A DNA stretch of 64,000 nucleotides from contig NZ_LN907827.1 in assembly GCF_001517405.1 (NCBI RefSeq), positions 1,804,587 to 1,868,586 of the forward strand, written 5' to 3'. Source of the DNA: Duffyella gerundensis (GTDB taxonomy: Bacteria; Pseudomonadota; Gammaproteobacteria; Enterobacterales; Enterobacteriaceae). The position numbers and the translations under genes were made by a program. The notes below the pieces were generated by a model. It was given only the letters and a program-made list of their open reading frames with translations. It did not search any database and was not told the DNA's origin. Positions 1-64,000 of the stretch are shown here, piece after piece (the first letter of the stretch is position 1; each line of letters starts with the position of its first letter).

Positions 1-2676
1 ATAAAAGATCAGCTCAATGCCTGGCTGAAGCCGTATGGCTTCTTTTTCTCACCGGAGCTTTCCACCAGCAACCGCGCTACGCTGGGCGGCATGATCAATA
101 CCGATGCCTCTGGCCAGGGATCGCTGGTGTATGGCAAAACGTCCGATCATGTGCTGGCCCTGCGTGCCGTGCTGTTGGGTGGGGAAATCCTTGATACGCG
201 AGCCATGCCGGTGGCGCTGGCCGAACAACTGGCGCAGGAGCAGACGCCGGAAGGGCGCATCTATGCCACGGTGCTGGAACGCTGCCGCGAGCAGCGCGCG
301 CTGATTGTGGAGAAGTTTCCGGCATTAAATCGCTTTCTGACCGGCTACGACCTGCGCCACGTGCTCAGCGACGATCTGCAAACCTTCGATCTGACCCGCA
401 TCCTGTGTGGCGCAGAAGGCACGCTGGCCTTTATCAGCGAAGCACGGCTGGATATCACGCCGATCCCAAAAGCGCGTCAGCTGGTGAATATCAAATACAA
501 CTCTTTTGATGCCGCATTGCGTAACGCGCCGTTGCTGGTCGAGGCGCAGGCGTTGTCGGTAGAGACCGTGGATTCAAAAGTGCTCAATCTGGCGCGGGAA
601 GATATCGTCTGGCATTCGGTGCGTGAGCTGATTGCAGATGTGCCGGATCAAGAGATGCTCGGCCTGAATATCGTTGAGTTTGCCGGTAACGACGTGGCGC
701 TGATCGACAGCCAGGTTAACGCGCTCTGTGCCCGGCTTGATGCGCTGATGGCGCAACAGGAAGCGGGCGTCATCGGTTATCAGCTCTGCGAGGACTTAGC
801 GGGGATTGAGCGTATCTATGCGATGCGCAAGAAAGCGGTTGGTCTGTTGGGCAATGCCAAAGGGCGCGCCAAACCCATTCCGTTTGTGGAAGATACCGCC
901 GTGCCGCCGCAGCATCTCGCCGACTATATCAGCGACTTTCGTGCGCTGCTGGACAGCCATGGCCTGAGTTATGGCATGTTTGGTCACGTTGATGCCGGCG
1001 TGCTGCATGTGCGACCCGCGTTAGACATGTGCGATCCGCAACAGGAGATGCTGATGAAGCAGATCTCCGATGAAGTGGTGGCACTGACCGCGCGCTATGG
1101 CGGATTACTGTGGGGCGAGCACGGTAAGGGATACCGCGCGCAATACAGTCCCGCCTTTTTTGGCGACACGCTGTACAACGAGCTGCGCCGCATCAAAGCT
1201 GCCTTTGATCCGCTGAACCGGCTGAATCCAGGTAAAATCTGTACGCCAATCGGCGTTGACGATCCGATGATGCCGGTTGATGGCGTCAAGCGCGGCACCT
1301 TTGATCGCCAGATTCCGGTGGCGGTACGCAGTGACTGGCGCGGCGCCATGGAGTGCAACGGTAACGGGCTGTGCTTTAATTTCGACGTACGCAGTCCGAT
1401 GTGTCCCTCAATGAAAATCACCGCGAACCGCATTCACTCGCCAAAAGGCCGGGCGACCTTGACCCGTGAATGGTTGCGATTGCTGGTGGAAAAGGGTGTC
1501 GATCCGCTGGAGCTGGAGCAGCATCTGCCGACGCGTTCGGTGAGCCTGCGCGCCTTGATCAGCCGCACGCGCAATAGTTGGTACGCCAGCAAAGGGGAAT
1601 ACGACTTTTCGCACGAGGTAAAGGAGGCGATGTCGGGCTGTCTGGCCTGCAAAGCCTGCTCTACCCAGTGCCCGATTAAGATCGACGTGCCTGGCTTCCG
1701 ATCGCGCTTCCTGCAGCTCTACCATACGCGCTACCTGCGCCCGGTAAGCGATCATCTGGTTGCGGGAGTGGAAACGTACGCGCCGCTGATGGCCAAAGCG
1801 CCGAAAGCGTTCAATTTCTTTCTGCGGCAGCCGTGGTTGCGTGAACTGAGCCGCCAGCATATTGGCATGGTGGATCTGCCGCTGCTTTCGTCGCCTTCAC
1901 TGAAGCAGCAGCTCTCCGGCCATCCCGCCTGCGCAATGACGCTGGAGCAACTGGAAGCCGAAAGCGCAGAGAAAAGAGCCAATCGTGTGTTGATCGTGCA
2001 GGATCCTTTCACCAGCTATTATGAAGCGCAACTGGTTAATGACTTTGTTCGCCTGGTCGAAAAGCTGGGTTACCAGCCGGTGCTGCTGCCATTTTCACCA
2101 AACGGCAAGGCTCAGCACGTGAAAGGATTTTTACAACGCTTTGCCCGCACCGCCGAAAAAACCGCCGATTTCCTGCGCCGTGTGGCACGGCTGGGTGCGC
2201 CGATGGTGGGCGTCGATCCGGCGACGGTACTCTGTTATCGCGATGAGTATCAGCAGACGCTGGGCGACAAGCGCGGCGAGTTCTCGGTCTTGATGGTGCA
2301 GGAGTGGCTGAGTGAGGTACTTGCGCCGCGGGCAGTTCAGCCGCAGACCGGTGAATCCTGGTATCTGTTTGCGCATTGTACCGAAGTCACTGCCTTGCCG
2401 GCGTCACCAAATCAGTGGCAGGGCATTTTTGCTCGCTTTGGCGCCACGCTGGAAAACGTTAGCGTCGGCTGTTGCGGCATGGCGGGAACCTATGGGCACG
2501 AGACCAAAAACCTTGAAAATTCGCTGGGTATTTATGCGCTGTCGTGGCATCCGCAGATGCAGCGGTTGCCGCGTCAGCGTTGCCTGGCTACCGGCTATTC
2601 CTGCCGCAGCCAGGTGAAAAGAATTGAGGGTAATGGCGTGAGACATCCGTTACAGGCGCTGCTGGAAATGGTATAA
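1..2676 (+). CDS. ydiJ: YdiJ, FAD/Fe-S D-2-hydroxyglutarate dehydrogenase family (5' truncated by window)
   Basis: The reading frame is open from base 1, so the gene starts upstream; 891 codons are visible, against about 1018 residues in the E. coli protein. The visible part holds the end of the FAD-binding (BBE/PCMH-like) domain, the FAD-oxidase C-terminal domain, then a ferredoxin-like cysteine cluster (GCLACKACSTQCP, coded around 1636-1674) and a C-terminal glycolate-oxidase-like GCCG motif near 2470. Family knowledge: YdiJ oxidises D-2-hydroxyglutarate and passes electrons through Fe-S centres. It lies just upstream of the suf operon, as in E. coli, but menI (ydiI), which usually follows, is missing. 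It converges on the next gene with a 19-bp gap and no clear terminator. Confidence 0.93.
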   Translation: MKDQLNAWLKPYGFFFSPELSTSNRATLGGMINTDASGQGSLVYGKTSDHVLALRAVLLGGEILDTRAMPVALAEQLAQEQTPEGRIYATVLERCREQRALIVEKFPALNRFLTGYDLRHVLSDDLQTFDLTRILCGAEGTLAFISEARLDITPIPKARQLVNIKYNSFDAALRNAPLLVEAQALSVETVDSKVLNLAREDIVWHSVRELIADVPDQEMLGLNIVEFAGNDVALIDSQVNALCARLDALMAQQEAGVIGYQLCEDLAGIERIYAMRKKAVGLLGNAKGRAKPIPFVEDTAVPPQHLADYISDFRALLDSHGLSYGMFGHVDAGVLHVRPALDMCDPQQEMLMKQISDEVVALTARYGGLLWGEHGKGYRAQYSPAFFGDTLYNELRRIKAAFDPLNRLNPGKICTPIGVDDPMMPVDGVKRGTFDRQIPVAVRSDWRGAMECNGNGLCFNFDVRSPMCPSMKITANRIHSPKGRATLTREWLRLLVEKGVDPLELEQHLPTRSVSLRALISRTRNSWYASKGEYDFSHEVKEAMSGCLACKACSTQCPIKIDVPGFRSRFLQLYHTRYLRPVSDHLVAGVETYAPLMAKAPKAFNFFLRQPWLRELSRQHIGMVDLPLLSSPSLKQQLSGHPACAMTLEQLEAESAEKRANRVLIVQDPFTSYYEAQLVNDFVRLVEKLGYQPVLLPFSPNGKAQHVKGFLQRFARTAEKTADFLRRVARLGAPMVGVDPATVLCYRDEYQQTLGDKRGEFSVLMVQEWLSEVLAPRAVQPQTGESWYLFAHCTEVTALPASPNQWQGIFARFGATLENVSVGCCGMAGTYGHETKNLENSLGIYALSWHPQMQRLPRQRCLATGYSCRSQVKRIEGNGVRHPLQALLEMV

Positions 2677-2695
2677 TTTTTGTTACGCGTATGTG

Positions 2696-3100
2696 CTAGA
2701 AAATCGAACCGGCGTGTTTAACAAAATCGCTCTGTAACGTAGTGGCTTTGTCCCAGTGGCCGGTCTGTGCCAGGTGATGGCACAGACGGGTCAGTGACAA
2801 CCGGGCCAGCTGATAGGCCTGAACGCGGAATAACTGTTCACGCTCGGGATTACTCATTTCCTGCACCAGTCGATGATGCAGTTTGCCCAGCGCATGCAGG
2901 TAGCTCTGGTCGTCGCCGTTCAGTTGACAAATTTCTGCCATATCGAGACAGGTATCATTGAAGCGTCGCAGCTGTTCGATACCAGCGCCGGAGCGATCAA
3001 GTCGGGCCTGCGCCATGTAAAAATCGACGGTGATATCGCGGACAGAAAACTTGTAGTCGTCAATTTTATGCTGCAACCAGGCGGACACGGACCGATTCAT
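2696..3100 (-). CDS. Hypothetical 134-aa protein behind a Fur box
   Basis: I do not recognise this protein. It is a soluble, probably alpha-helical 134-residue product without signal peptide, transmembrane segment or cysteine cluster (three scattered Cys). The start is supported by an AGGAGAG ribosome site 6 nt upstream of ATG. A near-consensus Fur operator (3114-3132) sits directly in front of the ribosome site, so iron-dependent repression is very likely. It is divergent from sufA, which also has a Fur-like palindrome, and occupies the place of E. coli menI/ydiH. A role in iron or Fe-S homeostasis is inference from regulation and neighbourhood only. Confidence 0.72.
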   Translation of the reverse strand: MNRSVSAWLQHKIDDYKFSVRDITVDFYMAQARLDRSGAGIEQLRRFNDTCLDMAEICQLNGDDQSYLHALGKLHHRLVQEMSNPEREQLFRVQAYQLARLSLTRLCHHLAQTGHWDKATTLQSDFVKHAGSIF

Positions 3101-3489
3101 GACGCACTCTCCTGCTAATGAGAATCATTATCATAATAACCTACGCGATTTTTAGCGATCGCGCGAGCAAAGTTTTATCGATAAATGCTACCTGTCAGAA
3201 AAATTGATATTAACAATCCAGACGCATCGGTAAGGGCGTAAACTGATTATTATTCTCAATAAGCATCAAGATGTCTTCGGTGACTTATTGATATATAATG
3301 GAATTATAAAACCAGCATAGCGCTTTTTTGGTGGATCAGACCGCTGATTTAAGCGTCTATTCTTAAATATTAGCCGTAAAAAAAGCCGTTTCGCCTTTAT
3401 CCCTGCAAAACAAGAGGTTGAAGTGATAATTGTTATCACTACCATAGGGGTATCAGCCAAACCAGGCTACGCATCATGAGGTACAGCAT
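3101..3489. promoter_or_regulatory. suf operon control region (divergent intergenic)
   Basis: This 389-bp AT-rich gap separates the Fur-boxed unknown gene from sufA. It contains the 3114-3132 Fur box and a second palindrome, GTGATAATTGTTATCAC at 3423-3439, made of two perfect 7-bp arms around TTG; this resembles a Fur operator close to the sufA start. In E. coli this region integrates Fur, IscR, OxyR and IHF; OxyR, IscR and IHF sites cannot be placed here with confidence by eye. No coding sequence is apparent. Confidence 0.6.
3114..3132. promoter_or_regulatory. Fur box
   Basis: The 19-mer matches the classical GATAATGATAATCATTATC palindrome at 17 of 19 positions. It lies 14 bp upstream of the start codon of the unknown 134-aa gene, so bound Fe-Fur would block its transcription. 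Confidence 0.85.
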
Positions 3490-3864
3490 ATGGCAACAGC
3501 AAATCCTGCATCTTTCTCTCCGGATGATTTTGTCTGGAAAGGACTCACGCTGACGGACTCAGCGGCAACGCAAATTCTCAACCTTGTCGCTACCGATCCG
3601 GCAGTCAGCGGTTTACGTCTTGGCATTAAGCAATCCGGTTGTGCCGGGTTCGGCTATACCATGGATTTGGTGAGCGCCGCCGAAGAGGATGACCTGGAGT
3701 TCACGCACAACGGCGCCTCGCTGTTTGTGCCGCTTCAGGCGATGCCTTTCATCGACGGCACCGAAGTGGATTTTGTCCGCGAAGGCCTGAACCAGATCTT
3801 TAAATTCAATAACCCTAAAGCCCAACACGCCTGCGGATGTGGTGAGAGCTTTGGCGTCGAGTAA
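3490..3864 (+). CDS. sufA: SufA, A-type Fe-S cluster carrier
   Basis: First gene of sufABCDSE. The 124-residue HesB/IscA-family protein has the three invariant cluster ligands Cys51 (QSGCAGFGY), Cys115 and Cys117 (HACGCGE). Family role: accepts a Fe-S cluster from the SufBCD scaffold and delivers it to apo-proteins. ATG follows GAGG at 9 nt. The gap to sufB is only 7 bp. A Fur-like palindrome at 3423-3439 lies about 50 bp upstream, consistent with induction by iron starvation. Confidence 0.96.
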   Translation: MATANPASFSPDDFVWKGLTLTDSAATQILNLVATDPAVSGLRLGIKQSGCAGFGYTMDLVSAAEEDDLEFTHNGASLFVPLQAMPFIDGTEVDFVREGLNQIFKFNNPKAQHACGCGESFGVE

Positions 3865-3871
3865 TAGCGAT

Positions 3872-5368
3872 ATGTCACAAAACAGCGAAACCCCAGATGA
3901 TGTACAGGTATGGGATGGCGGCCGTCTGAAGTACAAAGAGGGCTTCTTTACCCAGCTTGAAACCGATGAAATGGCCAACGGCATCAACGAGGACGTGGTG
4001 CGGGCAATTTCTGCCAAGCGTAACGAACCCGAGTGGATGCTGGAGTTCCGGCTCAAGGCTTATCATGCCTGGACGCAAATGGAAGAGCCGCACTGGCTGA
4101 AGGCGAACTACGCCGGCCTGAACTATCAGGATTACAGCTACTATTCTGCGCCGTCATGCGGTAACTGCGACGACAGCTGTGCATCGGAGCCGGGCGCGAC
4201 CCAGACCGATGGCAGTCATCCCAACAGTAACTACCTGACGCAGGAAGTGGAAGACGCCTTTAATCAGCTGGGCGTGCCGGTTCGCGAAGGCCGTGAAGTT
4301 GCGGTAGATGCCATTTTTGACTCGGTATCGGTGTCAACCACCTACCGCGGCAAGCTGGCGGAACAGGGCATCATCTTCTGCTCATTCGGCGAAGCGATTC
4401 ACGATCACCCGGAGCTGGTGCAGAAATATCTCGGTACCGTGGTTCCACACAACGACAACTTCTTTGCGGCGCTGAACTCAGCGGTGGCCTCTGACGGCAC
4501 CTTTGTTTACATCCCGAAAGGCGTGCGTTGCCCGATGGAGCTTTCCACCTATTTCCGCATCAACGCTGCCAAAACCGGCCAGTTTGAGCGCACCATCCTG
4601 ATCGCTGACGAAGACAGCTACGTCAGCTACATCGAAGGCTGCTCGGCGCCGGTACGTGACAGCTATCAGCTGCACGCGGCGGTTGTGGAAGTGATCATTC
4701 ACAAAAATGCCGAAGTGAAATATTCCACCGTGCAGAACTGGTTTGCCGGCGGCGAAGCTGAAGGCGGCATTCTGAACTTCGTGACCAAGCGCGCCCTGTG
4801 CGAAGGCGATCACAGCAAGATGTCCTGGACGCAGTCTGAAACCGGTTCAGCAATCACCTGGAAATACCCAAGCGTGGTGTTGAAAGGGGATTATTCGATT
4901 GGTGAATTCTACTCGGTGGCGTTGACCAGTGGCCGTCAGCAGGCGGATACCGGCACCAAAATGATTCACATCGGTAAAAACACCAAATCGACCATTATCT
5001 CTAAAGGGATTTCTGCCGGTAAAAGTCAGAATACCTATCGCGGTCTGGTGAAGATCATGCCGACCGCGACCAATGCGCGTAATTTCACCCAGTGTGATTC
5101 GATGCTGATTGGCGCGGAGTGTGGTGCGCATACCTTCCCGTATGTGGAAACGCGCAACAATAGCGCGCAGCTGGAGCATGAAGCGACCACCTCACGTATC
5201 GGTGAAGATCAGCTGTTCTATTGTCTGCAGCGTGGCATCAGCGAAGATGACGCCATATCCATGATTGTAAACGGCTTCTGTAAAGATGTTTTCTCCGAGC
5301 TGCCGCTTGAGTTTGCCGTCGAAGCACAAAAATTGTTGGCTATCAGCCTTGAACATAGTGTGGGCTAA
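3872..5368 (+). CDS. sufB: SufB, Fe-S assembly scaffold subunit
   Basis: 498 residues, almost identical throughout to E. coli SufB. The start is set at MSQNSETPDD, which aligns with the E. coli N-terminus and lies 7 bp after the sufA stop; a longer in-frame start at 3839 would overlap sufA. Family knowledge: SufB, with SufC and SufD, forms the cytosolic SufBC2D complex that receives persulfide sulfur from SufE and builds the cluster. A conserved Cys-rich segment (PSCGNCDDSC) lies near residue 90, and the functional beta-helix core and C-terminal helical domain are complete. Confidence 0.96.
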   Translation: MSQNSETPDDVQVWDGGRLKYKEGFFTQLETDEMANGINEDVVRAISAKRNEPEWMLEFRLKAYHAWTQMEEPHWLKANYAGLNYQDYSYYSAPSCGNCDDSCASEPGATQTDGSHPNSNYLTQEVEDAFNQLGVPVREGREVAVDAIFDSVSVSTTYRGKLAEQGIIFCSFGEAIHDHPELVQKYLGTVVPHNDNFFAALNSAVASDGTFVYIPKGVRCPMELSTYFRINAAKTGQFERTILIADEDSYVSYIEGCSAPVRDSYQLHAAVVEVIIHKNAEVKYSTVQNWFAGGEAEGGILNFVTKRALCEGDHSKMSWTQSETGSAITWKYPSVVLKGDYSIGEFYSVALTSGRQQADTGTKMIHIGKNTKSTIISKGISAGKSQNTYRGLVKIMPTATNARNFTQCDSMLIGAECGAHTFPYVETRNNSAQLEHEATTSRIGEDQLFYCLQRGISEDDAISMIVNGFCKDVFSELPLEFAVEAQKLLAISLEHSVG

Positions 5369-5415
5369 TTGATAGCGCATTACCCGTTGCCGGAAAGCAA
5401 TGTGAAGGATAATTT

Positions 5416-6162
5416 ATGTTAAGTATTAAAGATTTACAGGTTAGCGTTGAAGACAAGGAAATCCTGCGTGGTTTGAACCTGGAAGTGAAGCCAGGCGAAG
5501 TGCACGCCATCATGGGGCCAAACGGCTCGGGTAAAAGTACCTTGTCTGCCACGCTGGCTGGCCGTGAAGATTATGAAGTCACCAGCGGATCGGTGGCGTT
5601 CAACGGCAAAGATCTGCTGGAACTTTCTCCGGAAGATCGCGCTGGCGAAGGCATCTTTATGGCGTTTCAGTACCCGGTTGAAATTCCCGGCGTCAGCAAC
5701 CAGTTTTTCCTGCAAACCTCGGTTAACGCCGTGCGTAAATACCGTCAGCAGGGTGAACTGGATCGCTTTGACTTCCAGGACTTCATCGAAGAGAAGATCG
5801 ACCTGCTGAAAATGCCTCAGGATTTGCTGACGCGCTCAGTAAACGTTGGCTTCTCCGGCGGTGAGAAAAAGCGTAACGATATTCTGCAGATGGCTGCCCT
5901 TGAGCCGCAGCTCTGTATTCTTGACGAGACTGACTCCGGCCTCGACATTGATGCCCTGAAAATCGTGGCTAACGGCGTGAACACGCTGCGCGACGGCAAG
6001 CGTTCATTCATCATTGTGACGCACTATCAGCGCATCCTGGATTACATCAAGCCAGATTTCGTGCACGTGCTCTATCAGGGCAAGATTGTGAAATCAGGCG
6101 ATTTCTCGCTGGTTAAACAGTTGGAGGAGCAAGGCTATGGCTGGCTTACCGACGAAGAGTGA
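5416..6162 (+). CDS. sufC: SufC, ABC-type ATPase of the SufBCD complex
   Basis: 248 residues with a complete nucleotide-binding domain: Walker A GPNGSGKST (34-42), Q-loop near 85, signature FSGGEKKR (146-153), Walker B CILDE with catalytic Glu171, and H-loop His203. Family role: soluble ATPase that drives conformational change of SufB-SufD; it has no transport role. The 3' end overlaps sufD by 26 bp, indicating translational coupling inside the suf operon. Confidence 0.96.
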   Translation: MLSIKDLQVSVEDKEILRGLNLEVKPGEVHAIMGPNGSGKSTLSATLAGREDYEVTSGSVAFNGKDLLELSPEDRAGEGIFMAFQYPVEIPGVSNQFFLQTSVNAVRKYRQQGELDRFDFQDFIEEKIDLLKMPQDLLTRSVNVGFSGGEKKRNDILQMAALEPQLCILDETDSGLDIDALKIVANGVNTLRDGKRSFIIVTHYQRILDYIKPDFVHVLYQGKIVKSGDFSLVKQLEEQGYGWLTDEE

Positions 6163-7414
6163 AACCGCGCTGCAACAGTGGCACCATCTGTTTGAATCGC
6201 GTGGCGACGCGCGCTCATTACAGGCTCAGGAGCACTGGCAGCAGCTGATGCGTGAAGGCTTGCCTACGCGCAAAAGCGAGCACTGGAAATATACGCCGCT
6301 GGATAACCTGCTCGGCCAGCAGTTCGTGCTGCCTGAGGTCGCTGAACTTGATGCGGCTCAGCTGCAGGCAATTTCGCTGCCGCTGGAAGCGGTGCGTCTG
6401 GTCTATCTGGACGGTGCGTTTCAGCCGTCGTTGAGCGACAGCGAATACGATCTGTTCGATATTCAGCTTTCTCAGGCGGCGCAGCGTCGTGCCTTGCCAG
6501 CGCCAGTTCAGCCTGAAGTGTTTCTGCACCTCACTGAAAGTCTGGCTGAACAGGTTACGTCGATTCGCGTTCCGCGTGGAACAACGCCTGCTCGTCCGCT
6601 TTACCTGCTGCATATCAGCAGCGGCGACGACAGCAAGTTGAACACCGTGCATTATCGCCATCATCTGCAGCTGGAAGAGGGCGCTGAAGCGCAGGTTATC
6701 GAGCATTACGTTACCCTGAATGGCAAAGCGCACTTTACCGGTTCACGACTGACCATGGCGGTAGGCGATAACGCCCGTCTGACGCACACCAAGCTGGCAT
6801 TTGAAGATGCTGCCAGTTTCCACTTCGCGCATAACGATGTGGTTGCCGGCCGTGACGCACAGATCAACAGCCAGAGCTTCCTGTTGGGTGCGGGCCTGTC
6901 GCGTCATCACACCAGCGCGCAGCTGAACGGCGAAAATACCAACCTGCAGATTAATAGTCTGGTGCTGCCGGTGGGTAATGAAGTCTGCGATACCCGCACC
7001 TGGCTTGAGCACAACAAAGGCTATTGTCAGAGCCGTCAGCAGCACAAAGTGATTGTGCGCGACAAAGCGAAAGCGGTATTTAACGGCCTAATCAAAGTGG
7101 CGAAGCATGCACTGAAAACTGACGGACAGATGACCAACAACAACCTGTTGCTGGGACGTTTGTCTGAGGTCGATACCAAGCCGCAGCTGGAAATTTATGC
7201 TGACGACGTCAAGTGTAGCCACGGCGCGACCATTGGCCGTATCGACGATGAACAGATGTTTTACCTGCGCTCGCGCGGTATCGCTGAAGAAGCGGCCGAG
7301 CAGATGATTATCTACGCGTTTGCCGCCGAGCTAACCGAAGCGATTGCTGATGACGTGCTGAAAGCCAGCGTGATGCAGCGTATCGCAGACCGTTTTCCTG
7401 GAGGAGTGGCATGA
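6137..7414 (+). CDS. sufD: SufD, Fe-S assembly scaffold subunit
   Basis: 425 residues; the N-terminus [15 protein letters not shown] matches E. coli SufD. Paralogue of SufB with the same beta-helix core and C-terminal helical domain (HGATIG and FYLRSRGI segments are conserved). Family role: partner of SufB in SufBC2D, needed for iron acquisition during cluster assembly. It begins inside sufC (26-bp overlap) and overlaps sufS by 4 bp (ATGA), so the middle of the operon is tightly coupled. Confidence 0.95.
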
Positions 7415-8631
7415 GTTACGATCTGGCGCGCATCAGGGCAGAATTTCCGATTTTGTCCCGTGAAGTCAATGGTCAGCCGCTGGCTTATCTCGACAGTGCG
7501 GCCAGCGCGCAACGCCCTTTGGCGGTCATTGACGCCGAAAGTTATTTTTATCAGCACGGCTATGCGGCGGTTCACCGCGGCATTCATACGCTGAGTGCTG
7601 AAGCGACCACCGCGATGGAACATGTGCGCAGCCAGGCTGCGCGCTTCCTGAACGCCGGTTCTGCCGATGAAATCATCTTTGTTAAGGGCACCACGGAAGG
7701 CATCAATCTGGTTGCCAACTGCTGGGGCCTGAGCCAGCTGAAAGCGGGGGATAATGTCATTATCACCGCTATGGAACATCACGCCAACATCGTGCCGTGG
7801 CAGATGGTGGCGGAACGCACCGGCGCTGAAATTCGCGTGCTGCCGTTAACGGAAAATGGCGAACTGGACATCGATCGCCTCGATGGCCTGATCGACAGCC
7901 GTTCACGTCTGCTGGCCGTTACCCACGTTTCTAACGTGCTGGGCACGGTTAACCCGGTCAAGGCGCTGGTGGCGAAAGCCAAAGCGGCCGGACTGGTAAC
8001 GCTGATTGATGGCGCACAGGCGGTAATGCATGACAAGGTTGACGTGCAGGATATCGACTGTGACTTCTACGTCTTCTCTGGTCACAAGCTGTATGGCCCT
8101 AACGGTATTGGTATTCTCTATGGCCGTCAGGCGCTGTTAGAGCAGATGCCACCCTGGATGGGCGGTGGGGCGATGATCGATACCGTGGTGCTACCCGTGG
8201 GCACCACTTACGGCAAATCGCCATGGCGTTTTGAAGCAGGCACGCCTAACACCGGCGGCATTATTGGTCTGGGTGCCGCCTTTGCCTGGATCGAGACGCT
8301 GGGCCTGCCCGCCATCAAGGCGCATGAACGCTCGCTGATGCGTTATGCACTCGACAAACTGGCGTCGGTGCCTGACCTGATTATCTACGGTCCAACCGAG
8401 CGTGCTGGTGTGATCGCGTTTAACCTCGGTAAGCATCACGCGTATGACGTTGGCAGCTTCCTGGATCAGTATGGCATTGCCATTCGTACCGGCCACCACT
8501 GCGCCATGCCACTGATGCAGCACTACGGCGTGCCGGCCATGTGTCGTGCCTCTTTCGCGCTCTACAACAGCGAAGAGGAAGCCGACCGTCTGGCTGCTGG
8601 TTTGACACGTATTCAACGTCTGCTCGGCTAA
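7411..8631 (+). CDS. sufS: SufS, cysteine desulfurase
   Basis: 406 residues, the same length as E. coli SufS. PLP lysine is Lys226 (FSGHKLYGP) and the persulfide-forming catalytic cysteine is Cys364 (RTGHHCAMP). Family role: group II class V aminotransferase fold enzyme that removes sulfur from L-cysteine as persulfide and passes it to SufE. The start overlaps the sufD stop by ATGA. sufE follows after 22 bp with a GGAGG site. Confidence 0.96.
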
Positions 8632-8653
8632 CGGGCAGGCAAGGGAGGAAGGG

Positions 8654-9070
8654 ATGGCAAATTTGCCGGACAGAGAAAGGCTGGTTCGCAACTTTAATCG
8701 GTGCGCTAACTGGGAAGAAAAATACCTTTATATGATTGAGTTAGGCGGTCGCTTACCAGAACTGTCTGATTCTTTGCGCCAGCCGGAGAATGCCATTTCC
8801 GGCTGTCAGAGCCAGGTATGGATCGTCATGGAGCCCCATGAGGATGGTACGCTGAGCTTGCTGGGTGACAGCGATGCTGCAATCGTTAAAGGCTTGATGG
8901 CTATCGTTTTTATTCTGTATGATCGGCTCACGCCGCAGGAGATTACCACCTTCGAACTGCGCCCGTGGTTTGAAGAACTGGCGTTGACTCAGCACCTGAC
9001 GCCAACGCGTTCTCAGGGGCTGGAAGCGATGATCCGCGCTATTTTGAACAAGGCGCAGGCGCTCAGCTAG
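8654..9070 (+). CDS. sufE: SufE, sulfur acceptor for SufS
   Basis: 138 residues, with the acceptor cysteine at Cys51 (ISGCQSQVW) as in E. coli. Family role: activates SufS, takes its persulfide and hands it to SufB. Last gene of the suf operon. A hairpin at 9087-9113 lies just downstream and could end or attenuate the transcript before ldtE. Confidence 0.96.
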
Positions 9071-9086
9071 CTACACCTTCCTTGTG

Positions 9087-9113
9087 CACCTCGTTATGAT
9101 AGGTAATGAGGTG
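9087..9113 (+). promoter_or_regulatory. Hairpin sequestering the ldtE ribosome site
   Basis: Ten-base arms CACCTCGTTA and TAATGAGGTG pair with a single G-U wobble around a 7-nt loop. The 3' arm contains GAGGTG, the only good Shine-Dalgarno for ldtE (8 nt before ATG 9122). It may work as a weak terminator after sufE, as translational control of ldtE, or both; only the pairing itself is seen directly. Confidence 0.5.
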
Positions 9114-9121
9114 TTTCACTA

Positions 9122-10144
9122 ATGAAGAGTGTATCCATGAAATCTCTGTTTTGTCTTACAGGCATGCTGCTTAGCACGCTGTTCTGCACCATGCCTGTCG
9201 CTCAGGCAACTGAATATCCCCTTCCTCCTGCTAACAGCCGCCTGATTGGCGAAAATGTCACTACCGTTGTGCCCGATGATCATCATCCGCTGGAAGCCGT
9301 GGCGGCGAAATACAAGATTGGTTTGTTGGGTATGCTGGAGGCCAATCCTGGGGTCGATCCCTGGCTGCCAAAAGCGGGCACCCGCCTGATTGTTCCCACG
9401 CAAATGCTGTTACCAGATACCAAACGTGAAGGCATTGTGGTTAACCTGGCGGAGCTGCGTCTTTATTATTACCCTAAAGGCAGCAATACGGTGGTGGTAT
9501 ATCCCATTGGCATTGGCCAGTTGGGCGCCGCCACGCCAATCATGGTCACCAGCGTTAGCCAAAAAATCCCCAACCCCACCTGGACGCCTACCGTTAATAT
9601 CCGCAAGCGTTATGCCAAAGAGGGCGTAACGCTGCCCGGCGTGGTGCCCGCGGGTCCGGACAATCCTATGGGTATGTTCGCTATGCGTCTGGCGCGCGGC
9701 ACCGGGCAATACCTGATTCACGGCACCAATGCAGATTTCGGTATCGGCATGCGTGTCAGTTCAGGCTGCATCCGCCTGCGTCCCGAGGACATTGAGGCGC
9801 TGTTTAACAGCGTGCCTAAGGGTACAAGAGTGCAAATCATCAACGAGCCGGTAAAATTCGCTACAGAGCCGGATGGTAAGCGTTACGTTGAGGTGCATCA
9901 GCCGCTCTCTCATACGGAGAAGGACGATCCGCAGACCATGAAAATTGCGCTCTCTGCCGGGCTGAAGAAGTTCGCACACAGTAACGAAAGTGATACGGCG
10001 CTGTTTAAGCAGGCTCTGGCGCGTCGTTCAGGTATGCCGGTGCTGATTAACGACGGAGAGGCGATCGACGAGCACACGCCGTTACCGGCGATTCTGGCCG
10101 CACAAACGCCGGCACAACCGGAAAGTACAGAAGCTGGAAAGTAA
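9122..10144 (+). CDS. ldtE: LdtE-type L,D-transpeptidase with LysM domain
   Basis: 340 residues, exported through an N-terminal signal peptide ending near residue 30 (VAQA-TEYPL). A LysM-like segment covers about 45-95 and a YkuD catalytic domain about 102-235, with His200 (LIHGTN) and Cys216 (SSGCIRLRP). Family knowledge: E. coli LdtE (YnhG) forms meso-DAP to meso-DAP 3-3 crosslinks in peptidoglycan. Start 9122 is preferred because GAGGTG lies 8 nt upstream; an internal Met at 9137 is possible. Position between sufE and lpp is as in E. coli. Confidence 0.92.
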   Translation: MKSVSMKSLFCLTGMLLSTLFCTMPVAQATEYPLPPANSRLIGENVTTVVPDDHHPLEAVAAKYKIGLLGMLEANPGVDPWLPKAGTRLIVPTQMLLPDTKREGIVVNLAELRLYYYPKGSNTVVVYPIGIGQLGAATPIMVTSVSQKIPNPTWTPTVNIRKRYAKEGVTLPGVVPAGPDNPMGMFAMRLARGTGQYLIHGTNADFGIGMRVSSGCIRLRPEDIEALFNSVPKGTRVQIINEPVKFATEPDGKRYVEVHQPLSHTEKDDPQTMKIALSAGLKKFAHSNESDTALFKQALARRSGMPVLINDGEAIDEHTPLPAILAAQTPAQPESTEAGK

Positions 10145-10210
10145 ATTGATGTGCTTTGCCAGGGAAGGCAAAGTGAGAAAGCAGGGCAGGAGGCTGAAAA
10201 AAAGATAAAA

Positions 10211-10235
10211 AAATGGCGCACAATGTGCGCCATTT
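10211..10235 (-). terminator. Rho-independent terminator of lpp
   Basis: The arms AAATGGCGCACA and TGTGCGCCATTT form a near-perfect stem, followed on the minus strand by a run of T just after the lpp stop codon (10249). Confidence 0.85.
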
Positions 10236-10248
10236 CAAACCAGAACTC

Positions 10249-10497
<249 letters not shown>

Positions 10498-10520
10498 CTA
10501 GATTAAGTTAATCTCCATGT

Positions 10521-10565
10521 AGCGTTACAAGTATTACACAAACTTTTTTGCAATGAGAATAAATT
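10521..10565 (-). promoter_or_regulatory. lpp promoter
   Basis: On the minus strand the segment TGTGTAATACTTGTAACGC, carrying the -10 box TAATACT (10530-10536), and the leader CTACATGGAGATTAA match the well-known strong E. coli lpp promoter; an AT-rich stretch lies upstream. The 10486-10788 gap otherwise holds the pykF terminator and no recognisable gene. Confidence 0.7.
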
Positions 10566-10745
10566 TTTGATGAGAACATGCTTAATTTCGCCTGTTCGGT
10601 CAAAGAAACAGCGTTCTGCAGCAAATCTATAAAAAATAGTGCGAAAACAGCAAGATTCTCATCGGAGTTAATCGTGAAAAAGTGGTAATAAAACAGATTT
10701 TATCGATTGGAAATTTCTCAGTTTTTGTATTAAGCGAGAAATTAA

Positions 10746-10767
10746 AAAAGCGCCCGCAGGCGCTTTT
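10746..10767 (-). terminator. Rho-independent terminator of pykF
   Basis: AAAAGCGCC, loop CGCA, GGCGCTTTT; on the minus strand it is followed by T residues and lies just downstream of the pykF stop (10789). Confidence 0.8.
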
Positions 10768-10788
10768 AATTAATAGTATTGTAATTAA

Positions 10789-12201
10789 TTACAGTACATG
10801 TACGGACGCTGTATTTGTAGTACCGCTCGGTACTAATGCACCCGATACCATCACGACAACGTCGCCTTTCTGACCATAGCCGCTTTCCAGCGCCACTTCT
10901 TTGCCAATGCGATAAAAATCATCCGTTGAGGCGATTTCAGTTACCAGACGTGTCTCAATCCCTTTGCTCAGGATCAGCTGACGTGCAGTGGTTTCATTGG
11001 TGGTCAGCGCCAGAATGGTGGCGTGCGGGAAATATTTACGCACTGACTTGGCTGATTTACCGCCTTCGGTAGCCACAACAATCAATGGCGCCTCAAGCTT
11101 CTCTGCGGTTTCTACTGCGCCGCGGCAGACGGCTTCGGTGATGCGCATTTTGCGGTTGTCTGACTGCGAATCAATGCGCTGTTTCATCACGCGATCGGTA
11201 CGCTCACAGATGGTGGCCATGATAGTCACCGATTCCAGCGGGTATTTGCCCTTGGCGCTTTCGCCAGAAAGCATAACCGCATCAGTGCCATCAAGAATGG
11301 CGTTCGCCACGTCGCCTGCTTCGGCGCGGGTTGGACGCGGGTTCTTGATCATGGAATCAAGCATCTGCGTTGCGGTGATAACGACCTTACGTGCCTTGTT
11401 GCACTTTTTGATCATCATCTTCTGGGCAAAGATCACCTCTTCAACCGGAATTTCAACGCCGAGATCGCCACGCGCTACCATGATGCCGTCAGAAGCATCA
11501 AGGATTTCGTCAAAGTTGTTCAGGCCTTCCTGGTTTTCGATTTTGGAGATGATCTGAATGTGCTCGCCACCGTGCTGCTTCAGGTGCTCACGGATTTCCA
11601 GTACGTCAGAGCGCTTGCGGATAAAGGATGCGGCAACAAAATCAACGCCTTGTTCACAACCAAAAATCAGGTCGCGCTTGTCTTTTTCCGCCAGGGCAGG
11701 CAGCTGAATTGACACGCCAGGCAGGTTAACGCCTTTGTTTTCGCCCAGATCGCCATTGTTCAGCACCTTACAAATCACGCTGTTTTCGGTGACTTCGGTC
11801 ACTTCCATACCGATCAAGCCGTCATCTACCAGCACCGTGTTACCAATTTTCAGGTCAGCGGTGAAGCCAGAATAGGTCACAGCCACGCGCTCGCTGTTGC
11901 CAATGATTGACTGGTCAGTGGTGAAAGTAAACGTTTGACCCGCTTTCAGCGCAACGTCGTTGCCGCCTTCCAGCTTCATGGTACGGATTTCAGGGCCTTT
12001 GGTGTCGAGCAGAATGGCCGCCTGACGGCCCGTTTTTTCCAGCACGGCACGCATGTTGGTGATGCGCTGTCCGTGTTCGGCATAATCGCCATGGGAGAAG
12101 TTAAGGCGCATCACGTTCATACCTGCTTCAAGCAGGTTAGTGAGCATCTCTTCTGATTCAGTTTTCGGGCCGATAGTACATACGATTTTAGTCTTTTTCA
12201 T
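10789..12201 (-). CDS. pykF: Pyruvate kinase I
   Basis: 470 residues; start [13 protein letters not shown] matches E. coli PykF, so the in-frame ATG three codons upstream (12210) is not used here. Active-site and signature segments are intact ([21 protein letters not shown]). Family role: the fructose-1,6-bisphosphate activated isozyme converting phosphoenolpyruvate and ADP to pyruvate and ATP in glycolysis. A Cra operator lies upstream at 12412-12427. Monocistronic, with its own terminator. Confidence 0.97.
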
Positions 12202-12411
12202 GACAGTCATCTGTAAGTTGTGATGGATGATAAAGGTGTGGGTTCGATGGCATCGCCATCGTTGAGAATTGGTGCTTCAGCAGCAGAATGCGGTACAGAC
12301 TAAGAATAGGTGACAGAGATAACGCGTGCAGGGGAAGTTGAGAACAACGCGGCGCATAGTGGCCAGGCGGTGTTGCGCAAACGGGACGTAATAGAGTTAT
12401 TGGCACGTTAC

Positions 12412-12427
12412 GCTGAAACCATTCAAG
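12412..12427 (-). promoter_or_regulatory. Cra (FruR) operator of pykF
   Basis: On the minus strand this reads CTTGAATGGTTTCAGC, the imperfect palindrome known as the Cra site of E. coli pykF. Cra represses glycolytic genes such as pykF when fructose-1-phosphate is low. The rest of 12202-12544 (343 bp) is leader and promoter DNA without a convincing gene. Confidence 0.8.
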
Positions 12428-12544
12428 TGGACAACGGAATTCATTATAAGCGCTAAGTATACGAAAACCAATTAAAAAGGTTTAGCGAAGCAGAATGACC
12501 AGATGATTTCAGGGGGTTGCGCAACAAAAAAGGGGGAGAGAAAG

Positions 12545-12621
12545 TGGTGCGTTCTAATGGACTCGAACCATCGACCCCCACCATGTCAAGGTGGTGCTCT
12601 AACCAACTGAGCTAAGAACGC
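12545..12621 (-). tRNA. tRNA-Val (GAC), third in the transcript
   Basis: 77 nt including encoded CCA. Minus-strand cloverleaf: acceptor GCGTTCT/AGAACGC, D-arm AGCTCAGTTGGTTAGAGC, anticodon loop CTTGACA (anticodon GAC), T-loop GGTTCGAGTCC. Sequence is identical to the copy at 12713-12789. Corresponds to E. coli valV/valW. Confidence 0.97.
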
Positions 12622-12631
12622 TTTCAGAAAT

Positions 12632-12708
12632 TGGTGCGTCCGAGTGGACTCGAACCACCGACCCCCACCATGTCAAGGTGGTGCTCTAACCAACTGAGCT
12701 ACGGACGC
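12632..12708 (-). tRNA. tRNA-Val (GAC), second in the transcript
   Basis: 77 nt with encoded CCA and anticodon GAC. It differs from its two neighbours in acceptor and T stems (GCGTCCG/CGGACGC; GTGG/CCAC), with every change compensated, so it is functional by structure. Spacer of 10 bp to the third copy. Confidence 0.97.
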
Positions 12709-12712
12709 ACTG

Positions 12713-12789
12713 TGGTGCGTTCTAATGGACTCGAACCATCGACCCCCACCATGTCAAGGTGGTGCTCTAACCAACTGAGCTAAGAACGC
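12713..12789 (-). tRNA. tRNA-Val (GAC), first in the transcript
   Basis: 77 nt with encoded CCA and anticodon GAC, identical to the 12545-12621 copy and only 4 bp from the middle copy. All three are presumably cut from one precursor transcribed from the promoter at 12820-12848. Confidence 0.97.
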
Positions 12790-12819
12790 ACTGAACTGTC
12801 TGGGAGACAGCGGGGACGA

Positions 12820-12848
12820 ATATTAACGGCAGGCATCACGGCTGGCAA
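12820..12848 (-). promoter_or_regulatory. tRNA-Val operon promoter
   Basis: Minus strand: -35 TTGCCA (12843-12848), 17-bp spacer, -10 TAATAT (12820-12825), followed by a GC-rich discriminator CGTCCCCGC typical of stringently controlled stable-RNA promoters. It lies about 30 bp before the first tRNA. Confidence 0.7.
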
Positions 12849-12891
12849 GGAAAAAGCGTGATTTTTATTACTGACTGAACATCTGTTGTTC

Positions 12892-12916
12892 GACACGCCC
12901 GAATTTTGGGCGTGTC
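12892..12916 (-). terminator. Hairpin downstream of mdtK
   Basis: Perfect 9-bp arms GACACGCCC and GGGCGTGTC around a 7-nt loop, 21 bp after the mdtK stop. A poly-T run is lacking, so it may stabilise the 3' end rather than act as a strong intrinsic terminator. Confidence 0.5.
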
Positions 12917-12936
12917 TTCGTGAAATACGGCGAAAA

Positions 12937-14310
12937 TCAGTGGGCTGCACGCGCGAGAATGTTCTCTGCAGACTGCTTCTGCAAACGAATAATTCGCCAG
13001 ATCATCATAATTGCCGCCGACGTCAGGCCGATAATAAAGCCGCACCAGAATCCGGCAGGCCCCATGGGCGCGACGACGATATGGGTCAGCGCAAGAATGT
13101 ATCCGCTGGGCAGGCCGAGGATCCAGTACGCCACAAAGGTAATATAAAAGATGGAGCGGGTATCTTTGTAGCCACGCAAAATGCCGCTGCCGATCACCTG
13201 AATCGAATCAGAGAACTGATACACCGCTGCCAGCAGCATCAGTTGCGCCGCCAGCGTCACCACTTCGGGATTGTCGTTATAAAGCAGGGCGATCTGATGG
13301 CGAAAAATCACGGTGAACAGGGCAGTGCAGGCCACCATCATCACGCCCACGCCCTGCGCGGTCCAGGCCGCTACGCGGGCATCTTCAGGCGATCCCTGGC
13401 CAAGACGATAGCCGACGCGAATCGTGGCGGCGACGCCCATCGACAGTGGCAGCACAAACATCAGCGAACTGAAGTTCAGTGCGATCTGGTGACCGGCCAC
13501 CTGCACGATACCCATCGGTGATACCAGCAGGGCGACCACCGCAAACAGCGTCACTTCAAAGAACAGCGCCAAAGCAACCGGCAGGCCGAGAGAGGTCAGT
13601 CGCCAGATAATTTTCCAGTCGGGTGGCGAATAGAGCGTATTGAGACGCACGTCATGTAGAAAATGCGCGCGGCCAATCCACCATTTCATAATGATAAACA
13701 TCACCCAATAAACCGACGCGGTGGCGACGCCGCAGCCGATACCGCCCAGCGCAGGCATGCCGAAGTGCCCGTAAATAAAGATGTAGTTCACCGGAATATT
13801 GACCATCAATCCGATAAAGCCCATCACCATGCCGGGTTTGGTTTTCGACAGGCCTTCGCACTGGTTGCGTGCTACCTGGAAAAACAGGTATCCCGGCGCC
13901 CCCCACAACAGCGCGTGCAGATAGCCGACCGCGATGTCAGCCAGCCGCGGATCGATGTTGTGCATAGCATGGATCGCGTAGCCGGCGTTCCATAACAGCA
14001 GCATGATAAGCAGCGAGACCAGCAAGGCGAGCCAGTACGCCTGGCGGACCTGAAGTGCGATGCGTTCGCGACGGCCTGAGCCGTTAAGCTGTGCCACGAT
14101 TGGCGTCAGGGACAGCAGCAGGCCATGACCAAAAAGGATGGTCGGCAACCAGATTGAGGTGCCGATCGCCACGGCAGCCATGTCGGTGGCGCTCACGCCG
14201 CCTGCCATTACGGTGTCGACAAAACCCATCGCCGTCTGGGCGACCTGGGCAAGGATAACCGGAATGGCAAGGCCTAATAATTGACGCGCTTCTGTCCAGT
14301 ACTTCTGCAC
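12937..14310 (-). CDS. mdtK: MdtK, MATE-family multidrug efflux pump
   Basis: 457 residues, the E. coli length, with about twelve hydrophobic segments in two MatE halves (N-terminal half starts [13 protein letters not shown]). Family role: inner-membrane Na+ or H+ driven antiporter exporting fluoroquinolones and other cationic drugs. Divergent from ribE, as in E. coli, and close to the valine tRNA genes. Confidence 0.94.
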
Positions 14311-14451
14311 GGGGTAAACCTTATTTTTAGAGGTGGGACGGCCAAAAAGAACGGTTTTGAGTAAACCAAAATAATCAGAATAATGAGTGGCATAGTTTAA
14401 CGATTGGCGCGCATTTAGCCAATGCTGAATAACGGGTTATTACACGCATTA

Positions 14452-14471
14452 CCATGGCGTTATTGCCATGG
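14452..14471. repeat. Perfect inverted repeat in the mdtK-ribE divergent region
   Basis: CCATGGC and GCCATGG arms separated by GTTATT, 60 bp upstream of the ribE start. It could be an operator or a leader hairpin; I do not recognise a regulator for it. Confidence 0.5.
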
Positions 14472-14530
14472 CAGGCCTTATTCTGGCAGCAGAATATGAT
14501 AATATGAAAAAAAACCACGGAGGCGGAAGT

Positions 14531-15178
14531 ATGTTTACCGGAATTGTTCAGGGCACAGCCAGGCTGCTTGCCGTTGACGAGAAAACGCAGTTTCGTACCC
14601 ACGTGGTGCAGCTGCCAGCGGAGTTATTACCGGGTCTGGCGTTAGGCGCGTCTGTTGCACACAACGGCTGCTGTCTGACCGTAACCCATATTGAGGGCGA
14701 TCGCGTCAGCTTCGACTTAATAAAAGAGACGCTGCGTTTAACCAATCTGGGTGAATTACAGCCGGGCGACGTGGTTAATATCGAGCGCGCGGCAAAATTT
14801 AGCGATGAAATAGGCGGCCATCTGATGTCCGGCCATATCATCACCACCGCAGAAATTTGCAAAATCATCAATTCAGAAAATAACCGTGAAATTTGGTTTC
14901 GCCCGCAGGACGCCGCGCAGATGAAATATATTCTGCACAAAGGCTATGTGGGTATTGATGGCATCAGCCTGACGGTAGGCGATGTCACGCCGACGCGCTT
15001 CTGTGTACATTTAATTCCGGAAACGCTGGCGCGTACTACGCTGGGGACCAAAAAACTGGGTCAGCGAGTGAATATCGAAATTGATCCGCAAACCCAGGCG
15101 ATTGTCGATACCGTAGAGCGCGTGCTGGCACAGCGCGAAGGCGCGATTATGGCTGCTGCCAGTGGCGAATTTAAATAA
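14531..15178 (+). CDS. ribE: Riboflavin synthase alpha subunit
   Basis: 215 residues (the gene is called ribC in some E. coli annotations). The start MFTGIVQG follows GGAGGCGG; upstream in-frame Met codons are rejected because this N-terminus is invariant in the family. Two tandem lumazine-binding beta-barrel domains (about 1-97 and 98-190), each beginning with the family pattern. Role: dismutates two 6,7-dimethyl-8-ribityllumazine molecules into riboflavin plus pyrimidinedione, the last step of riboflavin synthesis. Confidence 0.96.
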
Positions 15179-15195
15179 CGCCGATCTACAAAATA

Positions 15196-15221
15196 AAAAG
15201 GGCCGCTGATCGGCCTTTTTT
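15196..15221 (+). terminator. Bidirectional terminator between ribE and cfa
   Basis: AAAAAGGGCCG and CGGCCTTTTTT arms around CTGAT in the 53-bp gap between the convergent ribE and cfa genes. T runs on both strands allow termination of both transcripts. Confidence 0.8.
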
Positions 15222-15231
15222 ATGCTCTTTT

Positions 15232-16380
15232 TCAGCGGGCTACGCGCAAACCGCCCTCAACCCCACGGCTGAATACCACCTGCCACAGCTGAATATCTCG
15301 CGCCCGAAACGCGCCGGCGCAGGCGTTCAAATAGTAGCTAAACATGCGCTTAAAACGTTCGCCATAAGCGGCTTCCAGCTGCGGCCACGCCTGCATAAAG
15401 CGTGTATGCCAGGCCATCAGCGTAGTGTCATAATCCGCACCAAAATTATGCCAGTCTTCCATGATGAAATGCGGTTCGCTGGCATCTGCAATATGCCGCA
15501 CTGAGGGCAAGCAGCCATTAGGGAAGATATATTTATCTATCCAGGGATCGACATTCATATCGGTCTTTATGGCGCCGATGGTATGCAACAGAAAAATACC
15601 GTCAGGTTTTAAATTACGATCAACCACATCAAAATAGGTCGCGTAATTTTTCGGACCAACATGTTCAAACATACCTACCGACACAATACGATCAAATTGC
15701 TGATCCAGATCGCGATAATCCTGCAGCAGAATAGTGACCGGTAATTCGGCGCAGCGCTGCTGAGCCATTTTTTGCTGTTCAGCGGAGATCGTTACGCCTG
15801 TTACCTGCACGCCATAATAACGCGCGGCGAATTCCGCCAGTCCGCCCCAGCCGCAGCCAATATCCAACAGGGTCATACCAGGTTCCAGACCAAGCTTATC
15901 GCAAATAAGCGTTAACTTTGCGCGTTGTGCCTCTTCCAGCGTGTCGGCTTTATGCCAGTAACCGCAGGAATATTGCATGTGGGAATCGAGCATGAGCGAA
16001 AAAAGATCATTTCCTAAATCGTAATGTTCTTTACCGACAATCCAGGCGCGTTTTTTCGATTGTAGATTTTTCAGACGAGCAGCAGCAATACGCAGAGTAT
16101 CTTTAAAATGGTGTGGCAACTTCTGATCCAGTTTGCCCTTTAATACGCGATGAAAAAACATATCCAGCCGCGCGCATTCCCACCAGCCATCCATATAACT
16201 TTCGCCGAGACCCAGCGATCCATCCTGTAACACCCGTTTAAAAAAATCGGGATGCTTAACCTGAATGTCCCACGGATGCGGCCCATTCACTTCGATACCG
16301 ACGCCAGCCAGCATTTCATGTGCAATACGATACCAGTGATTCTCTTCCAGATTTACGTCTTCGATGCATGATGAACTCAT
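15232..16380 (-). CDS. cfa: Cyclopropane-fatty-acyl-phospholipid synthase
   Basis: 382 residues, the E. coli length. SAM-binding motif LLDIGCGWGG (171-180) and conserved Cys139 (YSCGYWH) are present. Role: soluble, membrane-associated methyltransferase that turns cis double bonds of phospholipid acyl chains into cyclopropane rings, mainly on entry into stationary phase and during acid stress. The 303-bp gap upstream (16381-16683) holds no convincing gene; a sigma-S promoter is expected from E. coli but was not assigned. Confidence 0.96.
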   Translation of the reverse strand: MSSSCIEDVNLEENHWYRIAHEMLAGVGIEVNGPHPWDIQVKHPDFFKRVLQDGSLGLGESYMDGWWECARLDMFFHRVLKGKLDQKLPHHFKDTLRIAAARLKNLQSKKRAWIVGKEHYDLGNDLFSLMLDSHMQYSCGYWHKADTLEEAQRAKLTLICDKLGLEPGMTLLDIGCGWGGLAEFAARYYGVQVTGVTISAEQQKMAQQRCAELPVTILLQDYRDLDQQFDRIVSVGMFEHVGPKNYATYFDVVDRNLKPDGIFLLHTIGAIKTDMNVDPWIDKYIFPNGCLPSVRHIADASEPHFIMEDWHNFGADYDTTLMAWHTRFMQAWPQLEAAYGERFKRMFSYYLNACAGAFRARDIQLWQVVFSRGVEGGLRVAR

Positions 16381-16683
16381 AGCTTCTCCATCACCCGTAT
16401 GATCAAAACTTGAGAAAAAGAATAGTCAATTTCTTTTCGTGTTGTGAGAGCACGCACGGAATTTCCATGCCCCTCGACATCGGCTTTTAACAGAGGTTTG
16501 AAAACAAAGAAAAAAATAAAACGTGTTGCGAACGCAGCACTGAAAAAAAATTTACAGCCGTAACGGCGCATATTGCTAGCCGTTATGTTACTGATTTTAG
16601 ATAAAATAATGCCCCGAATGAGTATATGCTCACCCAGGGCAATATTCAATGCATTATTGTTAGCGTGCTAACTTTGTGGCCAA
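16381..16683. other. Intergenic region cfa-punC without a gene
   Basis: About 300 bp, AT-rich, with an unpaired stretch of A and T runs. A 90-codon open frame here lacks a ribosome site and family features. It probably carries the cfa promoter and leader and the 3' end of the punC transcript. Confidence 0.4.
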
Positions 16684-17865
16684 TCAGGATTCAGCTAACA
16701 CCTGCGCAGGACGTTCCGCTGAACGCTGCCACCAGTAACCCGCAGCCGCCAGAAAAACGGTGCTGAGCATGGCGATGCTGGTGGTCAACAGCGGATGCGT
16801 CAGCCATTGCGAAACCGCCATGCTGGCGACAAAGCAGAGGCCTAACTGAAGCATATTCTGCAGCGCTGCCGCTTTACCGGTAGCGTGCGGAAAAGGGGAT
16901 AACGCACTCGCTACCACAATCGGATAAATTGCGCCGTTGGCCATCGCCATACCACAGAAGGGGATCAGCAGCATGGTGAGCGAAGGATTACCGCTCATCG
17001 CCACCATAAACAGGGCAATGATACTGACGCCGTAAAGCACAATCAGCCAGGGCAGCAGACGATCGCCGGTGGTGCGATTTAACGCGGCGCGACAGCTGTA
17101 ACCGCCTACCAGAAACGCGATGGTTTGAGGAATATAACTCAGGCCGATATCACCAGGCGTCAGGCCCATATCGTGCAAAATAAACGGCGAACCGGTTAGC
17201 CAGGCAAAAAAGCTGGCCGAGCAGGCGGCATAAATCAGTACGTTACCGCTGTAGATAGCAGAACGCAGCAGCGTGGCAAAACCAGGCTGCGCCGTGTTGG
17301 GCTTGACGCTGCGATCTTTGCTTTTCAGCAGTGAAGTCGGAATCAGCAGCAGCAGGCCAATCGCCATCAGGGCGAGGAAAATCGCGCGCCATGAAAAATG
17401 CGACAGCAGCCACGCACCCAGCAAAGGCGCCAGCGCGGGCGACAGCGCCACCAGCGGCATAATGGTGGCGAACACCTTGTTAGACTTATGGGCTGGATAC
17501 GTATCAACCACCAGCGCCTGCCAGCTAACGGCAGCAGCACAGACGCCCACCGCTTGCAGGAAACGTAATATCAGCATCCAGTGGGTATCCTGCACCCACA
17601 GCATGCCGCCACAGCCAACGGCAAACAGTGCCAAACCAGCCAGCAGCACCGGCTTGCGGCCGATGCGATCGGAAAGCGGGCCCCAAATCAGCTGGGCAAC
17701 GGCAAAACCGGCCAGAAAAATCGACAGGCTGGCGCTGATCACCCCAGCTTCAGTGGCAAAATCCTGCTGCATCAGCGAAAAAGCAGGCAGATACATGTCG
17801 GTGGCCAGAAAGCCGAGCATGCTTAATAACGCGAGGTAAGGTAAGAAAAAAATATTCCTGGTCAT
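16684..17865 (-). CDS. punC: PunC, MFS purine-nucleoside transporter
   Basis: 393 residues, Bcr/CflA subfamily of the major facilitator superfamily with twelve predicted membrane segments; motif A-like [11 protein letters not shown] lies after helix 2. The start is put at [11 protein letters not shown], which aligns with the E. coli YdhC N-terminus; a longer frame to 18012 would run into punR. Family knowledge: E. coli PunC imports purine nucleosides such as adenosine and is activated by PunR, encoded divergently 104 bp away. Confidence 0.9.
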
Positions 17866-17969
17866 GGGACGCTCATCAAAATTATTGTCGGCGCAGTGTA
17901 AAAGCATGCACAGCGCGTTGTGAAACGGTAATATTTGCCTCTGGCTTTGAAATTTTTTGCAGGCAAACA

Positions 17970-18881
17970 ATGTGGTCTGAACATGGGTTAGAAGTGATTG
18001 ATGCTGTGGCACGTACTGGCAGCTTCAGCGCCGCGGCGGAAGAGCTGCACCGCGTGCCTTCCGCTATCAGTTATACCGTGCGCCAGCTTGAGCGCTGGCT
18101 GGCTGTACCGCTGTTCGAACGGCGTCACCGCGACGTAATTTTAACCGCTGCCGGGGAACATTTTGTCGTCGAAGGCCGTTCTGTTATCAAAAAAATGCTT
18201 GCCACCCGACGTCAGTGTCAGCAGGTAGCCAACGGCTGGCGCGGCCAGTTGAGCATCGCCGTTGATTGTATTGTTAAGCCGCCACGCACCCGGCAACTGG
18301 TGTTGGATTTCTATCGGCATTTCCCGGATATGGAACTGTTAATCAGCATGGAGGTGTTCAACGGCGTCTGGGATGCGCTGGCTGACGGGCGGGTAGACGT
18401 GGCCATCGGTGCCACGCAGGCGATCCCGGTGGGTGGGCGCTTTGCCTTCCGCGATATGGGAACCGTTAACTGGCGTTGCGTGGTGGAAAAATCACATCCG
18501 CTGGCCAGCATCACGGGTGTGGTCAGCGATGATGCCCTGCGTGAGTGGCCGTCGCTGGTGATGGAAGATACGTCACGTGCCCTGACGCGTCGCACCACCT
18601 GGACGCTGGATAATCAGCGTCGACTGGTGGTGCCTGACTGGCAAAGCGGCGTGGAGTGTCTACTGGCGGGATTGTGCGTCGGCATGATACCGGCGCACAT
18701 TGCTGCGCCGCTGGAGCGGGACGGCACCTTACAGGCGCTGCAGCTGGCCAGCGAGTTCCCGGGCAGCCCCTGCTGTGTCAGTTGGTCTGAACAACAGAGT
18801 TCCCCTGCGCTAAGCTGGTTGCTCGATTACCTTGGCGATCCGGCCACGCTGAACCAGGAGTGGCTGCAGGAAAGCCATTAA
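17970..18881 (+). CDS. punR: PunR, LysR-type activator of punC
   Basis: 303 residues: winged helix-turn-helix about 1-60 ([20 protein letters not shown]) and LysR effector-binding domain from about 90. Nearly colinear with E. coli YdhB/PunR, which senses adenosine and activates punC. Divergent from punC, as usual for LysR pairs. Its stop overlaps the purR stop on the other strand by 4 bp, so the two genes converge tail to tail with no room for a terminator. Confidence 0.92.
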
Positions 18882-19903
18882 CGACGATAGTCGAGGAAAG
18901 GGCCGTCGGCGACTGAACGACGTTCAATCAGCGTCGGTTGCACCTCAATGGTTTGCTGCTGCTCGCGTTTGCTGAGAATGCGCTCCAGCAGCATATCCAG
19001 CGCGGTAACGCCCAGCTGCTCTTTTGGCTGATGTACGGTGGTCAGGGCAGGCGTAAAATAGCGCGCATTGCGCACGTTATCATAGCCGATCACTGAAATA
19101 TCCTGCGGCACGCGCAAACCCATCTCATCCGCGGCACAAATTGCGCCCATCGCCATGATATCGCCACCGCAGAACACAGCAGTTGGCCGCTGTTTTTGTG
19201 ACAGGATCTGCTGCATCGCCTTGTAGCCCGACTCTGGTTCGAAGTCACCCTGGACGATCCACTCATCGCGCACGGCGATGTTGGCCTCATTTAACGCCTT
19301 GAGGAATCCCGCATGGCGACCGCCGCCAGTGTTACGTTCCAGCTGGCCAGGAATCGCACCGATATCGCGATGGCCGCGATCGATCAGATAGCGGCCCGCC
19401 AGATAACCACCGTGGAAGGCATTATCAAGTACGGTGTCGGTGAAATCGCCACGCGACTCGCTCCAGTCCATCACCACCATTGGAATATTGCGGTTCTCTT
19501 CCAGCATTTTAAGCAGGTCATCAGGATATTCAGAGCACATCACCAGCAGGCCATCGACGCGCTTTTGCGCCATCATCGACAGGTAGGCGCGCTGTTTTTG
19601 CAGGTCATTGTGGGCGTTGCCCAGAATCAATGTATATCCGCGATCAAAGCAGCGGTTTTCTACCGCCTCTATAATTTCGGCGAAATAGGGCGCTTCGCTT
19701 GAGGTAGCCAGCAGGCCGATCGACTTGGTGTGATTGACCTTAAGGCTACGGGCAACGGCACTCGGTGAGTAGTGCAACGTTTTGATTGCTGCCCATACCG
19801 CTTCGCGCGTCTCTTCAGCGACAAAGCGTGTTTTGTTGATGACGTGCGACACGGTGGTGGTTGAAACACCGGCCAGTTTTGCCACGTCTTTGATTGTTGC
19901 CAT
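18878..19903 (-). CDS. purR: PurR, purine repressor
   Basis: 341 residues, exactly the E. coli length with start [20 protein letters not shown]; the longer frame to 19987 is rejected. LacI-type DNA-binding domain 1-58, followed by the periplasmic-binding-like corepressor domain (hypoxanthine/guanine). Role: represses purine synthesis and its own gene. A PurR box (19949-19964) sits about 46 bp upstream of the start, consistent with autoregulation. Confidence 0.97.
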
Positions 19904-19948
19904 GGAAGTGCTACTCCTGCGCTTATCGCAAAGGGTTGATAAGCATAA

Positions 19949-19964
19949 TGTTAAACGTTTGCGT
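19949..19964. promoter_or_regulatory. PurR operator of purR
   Basis: TGTTAAACGTTTGCGT: the right half is the perfect consensus GTTTGCGT and the left half keeps AAAC of ACGCAAAC. Its place before purR fits the known autoregulation. Confidence 0.75.
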
Positions 19965-20176
19965 CTGCGGAATGTAATGCGGCGCAACCGGCCTTAATTG
20001 CCGAAATAAACGCCAAAAATAGGGGGGTGACGTCGTTAAAAGCGCTAACAGCAGACAGGTCGCGTAATGTTGCGCAACGCGAAGGGCGAATTCTAGCAAG
20101 GCTGCTGCAAGAAAACGAGATGTTTACCCAGCGAGCAAGATAAATCTTACGATAAAAAGAGACCACGAGGATAACC

Positions 20177-20266
20177 ATGAGCACTGATTTAAAAATGGCA
20201 TTGTTGACTACCGCCGGCGCGCTGGCGGTAATCATTGCATTTAGCGTGACGGCAATTCTGCACTGA
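20177..20266 (+). CDS. ynhF: YnhF, 29-residue membrane protein
   Basis: The product begins MSTDLKMALLTTAGA and ends FSVTAILH, with one hydrophobic segment spanning almost the whole chain. The MSTDLK start, the -LH end and the length all match E. coli YnhF, a stress-induced small inner-membrane protein of unknown function that is also encoded next to purR. Ribosome site GAGGATAACC before ATG. A strong terminator follows. Confidence 0.88.
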   Translation: MSTDLKMALLTTAGALAVIIAFSVTAILH

Positions 20267-20273
20267 CGCCGAC

Positions 20274-20304
20274 AAAAAAGGCCGCATCAACGCGGCCTTT
20301 TTTT
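20274..20304. terminator. Bidirectional terminator ynhF/mepH
   Basis: AAAAAAGGCCGC, loop ATCAAC-like, GCGGCCTTTTTTT, with A and T runs on both flanks; serves ynhF (plus strand) and mepH (minus strand). Confidence 0.88.
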
Positions 20305-20322
20305 GTTGCGCAACAGCAGGTG

Positions 20323-21102
20323 TCAACGAATATTTTTCGGCGTCATCACGCGACGTGCGCCAACGTAATGGCGCTGCCAGTAATCTTCTCCCAGCGCTGT
20401 AATCTGAATATCTTTTCCGGTCCGTGGCGACTGAATGAATTTGCCATCGCCCAGATACACGCCAACATGGTCAGCAGCGCCGCGGTTGTTAATGCGGAAG
20501 AACACCAGATCGCCTTTTTGCAGCGATTCGCGGTCGATCTGAGCGGCATCACGCAAATGAAACATCTCGTTGGCGGTGCGCGGAATCTTATACTTAACCA
20601 GATCTTTATAGGCATACCATACCAGGCCGCTACAGTCGAAGCCGGTGTGCGGTGAGGCACCGCCCCACTGATAAGGTTTGCCCAGCTGACCCATCAGCTT
20701 ATTCATCGCCGTTTCACGGGCTTTCTGATAGCGCGCGCGGTGTGCCTTGCTCATTTTCAATGGCGCCAGTTTTGCCGCGGCGGTTTCCGTCTCAGCGGCA
20801 TCTGACTGGCGATGACGGCCGTAGCGTTTCAGTGAGCGAAGGGTAGTGCGGGATTTCGGGGTTTGCAGCGAAGCAGTTTGAACCTTGGTGCGTTTTTTAA
20901 GCTTTAATTTCTGTACGGCGGTGAGGCGTGACTTTTTCGTTGTGGTTTTTACCGCGCGCTTTTTGCGTCGGTCGTCATCGCGTGCCAGTTTCTTTTCTGC
21001 CTTGTGATGGGTGGCGTTGACGGGTGCCTGCGGCGACGCTTCAGCCACATTCATCATCAACTGGGCAAACGCCAGCACAAAAAGCGTAATTAATAGACGC
21101 AT
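20323..21102 (-). CDS. mepH: MepH, NlpC/P60 murein DD-endopeptidase
   Basis: 259 residues: signal peptide about 1-22, a strongly basic Lys/Arg-rich linker about 34-95, then the NlpC/P60 domain with Cys157 (FDCSGLVW) and His212 (DHVGVYLG). Family role: cuts D-Ala-mDAP crosslinks to allow insertion of new peptidoglycan. In E. coli sodB and ydhP lie between this gene and ynhF; here the gap is 56 bp and neither is present. Confidence 0.92.
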   Translation of the reverse strand: MRLLITLFVLAFAQLMMNVAEASPQAPVNATHHKAEKKLARDDDRRKKRAVKTTTKKSRLTAVQKLKLKKRTKVQTASLQTPKSRTTLRSLKRYGRHRQSDAAETETAAAKLAPLKMSKAHRARYQKARETAMNKLMGQLGKPYQWGGASPHTGFDCSGLVWYAYKDLVKYKIPRTANEMFHLRDAAQIDRESLQKGDLVFFRINNRGAADHVGVYLGDGKFIQSPRTGKDIQITALGEDYWQRHYVGARRVMTPKNIR

Positions 21103-21468
21103 GAGTCGGTTACAGGTATAGGGCCCAATGAACAGCGTGAGCGAATAAATAGCATTAATCTGACCCGGCGGTCAGACCCGAGCAGCAATTCTAATCGAAC
21201 TTTTTCACAAAAGGTAAGGTCTTTTTCCATTATTAATTCCAGCAGGCAAAAACGCATTGAAAATAAACAATTTCAGTCGGTTATCGCAGCACATTATTAC
21301 GAATTATTAATTGATTAACAGTGTGCAATGATAAGAAAATGTTATTTACCGGCTATAATCGTTGTCGCCTTACGGCGCCCGTTCAATCGCGGCTGAAAAG
21401 TCGTTTCGGCGGCAGGCGAGAATCGCTACAATAAATAGACACGAAGTCATGAATTAAGGAAGGCAAAA
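21103..21468. other. Divergent intergenic region mepH-grxD
   Basis: 366 bp, AT-rich, no credible gene. Contains the inverted repeat CTGACC-CGGC-GGTCAG at 21160-21175, about 58 bp upstream of mepH, which could be an operator or hairpin. Promoters of both genes must lie here. Confidence 0.5.
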
Positions 21469-21801
21469 ATGAGTACTGTTGAAAAAATTCAGCGCCAGAT
21501 CGCAGAAAACCCGATCCTGCTGTACATGAAGGGTTCGCCAAAACTGCCAAGCTGTGGTTTTTCTGCTCAGGCCGTGCAGGCGCTTTCTGCCTGTGGTGAG
21601 CGCTTCGCCTTTGTGGATATTTTACAAAATCCTGATATCCGCGCTGAGCTGCCAAAGTACGCCAACTGGCCAACCTTCCCACAGCTGTGGGTTGACGGCG
21701 AGCTGGTCGGCGGCTGCGACATCATTATTGAGATGTTCCAGCGTGGCGAGCTGCAGCCGCTGATTAAAGAGGCGGCTGAAAAGCACAAAGAAGCAGAATA
21801 A
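21469..21801 (+). CDS. grxD: Grx4, monothiol glutaredoxin
   Basis: 110 residues with the CGFS active site (Cys29-Ser32) and the glutathione-binding WPTFPQLWV segment. Family role: binds a [2Fe-2S] cluster with glutathione and takes part in Fe-S delivery and iron regulation. Start follows AAGGAAGG. The protein is nearly identical to E. coli GrxD. Confidence 0.97.
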   Translation: MSTVEKIQRQIAENPILLYMKGSPKLPSCGFSAQAVQALSACGERFAFVDILQNPDIRAELPKYANWPTFPQLWVDGELVGGCDIIIEMFQRGELQPLIKEAAEKHKEAE

Positions 21802-21826
21802 AAAAAGGGGCGCGATGCCCCTTTTT
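21802..21826. terminator. Bidirectional terminator grxD/rnt
   Basis: AAAAAGGGGC, loop GCGA, TGCCCCTTTTT between the convergent grxD and rnt genes. Confidence 0.85.
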
Positions 21827-21835
21827 CCTGCCAGT

Positions 21836-22519
21836 TTACGCCTGCTCGTCTTGCTCGTCTTGCTCGTCCTGCGATTCTGCGGCAGCCATCGGTAATGGCC
21901 AGCCTCCCAGACGTTTCCAGCGATTCACCAACTCACAAAACAGCGCGGCGGTTTGTTCCGTATCGTACAGCGCAGAGTGCGCCTGCGTGCTGTCAAAATC
22001 GATCTGCGCCGCAATACAGGCTTTTGCCAGCACGGTTTGTCCGAGCACCAGCCCGCTCAGCGCCGCAGTATCAAAGGTCACAAAAGGGTGAAAGGGGTTA
22101 CGCTTCATGTTGCAGCGTGCTGACGCCGCCATCACAAAGTTCAGATCAAAGGTCGCATTATGCGCCACCATCACCGCCCGATTGCACTCGTGCTCTTTCA
22201 TACCCTTACGGATCATTTTAAAGATGGCATGCAGCGCGTCATATTCGCTGACCGCGCCACGTAGCGGGTTTGCCGGATCGATGCCATTAAATGCCAGTGC
22301 TTCGGGCTGCAGCACCGAGCCTTCAAAAGGCTCAACGTGAAAATGCAGGGTTTCGTCAGCGTGCAGCCAGCCGGCATCGTCCATTTTTAAGGTCACTGCG
22401 GCGATTTCCAGCAGGGCGTTGGTTTTCGAATCAAAACCGGCGGTTTCGACATCAATAACCACGGGATAAAACCCCCGGAAGCGCTGTGACAGGGCATTTA
22501 GGTGATTCGATTCAGACAT
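21836..22519 (-). CDS. rnt: Ribonuclease T
   Basis: 227 residues, DEDD exonuclease with Asp23/Glu25 in VIDVETAGF, and the [11 protein letters not shown] motif near the C-terminus. Role: trims 3' ends of tRNA (end turnover) and of 5S and 23S rRNA. Oddity: the C-terminus ends in three tandem QDE-type triplets coded by a 9-bp direct repeat (about 21843-21871), giving an acidic tail about ten residues longer than E. coli RNase T. Confidence 0.95.
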
Positions 22520-22621
22520 CAGGATCTCATTGAAGGGAAAATGCAGCGCGTATTATGGCAAAAAAGTGCGGGGCTTGCAGCAGGAAGGAAGAAGCGGGGC
22601 AGCGACGTGCCCCGAAAATAA

Positions 22622-23029
22622 TCAGCTGCCCAGACCGGCGCCAGCGTGTTTGTTCTCAATCAGTTCAATCTTGTAGCCATCGGGATCTTCTACAAAGGCA
22701 ATAATCGTGCTGCCGCCTTTGACCGGACCCGGCTCGCGCGTCACTTTCGCGCCCGCTTCACGAATGCGATCGCAGGTTGCTACGATGTCATCCACGCCCA
22801 GCGCAATGTGGCCGTAAGCATCACCGAGGTTGTAGCTCTCAACGCCCCAGTTATAGGTCAGCTCCAGCACCGCACCTTCGCTCTCATCGGTGTAACCCAC
22901 AAAAGCCAGATCGTATTTATATTCGGTGTTTTTGCTTTCACGCAGCAGACGCATGCCGAGAACGCGGGTGTAAAAATCGAGTGAACGCTGCATATCGCCA
23001 ACGCGAAGCATAGTATGAAGTAAACGCAT
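22622..23029 (-). CDS. gloA: Glyoxalase I
   Basis: 135 residues from MRLLHTML, the E. coli length; the longer frame to 23056 is not used. The four Ni2+ ligands are at the expected places: His5, Glu56, His74 and Glu122. Role: isomerises the methylglyoxal-glutathione hemithioacetal to S-lactoylglutathione. It follows nemA with an 88-bp gap, as the third gene of the nemRA-gloA electrophile-defence operon known from E. coli. Confidence 0.96.
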
Positions 23030-23117
23030 AAAGTCCTCTTGGTGTCGGGTCATCATCCGATGACGTTAATTCCAGTATAGTGCCGAACAATGCGGCCAGA
23101 AACCTGGCCGCCCTGCA

Positions 23118-24215
23118 CTATAGCGCAGGATAATCGGTATAGCCTTTCGCATCGCCACCGTAAAAGGTTTCCGGCTGCGGCTCATTGAGCGGCGCATTCT
23201 GACGCAGACGCTCAACTAAATCAGGATTGGCGATGTAATCGCGGCCAAACGCCACGGCGTCAATCAGGCCCTGAGCAATCAGCGACTCTGCTTTTTCAGC
23301 GGTATAGGCACCGGCGCCGATAATCACGCCAGGATAGGCCGCGCGTACCGCTTTACGGAAGGCATCGCTGTAAGGTTTGCCACCGGCCCAGTCAGGCTCG
23401 GAAATATGCAGATAGGCAAGATTGCGTTTGGCCAGCTGCTCAATATAGTAAATCGCGGCCTGCTCTTGATCTTCACCGTTGTCGAGGCCGTTAAATGGAC
23501 CGAGTGGTGAAATACGGATACCGATGCGATCGGCTGCCCAGCCTTCAATCGCGGCATCGACCACTTCCAGCGCGAAACGCGTACGATTTTCAACGCTACC
23601 GCCATATTCATCGTCACGCTGGTTAGACGCCGGTGACAGGAACTGGTGGATTAAATAGCCGTGGGCAGAATGCAGCTCCAGCAGATCAAAGTCCGCTTCA
23701 CGGGCATTGACCGCTGCCTGACGGAAATCTGCAACCGCTTGTTGAATCTCGGCCAGGCTCATGGCGCGTGGCGTTGAGGTCTCTTCGCGGATGGTTTTTC
23801 CCTGCTCGTCACGCAACGAGGTGCGTGTATTAGCGGAGATAGCAGAAGGAGCCAGTGGCGCGCGCTGGTGGGGTTGCAGCGACGCATGCGAAATTCGGCC
23901 GGTGTGCCACAGTTGAACCGCGCTGTGGCCCTGGGCGTCATGAATGCCTGCGTTAATCGCCTTCCATGCCGAAATCTGCTCTGCCGTATGCAGACCTGGC
24001 GCACCGGCGTAACCTTTTGCCTCAAACGAGATTTGTGTGGCTTCGGTAATGATCAGACCGGCGCTGGCGCGTTGACGGTAATATTCGCCCATCAGCGGCG
24101 TAGGCACGTCGCCCGGCTCAATGCTGCGCAGACGCGTCAGTGGTGCCATAAAAATGCGGTTAGGTACGGTAATCGCACCCACGGTAAGTGGGGTAAACAG
24201 CGTGGATAATGACAT
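23118..24215 (-). CDS. nemA: NemA, N-ethylmaleimide reductase
   Basis: 365 residues, FMN-dependent Old Yellow Enzyme family: TIM barrel with FMN-binding MAPLTRLR near residue 24, the substrate-binding HSAHGYL segment and GGS-E-NRTRF. Role: NADPH-linked reduction of N-ethylmaleimide, nitro compounds and other electrophiles. Cotranscribed after nemR with a 45-bp gap that itself contains a NemR-box-like repeat. Confidence 0.94.
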
Positions 24216-24227
24216 TCATTGCTCCCT

Positions 24228-24258
24228 GGAGTAGACCGGTCGTCTCGACCGATCGGTT
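24228..24258. promoter_or_regulatory. Second NemR-box-like repeat between nemR and nemA
   Basis: TAGACCGGTCG (from 24232) is followed by CGACCGATCGGT (24246-24257), giving an imperfect palindrome built from the same TAGACCG/CGGT words as the operator upstream of nemR. It may be an intra-operon operator or an attenuating hairpin. Confidence 0.45.
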
Positions 24259-24260
24259 TT

Positions 24261-24860
24261 TTAAAAGGTAGACGGGCTGAGCAGGTGGGTAAAGACCCGT
24301 AAGGCATTGCTCATCGGTGCCACGTCGCGGGTAATTTTGCTCTGTAAGCTGGCACCCAGCCATAGCAGGTAGAGCGTTTCAGCACATGCCTGCGGCGAGG
24401 ATCCCAGTGTTAATCCGTGCTGCGCCACCGCCTGCTCCAGCGTGGCGGCCAGCGTCGCCATAGCGGCCTGCGAACCCTGGGTCAGCGCATCACGCATGCT
24501 TTCTGAGAGATCGCACACCTCAGCGGAAATTTTCACGCTCAGGCAGCCATAAATGTCACCCGACTCGCGAAAGCGCTGCTCAATCTGCTGATAAAACGCC
24601 AGAATGCGCTTCTGTGGCGGCGCATCGCCCTGAGCCAGAAAGGCGCTGAACTGCTGATGCGAACGTGCAAAATAGCGTTGCAGCAGCGCCACGCCAAAGG
24701 CCTCTTTCGACACAAAATGATGATAAAAAGAGCCTTTCGGCACGCCCGCCTGTTGCAGCAGTTCGTTCAATCCCATACCGGTAAAGCCACGCTGCAGACA
24801 GAGCTGTTCGCCGGTGTCCAGCAGGTGTGTACGGGTATCCTGTCGGGTGGTAGTTTTCAT
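24261..24860 (-). CDS. nemR: NemR, TetR-family redox/electrophile sensor
   Basis: 199 residues: helix-turn-helix about 12-58 (GMGLNELLQQAGVPKGSFYHHF), ligand domain after it. The redox-sensing Cys106 (DIYGCLSV) of E. coli NemR is present at the same number. Role: represses nemRA-gloA until modified by hypochlorous acid, N-ethylmaleimide or methylglyoxal-type electrophiles. Operator at 24875-24890. Confidence 0.93.
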   Translation of the reverse strand: MKTTTRQDTRTHLLDTGEQLCLQRGFTGMGLNELLQQAGVPKGSFYHHFVSKEAFGVALLQRYFARSHQQFSAFLAQGDAPPQKRILAFYQQIEQRFRESGDIYGCLSVKISAEVCDLSESMRDALTQGSQAAMATLAATLEQAVAQHGLTLGSSPQACAETLYLLWLGASLQSKITRDVAPMSNALRVFTHLLSPSTF

Positions 24861-24874
24861 GCTTATTACTTTAA

Positions 24875-24890
24875 TAGACCGGTCGGTCTA
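24875..24890. promoter_or_regulatory. NemR operator
   Basis: TAGACCGGTCGGTCTA: 7-bp arms TAGACCG and CGGTCTA around GT, 15 bp upstream of the nemR start. Matches the NemR box architecture of E. coli. Confidence 0.85.
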
Positions 24891-25003
24891 ATGCAAACCG
24901 CTGCGGCACAAACTGTTCACTACCGCATAAATTCAACTGCGCAACTTGCGCCGTAGCGGTAACGGGGCTTCAATAGAAATATGCCCATTCAGCAGGAGAT
25001 CCG

Positions 25004-25243
25004 GTGGCCGAGCAACTAGAGTTTTTCCCGGTGCCCAGTCCGTGTCGGGGGATTTGCCAGTCAGACGAGCGCGGCTATTGCCGTGGCTGTTTGCGCAGCC
25101 GTGATGAGCGCTTCAACTGGATGAAATTCACTGACGCGCAAAAGCGCGAGGTGTGGCGTTTGTGTCGCCAGCGTTTCCTGCGCCTGCACCGTCAGGGCAA
25201 ACCGCCTGAAATTCCTGATCCAGAGCAACCCTCGCTGTTTTAG
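25004..25243 (+). CDS. ydhL: YdhL, DUF1289 family protein
   Basis: 79 residues with a GTG start behind AGGAGATCC; length and sequence match E. coli YdhL. Four cysteines at 14, 18, 26 and 29 form a CxxxC...CxxC pattern that could bind a metal. The function is unknown. Divergent from nemR, upstream of ydhF, as in E. coli. Confidence 0.9.
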   Translation: MAEQLEFFPVPSPCRGICQSDERGYCRGCLRSRDERFNWMKFTDAQKREVWRLCRQRFLRLHRQGKPPEIPDPEQPSLF

Positions 25244-25307
25244 CCCGCTTTGTCCTGCCGGGGAATCCGTTATACTCAGACGGAAATTACCCTCAAGGAG
25301 AATGTCC

Positions 25308-26204
25308 GTGCTGCAACGTCACCCGATCGCCCCGCAGGGGCCAGAATTTTCATCGCTTATCATGGGCTACTGGCGCCTGATGGAATGGCAGATGAATGCG
25401 CATCAGCTGCTCGGCTTTATTGAACAACATGTTGATCTCGGTATCAGCACCGTCGATCACGCCGATATCTATGGCGATTATCAGTGCGAAGCGGCCTTTG
25501 GCGAAGCGCTGAAACTCTCGCCAGCGCTGCGCCAGCGTCTGCAGATCGTCACCAAATGCGGCATCGCCACGCGGGCGAAACCGGAACATCATATCGGCCA
25601 TTACATTACCGACCGCGATCATATCTGCCGCAGTGCCGAACAGTCATTGCGCCACTTCCACACCGACTATCTGGATTTGCTGCTGATTCATCGCCCCGAT
25701 CCGTTGATGGATGCAGATGAGGTGGCAGAAGCCTTTGTTGCGCTGCGTGAGAGCGGCAAAGTGCACCATTTTGGCGTCTCTAATTTCACCCCGGCGCAAT
25801 TTTCTCTGCTGCAATCACGGCTGCCGTTTTCGCTGGTCACTAATCAGCTGGAAATCTCTCCGCTGCAGCAAGCCTCTTTGCTGGATGGCGCGCTGGATCA
25901 ATGCCAGCAGCTGCGCCTGCGTCCAATGGCCTGGTCCTGCCTGGGAGGCGGCCAGCTGTTTAATGCGGCGGAATACCAGCCGCTACGCGATGAGCTGGCG
26001 CGGGTACAGCAGGAGATCGGCGCCGACAATCTTGAGCAGGTGGTGTATGCCTGGATCATGCGGTTGCCTGCGCAACCACTGCCGATTATTGGCAGCGGTA
26101 AAATTGATCGCGTGCGGGCAGCCGTGCGATCCACTGAACTTTCTCTTTCACGACAGCAGTGGTTCCGCATTCGTAAAGCGGCGCTCGGCTACGACGTGCC
26201 TTAA
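25308..26204 (+). CDS. ydhF: YdhF, aldo-keto reductase family oxidoreductase
   Basis: 298 residues from GTG 25308, exactly the E. coli length; AAGGAG lies 7 nt upstream of this GTG, whereas ATG at 25302 would leave only 1 nt of spacing. AKR TIM-barrel: Asp-Tyr pair in DHADIYGDY, Lys near 83 (VTKCG) and His in LLIHRPDP form the catalytic tetrad; NADPH-site IIGSGKI near the end. Substrate unknown. Confidence 0.92.
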   Translation: MLQRHPIAPQGPEFSSLIMGYWRLMEWQMNAHQLLGFIEQHVDLGISTVDHADIYGDYQCEAAFGEALKLSPALRQRLQIVTKCGIATRAKPEHHIGHYITDRDHICRSAEQSLRHFHTDYLDLLLIHRPDPLMDADEVAEAFVALRESGKVHHFGVSNFTPAQFSLLQSRLPFSLVTNQLEISPLQQASLLDGALDQCQQLRLRPMAWSCLGGGQLFNAAEYQPLRDELARVQQEIGADNLEQVVYAWIMRLPAQPLPIIGSGKIDRVRAAVRSTELSLSRQQWFRIRKAALGYDVP

Positions 26205-26285
26205 GGTAAAGTCGTGTGAATTAGCGGCGAGAACGGTAATTAGCGTCCAGACTTAGGCAGAATGCGCCATTAATAAGGATGAACG

Positions 26286-26804
26286 ATGAAAAAAAGTGTG
26301 ATCGCCGCAATGCTGCTGGCCGTGGGCACCGCTCATGCCGCCAGTGAGAAAGTCGAACTGCACAGCGTTACCGCCAAAGGTGTCGGTGAAGTCATCGGCA
26401 GCGTCACCATTGAAGAGACCGATTGGGGCTTGCAGTTTACGCCCAACCTGAGCGGGTTGACGCCGGGCATTCATGGCTTCCATGTTCATGCCAAAGGCAG
26501 CTGTGAACCGGCCACGACCGACGGTAAAGTGGTGGCAGCAGGCGCTGCAGGGGGCCATTTGGATCCCACCAACAGCGGCAAGCATCTGGGACCCTATCAT
26601 GACGGTCATCTGGGCGATCTGCCCGCTATCTTTGTCACCGATGATGGCAAAGCGACCTATCCGGTGCTGGCACCGCGCATCAAAAAACTTGCGGATATTT
26701 CTGGCAAAGCGTTGATGGTGCACGTTGGCGGCGATAACCATGCCGATCATCCTAAACCGCTGGGAGGCGGGGGCGAACGCTTCGCCTGTGGCGTGATTAA
26801 GTAA
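26286..26804 (+). CDS. sodC: SodC, periplasmic Cu,Zn superoxide dismutase
   Basis: 172 residues: signal peptide ending about residue 19 (GTAHA-ASEK), copper ligands in GFHVHAKGSCEP, zinc loop with HLGPYHDGHLGDLP, and C-terminal GERFACGVIK, whose Cys pairs with the Cys of GSCEP. Role: removes superoxide in the periplasm. Monocistronic, with a terminator after it. Confidence 0.95.
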   Translation: MKKSVIAAMLLAVGTAHAASEKVELHSVTAKGVGEVIGSVTIEETDWGLQFTPNLSGLTPGIHGFHVHAKGSCEPATTDGKVVAAGAAGGHLDPTNSGKHLGPYHDGHLGDLPAIFVTDDGKATYPVLAPRIKKLADISGKALMVHVGGDNHADHPKPLGGGGERFACGVIK

Positions 26805-26809
26805 AACAG

Positions 26810-26838
26810 AGGGCTGCCGCGTGCAGCCCTTAATCTTT
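26810..26838 (+). terminator. Terminator after sodC
   Basis: AGGGCTGC, loop CGCGT, GCAGCCCT, followed by TAATCTTTC. Confidence 0.7.
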
Positions 26839-26915
26839 CATAACCCTTTGCCGCTGTTAAAAACATCCTCACTGACGCTATGATAAACGCGCCATGTTTT
26901 TGAAAGGAATAAGGG

Positions 26916-27386
26916 ATGAAAAAAACGATGTGCTGGCTGGCAACGGTGCTGCTACTGGCAGGATGTGAAGGGAAGAGCGATACGCAGCTGGTGATTGACG
27001 CTGGCAAACAGCTGCAATACACCATCGATTCCAATCCCGCGCGTGATAAATGCGAGGCGATTGCCAAAGGACGCGAACGGCTCACCTCAGGGGTGATCAA
27101 ATCGTTGCAGGCGCAGGGCTGCGATGCCGTGCTGCGCAGCGGGACGGAAACCAACTTTACCGATGCCACTGTGTTTCGCCACAGCATGGTGATGGTCTGT
27201 GGTGCCATTATTGGGCGCGGCTTTACCGGCAAAACGCTGCACCGCCAGTTTATCTATTCACCCGAAGAGGATGAACTGGTGCTGGAACCTACCTCGCAGG
27301 ATGACAAAACCCGCTTTGAAGGGAAAAAAACGCTACAGCAGCTGCAGGACGATTTTCAGCGCCAGCACGATCTCTATTGCAAGTAA
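26916..27386 (+). CDS. Putative lipoprotein of unknown function
   Basis: 156 residues with a lipoprotein signal peptide and lipobox LLAGC (lipidated Cys17), so probably membrane-anchored in the periplasm; residue +2 is Glu, not Asp, which favours the outer membrane. The mature part is hydrophilic, with Cys pairs (DKCEAIA, QGCDAVL, MVMVCGAI, DLYCK) that could form disulfides. I do not recognise the family. It stands where E. coli has ydhIJK. Confidence 0.78.
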   Translation: MKKTMCWLATVLLLAGCEGKSDTQLVIDAGKQLQYTIDSNPARDKCEAIAKGRERLTSGVIKSLQAQGCDAVLRSGTETNFTDATVFRHSMVMVCGAIIGRGFTGKTLHRQFIYSPEEDELVLEPTSQDDKTRFEGKKTLQQLQDDFQRQHDLYCK

Positions 27387-27627
27387 CAGCGGCTCACCGC
27401 CGTGTTGCGCCTCATCTTGCGGCGGGCAGGTGCTGCTCGCTGCGCCCCGTAAAAAAGATCGCCTAAAATTTAATATTGCGGGGAATTAACCGGTTTGTGA
27501 AGCAACATACAGGCTGTCATTCAGGTTGAGAGGAGAATAGCGCCAACTGGCGCCAGCGAATTCTCAACCAGCCAATTTGTATTTTGGCCGACAAACTCGC
27601 AGAATAGACGCGAATCGGGCTTGATTG

Positions 27628-27639
27628 CTAGCAAGCTAA
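27628..27639. promoter_or_regulatory. SlyA operator (autoregulation)
   Basis: CTAGCAAGCTAA matches the SlyA consensus TTAGCAAGCTAA at 11 of 12 positions, 17 bp upstream of the slyA start; SlyA is known to repress its own gene. Confidence 0.75.
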
Positions 27640-27655
27640 TTATAAGGAGATGAAA

Positions 27656-28093
27656 TTGGATACGCCATTAGGAACGGATTTGGCACGCCTGGTGCGCATC
27701 TGGCGGGCACTGATCGATCAGCGTCTGAAGCCGCTGGAGCTGACGCAAACGCATTGGGTGACGCTACACAATATCCATCAGCTGCCGCCAGAACAGTCGC
27801 AAATTCAGCTGGCAAAAGCGATCGGTATCGAGCAGCCTTCGCTGGTACGTACGCTGGATCAGCTGGAAGAGAAGGGCTTGATTACTCGCTGCACCTGCGC
27901 CAACGATCGGCGCGCCAAGCGCATCAAGCTGACGAAAGAGGCGGAGCCGATTATCAGCGAAGTGGAAAGCGTTATTGACGCCACGCGCGACGACATTCTC
28001 TCCGGAATCTCCACGCAGGAGATCACTCAGCTCATCACGTTGATTGCCAAACTGGAAAAAAATATTCTGGATTTGCAGCACAAAGGTGAGTAA
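27656..28093 (+). CDS. slyA: SlyA, MarR-family transcriptional regulator
   Basis: 145 residues from TTG 27656. This start is chosen because AAGGAG lies 6 nt upstream, and E. coli and Salmonella SlyA also start at this TTG; an in-frame ATG at 27650 directly abuts the ribosome site and is less likely. Winged helix-turn-helix in the centre ([18 protein letters not shown]), dimerisation helices at both ends. Role: counter-silencer of H-NS-bound genes and regulator of envelope and stress functions. Convergent with slyB. Confidence 0.95.
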
Positions 28094-28094
28094 C

Positions 28095-28125
28095 AAAAAA
28101 CCGACGCACAGGCGTCGGTTTTTTT
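28095..28125. terminator. Bidirectional terminator slyA/slyB
   Basis: AAAAAACCGACGC, loop ACA, GGCGTCGGTTTTTT between the convergent genes. Confidence 0.88.
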
Positions 28126-28129
28126 ATTA

Positions 28130-28597
28130 TCAACGTGGAGAAACGGTAACTTCGCGTCCGTTTGAGGCTAACAGCACGCGCTGACCTACGCTGTAGCGGC
28201 TGGCTGCCTGCTTCTGAACCACCAGCACGGTATTGCCGTCGTCCTTACGAATTTCCAGCTCAACACCGTCTGCTTTGTTCATTGCACCCTGCACGCCCTG
28301 ACCGGCTACGCCACCCAGAACCGCGCCGCCTGCAGTCGCCAGGCTACGTCCTGCGCCACCACCCACGGTATTGCCCAGGAAACCACCCAGAACCGCACCG
28401 CCAATGGCACCAATCACATTGCTTTCATCGCCACCCTGGATTTTAACCGGACGAACTGACACCAGCGTACCGTAGGTGACATTTTGTACCTGTTTCGCCT
28501 CGTTAGCGCTGTACACATCGCCCGAAAGCGTATCGGTGTTAGAACAGCCTGCCAGAGTAATGCCGGCAAGCGCCACGGCAACTAAACGCTTAATCAT
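28130..28597 (-). CDS. slyB: SlyB, outer-membrane lipoprotein
   Basis: 155 residues with lipobox LAGC (Cys18) and a central glycine-zipper region (about 62-105, repeated GGAVLGG motifs) of the 17-kDa surface antigen/Gly-zipper family. Role: PhoP-regulated outer-membrane lipoprotein; in E. coli it is reported to protect outer-membrane proteins during envelope stress. Divergent from anmK. Confidence 0.94.
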   Translation of the reverse strand: MIKRLVAVALAGITLAGCSNTDTLSGDVYSANEAKQVQNVTYGTLVSVRPVKIQGGDESNVIGAIGGAVLGGFLGNTVGGGAGRSLATAGGAVLGGVAGQGVQGAMNKADGVELEIRKDDGNTVLVVQKQAASRYSVGQRVLLASNGREVTVSPR

Positions 28598-28881
28598 CTG
28601 AAGCTCCTTATTTTACTTAATGCTACGCCGCAATTAAGCCACGGATTCGTTATTACTATGGCACAAGTTTGGCAACTGGCCTGGACAACGCATGAAAAAG
28701 AAACAGGCCGTAGCATAGACCCGCATCCCTTAACAAAAATTCAATCGCCGCAAAGAAAAAAACGTTTCGTCATAAAAAGGGTGATGGATTCCTAAAAACA
28801 GCAATTAATCATAGAATTACCCGGCCTGTTTTGCCAGGCTGGCAGTCAGACTTCTCTTTCCTGCGGGAATAAGGCACACAG

Positions 28882-30009
28882 ATGAAATCAGGACGATATA
28901 TCGGCGTTATGTCCGGCACCAGCCTCGACGGAGTGGATGTGGTACTGGCGGCTATTGATGAACACCTGGTGGCGCAGCAGGCCAGCTACTGCCACCCGAT
29001 GCCGCGCGTGCTGCGCCAGCAGATCCTCGATCTCAGTCAGGGACAAACACTGACGCTGTCACAGCTCGGTCAGCTCGATACCCGGCTGGGGCTACTGTTC
29101 GCCGAGGCGGTGAGCGTGCTGTTGCAGCGTGAAGGGCTGGAAGCGGGCGACGTGACCGCCATCGGTTGTCACGGCCAAACCGTCTGGCACGAGCCGCTAG
29201 GCGATGCACCAAACACTCTGCAAATTGGCGATAATAACCAGATCGTGGCGGCCACCAATATCACCGTGGTGGGCGATTTCCGCCGTCGCGACATGGCGCT
29301 GGGCGGCCAGGGTGCGCCGCTGGTGCCCGCTTTTCATCAGGCACTGCTGATGGATGCTAACGAAAGGCGCATGGTGCTCAATATTGGCGGCATCGCTAAT
29401 CTGTCGCTGCTGATTCCCGGCAAACCGGTGCGCGGCTTCGATACCGGGCCGGGCAATATGCTGCTGGATGCGTGGATTTGGCGTCAGCAGCAGCAGCCGT
29501 TCGATAAAAACGGTGAGTTTGCCGCCGCAGGCCAGCCGGTGATGCCGTTGCTGCAACAGATGCTCAGCGATCCCTGGTTTGCCTTACCGGCGCCGAAAAG
29601 CACCGGTCGGGAATATTTCAATTACGGCTGGATTGAGAAACAGTTGACGGCCTTTCCGGCACTGTCACCTGCGGATGTGCAGGCGACGCTGGTTGAGCTT
29701 ACCGCCTTGACCATCGCGCAGCAGGTGCTGCTGAACGGTGGCTGCGATCGCCTGCTGGTGTGCGGCGGCGGCAGCCGTAATCCGCAGCTGATGATGCGGC
29801 TGGCTGCCCAGCTGCCCGGCATTGAAGTCGCCGGCACCGACAGCGCAGGCATCAGCGGTGATGACATGGAAGCTCTCGCCTTTGCCTGGCTGGCGTTTCG
29901 TACGCTGTCGGGCGAACCGGGCAATCTGCCGTCGGTCACCGGCGCCCGGCACGAAAGCGTGCTCGGCGCTATCTTTCCCGCCAATCCTTTACCGCATTAC
30001 CGGAGATAA
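28882..30009 (+). CDS. anmK: Anhydro-N-acetylmuramic acid kinase
   Basis: 375 residues; the sugar-kinase/hsp70-fold signature [13 protein letters not shown] near the N-terminus, and ATP-site segments NIGGIANLS and [10 protein letters not shown] are present. Role: phosphorylates and opens 1,6-anhydroMurNAc to MurNAc-6-phosphate in cell-wall recycling. mliC follows after 2 bp, as in E. coli. Confidence 0.95.
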
Positions 30010-30011
30010 GC

Positions 30012-30326
30012 ATGAAGAAGATCCTTCCTTTGGCGTTGCTGCTCAGCGGCTGTAGCCTGATGCCACCTAAGCCCGCACCGGTGCAGACGTTGCACTATAC
30101 CTGCGGCACCATGCCGTTGACCGTGACGCTGGACAACGATAAGCAGCAGGTCAGCTTTATTATGGATGGCAAGCCGTTGACCCTGACGCAAACCATCGCC
30201 GCATCGGGCACGCGCTACAGCGACGATAACTATGTCTTCTGGTCGAAAGGTGACGGTGCCTTTATTGAGCGCAATAAAAAGGTCGTGGTCAATGATTGCC
30301 TGCTGCAGCCACCGCCACAGCGCTAG
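30012..30326 (+). CDS. mliC: MliC, membrane-bound C-type lysozyme inhibitor
   Basis: 104 residues: short lipoprotein signal with LLLSGC (Cys14), then the MliC beta-barrel domain with paired cysteines (HYTCGTM, VVNDCLL) and the conserved ASGTRYSDDNYVFW segment. Role: protects peptidoglycan against C-type lysozyme. Coupled to anmK (2-bp gap). Confidence 0.9.
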   Translation: MKKILPLALLLSGCSLMPPKPAPVQTLHYTCGTMPLTVTLDNDKQQVSFIMDGKPLTLTQTIAASGTRYSDDNYVFWSKGDGAFIERNKKVVVNDCLLQPPPQR

Positions 30327-30392
30327 CGCATTGCAGGAATGTGCGCCGCGGCGCACAATGAAAATTCCTTCTGGTTTTCGGTGAAAATGATA

Positions 30393-31046
30393 ATGGAAAC
30401 GAATGCCTTACAGCAGATTGCCCATCTGCGCCGTGAATACACCCGCGGCGGATTGCGTCGCAACGATTTGCCAGCCGATCCGCTGGCGCTGTTTGAACAC
30501 TGGCTGCGTCAGGCCTGTGATGCGCAGCTGCCCGATCCCACCGCCATGAGCGTGGCGACGGTGGATGCGCAGGGCCAGCCTTATCAGCGCATCGTGCTGC
30601 TAAAACACTATGATGCGCAGGGCATGATTTTTTACACCAACCTGGGTAGCCGGAAGGCGCAGCAGCTGCAGCACAATCCACGCATCAGCCTGCTGTTTCC
30701 GTGGCACATGCTTGAGCGTCAGGTCATGGTTACCGGCGAGGTTGAGCAGCTGTCGGTGCTGGAGGTGATGAAGTACTTCCACAGCCGTCCGCGCGACAGT
30801 CAGATCGGCGCCTGGGTATCGAAGCAGTCGAGCCGTATTTCTGCGCGCGGCGTGCTGGAGAGCAAGTTTCTCGAGCTGAAGCAGAAGTTCCAGCAGGGCG
30901 AGATTCCGCTGCCCAGCTTCTGGGGCGGTTACCGGGTTAAATTCAACAGCATGGAGTTCTGGCAGGGCGGCGAGCATCGTCTGCATGACCGTTTCTTCTA
31001 CCAGCGCGAGGGCGATGGCTGGAAAATCGACCGCCTGGCACCCTGA
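30393..31046 (+). CDS. pdxH: Pyridoxine/pyridoxamine 5'-phosphate oxidase
   Basis: 217 residues from [14 protein letters not shown], aligning with E. coli PdxH; ATG at 30387 two codons upstream is a possible alternative and the ribosome site is weak. FMN-binding split-barrel with [19 protein letters not shown] and the C-terminal GEHRLHDRF...RLAP. Role: oxidises PNP and PMP to pyridoxal 5'-phosphate. Same strand as mliC and tyrS. Confidence 0.95.
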
Positions 31047-31067
31047 TCCCCCCTTTTTTAGCGGTTA

Positions 31068-31096
31068 AGCGCTGGAAGAGTTGTCGCCAGCGCTTT
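31068..31096 (+). terminator. Hairpin between pdxH and tyrS
   Basis: AGCGCTGG and CCAGCGCT arms around an 11-nt loop, followed by TTATGCTATA, which is at the same time a plausible -10 region for tyrS. Confidence 0.5.
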
Positions 31097-31180
31097 ATGC
31101 TATACGCCGTATTTTTTCTCCGCGACTAAGCGGAAAGCCGTGTACCGGTCCAGGTGCAGTCGTTTCAAATGGAGTCTTTA

Positions 31181-32455
31181 ATGACCAGCAGTAACCTGAT
31201 TACACAATTGCAGGAGCGTGGGCTGATCGCCCAGGTAACGGATGAGGCAGCGTTAGCAGAGCGACTGGCGCAAGGGCCAATTGCACTCTATTGCGGCTTC
31301 GATCCGACCGCCGACAGCTTGCATTTGGGCCATCTGGTTCCCTTGCTCTGCCTGAAACGCTTCCAGGACGCCGGTCACAAGCCGGTGGCGCTGGTAGGCG
31401 GCGCAACCGGATTGATTGGCGATCCGAGCTTCAAGGCCGCAGAGCGCAAGCTCAACACCGCTGATACGGTTAATGAGTGGGTCGAGAAGATCCGTCAGCA
31501 GGTTGCGCCTTTCCTAAGCTTTGACTGCGGCAGCAACAGCGCCATCGCCGCCAATAACTATGACTGGTTCGGCAGCATGAACGTGCTGACCTTTCTGCGC
31601 GACATCGGTAAACATTTCTCGGTTAACCAGATGATCAACAAAGAGGCGGTGAAACAGCGCCTGAACCGCGACGATCAGGGCATCTCCTTTACCGAGTTCT
31701 CCTACAACCTGCTGCAGGGCTACGATTTTGCCTGCCTGAATGAGCAGCATAACGTGGTGCTGCAAATTGGCGGCTCCGATCAGTGGGGCAACATCACCTC
31801 CGGGATCGATCTGACCCGTCGTCTGCACCAGAATCAGGTGTTTGGCCTGACGGTGCCGTTGATCACCAAATCAGACGGCACCAAGTTCGGTAAAACCGAA
31901 GGCGGCGCCATCTGGCTCGACGCCAAAAAAACCAGCCCGTACAAGTTCTACCAGTTCTGGATCAATACTGCTGACGCCGACGTTTATCGCTTCCTGAAGT
32001 TCTTCACCTTTCTCTCACTGGAAGAGATTACTGCACTGGAAGAAGAGGATAAAAACAGCGGTAAAGCGCCGCGCGCGCAGTATGTGCTGGCTGAACAGGT
32101 CACGCGGCTGGTGCATGGCGATGCGGGCCTGCAGGCGGCACAGCGCATCACCGCCAGCCTGTTCTCTGGCGCGCTGAGCGACATGACCGAAGCGGACTTT
32201 GAACAGCTGGCGCAGGATGGCATGCCCACTATCATGCTAACCGATGAAGACGATCTGCAACAGGCGCTGGTCAAAGCGGAGCTGGTACCGTCACGCGGCC
32301 AGGCGCGCACCATGATCGGTTCCAATGCGGTGAATCTCAACGGCGAAAAGCAGGGTGATGCCGAATATCGCTTCACCGAGGCGGATAAACTGTTTGGTCG
32401 CTTTACGCTGCTGCGCCGCGGCAAAAAACATTATTGCCTGGCGTGCTGGAAATAA
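31181..32455 (+). CDS. tyrS: Tyrosyl-tRNA synthetase
   Basis: 424 residues from [14 protein letters not shown], the E. coli length; Met codons at 31154 and 31169 are upstream in the leader. Class I signatures HLGH (HIGH-type) and KFGKT (KMSKS-type) and a C-terminal S4-like RNA-binding domain ([14 protein letters not shown]). Role: charges tRNA-Tyr. Lies upstream of pdxY, as in E. coli. Confidence 0.97.
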
Positions 32456-32462
32456 ACTTCTT

Positions 32463-32487
32463 CAGGGCCGGTTTCCGGCCCTTTTTA
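32463..32487 (+). terminator. Terminator between tyrS and pdxY
   Basis: AGGGCCGG, loop TTT, CCGGCCCT, then TTTTA. Confidence 0.78.
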
Positions 32488-32507
32488 TGGCAAGAGCAGG
32501 TTGAGCA

Positions 32508-33368
32508 ATGAAAAATATCCTCGCAATTCAGTCGCACGTGGTGTTCGGCCACGCCGGTAACAGCGCCGCCGAATTTCCGATGCGCCGCATGGGTGCAAAC
32601 GTGTGGCCGCTGAATACGGTGCAGTTTTCCAACCATACGCAATATGGTCACTGGACCGGCACCGTAATGCCCGCGACCCATCTCAGCGATATCGTTAAAG
32701 GCATTGCGGATATCGATCGCCTGAAAACCTGTGATGCGGTGTTGAGTGGCTATCTGGGATCGGCTGAGCAGGGCGAGCAGATCCTCGCCATCGTGCGCGA
32801 CGTAAAAGCGGCGAATCCCAACGCCTGGTATTTTTGCGATCCGGTGATGGGTCATCCTGAGAAAGGCTGCATCGTGGCGCCAGGCGTGGCGGAGTTTCAT
32901 TGCAAACTGGCGCTGCCGGCCAGCGATATCATCGCGCCAAACCTGCTGGAGCTGGAGATGCTCAGCGGCAAAACGGTGAAAGATATCGACGAAGCGGTAG
33001 CCGCATCGCGCGAACTGATCGCTCTGGGCCCGCGCATTGTGCTGGTCAAACATCTGGCACGTGCCGGACGTCGCAGCGATCGTTTTGAAATGCTGCTGGT
33101 TACCGCCGATGAAGCCTGGCACATCAGCCGCCCGCTGATCGACTTCGGCGTACGTCAGCCGGTGGGGGTCGGCGATCTCACCAGTGGCCTGCTGTTGGTG
33201 AACCTGCTGCACGGCAAATCGCTACAGGACGCGCTGGAGCACATCACCGCCGCGGTCTATGAAGTAATGCTGAAAACCCACGCGATGGGCGAATATGAAC
33301 TGCAGCTGGTGGCGGCACAGGATGCCATCGCCCAGCCGCAGCAACATTTCGCCGCCGAAAAGCTCTGA
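32508..33368 (+). CDS. pdxY: Pyridoxal kinase PdxY
   Basis: 286 residues, PfkB/ribokinase-like vitamin B6 kinase. Starts [18 protein letters not shown]; contains the substrate segment and the ATP/anion-hole motif GVGDLTSG near residue 220. Role: phosphorylates pyridoxal in the PLP salvage pathway, which fits the nearby pdxH. It converges with gst with a single base between the two stop codons. Confidence 0.95.
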
Positions 33369-33369
33369 T

Positions 33370-34005
33370 TTACTGCGGGCGGCGTTCGTCGCCCGTCAAT
33401 GGTTCAATTCCCTCAGCCTGTAACACCGCCTGCACCGTTGGGCGTGCCTCTACGCGTGCTGCCCATGCCTGCAGGGCGTCGGTCTCCTCACGGGCAATTT
33501 TCAGGGCGGTGGCCCAGCGCCAGATGGGATAGAGATAGCAGTCAGCCAGCGTAAAACGGCTGCCCTGCAGCCAGGGCTTATCGCCAAGCTGGTTGCTGAT
33601 ATCAATAAAGCGCTGGTTTAGCTGTAGCTTCAACAGCGATTTATAGGCGTCAGCCGCCTCTTTGCGAAACAGCGGGGCAAAACGCTTGTGGATTTCGCTG
33701 CTCAGATAGCTGAGCCACTCCAGCGTCTGGTAACGGGTCAGGCTACCCGCTTCCGCCAGCAGCTGACGGTCGGGCTTCAGATCGGCCAGATACTGCGTAA
33801 TTGCCGCCACTTCGGTAAGCAGCGTGCCGTCGTCAAACATCAGCGCCGGCACCTGGCCGCGTGGGTTGATCTCCAGCCAGGGTTCGCCGCGTTCGGTTAC
33901 GCCCGCCGCGGTATCAACCCGTACCAGGGTAAAATCAAAATCGCATTCACGCATCACGATGTGCGGCGCCACAGAACAGGCACCGGGCTTGTAGAACAGC
34001 TTCAT
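33370..34005 (-). CDS. gstA: Glutathione S-transferase
   Basis: 211 residues from MKLFYKPGACSVAPHI, where Cys10 is the beta-class GST active-site cysteine. N-terminal thioredoxin-like domain about 1-80 (GQVPAL, DDGTLLTE), helical C-terminal domain after it. About ten residues longer than E. coli GstA because of an extended C-terminus. Role: conjugates or reduces with glutathione. An in-frame upstream Met (34056) is rejected by alignment. Confidence 0.92.
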   Translation of the reverse strand: MKLFYKPGACSVAPHIVMRECDFDFTLVRVDTAAGVTERGEPWLEINPRGQVPALMFDDGTLLTEVAAITQYLADLKPDRQLLAEAGSLTRYQTLEWLSYLSSEIHKRFAPLFRKEAADAYKSLLKLQLNQRFIDISNQLGDKPWLQGSRFTLADCYLYPIWRWATALKIAREETDALQAWAARVEARPTVQAVLQAEGIEPLTGDERRPQ

Positions 34006-34124
34006 TTTACACTCCTTGCAGCATGGGTCGGGCGACCACCAGCGGCATCCCGACATCGACTATGGCAAAAAGTGTAGTTGCGGTTGGTTGTTCTGACCGC
34101 AATAAATGCGCGAAGGCAGCGGGC

Positions 34125-34154
34125 AAAAAAAATGCCAGTCATCAGACTGGCATT
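34125..34154 (-). terminator. Terminator of dtpA
   Basis: AATGCCAGTC, loop ATCA, GACTGGCATT with a T8 run on the minus strand, 23 bp after the dtpA stop. Confidence 0.88.
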
Positions 34155-34176
34155 CATGGCGCGCAACAAAGGGCGA

Positions 34177-35667
34177 TTATTTGGTCGCGGTCTGCGGCGC
34201 ATCCTCGCGGGTCATACGGTTCAACAGCGGCGCGGTCAACAGCATCAGCGCGGCCATCACGCCGGTTACGATACCGATCTGCTGGAATACTTCGCTGTAA
34301 ACCTGCAGCGACTGCACCGGATCGTTAACGTTTTCCGGTACCGCCATCAGGTTCGCCACTTTACCGGCAATCATCGCTGCGCCAGCGGTGGTCAGGAACC
34401 ATGAGCCCATAATAAAGCCCATCAGGCGCTGCGGCACCAGCTGCGCCACCATTGCCAGGCCAAGGCCGGAGATCATCAGCTCGCCGATACTCTGCAGGCC
34501 GTAGCTCAGCACCAGCCAGCCAGAGGAGACGATGCCCATGGCGTTGGCCGTTTTGGCACCCAGCGGTAGCACCAGAAAGGCGGCGGAGCAGAGCAGCATA
34601 CCGATAGCAAACTTGTGCGGCATCGGCAGACGATCGCCCAGCTTGTTATAGACCGCCGCCAGCAGCGGGCTGGCAACCATAATCCAGAACGGGTTGAGCG
34701 CCTGAAACTGCTCCGGTACAAAGGTAATGCCGAGAATGCTGTGCTCAACGTTACGAATCGCAAAAAAGTTCAGCGACGTCGGCATCTGCATATAGAGCAC
34801 GAAGAACACGATCGCTTCCAGCATCAGCAGGAAGGCCACAATCATTTTGCGACGCGCCGCGCCCTGCAGACCGAACGCTTCTTTGGCGAACACCAGCACG
34901 ATGCCGATAGCGATCACCGCCAGCGTCAGGCGGGCAATATCCTGATGGTGCAGCAGCCAGGTAGCAATCACCACCAGCGCCACGATACCGACCAGCGTAA
35001 TCAGCAGTTTTTTCACGTTAAGCGGCTTAAAGTCGGGCTTTGAACCGTGATTTTTAACCACTTTGCGGCACAGCAAAAAGTTGATCAGGGTGATCACCAG
35101 GCCGACGACCGACAGCGAAAACGCCACGCTCCAGCCGTAACGGTCAGCCAGCCAGGGCGTCAGCATCATCGAAAACAACGAACCGATGTTGATCGACATG
35201 TAAAACATGGTGAAGGCGCCATCAATGCGCGGGTCATCTTTTTCATAGCAGGTCGACAACAGTGAAGAGGGGTTAGCTTTGAACAAGCCGCTGCCCACCG
35301 CGATGGTTGCCATACCGAAGTAGACCATATTGGTGTCATGGCCAGACCAGGCGATCAGCGAGTAGCCTAGCGCCAGTACAATAATGCCCATCACCATAAC
35401 GCGCTTGGTGCCGAGCACCTTATCGCCCAGCCAGCCGCCAATCGCAACCATGCCGTAAACCATGGCGCTGAACGACGAGAACAGCGTAATGGAGTCGCCT
35501 TCGGACATGCCCAGCTGTTTCACCAGATAGACGGCCATAATGGCCTGCAGGCCATAATAGCCAAAACGTTCCCAGAGCTCGATCGTAAAGATCAGATAAA
35601 ACGCTTTTGGCTGTTTGAACGCATTGAGGCTTACCGCCTCTTGATCGTGTTTGTTTGCAGTGGACAC
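34177..35667 (-). CDS. dtpA: DtpA, proton-dependent di/tripeptide permease
   Basis: 496 residues, POT/PTR family with about fourteen membrane segments. The ExxER proton-coupling motif [11 protein letters not shown] is at about residues 30-40. Role: H+-driven import of di- and tripeptides (E. coli TppB/DtpA). The 388-bp region upstream has no convincing gene. Confidence 0.95.
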
Positions 35668-36055
35668 ATCTACCTCTTTTGCTGATCCCGCCTGGAAGCA
35701 GGAAATAAGCCAGCGTCATGATGAACCGTCATGCGCTGCATTATTATTGGAAAAACGGCGGTTAATTTCGCTTATTGCGCCGCATCGCGCAAGTTTTTTC
35801 CCGAACCTGTTATTTGTCTCATTCACAGCGTTAACGTTTTGTGTTGTCGATATTGCACGGTGTTAAATGCTGCAGCACGTATCATTGGTGGTTTTTTAAG
35901 CTTGTGTTAGCGCGGCAATCGGTTGCGCTGCGGGAACGGGCTGAAAAAATCGCCAATCTGCGCGCCGTCGGGCTTTTATCCATGTCTTTCATCAATCAGC
36001 GACACAAAAAAACGCACCTTTAGCGGGTGCGTTTTTTTGTCTCATCGGCAGGGGG
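35668..36055. other. Intergenic region dtpA-nth
   Basis: 388 bp holding the dtpA promoter and leader (AT-rich around 35800-35880) and, at the right end, the nth terminator. Short open frames on the plus strand here have no ribosome site or family features. Confidence 0.5.
36006..36038 (-). terminator. Terminator of the rsx-nth transcript
   Basis: AAAAAAACGCACC, loop TTTAGC-like, GGGTGCGTTTTTTT, 18 bp after the nth stop on the minus strand. Confidence 0.88.
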
Positions 36056-36691
36056 TTAAATCTCGGTTTTATCAGCGTATTCGCACAGATCTTCGATAAT
36101 GCAGGCGCCACAACGCGGTTTTCGTGCCACACAGGTATAGCGGCCGTGCAAAATAAACCAGTGATGGCAATCGACTTTAAAAGCGGCTGGCACCACTTTC
36201 AGCAGCTTCTCTTCCACCAGATCGACGTTTTTACCCGGGGCAAAACGGGTACGATTGCAGACGCGAAAAATATGCGTATCCACGGCGATGGTTGGCCAGC
36301 CAAATGCGGTATTCAGCACGACATTGGCGGTTTTACGCCCAACGCCAGGCAACGCCTCCAGCGCGGCGCGATCTTCCGGCACTACGCTGTTGTGGCGTTC
36401 AATCAGCAGGCGGCAGGTCTTGATTACGTTTTCCGCTTTGCTGTTAAACAGGCCAATGGTTTTGATATAGCTTTTCACGCCGTCCACGCCCAGCGCCAGC
36501 ATCGCTTCCGGCGTATTCGCCACCGGGTAGAGCTTCGCCGTCGCCTTATTGACGCTGACGTCGGTGGCCTGCGCTGACAGCAGTACTGCAATCAGGAGTT
36601 CAAAAGGCGAGTTGAACACCAGTTCGGTGGTGGGATGCGGATTGTTGTCCCGCAGCCGGGTCAGAATTTCAATACGTTTTTCTTTGTTCAC
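36056..36691 (-). CDS. nth: Endonuclease III
   Basis: 211 residues. Helix-hairpin-helix [11 protein letters not shown] with catalytic Lys120, catalytic Asp138 (IAVDTHIFR), and the C-terminal [4Fe-4S] ligands Cys187, Cys194, Cys197 and Cys203. Role: DNA glycosylase and AP lyase removing oxidised pyrimidines. Last gene of the rsxABCDGE-nth operon; its start overlaps the rsxE stop by 4 bp. Confidence 0.97.
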
Positions 36692-37386
36692 ACCGCTTTA
36701 CCTGGCTCACCCAGCGATAACGCCTGCTGTTCCGCGGCCCGCAGTGCACGCGCTTTCATTTTCTGATCAATGAGGTATTTTGCCGCCAGCATCATGCCGA
36801 GACCGATAAACGCGCCCGGCGGCAGCATCGCCAGCAGCATTGGGGAATCAAAATGGACCACTTCGATGCGCAACGCTTTTGCCCACGGGCCGAGCAGCAG
36901 ATCGGCGCCGTTGAACAGCGTGCCATTACCGATAATTTCGCGCAGCGAACCGAGCACGGTCATGGCGCAGGTCGCACCCATGCCGATAGCAAACCCATCC
37001 AGCGCCGCCAGCGGTACACTGGTTTTTGACGCCACCGCTTCCGCGCGGCCCACTACGATGCAGTTGGTAACGATCAGCGGAATAAAGATGCCCAGCGACT
37101 GATAAAGGCCATAAGCGTAAGCGTTAATCAGCATCTGCACGCAGCTCACCACCGAAGCAATGATCATCACATAGATCGGAATACGAATTTCAGACGGCAC
37201 CCAGCGGCGAGTCAGGGAGATACCGCTGTTGGTGCAGACCAGCACCAGCGTGGTCGCCAGGCCAAGGCCCAGCGCGTTGGTGGCAGTTGAGGTGACGGCC
37301 AGCAGCGGACAAAGGCCCAGCAGCTGCACCAGCGCCGAGTTGTTTTTCCACAATCCGCCGACCAGCAGATTTTTAGCTTCACTCAT
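36688..37386 (-). CDS. rsxE: RsxE, membrane subunit of the Rsx/Rnf complex
   Basis: 232 residues from [16 protein letters not shown] (E. coli 231), about six membrane helices; homologous to RsxA with conserved [10 protein letters not shown] and [11 protein letters not shown] segments. Role: part of the ion-translocating ferredoxin:NAD+ oxidoreductase-type complex which, in E. coli, reduces the SoxR [2Fe-2S] sensor. Overlaps rsxG by 8 bp and nth by 4 bp. Confidence 0.95.
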
Positions 37387-38017
37387 TGGACTCTCCACAT
37401 TCGGGTAACGACGCCAGACGCGGCGGCAGTGAGGCGATAAACAGCGTAGTACGTTTTGTGGCATTCACCACCGCTCGCGGGGTAATGGTAGCGCCGGTGA
37501 ACTGATCAAAATCACCGCCATCTTTTTTCACGGCAAAATGGCCATCGGCCGCGCCGTGCACCACTTTACCGGCAAAGCTGTTGATCCAGTCAGAGATACG
37601 CAAATCGATTTTGTCACCGAGGCCCGGCGTTTCATGGTGTTCAACCACGCGTACGCCCAGCACCGTGCCGCTGAAATCCGCGCCGACAATCATCTGAATG
37701 TTGCCAGAATAGCCATCCGGTGCGGTGGTCTCAAGCGCCACGGCAACCGGCTTGTCATCCTTACGTGCCAGATAGAGCTGATGAGGCGCATTGTTGCCCA
37801 GAGCGGGGTCGGTGACAACGTAACATTCCTGCTGAATATTGTTGTTATAGAGCGTTGGCGGCACTACCTGATCGAGCAAAATTTTCTGCTGCACCGCGGT
37901 TTGATGTGCGATCACCGGTTTAGTCACGTAATTCACTACCGCGGTCAGGCCGGTGGTAACTGCGGCAAACACCGCCAGCGTCACACCGTTTTTACGTATG
38001 GAATCCAGCATGCTCAC
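37379..38017 (-). CDS. rsxG: RsxG, FMN-bearing subunit of the Rsx/Rnf complex
   Basis: 212 residues: one N-terminal membrane anchor (about 11-30), then a periplasmic domain with the flavinylation motif [11 protein letters not shown], where Thr177 is the expected covalent FMN site. Role: electron carrier within the complex. Overlaps rsxD by 4 bp and rsxE by 8 bp. Confidence 0.95.
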
Positions 38018-39072
38018 TCCTTGCGATGCCCGTAAACGCGCGGCTGGGTATAGTAATCAATCAGCGGCACGCAGATATTGGCCAGCAACACCGCAAACGC
38101 CACGCCATCTGGGTAGCCGCCGTAACTGCGGATCAACCACACCAGTAGCCCAATCAGCGCGCCATACAGCAAACGGCCTTTATTGGTGGTGGACGCGGTC
38201 ACCGGATCGGTGGCGATGAAAAAGGCCCCCAGCATGGTGGCACCGGAAAACAGGTGGATCAGCGGCGAAACCAGCGAGCCCGGCGCAATCAACCAGCCAA
38301 GGGTGGCGCAGACCGTCAGCGATGCCAGCATGCTTAGCGGGATGTGCCAGCGGATGGTGTTGTTAGCCAGCAGGAACAGACCGCCCAGCAGAAAACCGAT
38401 ATTGATCCACTGCCAGCCCAGCCCGGCAATGACGCCGTGAAAAATCGGCAATGCCAGCAGCTGATCGGCGCTGTGACCGGCGCGCAGGCCAGTTTTAAAG
38501 CTGTCCAGCGGCGTCGCCTGACTGACGCCATCAACGCCCATCTGCAACTGCTGCATGGTTTCGCCCGCCAGCGTGTGATGGGTGAAAATCATGCTCAGGG
38601 AGTCCAGCAGTCCGGGCTTAATCACCTGCAAGGATTCTGGCGGCAGCCAGCTGGTCATCTGCACCGGGAAGGAGATCAGCAGCACCACGTAGCCAATCAT
38701 CGCCGGGTTAAACGGGTTTTGCCCCAGCCCGCCATACAGCTGTTTGGCGATCACGATGGCGAACACGGTGCCAATGACAATCAGCCACCACGGCGCCAGC
38801 GGCGGCAGGCTGACGCCAAGCAGCAGGGCGGTAAGCAGCGCTGAATTATCGGCCAGATTCAGCGCGATGGGCTTCTTGCGCAGTTTCAGGATCGCCGCTT
38901 CGGTACTCCAGGCGGTAATGGCCGCCAGCAGCACCTGTAGCAGGTTACCAGGACCGAAAAAATAATACTGGGCGGCCATGCCCGGAATGGCGGCCAGCAG
39001 TACCAGCATCATGATTGAGCTGGTGCTGCGGCGATTGTGCGTATAAGGAGAGCTTGCTATGCGGAACGCCAT
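38014..39072 (-). CDS. rsxD: RsxD, FMN-bearing membrane subunit of the Rsx/Rnf complex
   Basis: 352 residues with about ten membrane segments; Thr187 (SQATPLDS) is the expected covalent FMN attachment site as in E. coli. Role: membrane core of the electron-transport and ion-translocation path. The start directly follows the rsxC stop with no gap. Confidence 0.95.
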
Positions 39073-42000
39073 TTAATCCTCAGATCGATTATGCTGCTGG
39101 GCTTTTTTTGCTTTTGCCCGGGCAATCGCTGCCGCAATGGCAGCCTTACGCGGATCCAGCGTTTCTTCTTCATTGTTATCCGCGGCGGCCTGTGCCGCTT
39201 TCTTCGCCTTAGCGCGGGCAATCGCCGCATCAATGGCGGCCCTGCGCGGATCGGCAGCTGGCGCGGCTTCAGGCGCATCGGCCTGTGCTTCATTCACTAC
39301 ATCAGCTGCTTGCTGTGGTTCTGCGTCAGATGCAGCGGCTTGCGCCGCTTTCTTCGCTTTGGCGCGGGCGATCGCCGCATCGATGGCGGCCCTGCGCGGA
39401 TCGGCAGCTGGCGCGGCTTCAGGCGCATCGGCCTGTGCTTCATTCACTACATCAGCTGCTTGCTGCGGTTCTGCGTCAGATGCAGCAGCCTGCGCTGCTT
39501 TCTTCGCTTTGGCGCGGGCGATCGCCGCATCGATGGCGGCCCTGCGCGGATCGGCAGCTGGCGCGGCTTCAGGCGCATCGGCCTGTGCTTCATTCACTAC
39601 ATCAGCTGCTTGCTGTGGTTCTGCGTCAGATGCAGCAGCCTGCGCTGCTTTCTTCGCTTTAGCACGGGCGATCGCCGCATCGATGGCGGCCCTGCGCGGA
39701 TCGGTAGCTGGCGCGGCTTCAGGCGCATCGGCCTGTGCTTCATTCACTACATCAGCTGCTTGCTGTGGTTCGGCGTCAGATGCAGCCGCCTGCGCCGCTT
39801 TCTTCGCTTTGGCGCGGGCGATCGCTACTTCTACTGCGGCCTTGCGTGGATCGGCAACTGGCGCGGCTTCAGGCGCATTGGCCTGTGCTTCATTCACTAC
39901 ATCAGCTGCTTGCTGCGGTTCGGCGTCAGATGCAGCCGCCTGCGCCGCTTTCTTCGCTTTAGCGCGGGCGATCGCTGCTTCTACTGCGGCCTTGCGTGGA
40001 TCGGCGACTGGCGCATCGGCCTGCGGATTTTCTGCGACGTCCGTTGCCTGCCGTGGTTCGGCGTCAGATGCAGCGGCCTGCGCCGCTTTCTTCGCTTTGG
40101 CGCGGGCGATCGCTGCTTCTACTGCGGCCTTACGTGGATCGACGGCTGGCGCATCGGCCTGCGGATTTTCTGCGACGTCCGTTGCCTGCTGCGGTTCTGC
40201 GTCAGATGCAGCCGCCTGCGCCGCTTTCTTCGCTTTGGTGCGGGCGATCGCTGCCTCTACCGCGGCCTTACGCGGATCGGCAGATTGTTCGGCATCAGCA
40301 GAAGCCGCATCAGGCACCGCGTCGCCATCCTGTGCCGCTTTTTTGGCTTTAGCACGAGCAATCGCTGCTTCGACCGCCGCTTTACGCGGATCGACGCCAA
40401 CTTTTTCAACTCTGGCTGCGCGCGCGGCAGGCGAAGCGTGATTATTCGCCGATTCGCTGGCTACTGCGGCAGAAGCCTGTTTCGCTTTGGCACGGGCAAT
40501 GGCCGCTTCGACGGCGGCTTTGCGCGGATCAACCGCCTGACGAGTCACCGGCTCGGTTTCCATCTGCTGCTCAGCCTGTTCAACCAGCGCCTGAGCGTGA
40601 CGTGCTTTCTGTTCGGCCAGCGCCGCCGCATTCAGCGCATCGGTTTCATCAGCCGCGCGGTTTTTGTCATAGACGCGTTCGCGTGCGGCATCAATTTGCG
40701 TCTGCTGACTGGCGCTCACCTTGCGCTTCGCCTGTTCATGACGCGCTTCACGCGCCAGCTTCTCGCGCTCAAGACGAGTTTGCCGCGCTTCGAAACGCGC
40801 TTTCGCCTCGGCGGTACGCTGTGCTTCCAGATCGATGGCGCGCAGCTCGGCTTTTTCCTGACGATAATATTGCACCAGCGGAATGTTGCTCGGGCAGACA
40901 TAGGCGCAGGCACCGCATTCAATGCAGTCATCAATATGGTGCGCGCGGGCTTTGTCGTGATCGCCGCCCTGGCTGTACCAGAAGAGCTGCTGCGGCAACA
41001 GGTTGGCCGGGCAGGCATCGGCGCAGGCGCTACAGCGAATACAGGATTGCTCTTCCAGCTCTTCGCCCATCTCACTGGCAGAAGGCGCCAGAATGCAGTT
41101 GCTGATTTTGACAATCGGCACATCCAGCGCGGGCAGGGTAAAGCCCATCAGCGGACCGCCCATGATCACCATCTGGTTTTTTGCCCGGTTTGAAGCCCAC
41201 TTCGCGCAGCAGGTGGCTGACCGGCGTGCCGAGGCGGCCCCAGACGTTAGCCGGGCGGGCAATCGCTTCACCGGTCAGGGTGACCACGCGCTCGGTGATC
41301 GGTTCGCCGTCGATAATGGCGCGCTTAACCGCCCAGGCGGTGCCGACGTTTTGCATCAGCACGCCGATATCGGTGGAGCGTCCGCCGTGCGGCACCTCTT
41401 TACCGGTGAGAATTTTGGTTAGCTGTTTGGCGCCGCCGGACGGATATTTGGTGGGCACCACGCGAATCGCCAGATCGCTCTCTTTACCCAGCGCCTGGCG
41501 CAGCGCAGCAATTGCCTGCGGCTTGTTGTCTTCGATGCCAATCAGCACGCGTTCCGCCTGCAGCACCCAGCCGAGAATCCGGCAGCCTTCCAGCACTTCA
41601 GCCGCGTAATCCTGCATCAGCCGGTCATCGGCGGTGATATAGGGTTCGCATTCGGCCGCATTGATTATCAGCGTATTGATGCCGCGCAGGCCGCCTTTCA
41701 GCTTGGTTGCCGTAGGAAAACCCGCGCCACCCAGACCGGCGACGCCCGCCTGATGAATACGCGTAACCACCTCTTCGCGGGAGAGCTGACGATAATCACT
41801 GATCGTCTCGCGCTCAATCCAGCGATCGTCACCGTCCGGCGTAATAAATACGCAGGTTTCAGTTAAGCCAGAAGGGTGCGCGGTCATGTGTGGTGCTATG
41901 GCTGTCACGGTGCCGGAAGTCGGCGCGTGTACCGGCAGCATGCGGCCATTGCCAAAGGTCAGCGGCTGGCCGCGCAGCAGGTGGTCACCGGTCTGCACGC

Positions 42001-42172
42001 AGAGCTCGCCTTCATGACCAATATGCTGTTTCAGCGGGATAATATAGCGATCGGCCAGCGGCAGCTGACGCAGCGGCGTGCCGTTAGACTGGGTTTTCAT
42101 CTCCGGTGGATGAATGCCGCCGTCGAAATCCCAGATTTTGTCCTTACGGAACAGCGATAACAGATTAAGCAT
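39073..42172 (-). pseudogene. rsxC: rsxC, Rsx/Rnf complex subunit C, interrupted by a one-base frameshift
   Basis: From [16 protein letters not shown] (42172) the frame codes the N-terminal flavin/NADH-binding Rnf barrel and SLBB region as far as [12 protein letters not shown]. It is then thrown off at an A6 run (plus-strand T6, 41177-41182). Removing one A restores NQMVIMGG..., the two [4Fe-4S] motifs [12 protein letters not shown] and [12 protein letters not shown], and a C-terminal tail with 11 copies of a [15 protein letters not shown] unit. The joined product would be about 1032 residues (E. coli 740). Both halves look otherwise intact and the whole operon is preserved, so a sequencing error or very recent mutation is as likely as true loss. 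Overlaps rsxB by 8 bp. Confidence 0.85.
39079..40530 (-). repeat. Tandem repeats coding the RsxC C-terminal tail
   Basis: Eleven copies of a 21-residue core ([19 protein letters not shown]) separated by Ala-rich linkers. In the part from about 39241 to 39990 the unit is a strict 150 bp (50 codons) and nearly identical from copy to copy; further toward the N-terminus units are shorter (about 135 bp) and more diverged. The lysine/alanine-rich helical repeat is known in enterobacterial RsxC, but its units are shorter in E. coli. Confidence 0.9.
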
Positions 42173-42743
42173 GGCTATCCGCGGGAATGACCCGCACAGG
42201 AATCGAATTAAGGTCCCACTTCCAGTTGGCGGTGGTGGTGGCAACCGGGCGCATCTCTATGCAATCGGTGGGGCACGGCGCCACGCAGAGATCGCAGCCG
42301 GTGCAAACGTCGCTGAGCACGGTGTGCATGGCGCGTGTGGCACCAACGATAGCGTCAACCGGGCAGGCCTGAATGCATTTGGTGCAGCCAATGCAGTTCT
42401 CTTCGTCAATCCAGGCCACGGTACGCACCGGCTCTTTTGCGCTGGCGTCGCCGTCAATCGGCTGTGGCTCGACATTCAGCAGTTCGGCCAGCTTGAGCAT
42501 GGTTTGCTCGCCGCCGGGCGCGCATTTGTTGATCGCTTCGCCGTTGTTGCCCACCGCGTCGGCGTAAGGGCGACAGCCAGGATAACCGCACTGGCCGCAC
42601 TGGCTTTGCGGCAGCACCGCGTCAATTTGCTCCACGATCGGATCTTCCTCGACCTTGAAACGACGCGATGCGTAGCCGAGCAGGCCGCCAAAAATCAGGC
42701 TCAGCGCGCTAATTGAAATGATTGCTATCCAGATTGCCGACAT
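42165..42743 (-). CDS. rsxB: RsxB, Fe-S subunit of the Rsx/Rnf complex
   Basis: 192 residues, the E. coli length: N-terminal membrane helix, a CGQCGYPGC four-cysteine domain near residue 50, and two [4Fe-4S] ferredoxin motifs ([24 protein letters not shown]). Role: electron transfer within the complex. Start overlaps the rsxA stop by one base; end overlaps rsxC by 8 bp. Confidence 0.96.
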
Positions 42744-43324
42744 CAGAATTTCACCAAACCTGAGAAGCCCATAAAGGCCAGCGCCATCAGCCCGGCGGTA
42801 ATCAGGGCGATAGAGGAACCTTTAAAGGGAGCCGGCACGTTGGCCAGCACCAGACGTTCGCGCATGCCAGCAAACAGCACCATCACCAGCGAGAAGCCCA
42901 GCGAGGCGCTGAAACCATACAGCGCGGCCTGCAGAAACGAGTGGTTGTAATTCACGCTCAGTAGCGGCACCGCCAGCACGGCGCAGTTGGTGGTGATCAG
43001 CGGCAGAAAAATGCCCAGCAGGCGATAGAGCGCCGGGCTGGTTTTACGCACCACCATTTCCGTGAACTGCACCACCACGGCGATCACCAGGATATAGGCC
43101 AGGGTGCGCAGATAGATTAAATCGAGCGGAATCAACAACAGGTGATTCACCAGCCACGAACAGATCGAAGCCAGTGTGATAACAAATGTGGTGGCGAGAC
43201 CCATGCCAATGGCCGTCTCCAGTTTTTTGGAAACGCCCATAAACGGACAAAGGCCGAGAAACTTCACTAACACGAAGTTATTCACCAGCACCGTGCCGAT
43301 AAAAAGCAGTAAGTATTCGGTCAT
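42743..43324 (-). CDS. rsxA: RsxA, membrane subunit of the Rsx/Rnf complex
   Basis: 193 residues, about six membrane segments, nearly identical to E. coli RsxA ([26 protein letters not shown] with the conserved cysteines that can hold an intramembrane Fe-S centre). First gene of the rsxABCDGE-nth operon. Confidence 0.96.
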
Positions 43325-43447
43325 TTTTTCGCCCGGGAGTCGGAAAGCGGCCTATTATCAGGCAACAGAAATGTGATCACAACCATAGTTCAGTGGGAAA
43401 AAGAGGCGATCGCACTCACGATTAAATTTCCACGCAAAACAGCGCCA

Positions 43448-43888
43448 TTACGGCGCGGTGAAGGTGTTTTTTACCCGTTGTGAGCGCTTGAAATAGGGCA
43501 CCAGCACGGCGGCGGCCAGCAGAGAAATCAGCAATGTCCGAACCGCCGCGCCATCCGCTACCGGCGAAAAGGCAAAGGTCTTCAGCGCCAGCAGCACGGT
43601 CAGCAGCAGCCAGATAATGTAATGGCGCGGCAACCGGCGCGATCGCTGACAAAAAATCCACGTTACCCACGCGCTGTACACCCACACGATGGCCGATGTT
43701 GCCAGCGACAGCGCCCATTGCAGCGTGAACTGATGGCTGCTGAACAGGGTGTGACGGACTTCCGCCGTGCTGATCACACTCAGATACATCGCCATCACCA
43801 GCGCACTGGTAAGCAGCGTCATGATCAGCCAGGCGAGCGGCAGCAATAGCCAGCCGCCGATGCGTGGCTGAGCAGCAGTTACGGTCAT
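43448..43888 (-). CDS. ydgK: YdgK, DUF2569 inner-membrane protein
   Basis: 146 residues from MTVTAAQPRIGGWLL with four membrane segments and the conserved HYIIWLLL...KTFAFSPVADG and VPYFKRSQRVK segments of E. coli YdgK. Function unknown. The longer frame to 43927 is rejected because the family start aligns at 43888. Placed between rsxA and cnu, as in E. coli. Confidence 0.9.
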   Translation of the reverse strand: MTVTAAQPRIGGWLLLPLAWLIMTLLTSALVMAMYLSVISTAEVRHTLFSSHQFTLQWALSLATSAIVWVYSAWVTWIFCQRSRRLPRHYIIWLLLTVLLALKTFAFSPVADGAAVRTLLISLLAAAVLVPYFKRSQRVKNTFTAP

Positions 43889-43970
43889 AAAACGGCTCCT
43901 GAAACAAGCAGATGCGTTCCGGTGCAACCGCGCAGCGGAAGGCGCACAGCGATAAAACGAGATGGCACGA

Positions 43971-44186
43971 TTATATCACGTAACGCCAGACAGATTTGGG
44001 TACGCAGCCTAAATCGAACAGCCGTCCGCCCGACACCAGCTCGGCGCGCCGGTGGTCGGCAGCGCGATACATATTGATGATGTCCTGGTCGTCGGTGAGG
44101 GAATAATTGAGGTGGTCGTAAAGTTTTTCCAGACTTTCTGCGTTATTAATTTTACGAAACTTCAACAGGTAATCTTGCGCGGTCAT
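43971..44186 (-). CDS. cnu: Cnu (YdgT), Hha-family nucleoid-associated protein
   Basis: 71 residues from [12 protein letters not shown], the E. coli length; carries the Hha-family core DLYDHLNY-like segment and [18 protein letters not shown]. Role: binds H-NS and StpA to strengthen silencing, and binds a site in oriC. It marks the left edge of the sugar-import island. Confidence 0.94.
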
Positions 44187-44696
44187 GAGGGCCATTTATA
44201 CAGAGAGGAGAAGGGGCTGAGTATAAAGCGCGTCTTCGGCCAGGCCAAATTTTCCCGCGCCAAAAAGGCTGTTTTTCAGATAATAACTCAGCAAACGTCA
44301 GCGAATTGCCTGATTACGACGGTTATCTTCTCGCCTGAAAGCGCCGCTGACTGCACCCGTGCGCCGTGTCTCCCCGTCTGACGGACTGTGCGAGCTATCA
44401 CAAATATGGAAATTCCCTGATCATTCAGCGTGATGGCAGGAAGTTACGTAAAGCTGTAATCGTTTCCAAAATCAAAGCGGATAAGCACTTCTGTTTATTA
44501 CAAATATTTAACGTGCCAGAACGGCAAAAAAAGCCGATTTATCCATATTCACCTGATGAAAAACGGGCGATGAAGCGCGCTAAGCTCTTTAAAGCGATAG
44601 GATTTGTGAAGCACGTCCATTTTGCCCGAGCACAATTAGTCCAGGCTGTAGGGGCTTTGTACCTGAACAACACACTCCCCGCAGAGGAAAATAATT
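44187..44696. other. Intergenic region cnu-ytfQ (island left junction)
   Basis: 510 bp of AT-richer DNA without a convincing gene. A 150-codon plus-strand frame crosses into ytfQ out of frame and looks spurious. blr, expected next to cnu in E. coli, was not found here. The promoters of cnu and ytfQ must lie in this gap; no integrase or attachment site was seen. Confidence 0.5.
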
Positions 44697-45653
44697 ATGT
44701 GGAAGCGTTTACTCTTAACCACGCTCATCAGTGCGGCTTTTTCCGCGTCAGCGCTGGCAGCAGATTTTACCGTTGGCTTTTCTCAGGTTGGTTCCGAATC
44801 GGGCTGGCGTGCCGCTGAAACCAGCGTAGCGAAAAGCGAGGCTAAAAAGCGCGGTATTACGCTGAAAATTGCCGATGGCCAGCAGAAACAGGAGAACCAA
44901 ATCAAGGCGGTGCGCTCTTTTATTGCGCAGGGCGTTGATGCCATTTTCATTGCGCCAGTAGTGCAAACCGGCTGGGAGCCGGTGCTGGAAGAAGCCAAAG
45001 ATGCGAAGATTCCGGTATTCCTGCTCGATCGCGCCATCGTGGTGAAAGATAAATCGCTCTACATGGCGGTGGTCACCGCTGATAACGTCAAGGAAGGGCG
45101 CCTGATTGGTGACTGGCTGGTGAAAACCGTCGGCGACAAACAGTGTAACGTGGTGGAGCTGCAGGGCACGGTAGGCGCCAGCGTGGCGATCGATCGTAAG
45201 AAAGGCTTTGCCGAGGCGATTGCCAACGCCAAAAATATCAAGGTCATCCGCTCTCAGTCTGGCGACTTTACCCGCAGCAAAGGCAAAGAGGTGATGGAGA
45301 GCTTTATCAAGGCTGAGAACAACGGCAAAAATATCTGCATGGTTTACGCGCATAACGATGATATGGCGATCGGCGCCATTCAGGCGATCAAAGAAGCTGG
45401 CCTGAAACCGGGCAAAGATATCCTCACCGGTTCGATTGATGGCGTGCCGGACATCTACAAAGCGATGCTGGCCGGTGAAGCCAACGCCAACGTTGAACTG
45501 ACGCCAAACATGGCCGGTCCGGCGTTCGATGCGCTGGAGAAATTCCGCAAAGATGGCACCATGCCGCCAAAAATCATTCAGACCGAATCAAAACTCTATC
45601 TGCCCGCCGATGCGCAGGCACAGTTAGACACCAAAAAAGGCATGGGTTACTGA
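44697..45653 (+). CDS. ytfQ: YtfQ-type sugar ABC transporter binding protein
   Basis: 318 residues: signal peptide about 1-21 (SASALA-ADF), then a type I periplasmic-binding fold almost identical to E. coli YtfQ (VGFSQVGSESGWRAAE; DNVKEGRLIGDW; ELTPNMAGPAFDALE). Family role: binds galactofuranose (and reportedly some other sugars) for the YtfQRT-YjfF importer. First gene of the operon; a strong hairpin at 45661-45680 separates it from ytfR, as is common for abundant binding proteins. Confidence 0.95.
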   Translation: MWKRLLLTTLISAAFSASALAADFTVGFSQVGSESGWRAAETSVAKSEAKKRGITLKIADGQQKQENQIKAVRSFIAQGVDAIFIAPVVQTGWEPVLEEAKDAKIPVFLLDRAIVVKDKSLYMAVVTADNVKEGRLIGDWLVKTVGDKQCNVVELQGTVGASVAIDRKKGFAEAIANAKNIKVIRSQSGDFTRSKGKEVMESFIKAENNGKNICMVYAHNDDMAIGAIQAIKEAGLKPGKDILTGSIDGVPDIYKAMLAGEANANVELTPNMAGPAFDALEKFRKDGTMPPKIIQTESKLYLPADAQAQLDTKKGMGY

Positions 45654-45660
45654 TCCTCGC

Positions 45661-45680
45661 GCCGCCCGCATCCGGGCGGC
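45661..45680 (+). promoter_or_regulatory. Intra-operon hairpin ytfQ-ytfR
   Basis: GCCGCCCG, loop CATC, CGGGCGGC, directly behind the ytfQ stop and without a T run. Likely protects the ytfQ message and lowers expression of the downstream transporter genes. Confidence 0.65.
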
Positions 45681-45705
45681 CATTACTTTCGCGTTAAGGT
45701 GAGTC

Positions 45706-47220
45706 ATGAGCAGAGCAGACGAATCACTGCTAACCATGCAGGGCATCAGTAAATTCTTTCCCGGCGTTCGCGCCCTCGATAATGTCTCATTCAGCCTGCA
45801 GCGCGGAGAAATCATGGCGCTGCTGGGCGAAAACGGTGCCGGTAAATCGACCCTGATCAAAGTGCTGACCGGCGTTTACAGCCGCGATGCTGGTGAAATC
45901 AGCCTGAACGGCGTGGCGATTAACCCGCAGAGCACCGCGCAGGCGCAGGCGTTTGGCATCGGCACTGTTTATCAGGAAGTTAACCTGCTGCCCAATATGT
46001 CGGTGGCGGATAATCTGTTTATTGGCCGCGAACCGCGCCGTCTGGGCATGATCGATCGTAAGCGTATGGTGCGTGATGCGCAGAAGCTGCTGCACGATTA
46101 TGGCTTTGAGCTGGACGTCACGCGCCCGCTTGGCCACTACTCGGTGGCAATGCAGCAGATCATCGCCATCTGCCGCGCGGTGGATCTCTCTGCGCAGGTG
46201 TTGATCCTGGATGAACCCACCGCCAGCCTCGATGCCAGCGAAGTGGACATGCTGTTTACGCTGATGAATCAGCTGAAAGCCAAAGGCATGAGCCTGATCT
46301 TCGTCACCCACTTTCTCGATCAGGTTTACCGCGTCTGCGATCGTATTACCGTGCTGCGTAACGGCCAGTTTATCGCCACTCGCGAGACGCAGAGCCTGCC
46401 GCGGCTGGAGCTGATCAAGCTGATGCTGGGGCGCGAACTGTTAGAAACTGCCTTGCAGCGCGCCGGCAGCACCCTGCGTAGCGATCGGCCAGTGGTGGAA
46501 TTTACCGACTACGGCAAAAAGGGCACCATCGCGCCCTTTAATTTGCAGGTGCGTCCTGGCGAAGCGGTGGGCCTGGCGGGCCTGCTTGGCTCCGGCCGTA
46601 CCGAAACCGCTGAGCTGTTGTTTGGCATCAAACCGGCCGACAGCGGCACGGCGAAAATTCGTGGCAAGGTCCAGCGCATTCGGACTCCGGCACAGGCCTC
46701 AAAGCTCGGCATGGGTTTCTGTCCGGAAGATCGCAAAACCGATGGCATCATTGGCAGCGCCTCGGTGCGGGAAAATATCATCCTTGCCCTGCAGGCGCAG
46801 CGCGGCTGGTTAAAGCCGATCGGCAAGCGTGAGCAGCAGGAGATTGCCGATCGCTTTATTAAAAGTCTCGGCATCCGCACGCCCAATGCGGAACAACCGA
46901 TTGGCCTGCTGTCAGGCGGCAACCAGCAAAAGGTGCTGTTGTCGCGCTGGCTGGTCACCAAACCGCAGTTTCTGATCCTCGACGAACCGACGCGTGGCAT
47001 TGACGTCGGCGCCCACGCCGAAATCATTCGTCTGATTGAATCACTCTGCGCAGATGGCCTGGCGTTGCTGGTGATCTCCTCTGAACTGGAGGAGCTGGTG
47101 GGCTATGCCGATCGGGTAATTATTCTGCGCGATCGCGAGCAGGTCGCTGAAATTCCGTTAGAGAAGCTCTCGGTAGCGGCGATCGTCAACGCTATTGCCG
47201 ATGGGGGTGCACATGCTTGA
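45706..47220 (+). CDS. ytfR: YtfR-type sugar ABC transporter ATPase
   Basis: 504 residues, two fused nucleotide-binding domains typical of CUT2 sugar importers. First half: Walker [10 protein letters not shown] and Walker B LILDEPTASLD; second half: degenerate Walker A GLLGSGRTET, signature LSGGNQQKV and Walker [14 protein letters not shown]. Energises the YtfT-YjfF channel. Overlaps ytfT by 8 bp. Confidence 0.95.
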   Translation: MSRADESLLTMQGISKFFPGVRALDNVSFSLQRGEIMALLGENGAGKSTLIKVLTGVYSRDAGEISLNGVAINPQSTAQAQAFGIGTVYQEVNLLPNMSVADNLFIGREPRRLGMIDRKRMVRDAQKLLHDYGFELDVTRPLGHYSVAMQQIIAICRAVDLSAQVLILDEPTASLDASEVDMLFTLMNQLKAKGMSLIFVTHFLDQVYRVCDRITVLRNGQFIATRETQSLPRLELIKLMLGRELLETALQRAGSTLRSDRPVVEFTDYGKKGTIAPFNLQVRPGEAVGLAGLLGSGRTETAELLFGIKPADSGTAKIRGKVQRIRTPAQASKLGMGFCPEDRKTDGIIGSASVRENIILALQAQRGWLKPIGKREQQEIADRFIKSLGIRTPNAEQPIGLLSGGNQQKVLLSRWLVTKPQFLILDEPTRGIDVGAHAEIIRLIESLCADGLALLVISSELEELVGYADRVIILRDREQVAEIPLEKLSVAAIVNAIADGGAHA

Positions 47221-48232
47221 TTCGCCAACAACTACAGGGAAACCGCCGATGCAAAAGCGCAGGCTACCGCCCGGCATGCCGCAGATTGCGGCGCTGATTC
47301 TGGTGCTGCTGGTTGACAGCCTGGTGGCAAACAACTTTTTCGCCATTCATCTGCAGGATGGTCGGCTGTTCGGCAGCCCGATCGACATTCTCAACCGCGC
47401 GGCGCCGGTGGCGATTCTGGCTATCGGCATGACGCTGGTGATCGCGACTGGCGGCATCGATCTGTCGGTGGGCGCGGTGATGGCGATTGCCGGTGCCACC
47501 GCGGCCACCATGACCGTCGCGGGCTATCCGCTGCTGGCGATTGTGCTGACCACGCTGGCCGCGGGCGTGCTCTGCGGGCTGTGGAACGGCGTGCTGGTGG
47601 CGCTGCTGAAAATTCAGCCGTTTGTCGCCACGCTGATTTTGATGGTGGCGGGGCGCGGCATTGCGCAGCTGATTACCCAGGGACAAATTGTGACCTTCGA
47701 CAGCGATGCGCTGGGCTTTATCGGCAGCGGATCGCTGGCGCTGATTCCGGTGCCGGTGTGGATCACGCTGCTGCTGGCGCTGGTGGTGTGGGTGCTGACG
47801 CGAAAAACCGCGCTGGGGCTGTTTATTGAAGCGGTCGGTATCAACCTGCGTGCCGCGCGCAACGCTGGCGTTAACGGCTGGCTGGTGGTGATGTCGACCT
47901 ACGTGATCAGCGGCCTGTGCGCCGCGGTGGCGGGTTTGATCGTCGCAGCGGATATACGCGGAGCCGATGCCAATAACGCCGGATTGTGGCTGGAGCTGGA
48001 TGCGATCCTGGCGGTGGTCATTGGCGGTGCGTCGCTGCTCGGCGGGCGCTTTAGCCTGGCGCTTTCGCTGATCGGCGCGCTGATTATTCAGGCAATGAAC
48101 ACCGGGATTCTGCTGTCGGGTTTTCCGCCAGAGCTGAATCAGGTGGTTAAAGCGGTGGTGGTGATGTGTGTGCTGCTGCTGCAATCCCCGCGCGTGATTG
48201 CGCTGTTTAAACGAGGAGATCGTCATGGTTAA
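47213..48232 (+). CDS. ytfT: YtfT-type sugar ABC transporter permease
   Basis: 339 residues from ATG 47213, overlapping the ytfR stop by 8 bp; an upstream Met at 47195 is less likely. CUT2 permease (BPD_transp_2) with about ten membrane segments; LAIGMTLVIATGGIDLSVGAV is the family hallmark stretch. Pairs with YjfF. Overlaps yjfF by 8 bp. Confidence 0.94.
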   Translation: MLDSPTTTGKPPMQKRRLPPGMPQIAALILVLLVDSLVANNFFAIHLQDGRLFGSPIDILNRAAPVAILAIGMTLVIATGGIDLSVGAVMAIAGATAATMTVAGYPLLAIVLTTLAAGVLCGLWNGVLVALLKIQPFVATLILMVAGRGIAQLITQGQIVTFDSDALGFIGSGSLALIPVPVWITLLLALVVWVLTRKTALGLFIEAVGINLRAARNAGVNGWLVVMSTYVISGLCAAVAGLIVAADIRGADANNAGLWLELDAILAVVIGGASLLGGRFSLALSLIGALIIQAMNTGILLSGFPPELNQVVKAVVVMCVLLLQSPRVIALFKRGDRHG

Positions 48233-49208
48233 ACGTCATCTGCCGCTGATGATCACCTTACTGGTGTTCGTGGCGGGCTACCTGTTTTGTCTGAGCCAGT
48301 TTCCGGGCTTCGCTTCTACCCGGGTGATCTGCAACATTCTCACCGACAACGCCTTTTTAGGCATTATCGCCGTGGGTATGACCTTTGTGATCCTCTCGGG
48401 CGGTATCGATCTGTCGGTGGGCGCGGTGATCGCCTTTACCGGCGTCTTTCTTGCCCGGGTTATCGGCGATTTTCATCTGTCGCCGTGGCTCGCCTTTACG
48501 ATCATCCTGCTGGGCGGTGCGCTGTTTGGCGCCATGATGGGCTGGCTGATCGATGCGCTGAAAATCCCGGCGTTTATCATCACCCTGGCGGGCATGTTTT
48601 TTCTGCGCGGCTGCAGCTACCTGATCTCTGAAAGCTCGATTCCAATCGACCATCCGCTCTACAGCACGCTCTCCAGCATGGCGTGGAAAATACCCGGCGG
48701 CGGACGGCTCAGCCTGCTGGCGCTTATCATGCTGGCGGTGGTGGCGGTGGGCATTCTGGTGGCACACCGTACCCGCTTCGGCAACCAGGTTTATGCCGTC
48801 GGCGGCAGTAACGTCTCCGCGCAGCTCATGGGCATCTCCACCCGCGCCACCACGGTGCGTATTTATATGCTGTCCACCACGCTGGCCACGCTGGCGGGCA
48901 TTGTGTTCTCGATCTATACCTCGGCAGGTTATGCGCTGGCCGGATTAGGCGTCGAGCTGGACGCGATCGCCTCGGTGGTGATCGGCGGCACGCTGCTCTC
49001 CGGCGGTGTTGGCACCGTGCTCGGCACGCTGTTCGGCGTGTTAATTCAGGGCTTGATTCAGACCTGGATTAACTTCGACGGCACGCTCAGCTCGTGGTGG
49101 ACCAAAATCGCTATCGGCGTGCTGCTGTTTGTGTTTATCGCGCTGCAGCGGTTACTTACGGTGATGTGGGATCGGCAGCAGAATGCACCCGTCAGGAGGG
49201 TGTTGTAG
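48225..49208 (+). CDS. yjfF: YjfF-type sugar ABC transporter permease
   Basis: 327 residues from MVKRHLPLMITLLV, with GAGGAG upstream. Second CUT2 permease with the GMTFVILSGGIDLSVGAV hallmark; very close to E. coli YjfF. Last gene of the ytf operon; no separate terminator is visible, and the structured repeat element begins only 26 bp after the stop codon. Confidence 0.94.
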   Translation: MVKRHLPLMITLLVFVAGYLFCLSQFPGFASTRVICNILTDNAFLGIIAVGMTFVILSGGIDLSVGAVIAFTGVFLARVIGDFHLSPWLAFTIILLGGALFGAMMGWLIDALKIPAFIITLAGMFFLRGCSYLISESSIPIDHPLYSTLSSMAWKIPGGGRLSLLALIMLAVVAVGILVAHRTRFGNQVYAVGGSNVSAQLMGISTRATTVRIYMLSTTLATLAGIVFSIYTSAGYALAGLGVELDAIASVVIGGTLLSGGVGTVLGTLFGVLIQGLIQTWINFDGTLSSWWTKIAIGVLLFVFIALQRLLTVMWDRQQNAPVRRVL

Positions 49209-49234
49209 AGGGCCAGGTCAAGGACCGTTTCGTT

Positions 49235-49458
49235 CTGCCTGAAGGCAGCCCGAGCAGGGCCGGCAGTCGCCCCGGCCCTGCACCCGCGCTATCCGGCAAA
49301 CACAACCGCCCGCTGCGCGGGTCCCTTCGTCGTTTCACATTTCTTCACGGACCGCTCGCGATTCGCTCCCCGCTCAACGCTCCCTTGTCCCGCCATCCAT
49401 AGCGGGACATCCTAAAATGTTCACCTCCTCAGCAGTTGTGATGCCTCCTCAAGGTCAA
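49235..49458 (-). repeat. Structured repeat element, left copy (inverted)
   Basis: 224 bp. Reading the minus strand it starts with a 21-bp word identical to the right copy, then has hairpin 4 (GTCCCGC/GCGGGAC, 49387-49408), a GCGTTGAGC-GGGAGCGAATCGCG block, hairpin 3 (CCCGC/GCGGG, 49309-49321), a 23-bp identical word (49289-49311), hairpin 2 (GCAGGGCCGG/CCGGCCCTGC, 49254-49281) and hairpin 1 (CTGCCT/AGGCAG, 49235-49248). It also carries a perfect ribosome-site-like AGGAGGTGA, followed by only a 21-codon frame. Confidence 0.85.
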
Positions 49459-49501
49459 CCCCCAAGTCAAAACCCAAAAGACTAAGACAAGAATTTAAAT
49501 T

Positions 49502-49729
49502 AAAACCCAAAACCCAAAACCCAAAAACTGAAAACTGAAAACTGAAAACTGAAAACTGAAAACTGAAAACTGAAAACTGATAACTGATAATTGATAACTG
49601 ATAACTGATAACTAAAAACTAAAAACTAAAAACTAAAAACTAAAAACTAAAAACTAAAAACTAAAAACTAAAAACTGAAAACTGAAAACTGATAACTGAT
49701 AACTGAAAACTGAAAACTGAAAACTGAAA
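49502..49729. repeat. Heptanucleotide tandem array
   Basis: About 32 units of 7 bp: three AAAACCC units, then blocks of AAAACTG, ATAACTG and AAAACTA, and again AAAACTG. Variants are grouped in blocks, as expected from slippage or unequal exchange spreading point changes. The unit length of 7 rules out a simple protein repeat. Confidence 0.9.
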
Positions 49730-49737
49730 ATAAGATT

Positions 49738-49935
49738 AAGGACAAATCCAAGGCCTGCTACAAAACCTAAAGCCTGGTTTTAAAATTTGAATCAGAAGTG
49801 CCGAATTCCATGGCGAATGTAAAGCCCGATAAATCATCCTGTGCATTAAAACGGGTTCTTTATCTGGAACGCAGGCTCTTAATCTTACACATGCATGTCA
49901 TGGGATTAATCATCTGATTTTAATGATTTATTATT
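49738..49935. other. AT-rich core of the composite repeat locus
   Basis: About 200 bp of non-repetitive AT-rich DNA between the 7-bp and 10-bp arrays. No open frame of note, no promoter I would defend, and no transposase signature; contains the short palindrome ACATGCATGT (49889-49898). Confidence 0.5.
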
Positions 49936-49938
49936 GCT

Positions 49939-50026
49939 TTTTGACTGCTTTTGACTGCTTTTGACTGCTTTTGACTGCTTTTGGCTGGTTTTTGACTGGC
50001 TTTTGATTTGGACTTTGACCTGGGTT
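49939..50026. repeat. 10-bp tandem array
   Basis: Four exact TTTTGACTGC units (49939-49978), then degenerate TTTTGGCTGG, TTTTTGACTGGC and TTTGACCTGGG units leading straight into the TTGACC start of the right structured element. Confidence 0.9.
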
Positions 50027-50250
50027 TTGACCTTGAGGAGGCATCACCACCGCCGAGGGAAAAGCGTTTTCCAGGATGAGCCGCAAGGATGCGGCGAAAA
50101 GGCGCGTTGAGCTGGGAGCGAATCGCGGCTGGTCCGTCAGGAAAAGGGTTTTACTGAGGGAACCCGCCTGTGGCGGGCGGTTGTGTTTGCCGGATAGCCG
50201 GGGTGCAGGGGCGGGGCGACTGCCGCCCTGCTCGGCCGCCTGAAAGGCGG
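50027..50250 (+). repeat. Structured repeat element, right copy
   Basis: 224 bp, the same length as the left copy and in opposite orientation. Hairpins occur in the same order with different but complementary arms: GCCGC/GCGGC (50080-50095), CCCGCC/GGCGGG (50163-50177), GCAGGG-CGG/CCG-CCCTGC (50205-50231, one bulged G) and CCGCCT/AGGCGG (50236-50250). An extra GGAAAA/TTTTCC hairpin lies at 50058-50072. A 55-codon frame (50076-50243) runs through it but is not conserved in the left copy. Confidence 0.85.
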
Positions 50251-50258
50251 AAGAAATC

Positions 50259-50348
50259 GCTTTTGACCTAAGTGCCTTTGACCTAAGTGCCTTTGACCTA
50301 AGCGCCTTTGACCTAAGCGCCTTTGACCTAAACGCCTTTGACGTTAAA
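50259..50348. repeat. 15-bp tandem array
   Basis: Six units of consensus GCCTTTGACCTAAGY, the first with GCTTTT and the last degenerate (GCCTTTGACGTTAAA). It follows the right structured element directly. Confidence 0.9.
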
Positions 50349-50397
50349 AGCGCTCAGCAATCGCCATTGCCAAAAGCGCCCGGCAATCGCTATTGCC
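50346..50397. repeat. 26-bp direct repeat
   Basis: Two abutting copies (50346-50371 and 50372-50397) of AAAAGCGC-C-GCAATCGC-ATTGCC differing at a few positions. They end 18 bp before the araA stop codon. Confidence 0.8.
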
Positions 50398-50414
50398 TCA
50401 CCGCGCTGCTGCCG

Positions 50415-51917
50415 CTATTTATTCAGACGGTAATAGAGATCGTTCCAGCGCAGCGTGTCTTTAAACCCGTGCATGGTGGTGTGCTCGTCGATCACCACAA
50501 TCTCAATGTTATGCATCTCGGCATACAGACGCATATCGTCAAGATCCAGCGCCTGGCTGAACACCGTGTGGTGCGCGCCGCCGCCGACAATCCAGGCTTC
50601 TGATGCGGTGGCCAGGGAAGGCTGAGCGCGCCACAGGGCGCGGGCGACCGGCAGTTTCGGCAGAGGCTGTGGCTGATCGATGGCATCCACCACGTTAACC
50701 AGCAGGCGGAAACGATCGCCGAGGTCGATCACACTGGCGTTCACTGCACGGCCCGCTGGTGCGGAGAAGATCATGCGCGCTGGATCGGCTTTATTACCGA
50801 TGCCAAGGAACTGCACGTCAATCAACGGCTTCTTCTCTTTGGCGATGGAAGGACAGACTTCCAGCATGTGCGAACCCAGCACCAGATCGTTACCCGGCGA
50901 GAAGTGGTAGGTGTAATCTTCCATAAAGGAGGTGCCGCCAGGACGATCGCCAGCCAGCACTTTGAACACGCGCAGCAGCGCTGCGGTTTTCCAGTCGCCT
51001 TCACCGGCAAAGCCGTAACCCTGCGCCATCAGGCGCTGTACCGCCAGCCCCGGCAGCTGCGTCATGCCGTGCAGCGTCTGGAAGTTGGTGGTAAATGCCT
51101 GGCAATCTTCCGCTTCTAAAAAACGCTTCAGGCCCAGCTCGATACGCGCCGCATCCAGCACGTTCTGACGCTTTTCGCCGTTGATCGCTGCTACCGCGCT
51201 GAATTCGTACAGGCCTTCATATTCGTCGATCAGCGCATTGACGTCGCCATCGCTGACCTGATTGATCACCTCAACCAGATCGCCGACGCCCCAGCCGTTT
51301 ACCGCATAACCGAACTGAATCTGCGCGGAAACCTTGTTGCCTTCGGTCACCGCCACTTCGCGCATGTTATCGCCAAAACGGGCAACCTTCAGCTGCTGGC
51401 TCGCCTGTTTGGCTATCGCGGCGCGCATCCATTTGGCGATACGTGCCAGACTGGCGCTATCCTGCCAGTGACCGGTCACGACGCTGTGCTGCAAACCCAT
51501 GCGGGCGCCGATGAAGCCAAACTCACGGCCGCCGTGCGCGGTCTGGTTCAGGTTCATAAAGTCCATGTCCATGGAATCCCACGGGATCTCGGCGTTGAAC
51601 TGGGTATGAAACTGCATCAGCGGTTTGTTCAGCACGCTCAGACCGCCGATCCACATTTTGGCCGGCGAAAAGGTGTGCAGCCAGGTAATGATGCCGACGC
51701 AGCTGTTATCGTGATTAGCATCGCGGCAGAGCGCCAGCGCTTCATCCGGGCTTTTCACCAGCGGTTTTACCACCAGTTTCAGCGGCAGCGCCGACTGCTG
51801 ATTCATACCATCCACCACCTGCTGAGCATGCTGCTCAACCTGGCGCAGCGTCTCCGGGCCATAAAGATGTTGCGTGCCAATAACAAACCAGACGCTCAGG
51901 GAATCGAGAGAGTGCAT
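50415..51917 (-). CDS. araA: L-arabinose isomerase
   Basis: 500 residues, the E. coli length, with family segments [50 protein letters not shown] and a C-terminal [10 protein letters not shown]; the conserved Glu/His metal ligands lie in these. Role: converts L-arabinose to L-ribulose with Mn2+. Second gene of araBA, 9 bp after araB. araD, which normally follows, is absent: the repeat locus starts 18 bp downstream. Confidence 0.96.
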
Positions 51918-51926
51918 AAAAACTCC

Positions 51927-53612
51927 TTAAAGTTCAGTGGAAGGGCGCGGCGCATATTGTGGTTCAGCAGCGGCACACCAATGTTGATAACGTTCATAAA
52001 GCGCCTGATAGCGCGGCACGCGGCTGGCATCGGGTTGCAGTGTACGTTCAACCGCACAGGCCATGCTCTGCTGCGCGGTAGGCACATCCGGATGCACGCC
52101 CGCGGCGACGGCGGCGAAAATGGCCGCGCCGAGCGCGCAGCACTCATCCGAGGCGACGATATCCAGCGGACGGTTCATCACGTCACAGCAGACCTGCATA
52201 ATCGCCGGTGACTTACGGGCGATGCCGCCCAGCGCCAGGATGTTCTCGACCGGAATCTGCTGGCGCTCAAAACATTCCATAATGGCGCGGGCGCCAAAGG
52301 CGGTGGCCGCAATCAGGCCGCCAAACAGCGTGGGCGCATCGGTGCCGAGGTTGATATCGGTGATCACGCCTTTCAGGCGCTGGTTAGCATCCGGCGTACG
52401 CCGACCGTTAAACCAGTCAAGCACCACCGGCAGATGATCGAGCTGCGGATTGGCGATCCAGGCATCGGTAAGCTGACGCAGCAGATTTTGCTGCAGCGCG
52501 TTGAGTTCCGGTGCCAGATGTGGATGCTGTTGTGCCGCCTGTTGCAGCGGCCAGCTGAGCAGCCGGTTATACCAGGCATAAATGTCACCAAAGGCGGACT
52601 GGCCCGCTTCGAGGCCGATGGTGCCCGGCGTCACGCTGCCGTCCACCTGACCGCAAATGCCGCTGATGGCGCGATCGCCCACCTGCTGGCTGTCGGCAAT
52701 CAGAATGTCGCAGGTTGAGGTGCCGATCACTTTCACCAGCGTATAAGGCTGCGCACCGGCGCCGACCGCGCCCATGTGGCAGTCAAAGGCGCCGCCCGAC
52801 AGCGTTACCGCGGTGGAGAGGCCCAGACGCTGCGCCCATTCTGTGGTCAGCGTGCCGACCGCAATGTCCGCCGTCCAGGTATCGCGGAACAGCGGGAAAT
52901 CGAGATCGCGGGTGAGCAGGGGATCGAGTGCATTGAGGAACGCGGCGTCCGGCAGGCCGTCCCACTGCGGATGCCACAGGGATTTGTGTCCGGCGGCGCA
53001 GCGGCCACGACGAATGGCCGTGGGCGCGGTAGTGCCGCTCAGCAGTGCCGGTACCCAGTCGCACAGCTCAATCCAGGAGCTGGCTGCTTCACGCACCGCG
53101 GCATCTTCGCGCGACACGTGCAAAATTTTTGCCCAGAACCACTCCGAAGAGTAGATGCCGCCGATGTAGCGGCTGTAATCGGGAAACTCGCCGCTGTGGC
53201 ACAGGCGGTTGATCTCCTCGGCCTCTTCAATGGCGGTATGGTCTTTCCACAACACAAACATCGCGTTGGGATTGTTGGCAAACTCCGGACGCAGCGCCAG
53301 CACGCGACCTTCTGCATCGATCGGTGCTGGCGTCGAGCCGGTACTGTCGACGCCGATTCCAGTGACGTTGTCACGTTGTTCCGGCGTTAGTGCGCTCACC
53401 ACGCTGACAATCGCCTGCTCAAAAGCATCAATATAATCCTGCGGATGGTGGCGAAAGCGGTTACGAGCGGGATCGCAAAATAATCCCTGCTGCCAGCGGG
53501 AATAGTTCACCACCGCCTTCTGTAATTCCACGCCGCTCTGGCAATCGACCGCCAGCGCGCGCACCGAGTCGCTGCCGAAATCGAGACCAATGGTAATTGC
53601 ACCTGCGCGCAT
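51927..53612 (-). CDS. araB: L-ribulokinase
   Basis: 561 residues, FGGY carbohydrate kinase. N-terminal ATP-site [16 protein letters not shown], substrate segment [10 protein letters not shown], and C-terminal [12 protein letters not shown] are intact. Role: phosphorylates L-ribulose to L-ribulose-5-phosphate. First gene of araBA, divergent from araF across a 364-bp control region; the ribosome site GGGAG precedes ATG. Confidence 0.96.
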
Positions 53613-53976
53613 CGTTTATCTCCCTCATGAACGTTTTCCACATCCTGAGCGGGTTACGCCAGGCGGGTTAGTCCGCGTTGGCTGCAAATATGCACTTTTC
53701 TGTCATCTGCAAAGAAATCGTGACCCCGTTCAAAAGTTAATGGCTGGTTAAATTTGCTAAATCTATGGACGAAATTGTCGAATGCTGACGATGTGATAGC
53801 GCTCTACATTTTGTGAAGCGATTGCGGATAAAACTAGCGCTGCATTAATGCTGCTGGCGTGAGAGACAGGGTTAACATCTTGATTTCAGGCTTGCGCAGC
53901 GAAGAGAAGCACGCTGAAACCGTTTACACAGAACTGCCGATACGACCCTGAAAACATCATTGAGCCGGAGAGCATC
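53613..53976. promoter_or_regulatory. araBA / araFGH divergent control region
   Basis: 364 bp without a gene. AraC half-site-like sequences occur at 53764-53780 (TATGGACGAAATTGTCG, 11 of 17 matches to the E. coli I1 consensus) and, more weakly, at 53689-53705 (TATGCACTTTTCTGTCA). A TGTGA word at 53791 could be half a CRP site. Divergent transcription plus araC in the same cluster make AraC control very likely; exact sites are tentative. Confidence 0.5.
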
Positions 53977-54960
53977 ATGCATAAATTCACTAAAGCGTTA
54001 GTCGCCGTCGGGCTGGCTGCCGTTATGTCACAATCCGCTATCGCCGAGACCATGAAACTCGGTTTCCTCGTCAAACAACCGGAAGAACCCTGGTTCCAGA
54101 CCGAGTGGAAATTTGCTGATAAAGCAGGCAAAGATCTGGGATTCGACGTGATTAAAATTGCCGTACCCGATGGTGAAAAAACGCTGAACGCTATCGACAG
54201 CCTGGCCGCCAGCGGTGCAAAAGGCTTCGTTATCTGTACGCCCGATCCCAAACTCGGTTCGGCGATTATGGCCAAAGCGCGCAGCTACGATATGAAAGTG
54301 ATTGCGGTTGATGACCAGTTTGTCACCGCCAAGGGCAAACCGATGACCACGGTGCCGCTGGTGATGATGGCCGCCACCAAAATCGGTGAGCGTCAGGGTC
54401 AGGAACTCTATAAAGAGATGCAGAAACGCGGCTGGGATGCGAAAGAGACCGCGGTGATGGCGATTACCGCTAACGAACTTGATACCGCCCGTCGCCGTAC
54501 CGGTGGTGCCATGGACGCGCTGAAGGCAGCGGGTTTCCCGGAAAAACAGATTTATCAGGTTCCCACCAAATCCAACGATATCCCAGGCGCCTTTGATGCC
54601 GGCAACTCGCTGCTTGTTCAACATCCTGAAGTGAAACACTGGCTGATCGTTGGCATGAATGACAACACCGTGTTGGGCGGCGTGCGCGCCACCGAAGGCC
54701 AGGGCTTTAAAGCACCGAACGTCATCGGCATCGGCATCAACGGCGTTGACGCCATCAGCGAACTGTCGAAAGGCCAGGCTACCGGCTTCTACGGCTCACT
54801 GCTGCCAAGCCCGGATGTCCACGGCTACAAAAGTATCCAGATGCTCTACAACTGGGCCAATAAAGGCGAAGAACCTGCCAAATTCACTGAAGTCACCGAT
54901 GTGGTGCTGATCACGCGCGATAACTTCAAAACTGAACTGGCGAAAAAAGGCCTGATGTAA
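53977..54960 (+). CDS. araF: AraF, L-arabinose-binding periplasmic protein
   Basis: 327 residues: signal peptide about 1-23 (SQSAIA-ETM), then the type I periplasmic-binding fold, near-identical to E. coli AraF (LGFLVKQPEEPWFQTEWKF; GINGVDAISELSK). Role: high-affinity arabinose capture for AraGH. First gene of araFGH. Confidence 0.96.
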   Translation: MHKFTKALVAVGLAAVMSQSAIAETMKLGFLVKQPEEPWFQTEWKFADKAGKDLGFDVIKIAVPDGEKTLNAIDSLAASGAKGFVICTPDPKLGSAIMAKARSYDMKVIAVDDQFVTAKGKPMTTVPLVMMAATKIGERQGQELYKEMQKRGWDAKETAVMAITANELDTARRRTGGAMDALKAAGFPEKQIYQVPTKSNDIPGAFDAGNSLLVQHPEVKHWLIVGMNDNTVLGGVRATEGQGFKAPNVIGIGINGVDAISELSKGQATGFYGSLLPSPDVHGYKSIQMLYNWANKGEEPAKFTEVTDVVLITRDNFKTELAKKGLM

Positions 54961-54978
54961 GGCACAACGGGAGGCTCC

Positions 54979-56499
54979 ATGAGCACTGATTCTGCATTTC
55001 TGTCGTTTCATGGCATCAGCAAAACCTTTCCCGGCGTCAAAGCGTTGCAGGAGATTAGCTTCTCCTGCAATGCAGGCGAGGTGCATGCGCTGATGGGTGA
55101 GAATGGCGCCGGTAAATCGACGCTGCTGAAAATATTGAGTGGCAGCTACCAGCCGACCGCCGGTGAAATCCACATTCGGGGAGAGGCGCAGCGCTTCTCC
55201 CATACCACCGACGCGCTCGACGCCGGTGTCGCCATCATCTATCAGGAGCTGCATCTGGTACCTGAAATGAGCGTGGCGGAAAACATCTATCTTGGCCAGC
55301 TGCCACGCAAGCACGGCATGGTTAATCGCAAGCTGCTGCGGTACGAAGCGGGGCTGCAACTGAAAAACCTCGGCATGGATATCGATCCCGATATGCCGTT
55401 GAAATACCTGTCGCTGGGTCAGTGGCAGATGGTGGAGATCGCCAAGGCGCTGGCACGTAACGCCAAAATTATCGCCTTTGATGAGCCCACCAGTTCGCTC
55501 TCATCGCGGGAAATTGAACAGCTGTTCCGGGTGATTCGCCAGCTGCGCGCGGAAGGGCGCGTGGTGCTTTATGTCTCACACCGCATGGAAGAGATTTTTG
55601 CCCTCAGCGACGCCATTACCGTATTTAAAGATGGCCGCTACGTGCGCACCTTCACCGATATGCAGCAGGTCGATCACGATCAGCTGGTGCAGGCGATGGT
55701 TGGGCGCGGCATTGAAGATATTTATGGTTACAGCCCGCGTCCTGGCGGCGCGGTGCGTTTGCAGCTGGAGAATGTTGAGGCGGTTGGCGTGCGTAAGCCG
55801 ATCTCCTTGCAGGTCAAAGCGGGCGAAATTGTCGGATTATTTGGCCTGGTCGGGGCGGGCCGCAGCGAGCTGATGAAAGGGCTGTTTGGCGCCACCAAAC
55901 TCAAAGCGGGACAGGTGTTTCTCGACGGTGAGCCGCTGCGCATCACCGCGCCGATTGACGCCATTCGCGCCGGTATCATGCTCTGCCCGGAAGATCGCAA
56001 AGCGGACGGCATCATTCCGGTGCACTCGGTGCGCGACAACATCAACATCAGCGCGCGGCGTCACAACCTGCACGCGGGCTGCCTGATCAACAACGGCTGG
56101 GAAAGCGATAACGCGCAGAGCCACATTCGCTCGCTGAACATCAAAACGCCGTCGGCGGATCAGCTGATCATGAACCTTTCCGGCGGCAACCAGCAGAAGG
56201 CGATTCTCGGCCGCTGGCTGTCGGAAGAGATGAAGGTGATCCTGCTGGACGAGCCGACGCGCGGCATCGACGTGGGCGCCAAGCATGAGATCTACACGCT
56301 GATTTATGCGCTGGCCAGCCAGGGCATCGCGGTGCTGTTTGCCTCCAGCGATCTGCCGGAAGTGATGGGGCTGGCGGACCGGATTCTGGTGATGCGCGAA
56401 GGGGAAATTGCTGGCGAACTGCTTCATGACGAGGCCACCGAACAACGCACGCTCAGTATGGCGATGCCAAAAACTACACAACAGGCCGCTGTGGCCTGA
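54979..56499 (+). CDS. araG: AraG, arabinose ABC transporter ATPase
   Basis: 506 residues with two nucleotide-binding domains: Walker [10 protein letters not shown] and Walker [13 protein letters not shown] in the first, [20 protein letters not shown] and [14 protein letters not shown] in the second. Role: energises arabinose import. Starts 18 bp after araF with GGGAGG; araH follows with a 17-bp gap. Confidence 0.96.
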
Positions 56500-56516
56500 T
56501 GCAGGAGAATAACATT

Positions 56517-57500
56517 ATGTCCACGTCCACAACCTCGAATACGCCACCGGCGGCCCGCGGCGGCCTGAAGCTCGGGCGCATCTGGGATAATTTCGGCATG
56601 CTGGTGGTGTTTGCGCTGCTGTTTATCTGCTGCACGATCTTTGTGCCGAACTTTGGCTCGTTTATCAATATGAAAGGCCTGGGGCTGGCGATGTCGATGT
56701 CAGGCATGGTGGCCTGCGGCATGCTGTTCTGCCTGGCCTCCGGCGATTTTGACCTGTCGGTGGCGTCGGTTATCGCCTGCGCTGGCGTGGTCACCGCGGT
56801 GGTGATCAACATGACGGAAAGCCTGTGGATTGGCATTACCGCCGGTCTGCTGCTCGGCATGGCCTGCGGTTTCATCAACGGCTTTGTCATCGCCAAACTT
56901 AAAATCAATGCGCTGATCACCACGCTGGCGACCATGCAGATTGTGCGCGGCCTGGCGTATATCTTCTCCGACGGTAAAGCGGTGGGTATCGAAGATGAGC
57001 GCTTTTTTGCGCTGGGTTATGCCACCTGGTTTGGCTTGCCGGCACCGATCTGGCTGACCGTGGGCACCATGATTGTGTTTGGTTTCCTGCTGAACAAAAC
57101 CACCTTTGGCCGCAATACGCTGGCGATCGGCGGCAATGAAGAGGCGGCGCGTCTGGCGGGTGTACCGGTGGTGCGCACGCGCATTATCATCTTTATTCTC
57201 TCTGGCCTGGTATCAGCGGCGGCGGGCATCATTCTGGCATCGCGTATGACCAGCGGACAGCCGATGACCTCGCTGGGCTATGAGCTGATCGTGATCTCTG
57301 CCTGCGTGCTGGGCGGCGTGTCGCTGAAAGGCGGTATCGGCAAAATTTCTTACGTGGTGGCGGGGGTATTAATCCTCGGTACGGTAGAGAATGCGATGAA
57401 TTTATTGAATATCTCGCCTTTCTCACAGTATGTCGTGCGCGGTTTGATATTGTTGGCGGCGGTGATTTTTGACCGTTACAAACAGAAAGGCAAGGTCTGA
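56517..57500 (+). CDS. araH: AraH, arabinose ABC transporter permease
   Basis: 327 residues from [11 protein letters not shown], with AGGAGAATAAC upstream; a Met at 56499 directly at the araG stop is less likely. CUT2 permease with about nine to ten membrane segments and the [19 protein letters not shown] hallmark. Followed by a long nested hairpin before araC. Confidence 0.95.
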
Positions 57501-57508
57501 TCGCGGCG

Positions 57509-57560
57509 TTGCTCTCTCTGCCGTTTGCCGCTTTCCCCCCGGAAGGCGGCAAGAGAGCAA
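57509..57560 (+). promoter_or_regulatory. Nested hairpin between araH and araC
   Basis: Inner stem TTGCCGCTTTCC/GGAAGGCGGCAA (one wobble) within outer stem TTGCTCTC/GAGAGCAA, with an 8-nt bulge on the 5' side. There is no T run; it may protect the araFGH message or lower read-through into araC. Confidence 0.6.
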
Positions 57561-57591
57561 TGAAAACCCCACTGAACATTCTGAGGCTGCT

Positions 57592-58500
57592 ATGTATCAT
57601 CGACAACTGCCTGCGGCGCAGCAAAATCCCCTGCTGCCCGGTTATCCTTTTAACGCCTGGCTGGTTGCCGGGCTGACGCCGGTCAGCGCCGACGGTCCGC
57701 TCGACTTTTTTGTCGATCGCCCGCACGGCATGAAGGGCTATATTCTCAACCTCACCATTAAAGGCCAGGGCCGGGTATTCGAAGGCGAAAATGCCTTTGA
57801 CTGCCGCCCTGGCGATCTGCTGTTGTTCCAGCCAAAAACCGCCCACTATTATGGGCGTTCACCGGAAAGCGACTGCTGGTTTCACCGCTGGGTCTATTTT
57901 CGGCCGCGCGCCTACTGGAGCGACTGGCTGCAGTGGCAGGACTTGCATCAGGGCGTTGGCCGTTTGCGCCTGTCGGAAACCCTGCTGGCGGAATTCGATC
58001 GCCTGTTCGCCAGCATTGAACAGACACATACCTCGGGCCGCCGCTTTGCCGAAGAGCTGGCGATGAATCTGCTGGAACGCTTGCTGCTGCGCGCGGTGGA
58101 AGAAGATCCACGCAGCCATCAGCAGGTACGCGATCCGCGCGTGATCGAAGCCTGCCAGTATCTGACCAGCCAGCTGGCCAGCGAAGTGAAAATAGAAGAG
58201 GTGGCGCGCTATGTTTGCCTGTCGCCCTCGAGGCTGGCGCACCTGTTCCGCGAGCAGATGGGCGTCAATCTGCTGCGCTGGCGCGAAGACCAGCGTGTCA
58301 TTCGGGCGCGTCTGTTGCTGCAAACCACGCAGGAGCCGATAGCGGCGATCGGCCGTCAGGTCGGCTACGACGATCAGCTCTATTTTTCGCGTGTATTTCG
58401 CAAACGGGTCGGCATCAGCCCCAGTGATTTTCGCCGCCGAAATCAGGATGCGCACGACGAACTTGTGCAGCAGGAAACATTTATGGCAAAAGGCGCCTGA
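57592..58500 (+). CDS. araC: AraC, arabinose-responsive regulator
   Basis: 302 residues from [20 protein letters not shown], aligned with E. coli AraC (292). N-terminal arabinose-binding cupin domain about 15-170 ([22 protein letters not shown]), C-terminal double helix-turn-helix about 190-285 ([21 protein letters not shown]). Role: activator and repressor of the ara genes. Its place downstream of araFGH, not next to araB, differs from E. coli; an upstream in-frame Met (57469, inside araH) is rejected. Confidence 0.95.
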
Positions 58501-58578
58501 AATTAGGGGGATTCCACCTTGTCCTCGACCGATTAATCAACTTAAATCTGTCAGGTAAATGGACAAGAGGAAGAACCA

Positions 58579-59625
58579 ATGAGTGAAAAAATTCGTGTTG
58601 GCCTGGTCGGTTACGGCTTTGCCAGTAAGACCTTTCATGCGCCGCTGATTGCCGGTACCGCCGAACTGGAACTCGCGGCGGTCTCCAGCAGCGATGCAGC
58701 CAAGGTTCACGCCGACTGGCCCTCTGTTGATGTGGTAGCGGAAGCCCAGACCCTGTTTGACGATCCTTCATTACACCTAATTGTTATCCCAACCCCTAAC
58801 GACACCCACTTTCCGCTGGCCAAAGCCGCGCTGAATGCCGGTAAACACGTGGTGGTGGACAAGCCGTTCACCGTGACGTTGTCACAGGCTCGCGAGCTGG
58901 ATGCGTTGGCTAAAGCCAAAGGGCTGATGCTGTCAGTGTTTCATAACCGTCGCTGGGACAGTGATTTTCTGACCCTGCAAGGGCTGATCAACGAAGGTCG
59001 CCTTGGCGAAGTTCGCTACTTTGAATCGCACTTTGATCGCTTTCGTCCGGAAGTCCGTCAGCGCTGGCGTGAGCAGAAAGGCGCCGGTAGCGGCATCTGG
59101 TTTGACCTCGGCCCGCACCTGATCGATCAGGCGCTGCAGCTGTTTGGCCCGCCGGTCTCTATCTATGTTGATCTGGCCGAGCTGCGTCCTGGTGCGCAAA
59201 CCACCGACTATTTCCATGCCATTTTGACCTATCCGCAACGCCGCGTGGTGCTGCACGGCAGCATGCTGGTGGCCGCTGAATCGGCGCGATATCAGGTGCA
59301 CGGCACGCTGGGCAGCTTTGTGAAATATGGCCTCGACCCGCAGGAAGATCGCCTGAAGGCGGGCGAGCGTCCGCCGCAGGAAAACTGGGGTTACGATATG
59401 CGCGACGGCACGCTGACGCTTGCCGATGGTGAAGGCGTGAAGGAAGAGACGCTGCTGAGCGTACCGGGCAATTACCCGGCTTATTACGCCGCCATTCGCG
59501 ACGCCATTAACGGCAACGGCAAAAATCCGGTCTCTGCCGAAGAGGCGATTCAGGTGATGGAGCTGATTGAGCTCGGCCTGCAATCCGCAGAAAAGCGTCA
59601 GGCCGTTTCGATGAAAGGGCTGTAA
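58579..59625 (+). CDS. ydgJ: YdgJ, Gfo/Idh/MocA-family oxidoreductase
   Basis: 348 residues: N-terminal NAD(P)-binding Rossmann fold (VGLVGYGFASKTFHAP), conserved VVVDKPFTVT motif with the catalytic-type Lys near residue 95, and C-terminal Gfo/Idh domain (GIWFDLGPHLIDQALQLFG). Nearly identical to E. coli YdgJ; substrate unknown. In E. coli it lies next to cnu, from which it is separated here by the 14-kb sugar island. Confidence 0.93.
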   Translation: MSEKIRVGLVGYGFASKTFHAPLIAGTAELELAAVSSSDAAKVHADWPSVDVVAEAQTLFDDPSLHLIVIPTPNDTHFPLAKAALNAGKHVVVDKPFTVTLSQARELDALAKAKGLMLSVFHNRRWDSDFLTLQGLINEGRLGEVRYFESHFDRFRPEVRQRWREQKGAGSGIWFDLGPHLIDQALQLFGPPVSIYVDLAELRPGAQTTDYFHAILTYPQRRVVLHGSMLVAAESARYQVHGTLGSFVKYGLDPQEDRLKAGERPPQENWGYDMRDGTLTLADGEGVKEETLLSVPGNYPAYYAAIRDAINGNGKNPVSAEEAIQVMELIELGLQSAEKRQAVSMKGL

Positions 59626-59645
59626 CCAGCCGGTTGCACGCGGTT

Positions 59646-59673
59646 AAAAACGGGCCATCTGGCCCGTTTTTTT
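59646..59673. terminator. Bidirectional terminator ydgJ/add
   Basis: AAAAACGGGCC, loop ATCT, GGCCCGTTTTTTT between the convergent ydgJ and add genes; it overlaps the add stop codon by two bases. Confidence 0.87.
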
Positions 59674-60679
59674 ATGCGTTGCGCTGACGCACTTTTTCGC
59701 GAATAGCCGTTTTTTCACTGTCGCTGAGGAAGGCGATGGTCAGTCCGTTTTCCTGCGCGCGACGCAGATGTTCGCTGTTAAGACCGGCCTGCGGGGCGGC
59801 AACCTGATATTCATGTGCCAGTTCGATACCCTGAACCGCCGGGTCGTCGGTGTTCAGCGTAGCCAGAATGCCGTGATCGAGGAACTTCACCAGCGGATGC
59901 TGTGCCAGGCTGGCCACGGTGCTGGTCTGAATATTTGAGGTCAGGCAGGATTCAATACCGATACCTTGCTCAGCGAGAAAATCCATCAGCGCAGCATCTT
60001 CAATCGCCTTTACGCCGTGACCAATGCGCTCGGCACCCAGTTCACGGATCGCCTGCCAGATGCTTTCGGCACCTGCCGCTTCACCGGCGTGGACGGTCAC
60101 GCGGAAACCGGCGTCGCGGGCGCGGGTAAAGTGGCTTAAAAATTCACTGCCGGGAAAGCCCAGTTCATCGCCGGCCAGATCCACAGCAACGATGCCGTCA
60201 CGGTGCGCCAGAAAACCGTCGAGTTCCTGCAGGCAGGCTTCTTCGCCAAAGGTGCGGCTCATGATGCCAATCAAACGTACGTCGATATCATGCTGCTGGC
60301 GACCCGCGCGGATACCGTCAATCACCGCTTCGACCACACCGGCAATCGGCAGGTTATGGGTCATGGCCATGTAGCCAGGTGAAAAACGCAGCTCGGCATA
60401 ATCAATTCCGGCACGCGCCGCGTCTTCAACGTTTTCCATGGCGATACGTCGGCAGGCGTCCAGCGAACCCAGCACTTTCACGCCCCAGTCCAGCTTCTGT
60501 AAAAAGCTCACGAGGTCCGGCTCATTTTTGGTCACCTGAACGTGCGGGCGCAGAGCAGTGAGATCGTCAGCGGGCAGGGCGAGGTTAAACTGGCGACCCA
60601 AATCAAGAATGGTCTGGGCGCGAATGTTGCCATCAAGGTGACGGTGAATATCGGTTACGGGCAGGTGGGAATTGAACAT
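59672..60679 (-). CDS. add: Adenosine deaminase
   Basis: 335 residues; zinc ligands in the N-terminal DIHRHLDGN and the central [10 protein letters not shown], and the C-terminal LNTDDPA carry the catalytic and zinc aspartates. Role: deaminates adenosine and deoxyadenosine to inosine forms in purine salvage. In E. coli it is preceded by malXY; here its upstream neighbour is a small acidic gene and malI. Confidence 0.96.
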
Positions 60680-60927
60680 GGCGCACTCACTTAATTATTC
60701 GTCTGGTAAAGTGCAGAGCAGTATAAAAACATCTTGCGCAACAGCGCCAGCAGTTTGCGCAAACCAGCATGCTGGATGCTGACAATTTACGCGGACAGCC
60801 GCCAAAACCGGAAACGTGAGCTAAGCGACAACCCCAACATATACCCGCTCCGTGAGGGGCTGGTAACCGATCGGGCAGGGCAGGTCACCTATACTGTAAT
60901 GACCCATAAGGGTAACTGGAGGTGATT

Positions 60928-61071
60928 ATGTCAGAACGTCCTGAACCAACCGATCCGTTAACGGATGATGAACCGGTGCCGCAAACTCCCGAGGATATTG
61001 GTGAAGATGACGATGAGGACGATCCCTTATCGGATGACGAGCGCGGGCCTGACCCGACCACCATTGTCTGA
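60928..61071 (+). CDS. Small acidic protein of unknown function (47 aa)
   Basis: The product, starting MSERPEPTDPLTDDE, is extremely acidic (runs such as GEDDDEDDPLSDDE) and lacks hydrophobic segments and cysteines; probably disordered. It is supported as a gene by a strong GGAGGTG site 5 nt before ATG, a -10-like TATACT at about 60891, and an intrinsic terminator immediately downstream. I do not recognise the family. It occupies the place of malXY. Confidence 0.7.
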   Translation: MSERPEPTDPLTDDEPVPQTPEDIGEDDDEDDPLSDDERGPDPTTIV

Positions 61072-61082
61072 GCCATCACCTA

Positions 61083-61106
61083 AACCGCCCACTGGGCGGT
61101 TTTTTT
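61083..61106 (+). terminator. Terminator of the 47-aa acidic gene
   Basis: AACCGCCC, short loop, GGGCGGTT followed by T8, 12 bp after the stop codon. Confidence 0.85.
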
Positions 61107-61232
61107 ATGTCCCGCACAGCGATTTCTCTCCCGCCATGGCTGCATCCCGTGGAATAAAACCGCCTTATTACTTTGGTTTTACCGCTTCGCTGCGGTAAAA
61201 AAATCACCAATAGATTCAACAGTTATTATTTT

Positions 61233-61248
61233 AATAAAACGTTTTACC
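61233..61248. promoter_or_regulatory. MalI-type operator 1
   Basis: AATAAAACGTTTTACC matches the E. coli MalI operator GATAAAACGTTTTATC at 14 of 16 positions, 108 bp upstream of malI. Confidence 0.7.
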
Positions 61249-61311
61249 TGAGCTGCGATATTTCAAATTCCTTATTAGCGTGTATTATAATTTTATTAAT
61301 AAATTCAGCGT

Positions 61312-61327
61312 GGTGTAACGTTTTACC
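61312..61327. promoter_or_regulatory. MalI-type operator 2
   Basis: GGTGTAACGTTTTACC keeps the AACGTTTTA-type centre of LacI/GalR-family operators and is a near-perfect palindrome, 29 bp upstream of the malI start. Confidence 0.65.
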
Positions 61328-61356
61328 ACCTGTTATCAAGGCAGGAATTTGCGCTT

Positions 61357-62376
61357 ATGTCACTGAAAAAAACCACAATTAATGATGTTGCCGCGCAGGC
61401 GGGTGTCTCAGTCACTACCGTGTCGATGGTGTTGTCAGGTAAAGGCCGAATCTCCTCGGTGACCTCAGAACGGGTTCACGAAGCGATCGAATTACTCGGT
61501 TATGTGCCTAACCGCTCCGCCACCATGCTGCGTGGCGGCGGCAGCGGTGCGGTGGGATTGATCGTGCGTGACCTGTGCACGCCGTTTTATGCCGAGATGA
61601 TTGCCGGTCTTAGCGATGCGCTGGAACAACAGGGCAAGCTGCTGGTGTTGGCGCAGAGCGGTGCAGAAGGCCATCAGCTGCAACGCAGCTTTGATATGCT
61701 GGTGGCGCAGGGCGTGGAAGGCATTGTGCTGGCAGGCGGCGTGGAGGGCGCCGGCGAACTGAGTCTGCGTGCTCAGGAGCTGGGCGTGGCCATGGTCTGC
61801 GCCTCGCGGGCCAGTACGCTGGAAGAGCTGGACGCTATTCGTCCCGACAACATGCAGGCCGCCAAAATGGCAACGGAATATCTGATCAAACGCGGCCATC
61901 GCGCTATCGCCTGGCTCGGTGGCAGCGCGGGCTCGGTAACACGCGCCGAACGCGTTGGCGGCTACTGCTCAACGCTGATGCAGCACGGTTTGCCGCTGCG
62001 GAGCGAATGGGTCATCGAATGCGCCGACCAGCAGCGCGACGCCGCCGAGCGGGCGCATACTCTGCTTCAGCACCATCCGGCGATCACCGCCGTGCTCTGC
62101 TATAACGCCGCGGTGGCGATGGGCTGCTATTTTGGTGCGCAGCGGGCGGGACGTCGCATCGGCGGTGAGGTGTCTGCCGCCTCGCTGGCGCTGGTAGGAT
62201 TTGGCGATGCGCCGGAAGCGGAACTGACCGACCCGCCGCTGACCTTTATCACCAGCTCGGCGCGTGAAATTGGTCGCAACGCTGCTATCCGCCTGCTGCG
62301 TCGCATTCAGGATCCGCTGGAGCCGGTGCAGAACGTTATCGTACCGGCGCGGCTGGTGGAGCGCCTGTCGGCGTAA
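61357..62376 (+). CDS. malI: MalI, LacI-family repressor
   Basis: 339 residues: LacI helix-turn-helix 1-60 (TINDVAAQAGVSVTTVSMVLSGKGRIS), then a periplasmic-binding-like sensor domain. Strong similarity to E. coli MalI (LIVRDLCTPFYAEMIAGL; RPDNMQAAKMATE; AWLGGSAGSVTRAERVGGYC). In E. coli MalI represses the divergent malXY; these genes are missing here, so autoregulation or distant targets are inferred. Confidence 0.88.
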   Translation: MSLKKTTINDVAAQAGVSVTTVSMVLSGKGRISSVTSERVHEAIELLGYVPNRSATMLRGGGSGAVGLIVRDLCTPFYAEMIAGLSDALEQQGKLLVLAQSGAEGHQLQRSFDMLVAQGVEGIVLAGGVEGAGELSLRAQELGVAMVCASRASTLEELDAIRPDNMQAAKMATEYLIKRGHRAIAWLGGSAGSVTRAERVGGYCSTLMQHGLPLRSEWVIECADQQRDAAERAHTLLQHHPAITAVLCYNAAVAMGCYFGAQRAGRRIGGEVSAASLALVGFGDAPEAELTDPPLTFITSSAREIGRNAAIRLLRRIQDPLEPVQNVIVPARLVERLSA

Positions 62377-62395
62377 AGCGGGCGGTGAAGGATAA

Positions 62396-62423
62396 AAAAA
62401 GGGTCGCCTGAGCGACCCTTTTT
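62396..62423. terminator. Bidirectional terminator malI/ydgA
   Basis: AAAAAGGGTCGC, loop CTGA-like, GCGACCCTTTTT between the convergent genes. Confidence 0.87.
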
Positions 62424-62444
62424 GTTGCAGCGAACCGAAATGGC

Positions 62445-63938
62445 TTACTGCGGCATGCCAGCGGGAATACCCAGCATGTAATGGGCGAGGAACTGATCGA
62501 GCGGCATTTTGTCGCCGTTCATCGTCACCTGACCGGTGGCATATTGCAGGCTGGTGACAATGTTGTCGTCCTGCTGGGTGGTCAGACGGAACATCTGCCC
62601 CATCGCGGCAAAACCTTTTACCTGCTGCTCAGCCAGCTTGTTGGCATCGGCTTCGTTGTAACCCTGAGACATGCCGACGCGGCGCATCACTTCGGTGGCC
62701 ATATCCATATTGATCACCAGCTTGCCATCCACGGTTTTCAGCACGCGATCCACGGCATCACCCAGCGTCTGCGGTTCGCCAGTCACGGTAGCCGGATCTT
62801 TGAAATTCACGGCAAAGTTAAGCGTGCTTTCGCCTTTGCTGTTTTTCCAGCTCAGCGGGGCGATGTTGACCACCGGGCTGCCTTTCAACAGCAGCGGCAG
62901 GTTATTCGCCAGCACCTGGCGTACGCCCAGCTGATAACGCAGCGGATCCTGCGCGATGCCCGGCTGGTTCATCAGCTGTTCCATCTGCGCGTTGTAGCTG
63001 GTCTGGAACGCCTTGAATGCGTCACCATCAAGCTGTGACAGTTTCAGCGTCAGCTTCGCCTGGCCGAAATCCTGATTCAGCAACGTGATTTTGTCTGCGG
63101 CCAGATCGGTATCACCGGCGATCAGGTTATCTTTAGCATCAAACGCCGATTTCAGTTTCACGCCCTGTAACGCAAACGCATCCTGACCGTTGACGCTGGC
63201 GGTGAGTTTATCCAGCTTGAGGTTCTGATCGCCAATGCGCACGCCCTGCGCGGTCAGATGAGTGTTACCGGACATCTCCATACCGTTAAGGGTAAACAGC
63301 ACCGGCTGGTCCATCTGGTTTTTACTGGTCACAGCCAGGCTGCCAATCGAGCTGTCGAAAGAGACTTTATCGCCTTTGCTGTCGGCGCTGATGTTGAACT
63401 GACCGCCGTTGGTGGCCAGGCGCTCGCCGCTCTGCGCGTTCTGGTAATCCACCGGCAGCATATTCACGGCGGTATCGGTCGCGCCGCTGTAGCCAATACG
63501 CGTTTCAGCCTGCATCAGCGATTTGCCCTGGGTCAGCTCAAACAGGCGCTTTAGCGCTTCGGTGTTTTCCAGCTGGCTGTGTACCGACGCCATGCTGGGA
63601 ATCAGGTTAAACTTTTTCAGCTGGGCAAAAGGAAAGGGGCCGTGATCGATATTTTCATTGAGCACGATGCTCTGGCCCGGGCGCAGAAAGGCGTTATCTT
63701 CGGTCTGTGAACTGGCCTGAATCACCACTTTGGCCTGGCTGCTGAACACGCCGCGCTGATAATCCTGATAGCTCACCTTGAGGCGGCTCAACGGGGCGAT
63801 CTGATTCAGCTGGGCGTTGGCCTGCTGCACCAGCTCATCGCGATGATTTTCCAGCTGCTTACCGGTGAACCAGGCGGCGCCGGTCCATACCACGCCGAGC
63901 GCAACGATCACGCCAACGGCAATTTTGCTTTTGTTCAT
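62445..63938 (-). CDS. ydgA: YdgA, DUF945 family protein
   Basis: 497 residues with one N-terminal hydrophobic segment (about 5-27, signal anchor; the rest is presumably periplasmic) followed by a long DUF945 region rich in beta-strand patterns. Close to E. coli YdgA (502 residues), whose function is not established. Convergent with malI; its upstream region runs off the window end. Confidence 0.9.
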   Translation of the reverse strand: MNKSKIAVGVIVALGVVWTGAAWFTGKQLENHRDELVQQANAQLNQIAPLSRLKVSYQDYQRGVFSSQAKVVIQASSQTEDNAFLRPGQSIVLNENIDHGPFPFAQLKKFNLIPSMASVHSQLENTEALKRLFELTQGKSLMQAETRIGYSGATDTAVNMLPVDYQNAQSGERLATNGGQFNISADSKGDKVSFDSSIGSLAVTSKNQMDQPVLFTLNGMEMSGNTHLTAQGVRIGDQNLKLDKLTASVNGQDAFALQGVKLKSAFDAKDNLIAGDTDLAADKITLLNQDFGQAKLTLKLSQLDGDAFKAFQTSYNAQMEQLMNQPGIAQDPLRYQLGVRQVLANNLPLLLKGSPVVNIAPLSWKNSKGESTLNFAVNFKDPATVTGEPQTLGDAVDRVLKTVDGKLVINMDMATEVMRRVGMSQGYNEADANKLAEQQVKGFAAMGQMFRLTTQQDDNIVTSLQYATGQVTMNGDKMPLDQFLAHYMLGIPAGMPQ

Positions 63939-64000
63939 GGATTCATCCTTTTACCGTGTCATTCGCCCGCTGGCTGCCGTTGGGCGAAGAAAAGCGCCCC

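Follow-up and report, generated by a model that had tools for sequence, protein, structure and literature searches.

The window, a stretch of 64,000 nucleotides of the Duffyella gerundensis genome, carries an inverted pair of 224-bp arms, A and B, between yjfF and araA (Table 1). The explanation that we favour, with about an even chance of being right, is that the two arms together form one instance of a dispersed cassette of two outward-facing RNA modules of the TwoAYGGAY type (Rfam RF01731), which likely serves as a two-way 3′-end element and is predicted to bind CsrA.

Copies of the paired element in the D. gerundensis genome

A sequence-only reading of the window had placed two 224-bp copies at these positions on opposite strands, and both were confirmed. 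Two of the identical words that it had noticed between the copies, of 21 bp (at the inner end) and 14 bp, were recovered, and the word given as 23 bp measures 26 bp. The stems differ between the arms as it had described (GTCCCGC/GCGGGAC against GCCGC/GCGGC, a CCCGC-type stem, the GCAGGG stem, and CTGCCT/AGGCAG against CCGCCT/AGGCGG). The dispersed copies that it had predicted for the host genome were also found: BLAST with each arm, with re-mapping, located 57 arms (24 A and 33 B) at 29 chromosomal loci. The pair is not the palindrome of one element: all of the 24 pairs join two different arm types.

In each of these 24 inverted pairs a single A arm is accompanied by one B arm or by two, and the A and B arms always diverge. 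The other five loci have a single arm, which is always B. Searched individually, arm B gave at least 44 matches in this genome with E down to 1e-113, and arm A at least 59, tail-only and split matches included. The A and B arms are about 74-82% identical by BLAST. A thirtieth locus (L080, C1:2569425-2570681) is a diverged outward pair, 1.3 kb long, with variants of its own; it is excluded from the A/B counts. Also outside these counts is one further weak match, at C1:2404333, of the covariance model R1 introduced below (33.4 bits).

Table 1. Positions of the two arms, their parts, the spacer and the flanking genes in the window.
Feature	Position	Strand	Description
Left neighbour, galactofuranose ABC transporter permease YjfF	48198-49208	plus	stops 26 bp before the element
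Arm A	49235-49458	minus	reads leftward; inner end 49458, outer end 49235; TwoAYGGAY-type RNA module
Arm A outer hairpin, variant v1 (GCAGGGCCGG stem)	49254-49281	minus	origin side
Arm A CCCGC/GCGGG hairpin, then T-rich stretch	49309-49321	minus	weak terminator-like, sense direction
Arm A match to Rfam RF01731	49332-49414		33.2 bits, under the 43-bit cut-off
Arm A core	49343-49415	minus	covariance model R1, 53.5 bits; C1:1853929-1854001
Arm A second GGA-loop hairpin region	49357-49383	minus	from sequence and alignments of sister copies
Arm A hairpin 1	49387-49408	minus	GTCCCGC / GCGGGAC, GGA in loop; from sequence and fold
Spacer between arms	49459-50026		568 bp, AT-rich, GC 0.33
Heptamer minisatellite in spacer	49524-49730		about 30 copies of AAAACTG
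10-bp tandem repeat TTTTGACTGC in spacer	49939-50006		6.6 copies
Arm B	50027-50250	plus	reads rightward; homologous TwoAYGGAY-type module
Arm B core	50071-50141	plus	covariance model R1, 67.6 bits; C1:1854657-1854727
Arm B hairpin 1	50080-50095	plus	GCCGC / GCGGC, GGA in loop; from sequence
Arm B second GGA-loop hairpin region	50101-50129	plus	from sequence
Arm B counterpart of CCCGC/GCGGG hairpin	50163-50177	plus	weak terminator-like, sense direction
Arm B outer hairpin, variant v2 (GCAGGGGCGG stem)	50205-50231	plus	terminus side
Tail outside arm B, 15-bp tandem repeat with TTGACC	50258-50342		5.7 copies
Right neighbour, L-arabinose isomerase AraA	50415-51917	minus	convergent with yjfF

Several arms and spacers are elaborated. 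In four of the 57 arms (the A arms of L022, L023 and L048 and the B arm of L042), the apical portion of hairpin 2 holds an additional structured domain of some 75 bp; a similar domain was seen by eye in another genome (L050), and two Pectobacterium matches of R1 (L109 and L173), of 95 bases, belong to the same length class. A 27-bp outer hairpin tail is tandemly repeated outside the B arm with a period of about 47 bp (L022 651-865, L025 710-783, L045 1200-1273). In most of the 24 pairs, heptamer minisatellites fill much of the spacer, with a unit that is different at each locus and with 26-31 copies at L070, L079 and L086. The array in the window contains TAACTGA-like units, and a heptamer of this kind has been reported in Beggiatoaceae (PMC4679880).

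No codon-scored ORF lies inside any of the 30 loci examined, and a coding role of the element was rejected on this ground. Promoter-like sites in the window are at chance level (1 against 1.0 in shuffles), and a promoter in the spacer was likewise rejected. Terminator-like sites number 6 against 2.3 in shuffles, and the U-tracts behind the arm hairpins are weak.

Family identity, fold and distribution

The sequence-only reading had assigned the repeat to no named family; one exists. RF01731 matches the D. gerundensis genome at 23 places, 20 of them above its curated cut-off of 43 bits; the places above it comprise A arms together with one arm of the diverged L080. Arm A of the window stays under the cut-off (Table 1), and two sister A arms 95% identical to it score 47.6 and 51.5 bits. 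The B arms fall below the cut-off (best listed 28 bits, E 2.6-2.7), and that of the window is unlisted at E up to 1. Because of their roughly 80% identity to A and the same two hairpins, we file the B arms as homologues of TwoAYGGAY, not as members by the cut-off. R1, built without either window arm, recognises both (Table 1). RF01731 had no match in 14 control genomes. It shares the Rfam clan CL00106 with RsmY. MicroRNA families in the loose-threshold Rfam listing scored far below their own cut-offs and were taken as chance. TwoAYGGAY appears among published candidate RNAs, with the human gut, gammaproteobacteria and Clostridiales given as its sources (PMC2864571). The parts of the open-licence literature surveyed contain no description of paired or dispersed TwoAYGGAY elements.

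The arms fold, as had been proposed, and do so on a sense strand: arm A reaches -102.5 kcal/mol in the sense direction against -80 for its complement. The folding z-scores of the sense strands are -3.58 for arm A (none of 200 shuffles as good) and -2.08 for arm B (4 of 200). The compensating changes first noticed between the two copies recur across relatives in an alignment of 29 cores, none of which comes from the window: 19 are from 19 same-family genomes, seven from the D. gerundensis genome, and the other three, two on Pantoea plasmids and one in a genome, belong to further relatives. The predicted core structure has 14 pairs in two helices, with two GGA-loop hairpins, and 13 of the 14 pairs show two-sided compensatory change. 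Pairing holds in 90.9% of cells (62.2% in shuffles), and covariation scores 0.646, where shuffles give 0.149 and slid controls at most 0.115. No column is invariant except those of the GGA in the first loop and of the G two bases on. For 53 full arms of the D. gerundensis genome, RNAalifold gives a structure of 53 pairs, 99.3% paired, with 149 cells of two-sided change against 54.6 in shuffles and a covariation score of 0.203 against 0.116. These 53 arms do not exceed shuffles in how many pairs change (10 against 9.2) or in how many pair types occur (29 against 29.9), largely because the signal is mostly a single A/B split. The stronger covariation comes from other lineages.

BLAST with arm B, the search that the earlier reading had recommended, gave weak matches in only 3 of 60 relatives, and a covariance model was needed to find the element. 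We applied R1, the model made from the 29 cores, to 151 loci in sets of 80 and 71, leaving out L221 of the D. gerundensis genome. It gave 188 matches at E up to 1; of these, 145 scored 23.4 bits or more and were retained, and they occupy 100 loci. Matches are found in Pseudomonas, Stutzerimonas, Azotobacter, Pantoea, Pectobacterium, Serratia, Enterobacter and Acerihabitans, and weak-scoring ones in Stenotrophomonas and Thalassocella. A pattern scan of named genomes gave at least 120 stretches; pattern matches in Methylobacterium, Arthrobacter, Hyphomicrobiales and Acidimicrobiia fell below 23.4 bits with R1. RF01731 matches at least 25 of 149 same-family genomes, that of D. gerundensis included, at least 12 of them above the cut-off, and at least 17 of the 25 have five or more matches. 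A class-wide search at E 1e-4 matched at least 18 of 274 genomes, again including that of D. gerundensis, in 16 families. From R1 and the class-wide search, the element extends well beyond the family of the window's own organism.

Among plasmids, 4 of 72,556 records match arm B, all of them from Pantoea. Arm B had no match in 50,697 phage records and a 19-base arm word occurred in no viral contig, and a phage origin was rejected for these reasons. One IMG/VR viral-contig stretch contains an outward pair (L216 13022-14053), and one genome (G109, L236 1308-2676) has three outward pairs in tandem with a period of about 550 bp.

Outward pairing, gene context and probable mobility

Outward pairing recurs in other lineages. 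Of the neighbouring cores within 1 kb, 37 of 43 diverge among matches of at least 23.4 bits; three converge (in two cases the cores belong to different units of a single tandem array), and two and one are in tandem. Among all 188 matches, 45 of 51 neighbour pairs diverge; the R1 alignment takes 19 rows from the loci counted for orientation. Three genomes searched whole (G026, G169 and G149), each of which gave R1 one row, have five pairs, and all diverge. The class-wide search, whose matching genomes except that of D. gerundensis gave no row to R1, has 16 of 17 neighbour pairs diverging among the matches listed; its 33 rows without an orientation call are contigs with one match each. Single matches make up 61 of the 100 loci in other genomes. 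The partner side is cut off in 10 of these, and in the remainder the partner is absent or too diverged. Outward pairing is common, not universal.

The two arms of a pair are also of different types outside D. gerundensis. For 72 of 74 paired arms in other lineages, the closest arm lies elsewhere and is not the partner, by an identity measure that ignores gaps. In Pantoea, the same two arm types recur in both orders (L103, L107, L191 and L198). Clustering of arms at 80% and 85% identity merged nearly everything because the same measure inflates identity, and at 90% one pair among 28 was of the same type.

Half of the loci (15 of 30) lie at convergent junctions according to a codon-based gene caller, with 14 at tandem and one at a divergent junction. 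Among other junctions of the same sequence 21 of 136 are convergent (p 1.2e-4). For annotated Pantoea plasmids, the PLSDB gene table, which is incomplete, places 8 of the 13 distinct sites at convergent junctions and none at a divergent one. These 13 sites derive from 18 copies: three SO10 copies were left out, two copies form one pair, a fourth SO10 copy is the SS70 site, and one site was called from the SS70 annotation. At about 6 of the 24 pair loci in D. gerundensis, one terminator-like sequence recurs in inverted orientation on the two outer flanks, and read-through may be rare where such hairpins bracket the cassette.

In the D. gerundensis genome the cassette is oriented relative to replication. 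Its outer hairpin has two variants, v1 and v2, and the two arms carry opposite variants in all 24 pairs. The v1 arm is on the origin side in 22 of them (p 3.6e-5, with v1 and v2 defined after the alignments were seen), and the A arm is on the terminus side in 18 of 24, a weaker bias (p 0.023). The dif site is at 1,904,057, and the origin is placed near the contig ends by two DnaA boxes and a switch in GC skew. An origin-side bias of a similar kind is known for single-strand transposons. A is linked with v2 in 18 pairs and with v1 in six, that of the window included. Such swapped linkage of inner and outer parts is the outcome that would be expected of a crossover between inverted arms, once or several times; the six pairs may also be one subfamily rather than six inversions.

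In 22 of the 24 pairs the spacer shares a match of at least 40 bp with another locus, some of these being perhaps simple repeats. These matches suggest that units spread whole, and A, spacer and B likely move as one cassette. At matching sites of Pantoea plasmids, for which this difference is shown, the element is present in some strains and absent in others (SOD02 against SS70, and SS70 against X85 and SOD02). In SOD02 a LysR gene and ghrA are separated by a pair; in SS70 the interval between the same two genes measures 32 bp, with one REP-like palindrome and without the element. The proP-treZ site has one arm in SS70 and SO10, the other arm type and a remnant in X85 (by eye), and only REP-like palindromes in SOD02. 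The palindromes (GGTCGCCAT..ATGGCGACC) that stand on Pantoea plasmids where other strains hold the element are at L239 594-700 and L240 2055-2080, and those of L239 also have a preceding GTAG. The Y1 transposase (PF01797) had no match in the D. gerundensis genome, with a positive E. coli control, and RAYT-driven spread was rejected on this basis.

Predicted CsrA binding, alternative explanations and known systems

The loop motif of the arms resembles the CsrA binding consensus. GGA is more frequent than TCC in all of 53 arms of the D. gerundensis genome and in 117 of 119 arms of other lineages (at least 40 bits). The mean number of GGA per arm is 6.81 against 5.95 in dinucleotide shuffles in the former and 7.66 against 6.31 in the latter, a modest excess in both. 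The arms thus share a feature of sponge RNAs, namely several GGA motifs, some of them in hairpin loops. A single CsrA gene was found in each of six genomes tested. TwoAYGGAY was predicted to bind CsrA by the RMfam authors (PMC4333381). For RsmQ, a preference for AnGGA at hairpin tops was shown (PMC9928087). Each copy of the cassette is accordingly predicted to bind CsrA, and arm RNA would likely titrate CsrA when transcribed.

With an outward pair at a convergent junction, read-through from each gene would include a single sense arm. RNA that enters from the left gene would contain arm A in antisense, followed by the spacer and then by arm B in sense; RNA from the right gene would run through them in the reverse order, with arm A in sense. 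Each direction of read-through would thus bear one working sense module near the 3′ end of the RNA. Summed over 57 arms, such RNA would compete for CsrA as a distributed sponge; alternatively, it would allow CsrA to act on the flanking messages. We count this RNA reading down because the promoter scan is at chance level, the GGA excess is modest and many copies elsewhere are single, and because replication polarity and mobility would also be expected of a selfish element. The larger proposal of genome-wide CsrA control seems to us quite unlikely. In it, gammaproteobacterial chromosomes would carry tens of mobile, replication-polarised cassettes, each with two different CsrA-binding RNAs facing outward, that convert read-through where convergent genes end into titration of CsrA, and the sum of termination leakage would be reflected in free CsrA.

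A selfish, non-autonomous mobile element would have arms that act as subterminal DNA ends for a transposase, with the fold as the recognition structure, perhaps recognised single-stranded at the replication fork. Spacers shared between loci, the site differences between Pantoea plasmids (including the 32-bp empty junction and the site with REP-like palindromes only) and the origin-proximal position of v1 are all what such an element would produce. We nevertheless judge it rather unlikely as the whole explanation, given that the genome has no match to the Y1 transposase where E. coli scored, that no target duplication was established at the one empty site compared, that GGA loops are kept on one strand across highly diverged stems, and that the A and B types remain distinct. 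The RNA reading and the purely selfish one are compatible.

Strong hairpins could also stop transcription or protect 3′ ends, so that the cassette would be a bidirectional terminator or insulator between convergent genes, like large BIMEs, with no role for CsrA. This is improbable: it agrees with the convergent bias, with the excess of terminator-like sites in the window and with the terminator-like inverted repeats flanking some loci, but leaves unexplained the GGA loops, the one-strand asymmetry and the two arm types, and it sits poorly with the weak U-tracts and with the 14 loci between tandem genes. The single very long hairpin considered by the earlier reading, in which arm A as antisense would pair with arm B in a spanning transcript and give double-stranded RNA for processing or stability, can form in principle. 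The likeness of A and B permits it, and some predicted whole-unit folds elsewhere do pair both arms. It is very improbable as the function of the pair, however, because covariation supports separate stems in each arm and the 72 arms closer to other loci than to their partners indicate that selection does not keep the arms complementary.

Several known systems resemble the cassette that we favour in part. Inverted pairs of hairpin units with paired subtypes are known as BIMEs and REPINs, and their REP units are about 20-40 bp long with a 5′ GTAG. The present element is likewise an extragenic inverted pair of hairpins, and its Pantoea copies sit among REP-like palindromes. It differs in its arms of 224 bp, which are not 20-40 bp REP units, in the occurrence of REP-like palindromes only beside the Pantoea copies and, from REPINs, in the lack of a Y1 (RAYT) transposase match in this genome. 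It is like MITEs in its presence or absence at matching sites in Pantoea relatives; its arms are inverted, and the one empty site compared established no target duplication. The R178, R200 and R26 families of Pseudomonas fluorescens are intergenic repeats of 101-352 bp, and the repeat-family set of that species shows a tail-repeat-tail bias (PMC2718517). YPAL/RU-2 is a mobile repeat of 167-168 bp in 60 intergenic regions of one Yersinia chromosome, and its printed example has two ANGGA-loop hairpins on one strand, whereas it is described as one unit with TA target duplications (PMC2759123). Kinship by sequence was rejected, the similarity of YPAL/RU-2 to the core being insignificant (4 bits). 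The printed example suggests that YPAL/RU-2 may itself be an RNA of the CsrA type and that further small mobile repeats of enterobacteria may carry the same GGA-loop motif.

Among RNAs, the modules here, with about seven GGA motifs each and some of them in hairpin loops, resemble CsrB, RsmY, RsmZ and RsmW. RsmW has seven GGA motifs, three of them on outer loops, derives from a 3′ UTR and was shown to bind RsmA (PMC4950607). Several copies of RsmX exist in some species (PMC4950607). The sections of this literature surveyed give CsrB, RsmY, RsmZ and RsmW as one to a few genes per genome, whereas the present elements are tens of paired copies and predicted binders. With TwoAYGGAY itself, the arms have in common the two GGA-loop hairpins and a closing stem; its cut-off is passed by A arms of this genome and, in several pairs elsewhere, by one of the two arms. 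The accounts of TwoAYGGAY within the literature surveyed mention neither dispersal, outward pairing, two arm types nor replication polarity, and a cassette that combines these is undescribed there.

CsrA control is generally ascribed to one or a few sponge RNAs. Should tens of dispersed cassettes bind CsrA too, many loci, together with read-through, would set its titration, and the annotation of convergent gene ends would have to be revised in many genomes. The rule that the cassette follows, with two different arms facing outward and one end facing the origin, offers a clean way to trace what moves or maintains the repeats. TwoAYGGAY, a poorly understood family, also gains a genomic context and a testable role.
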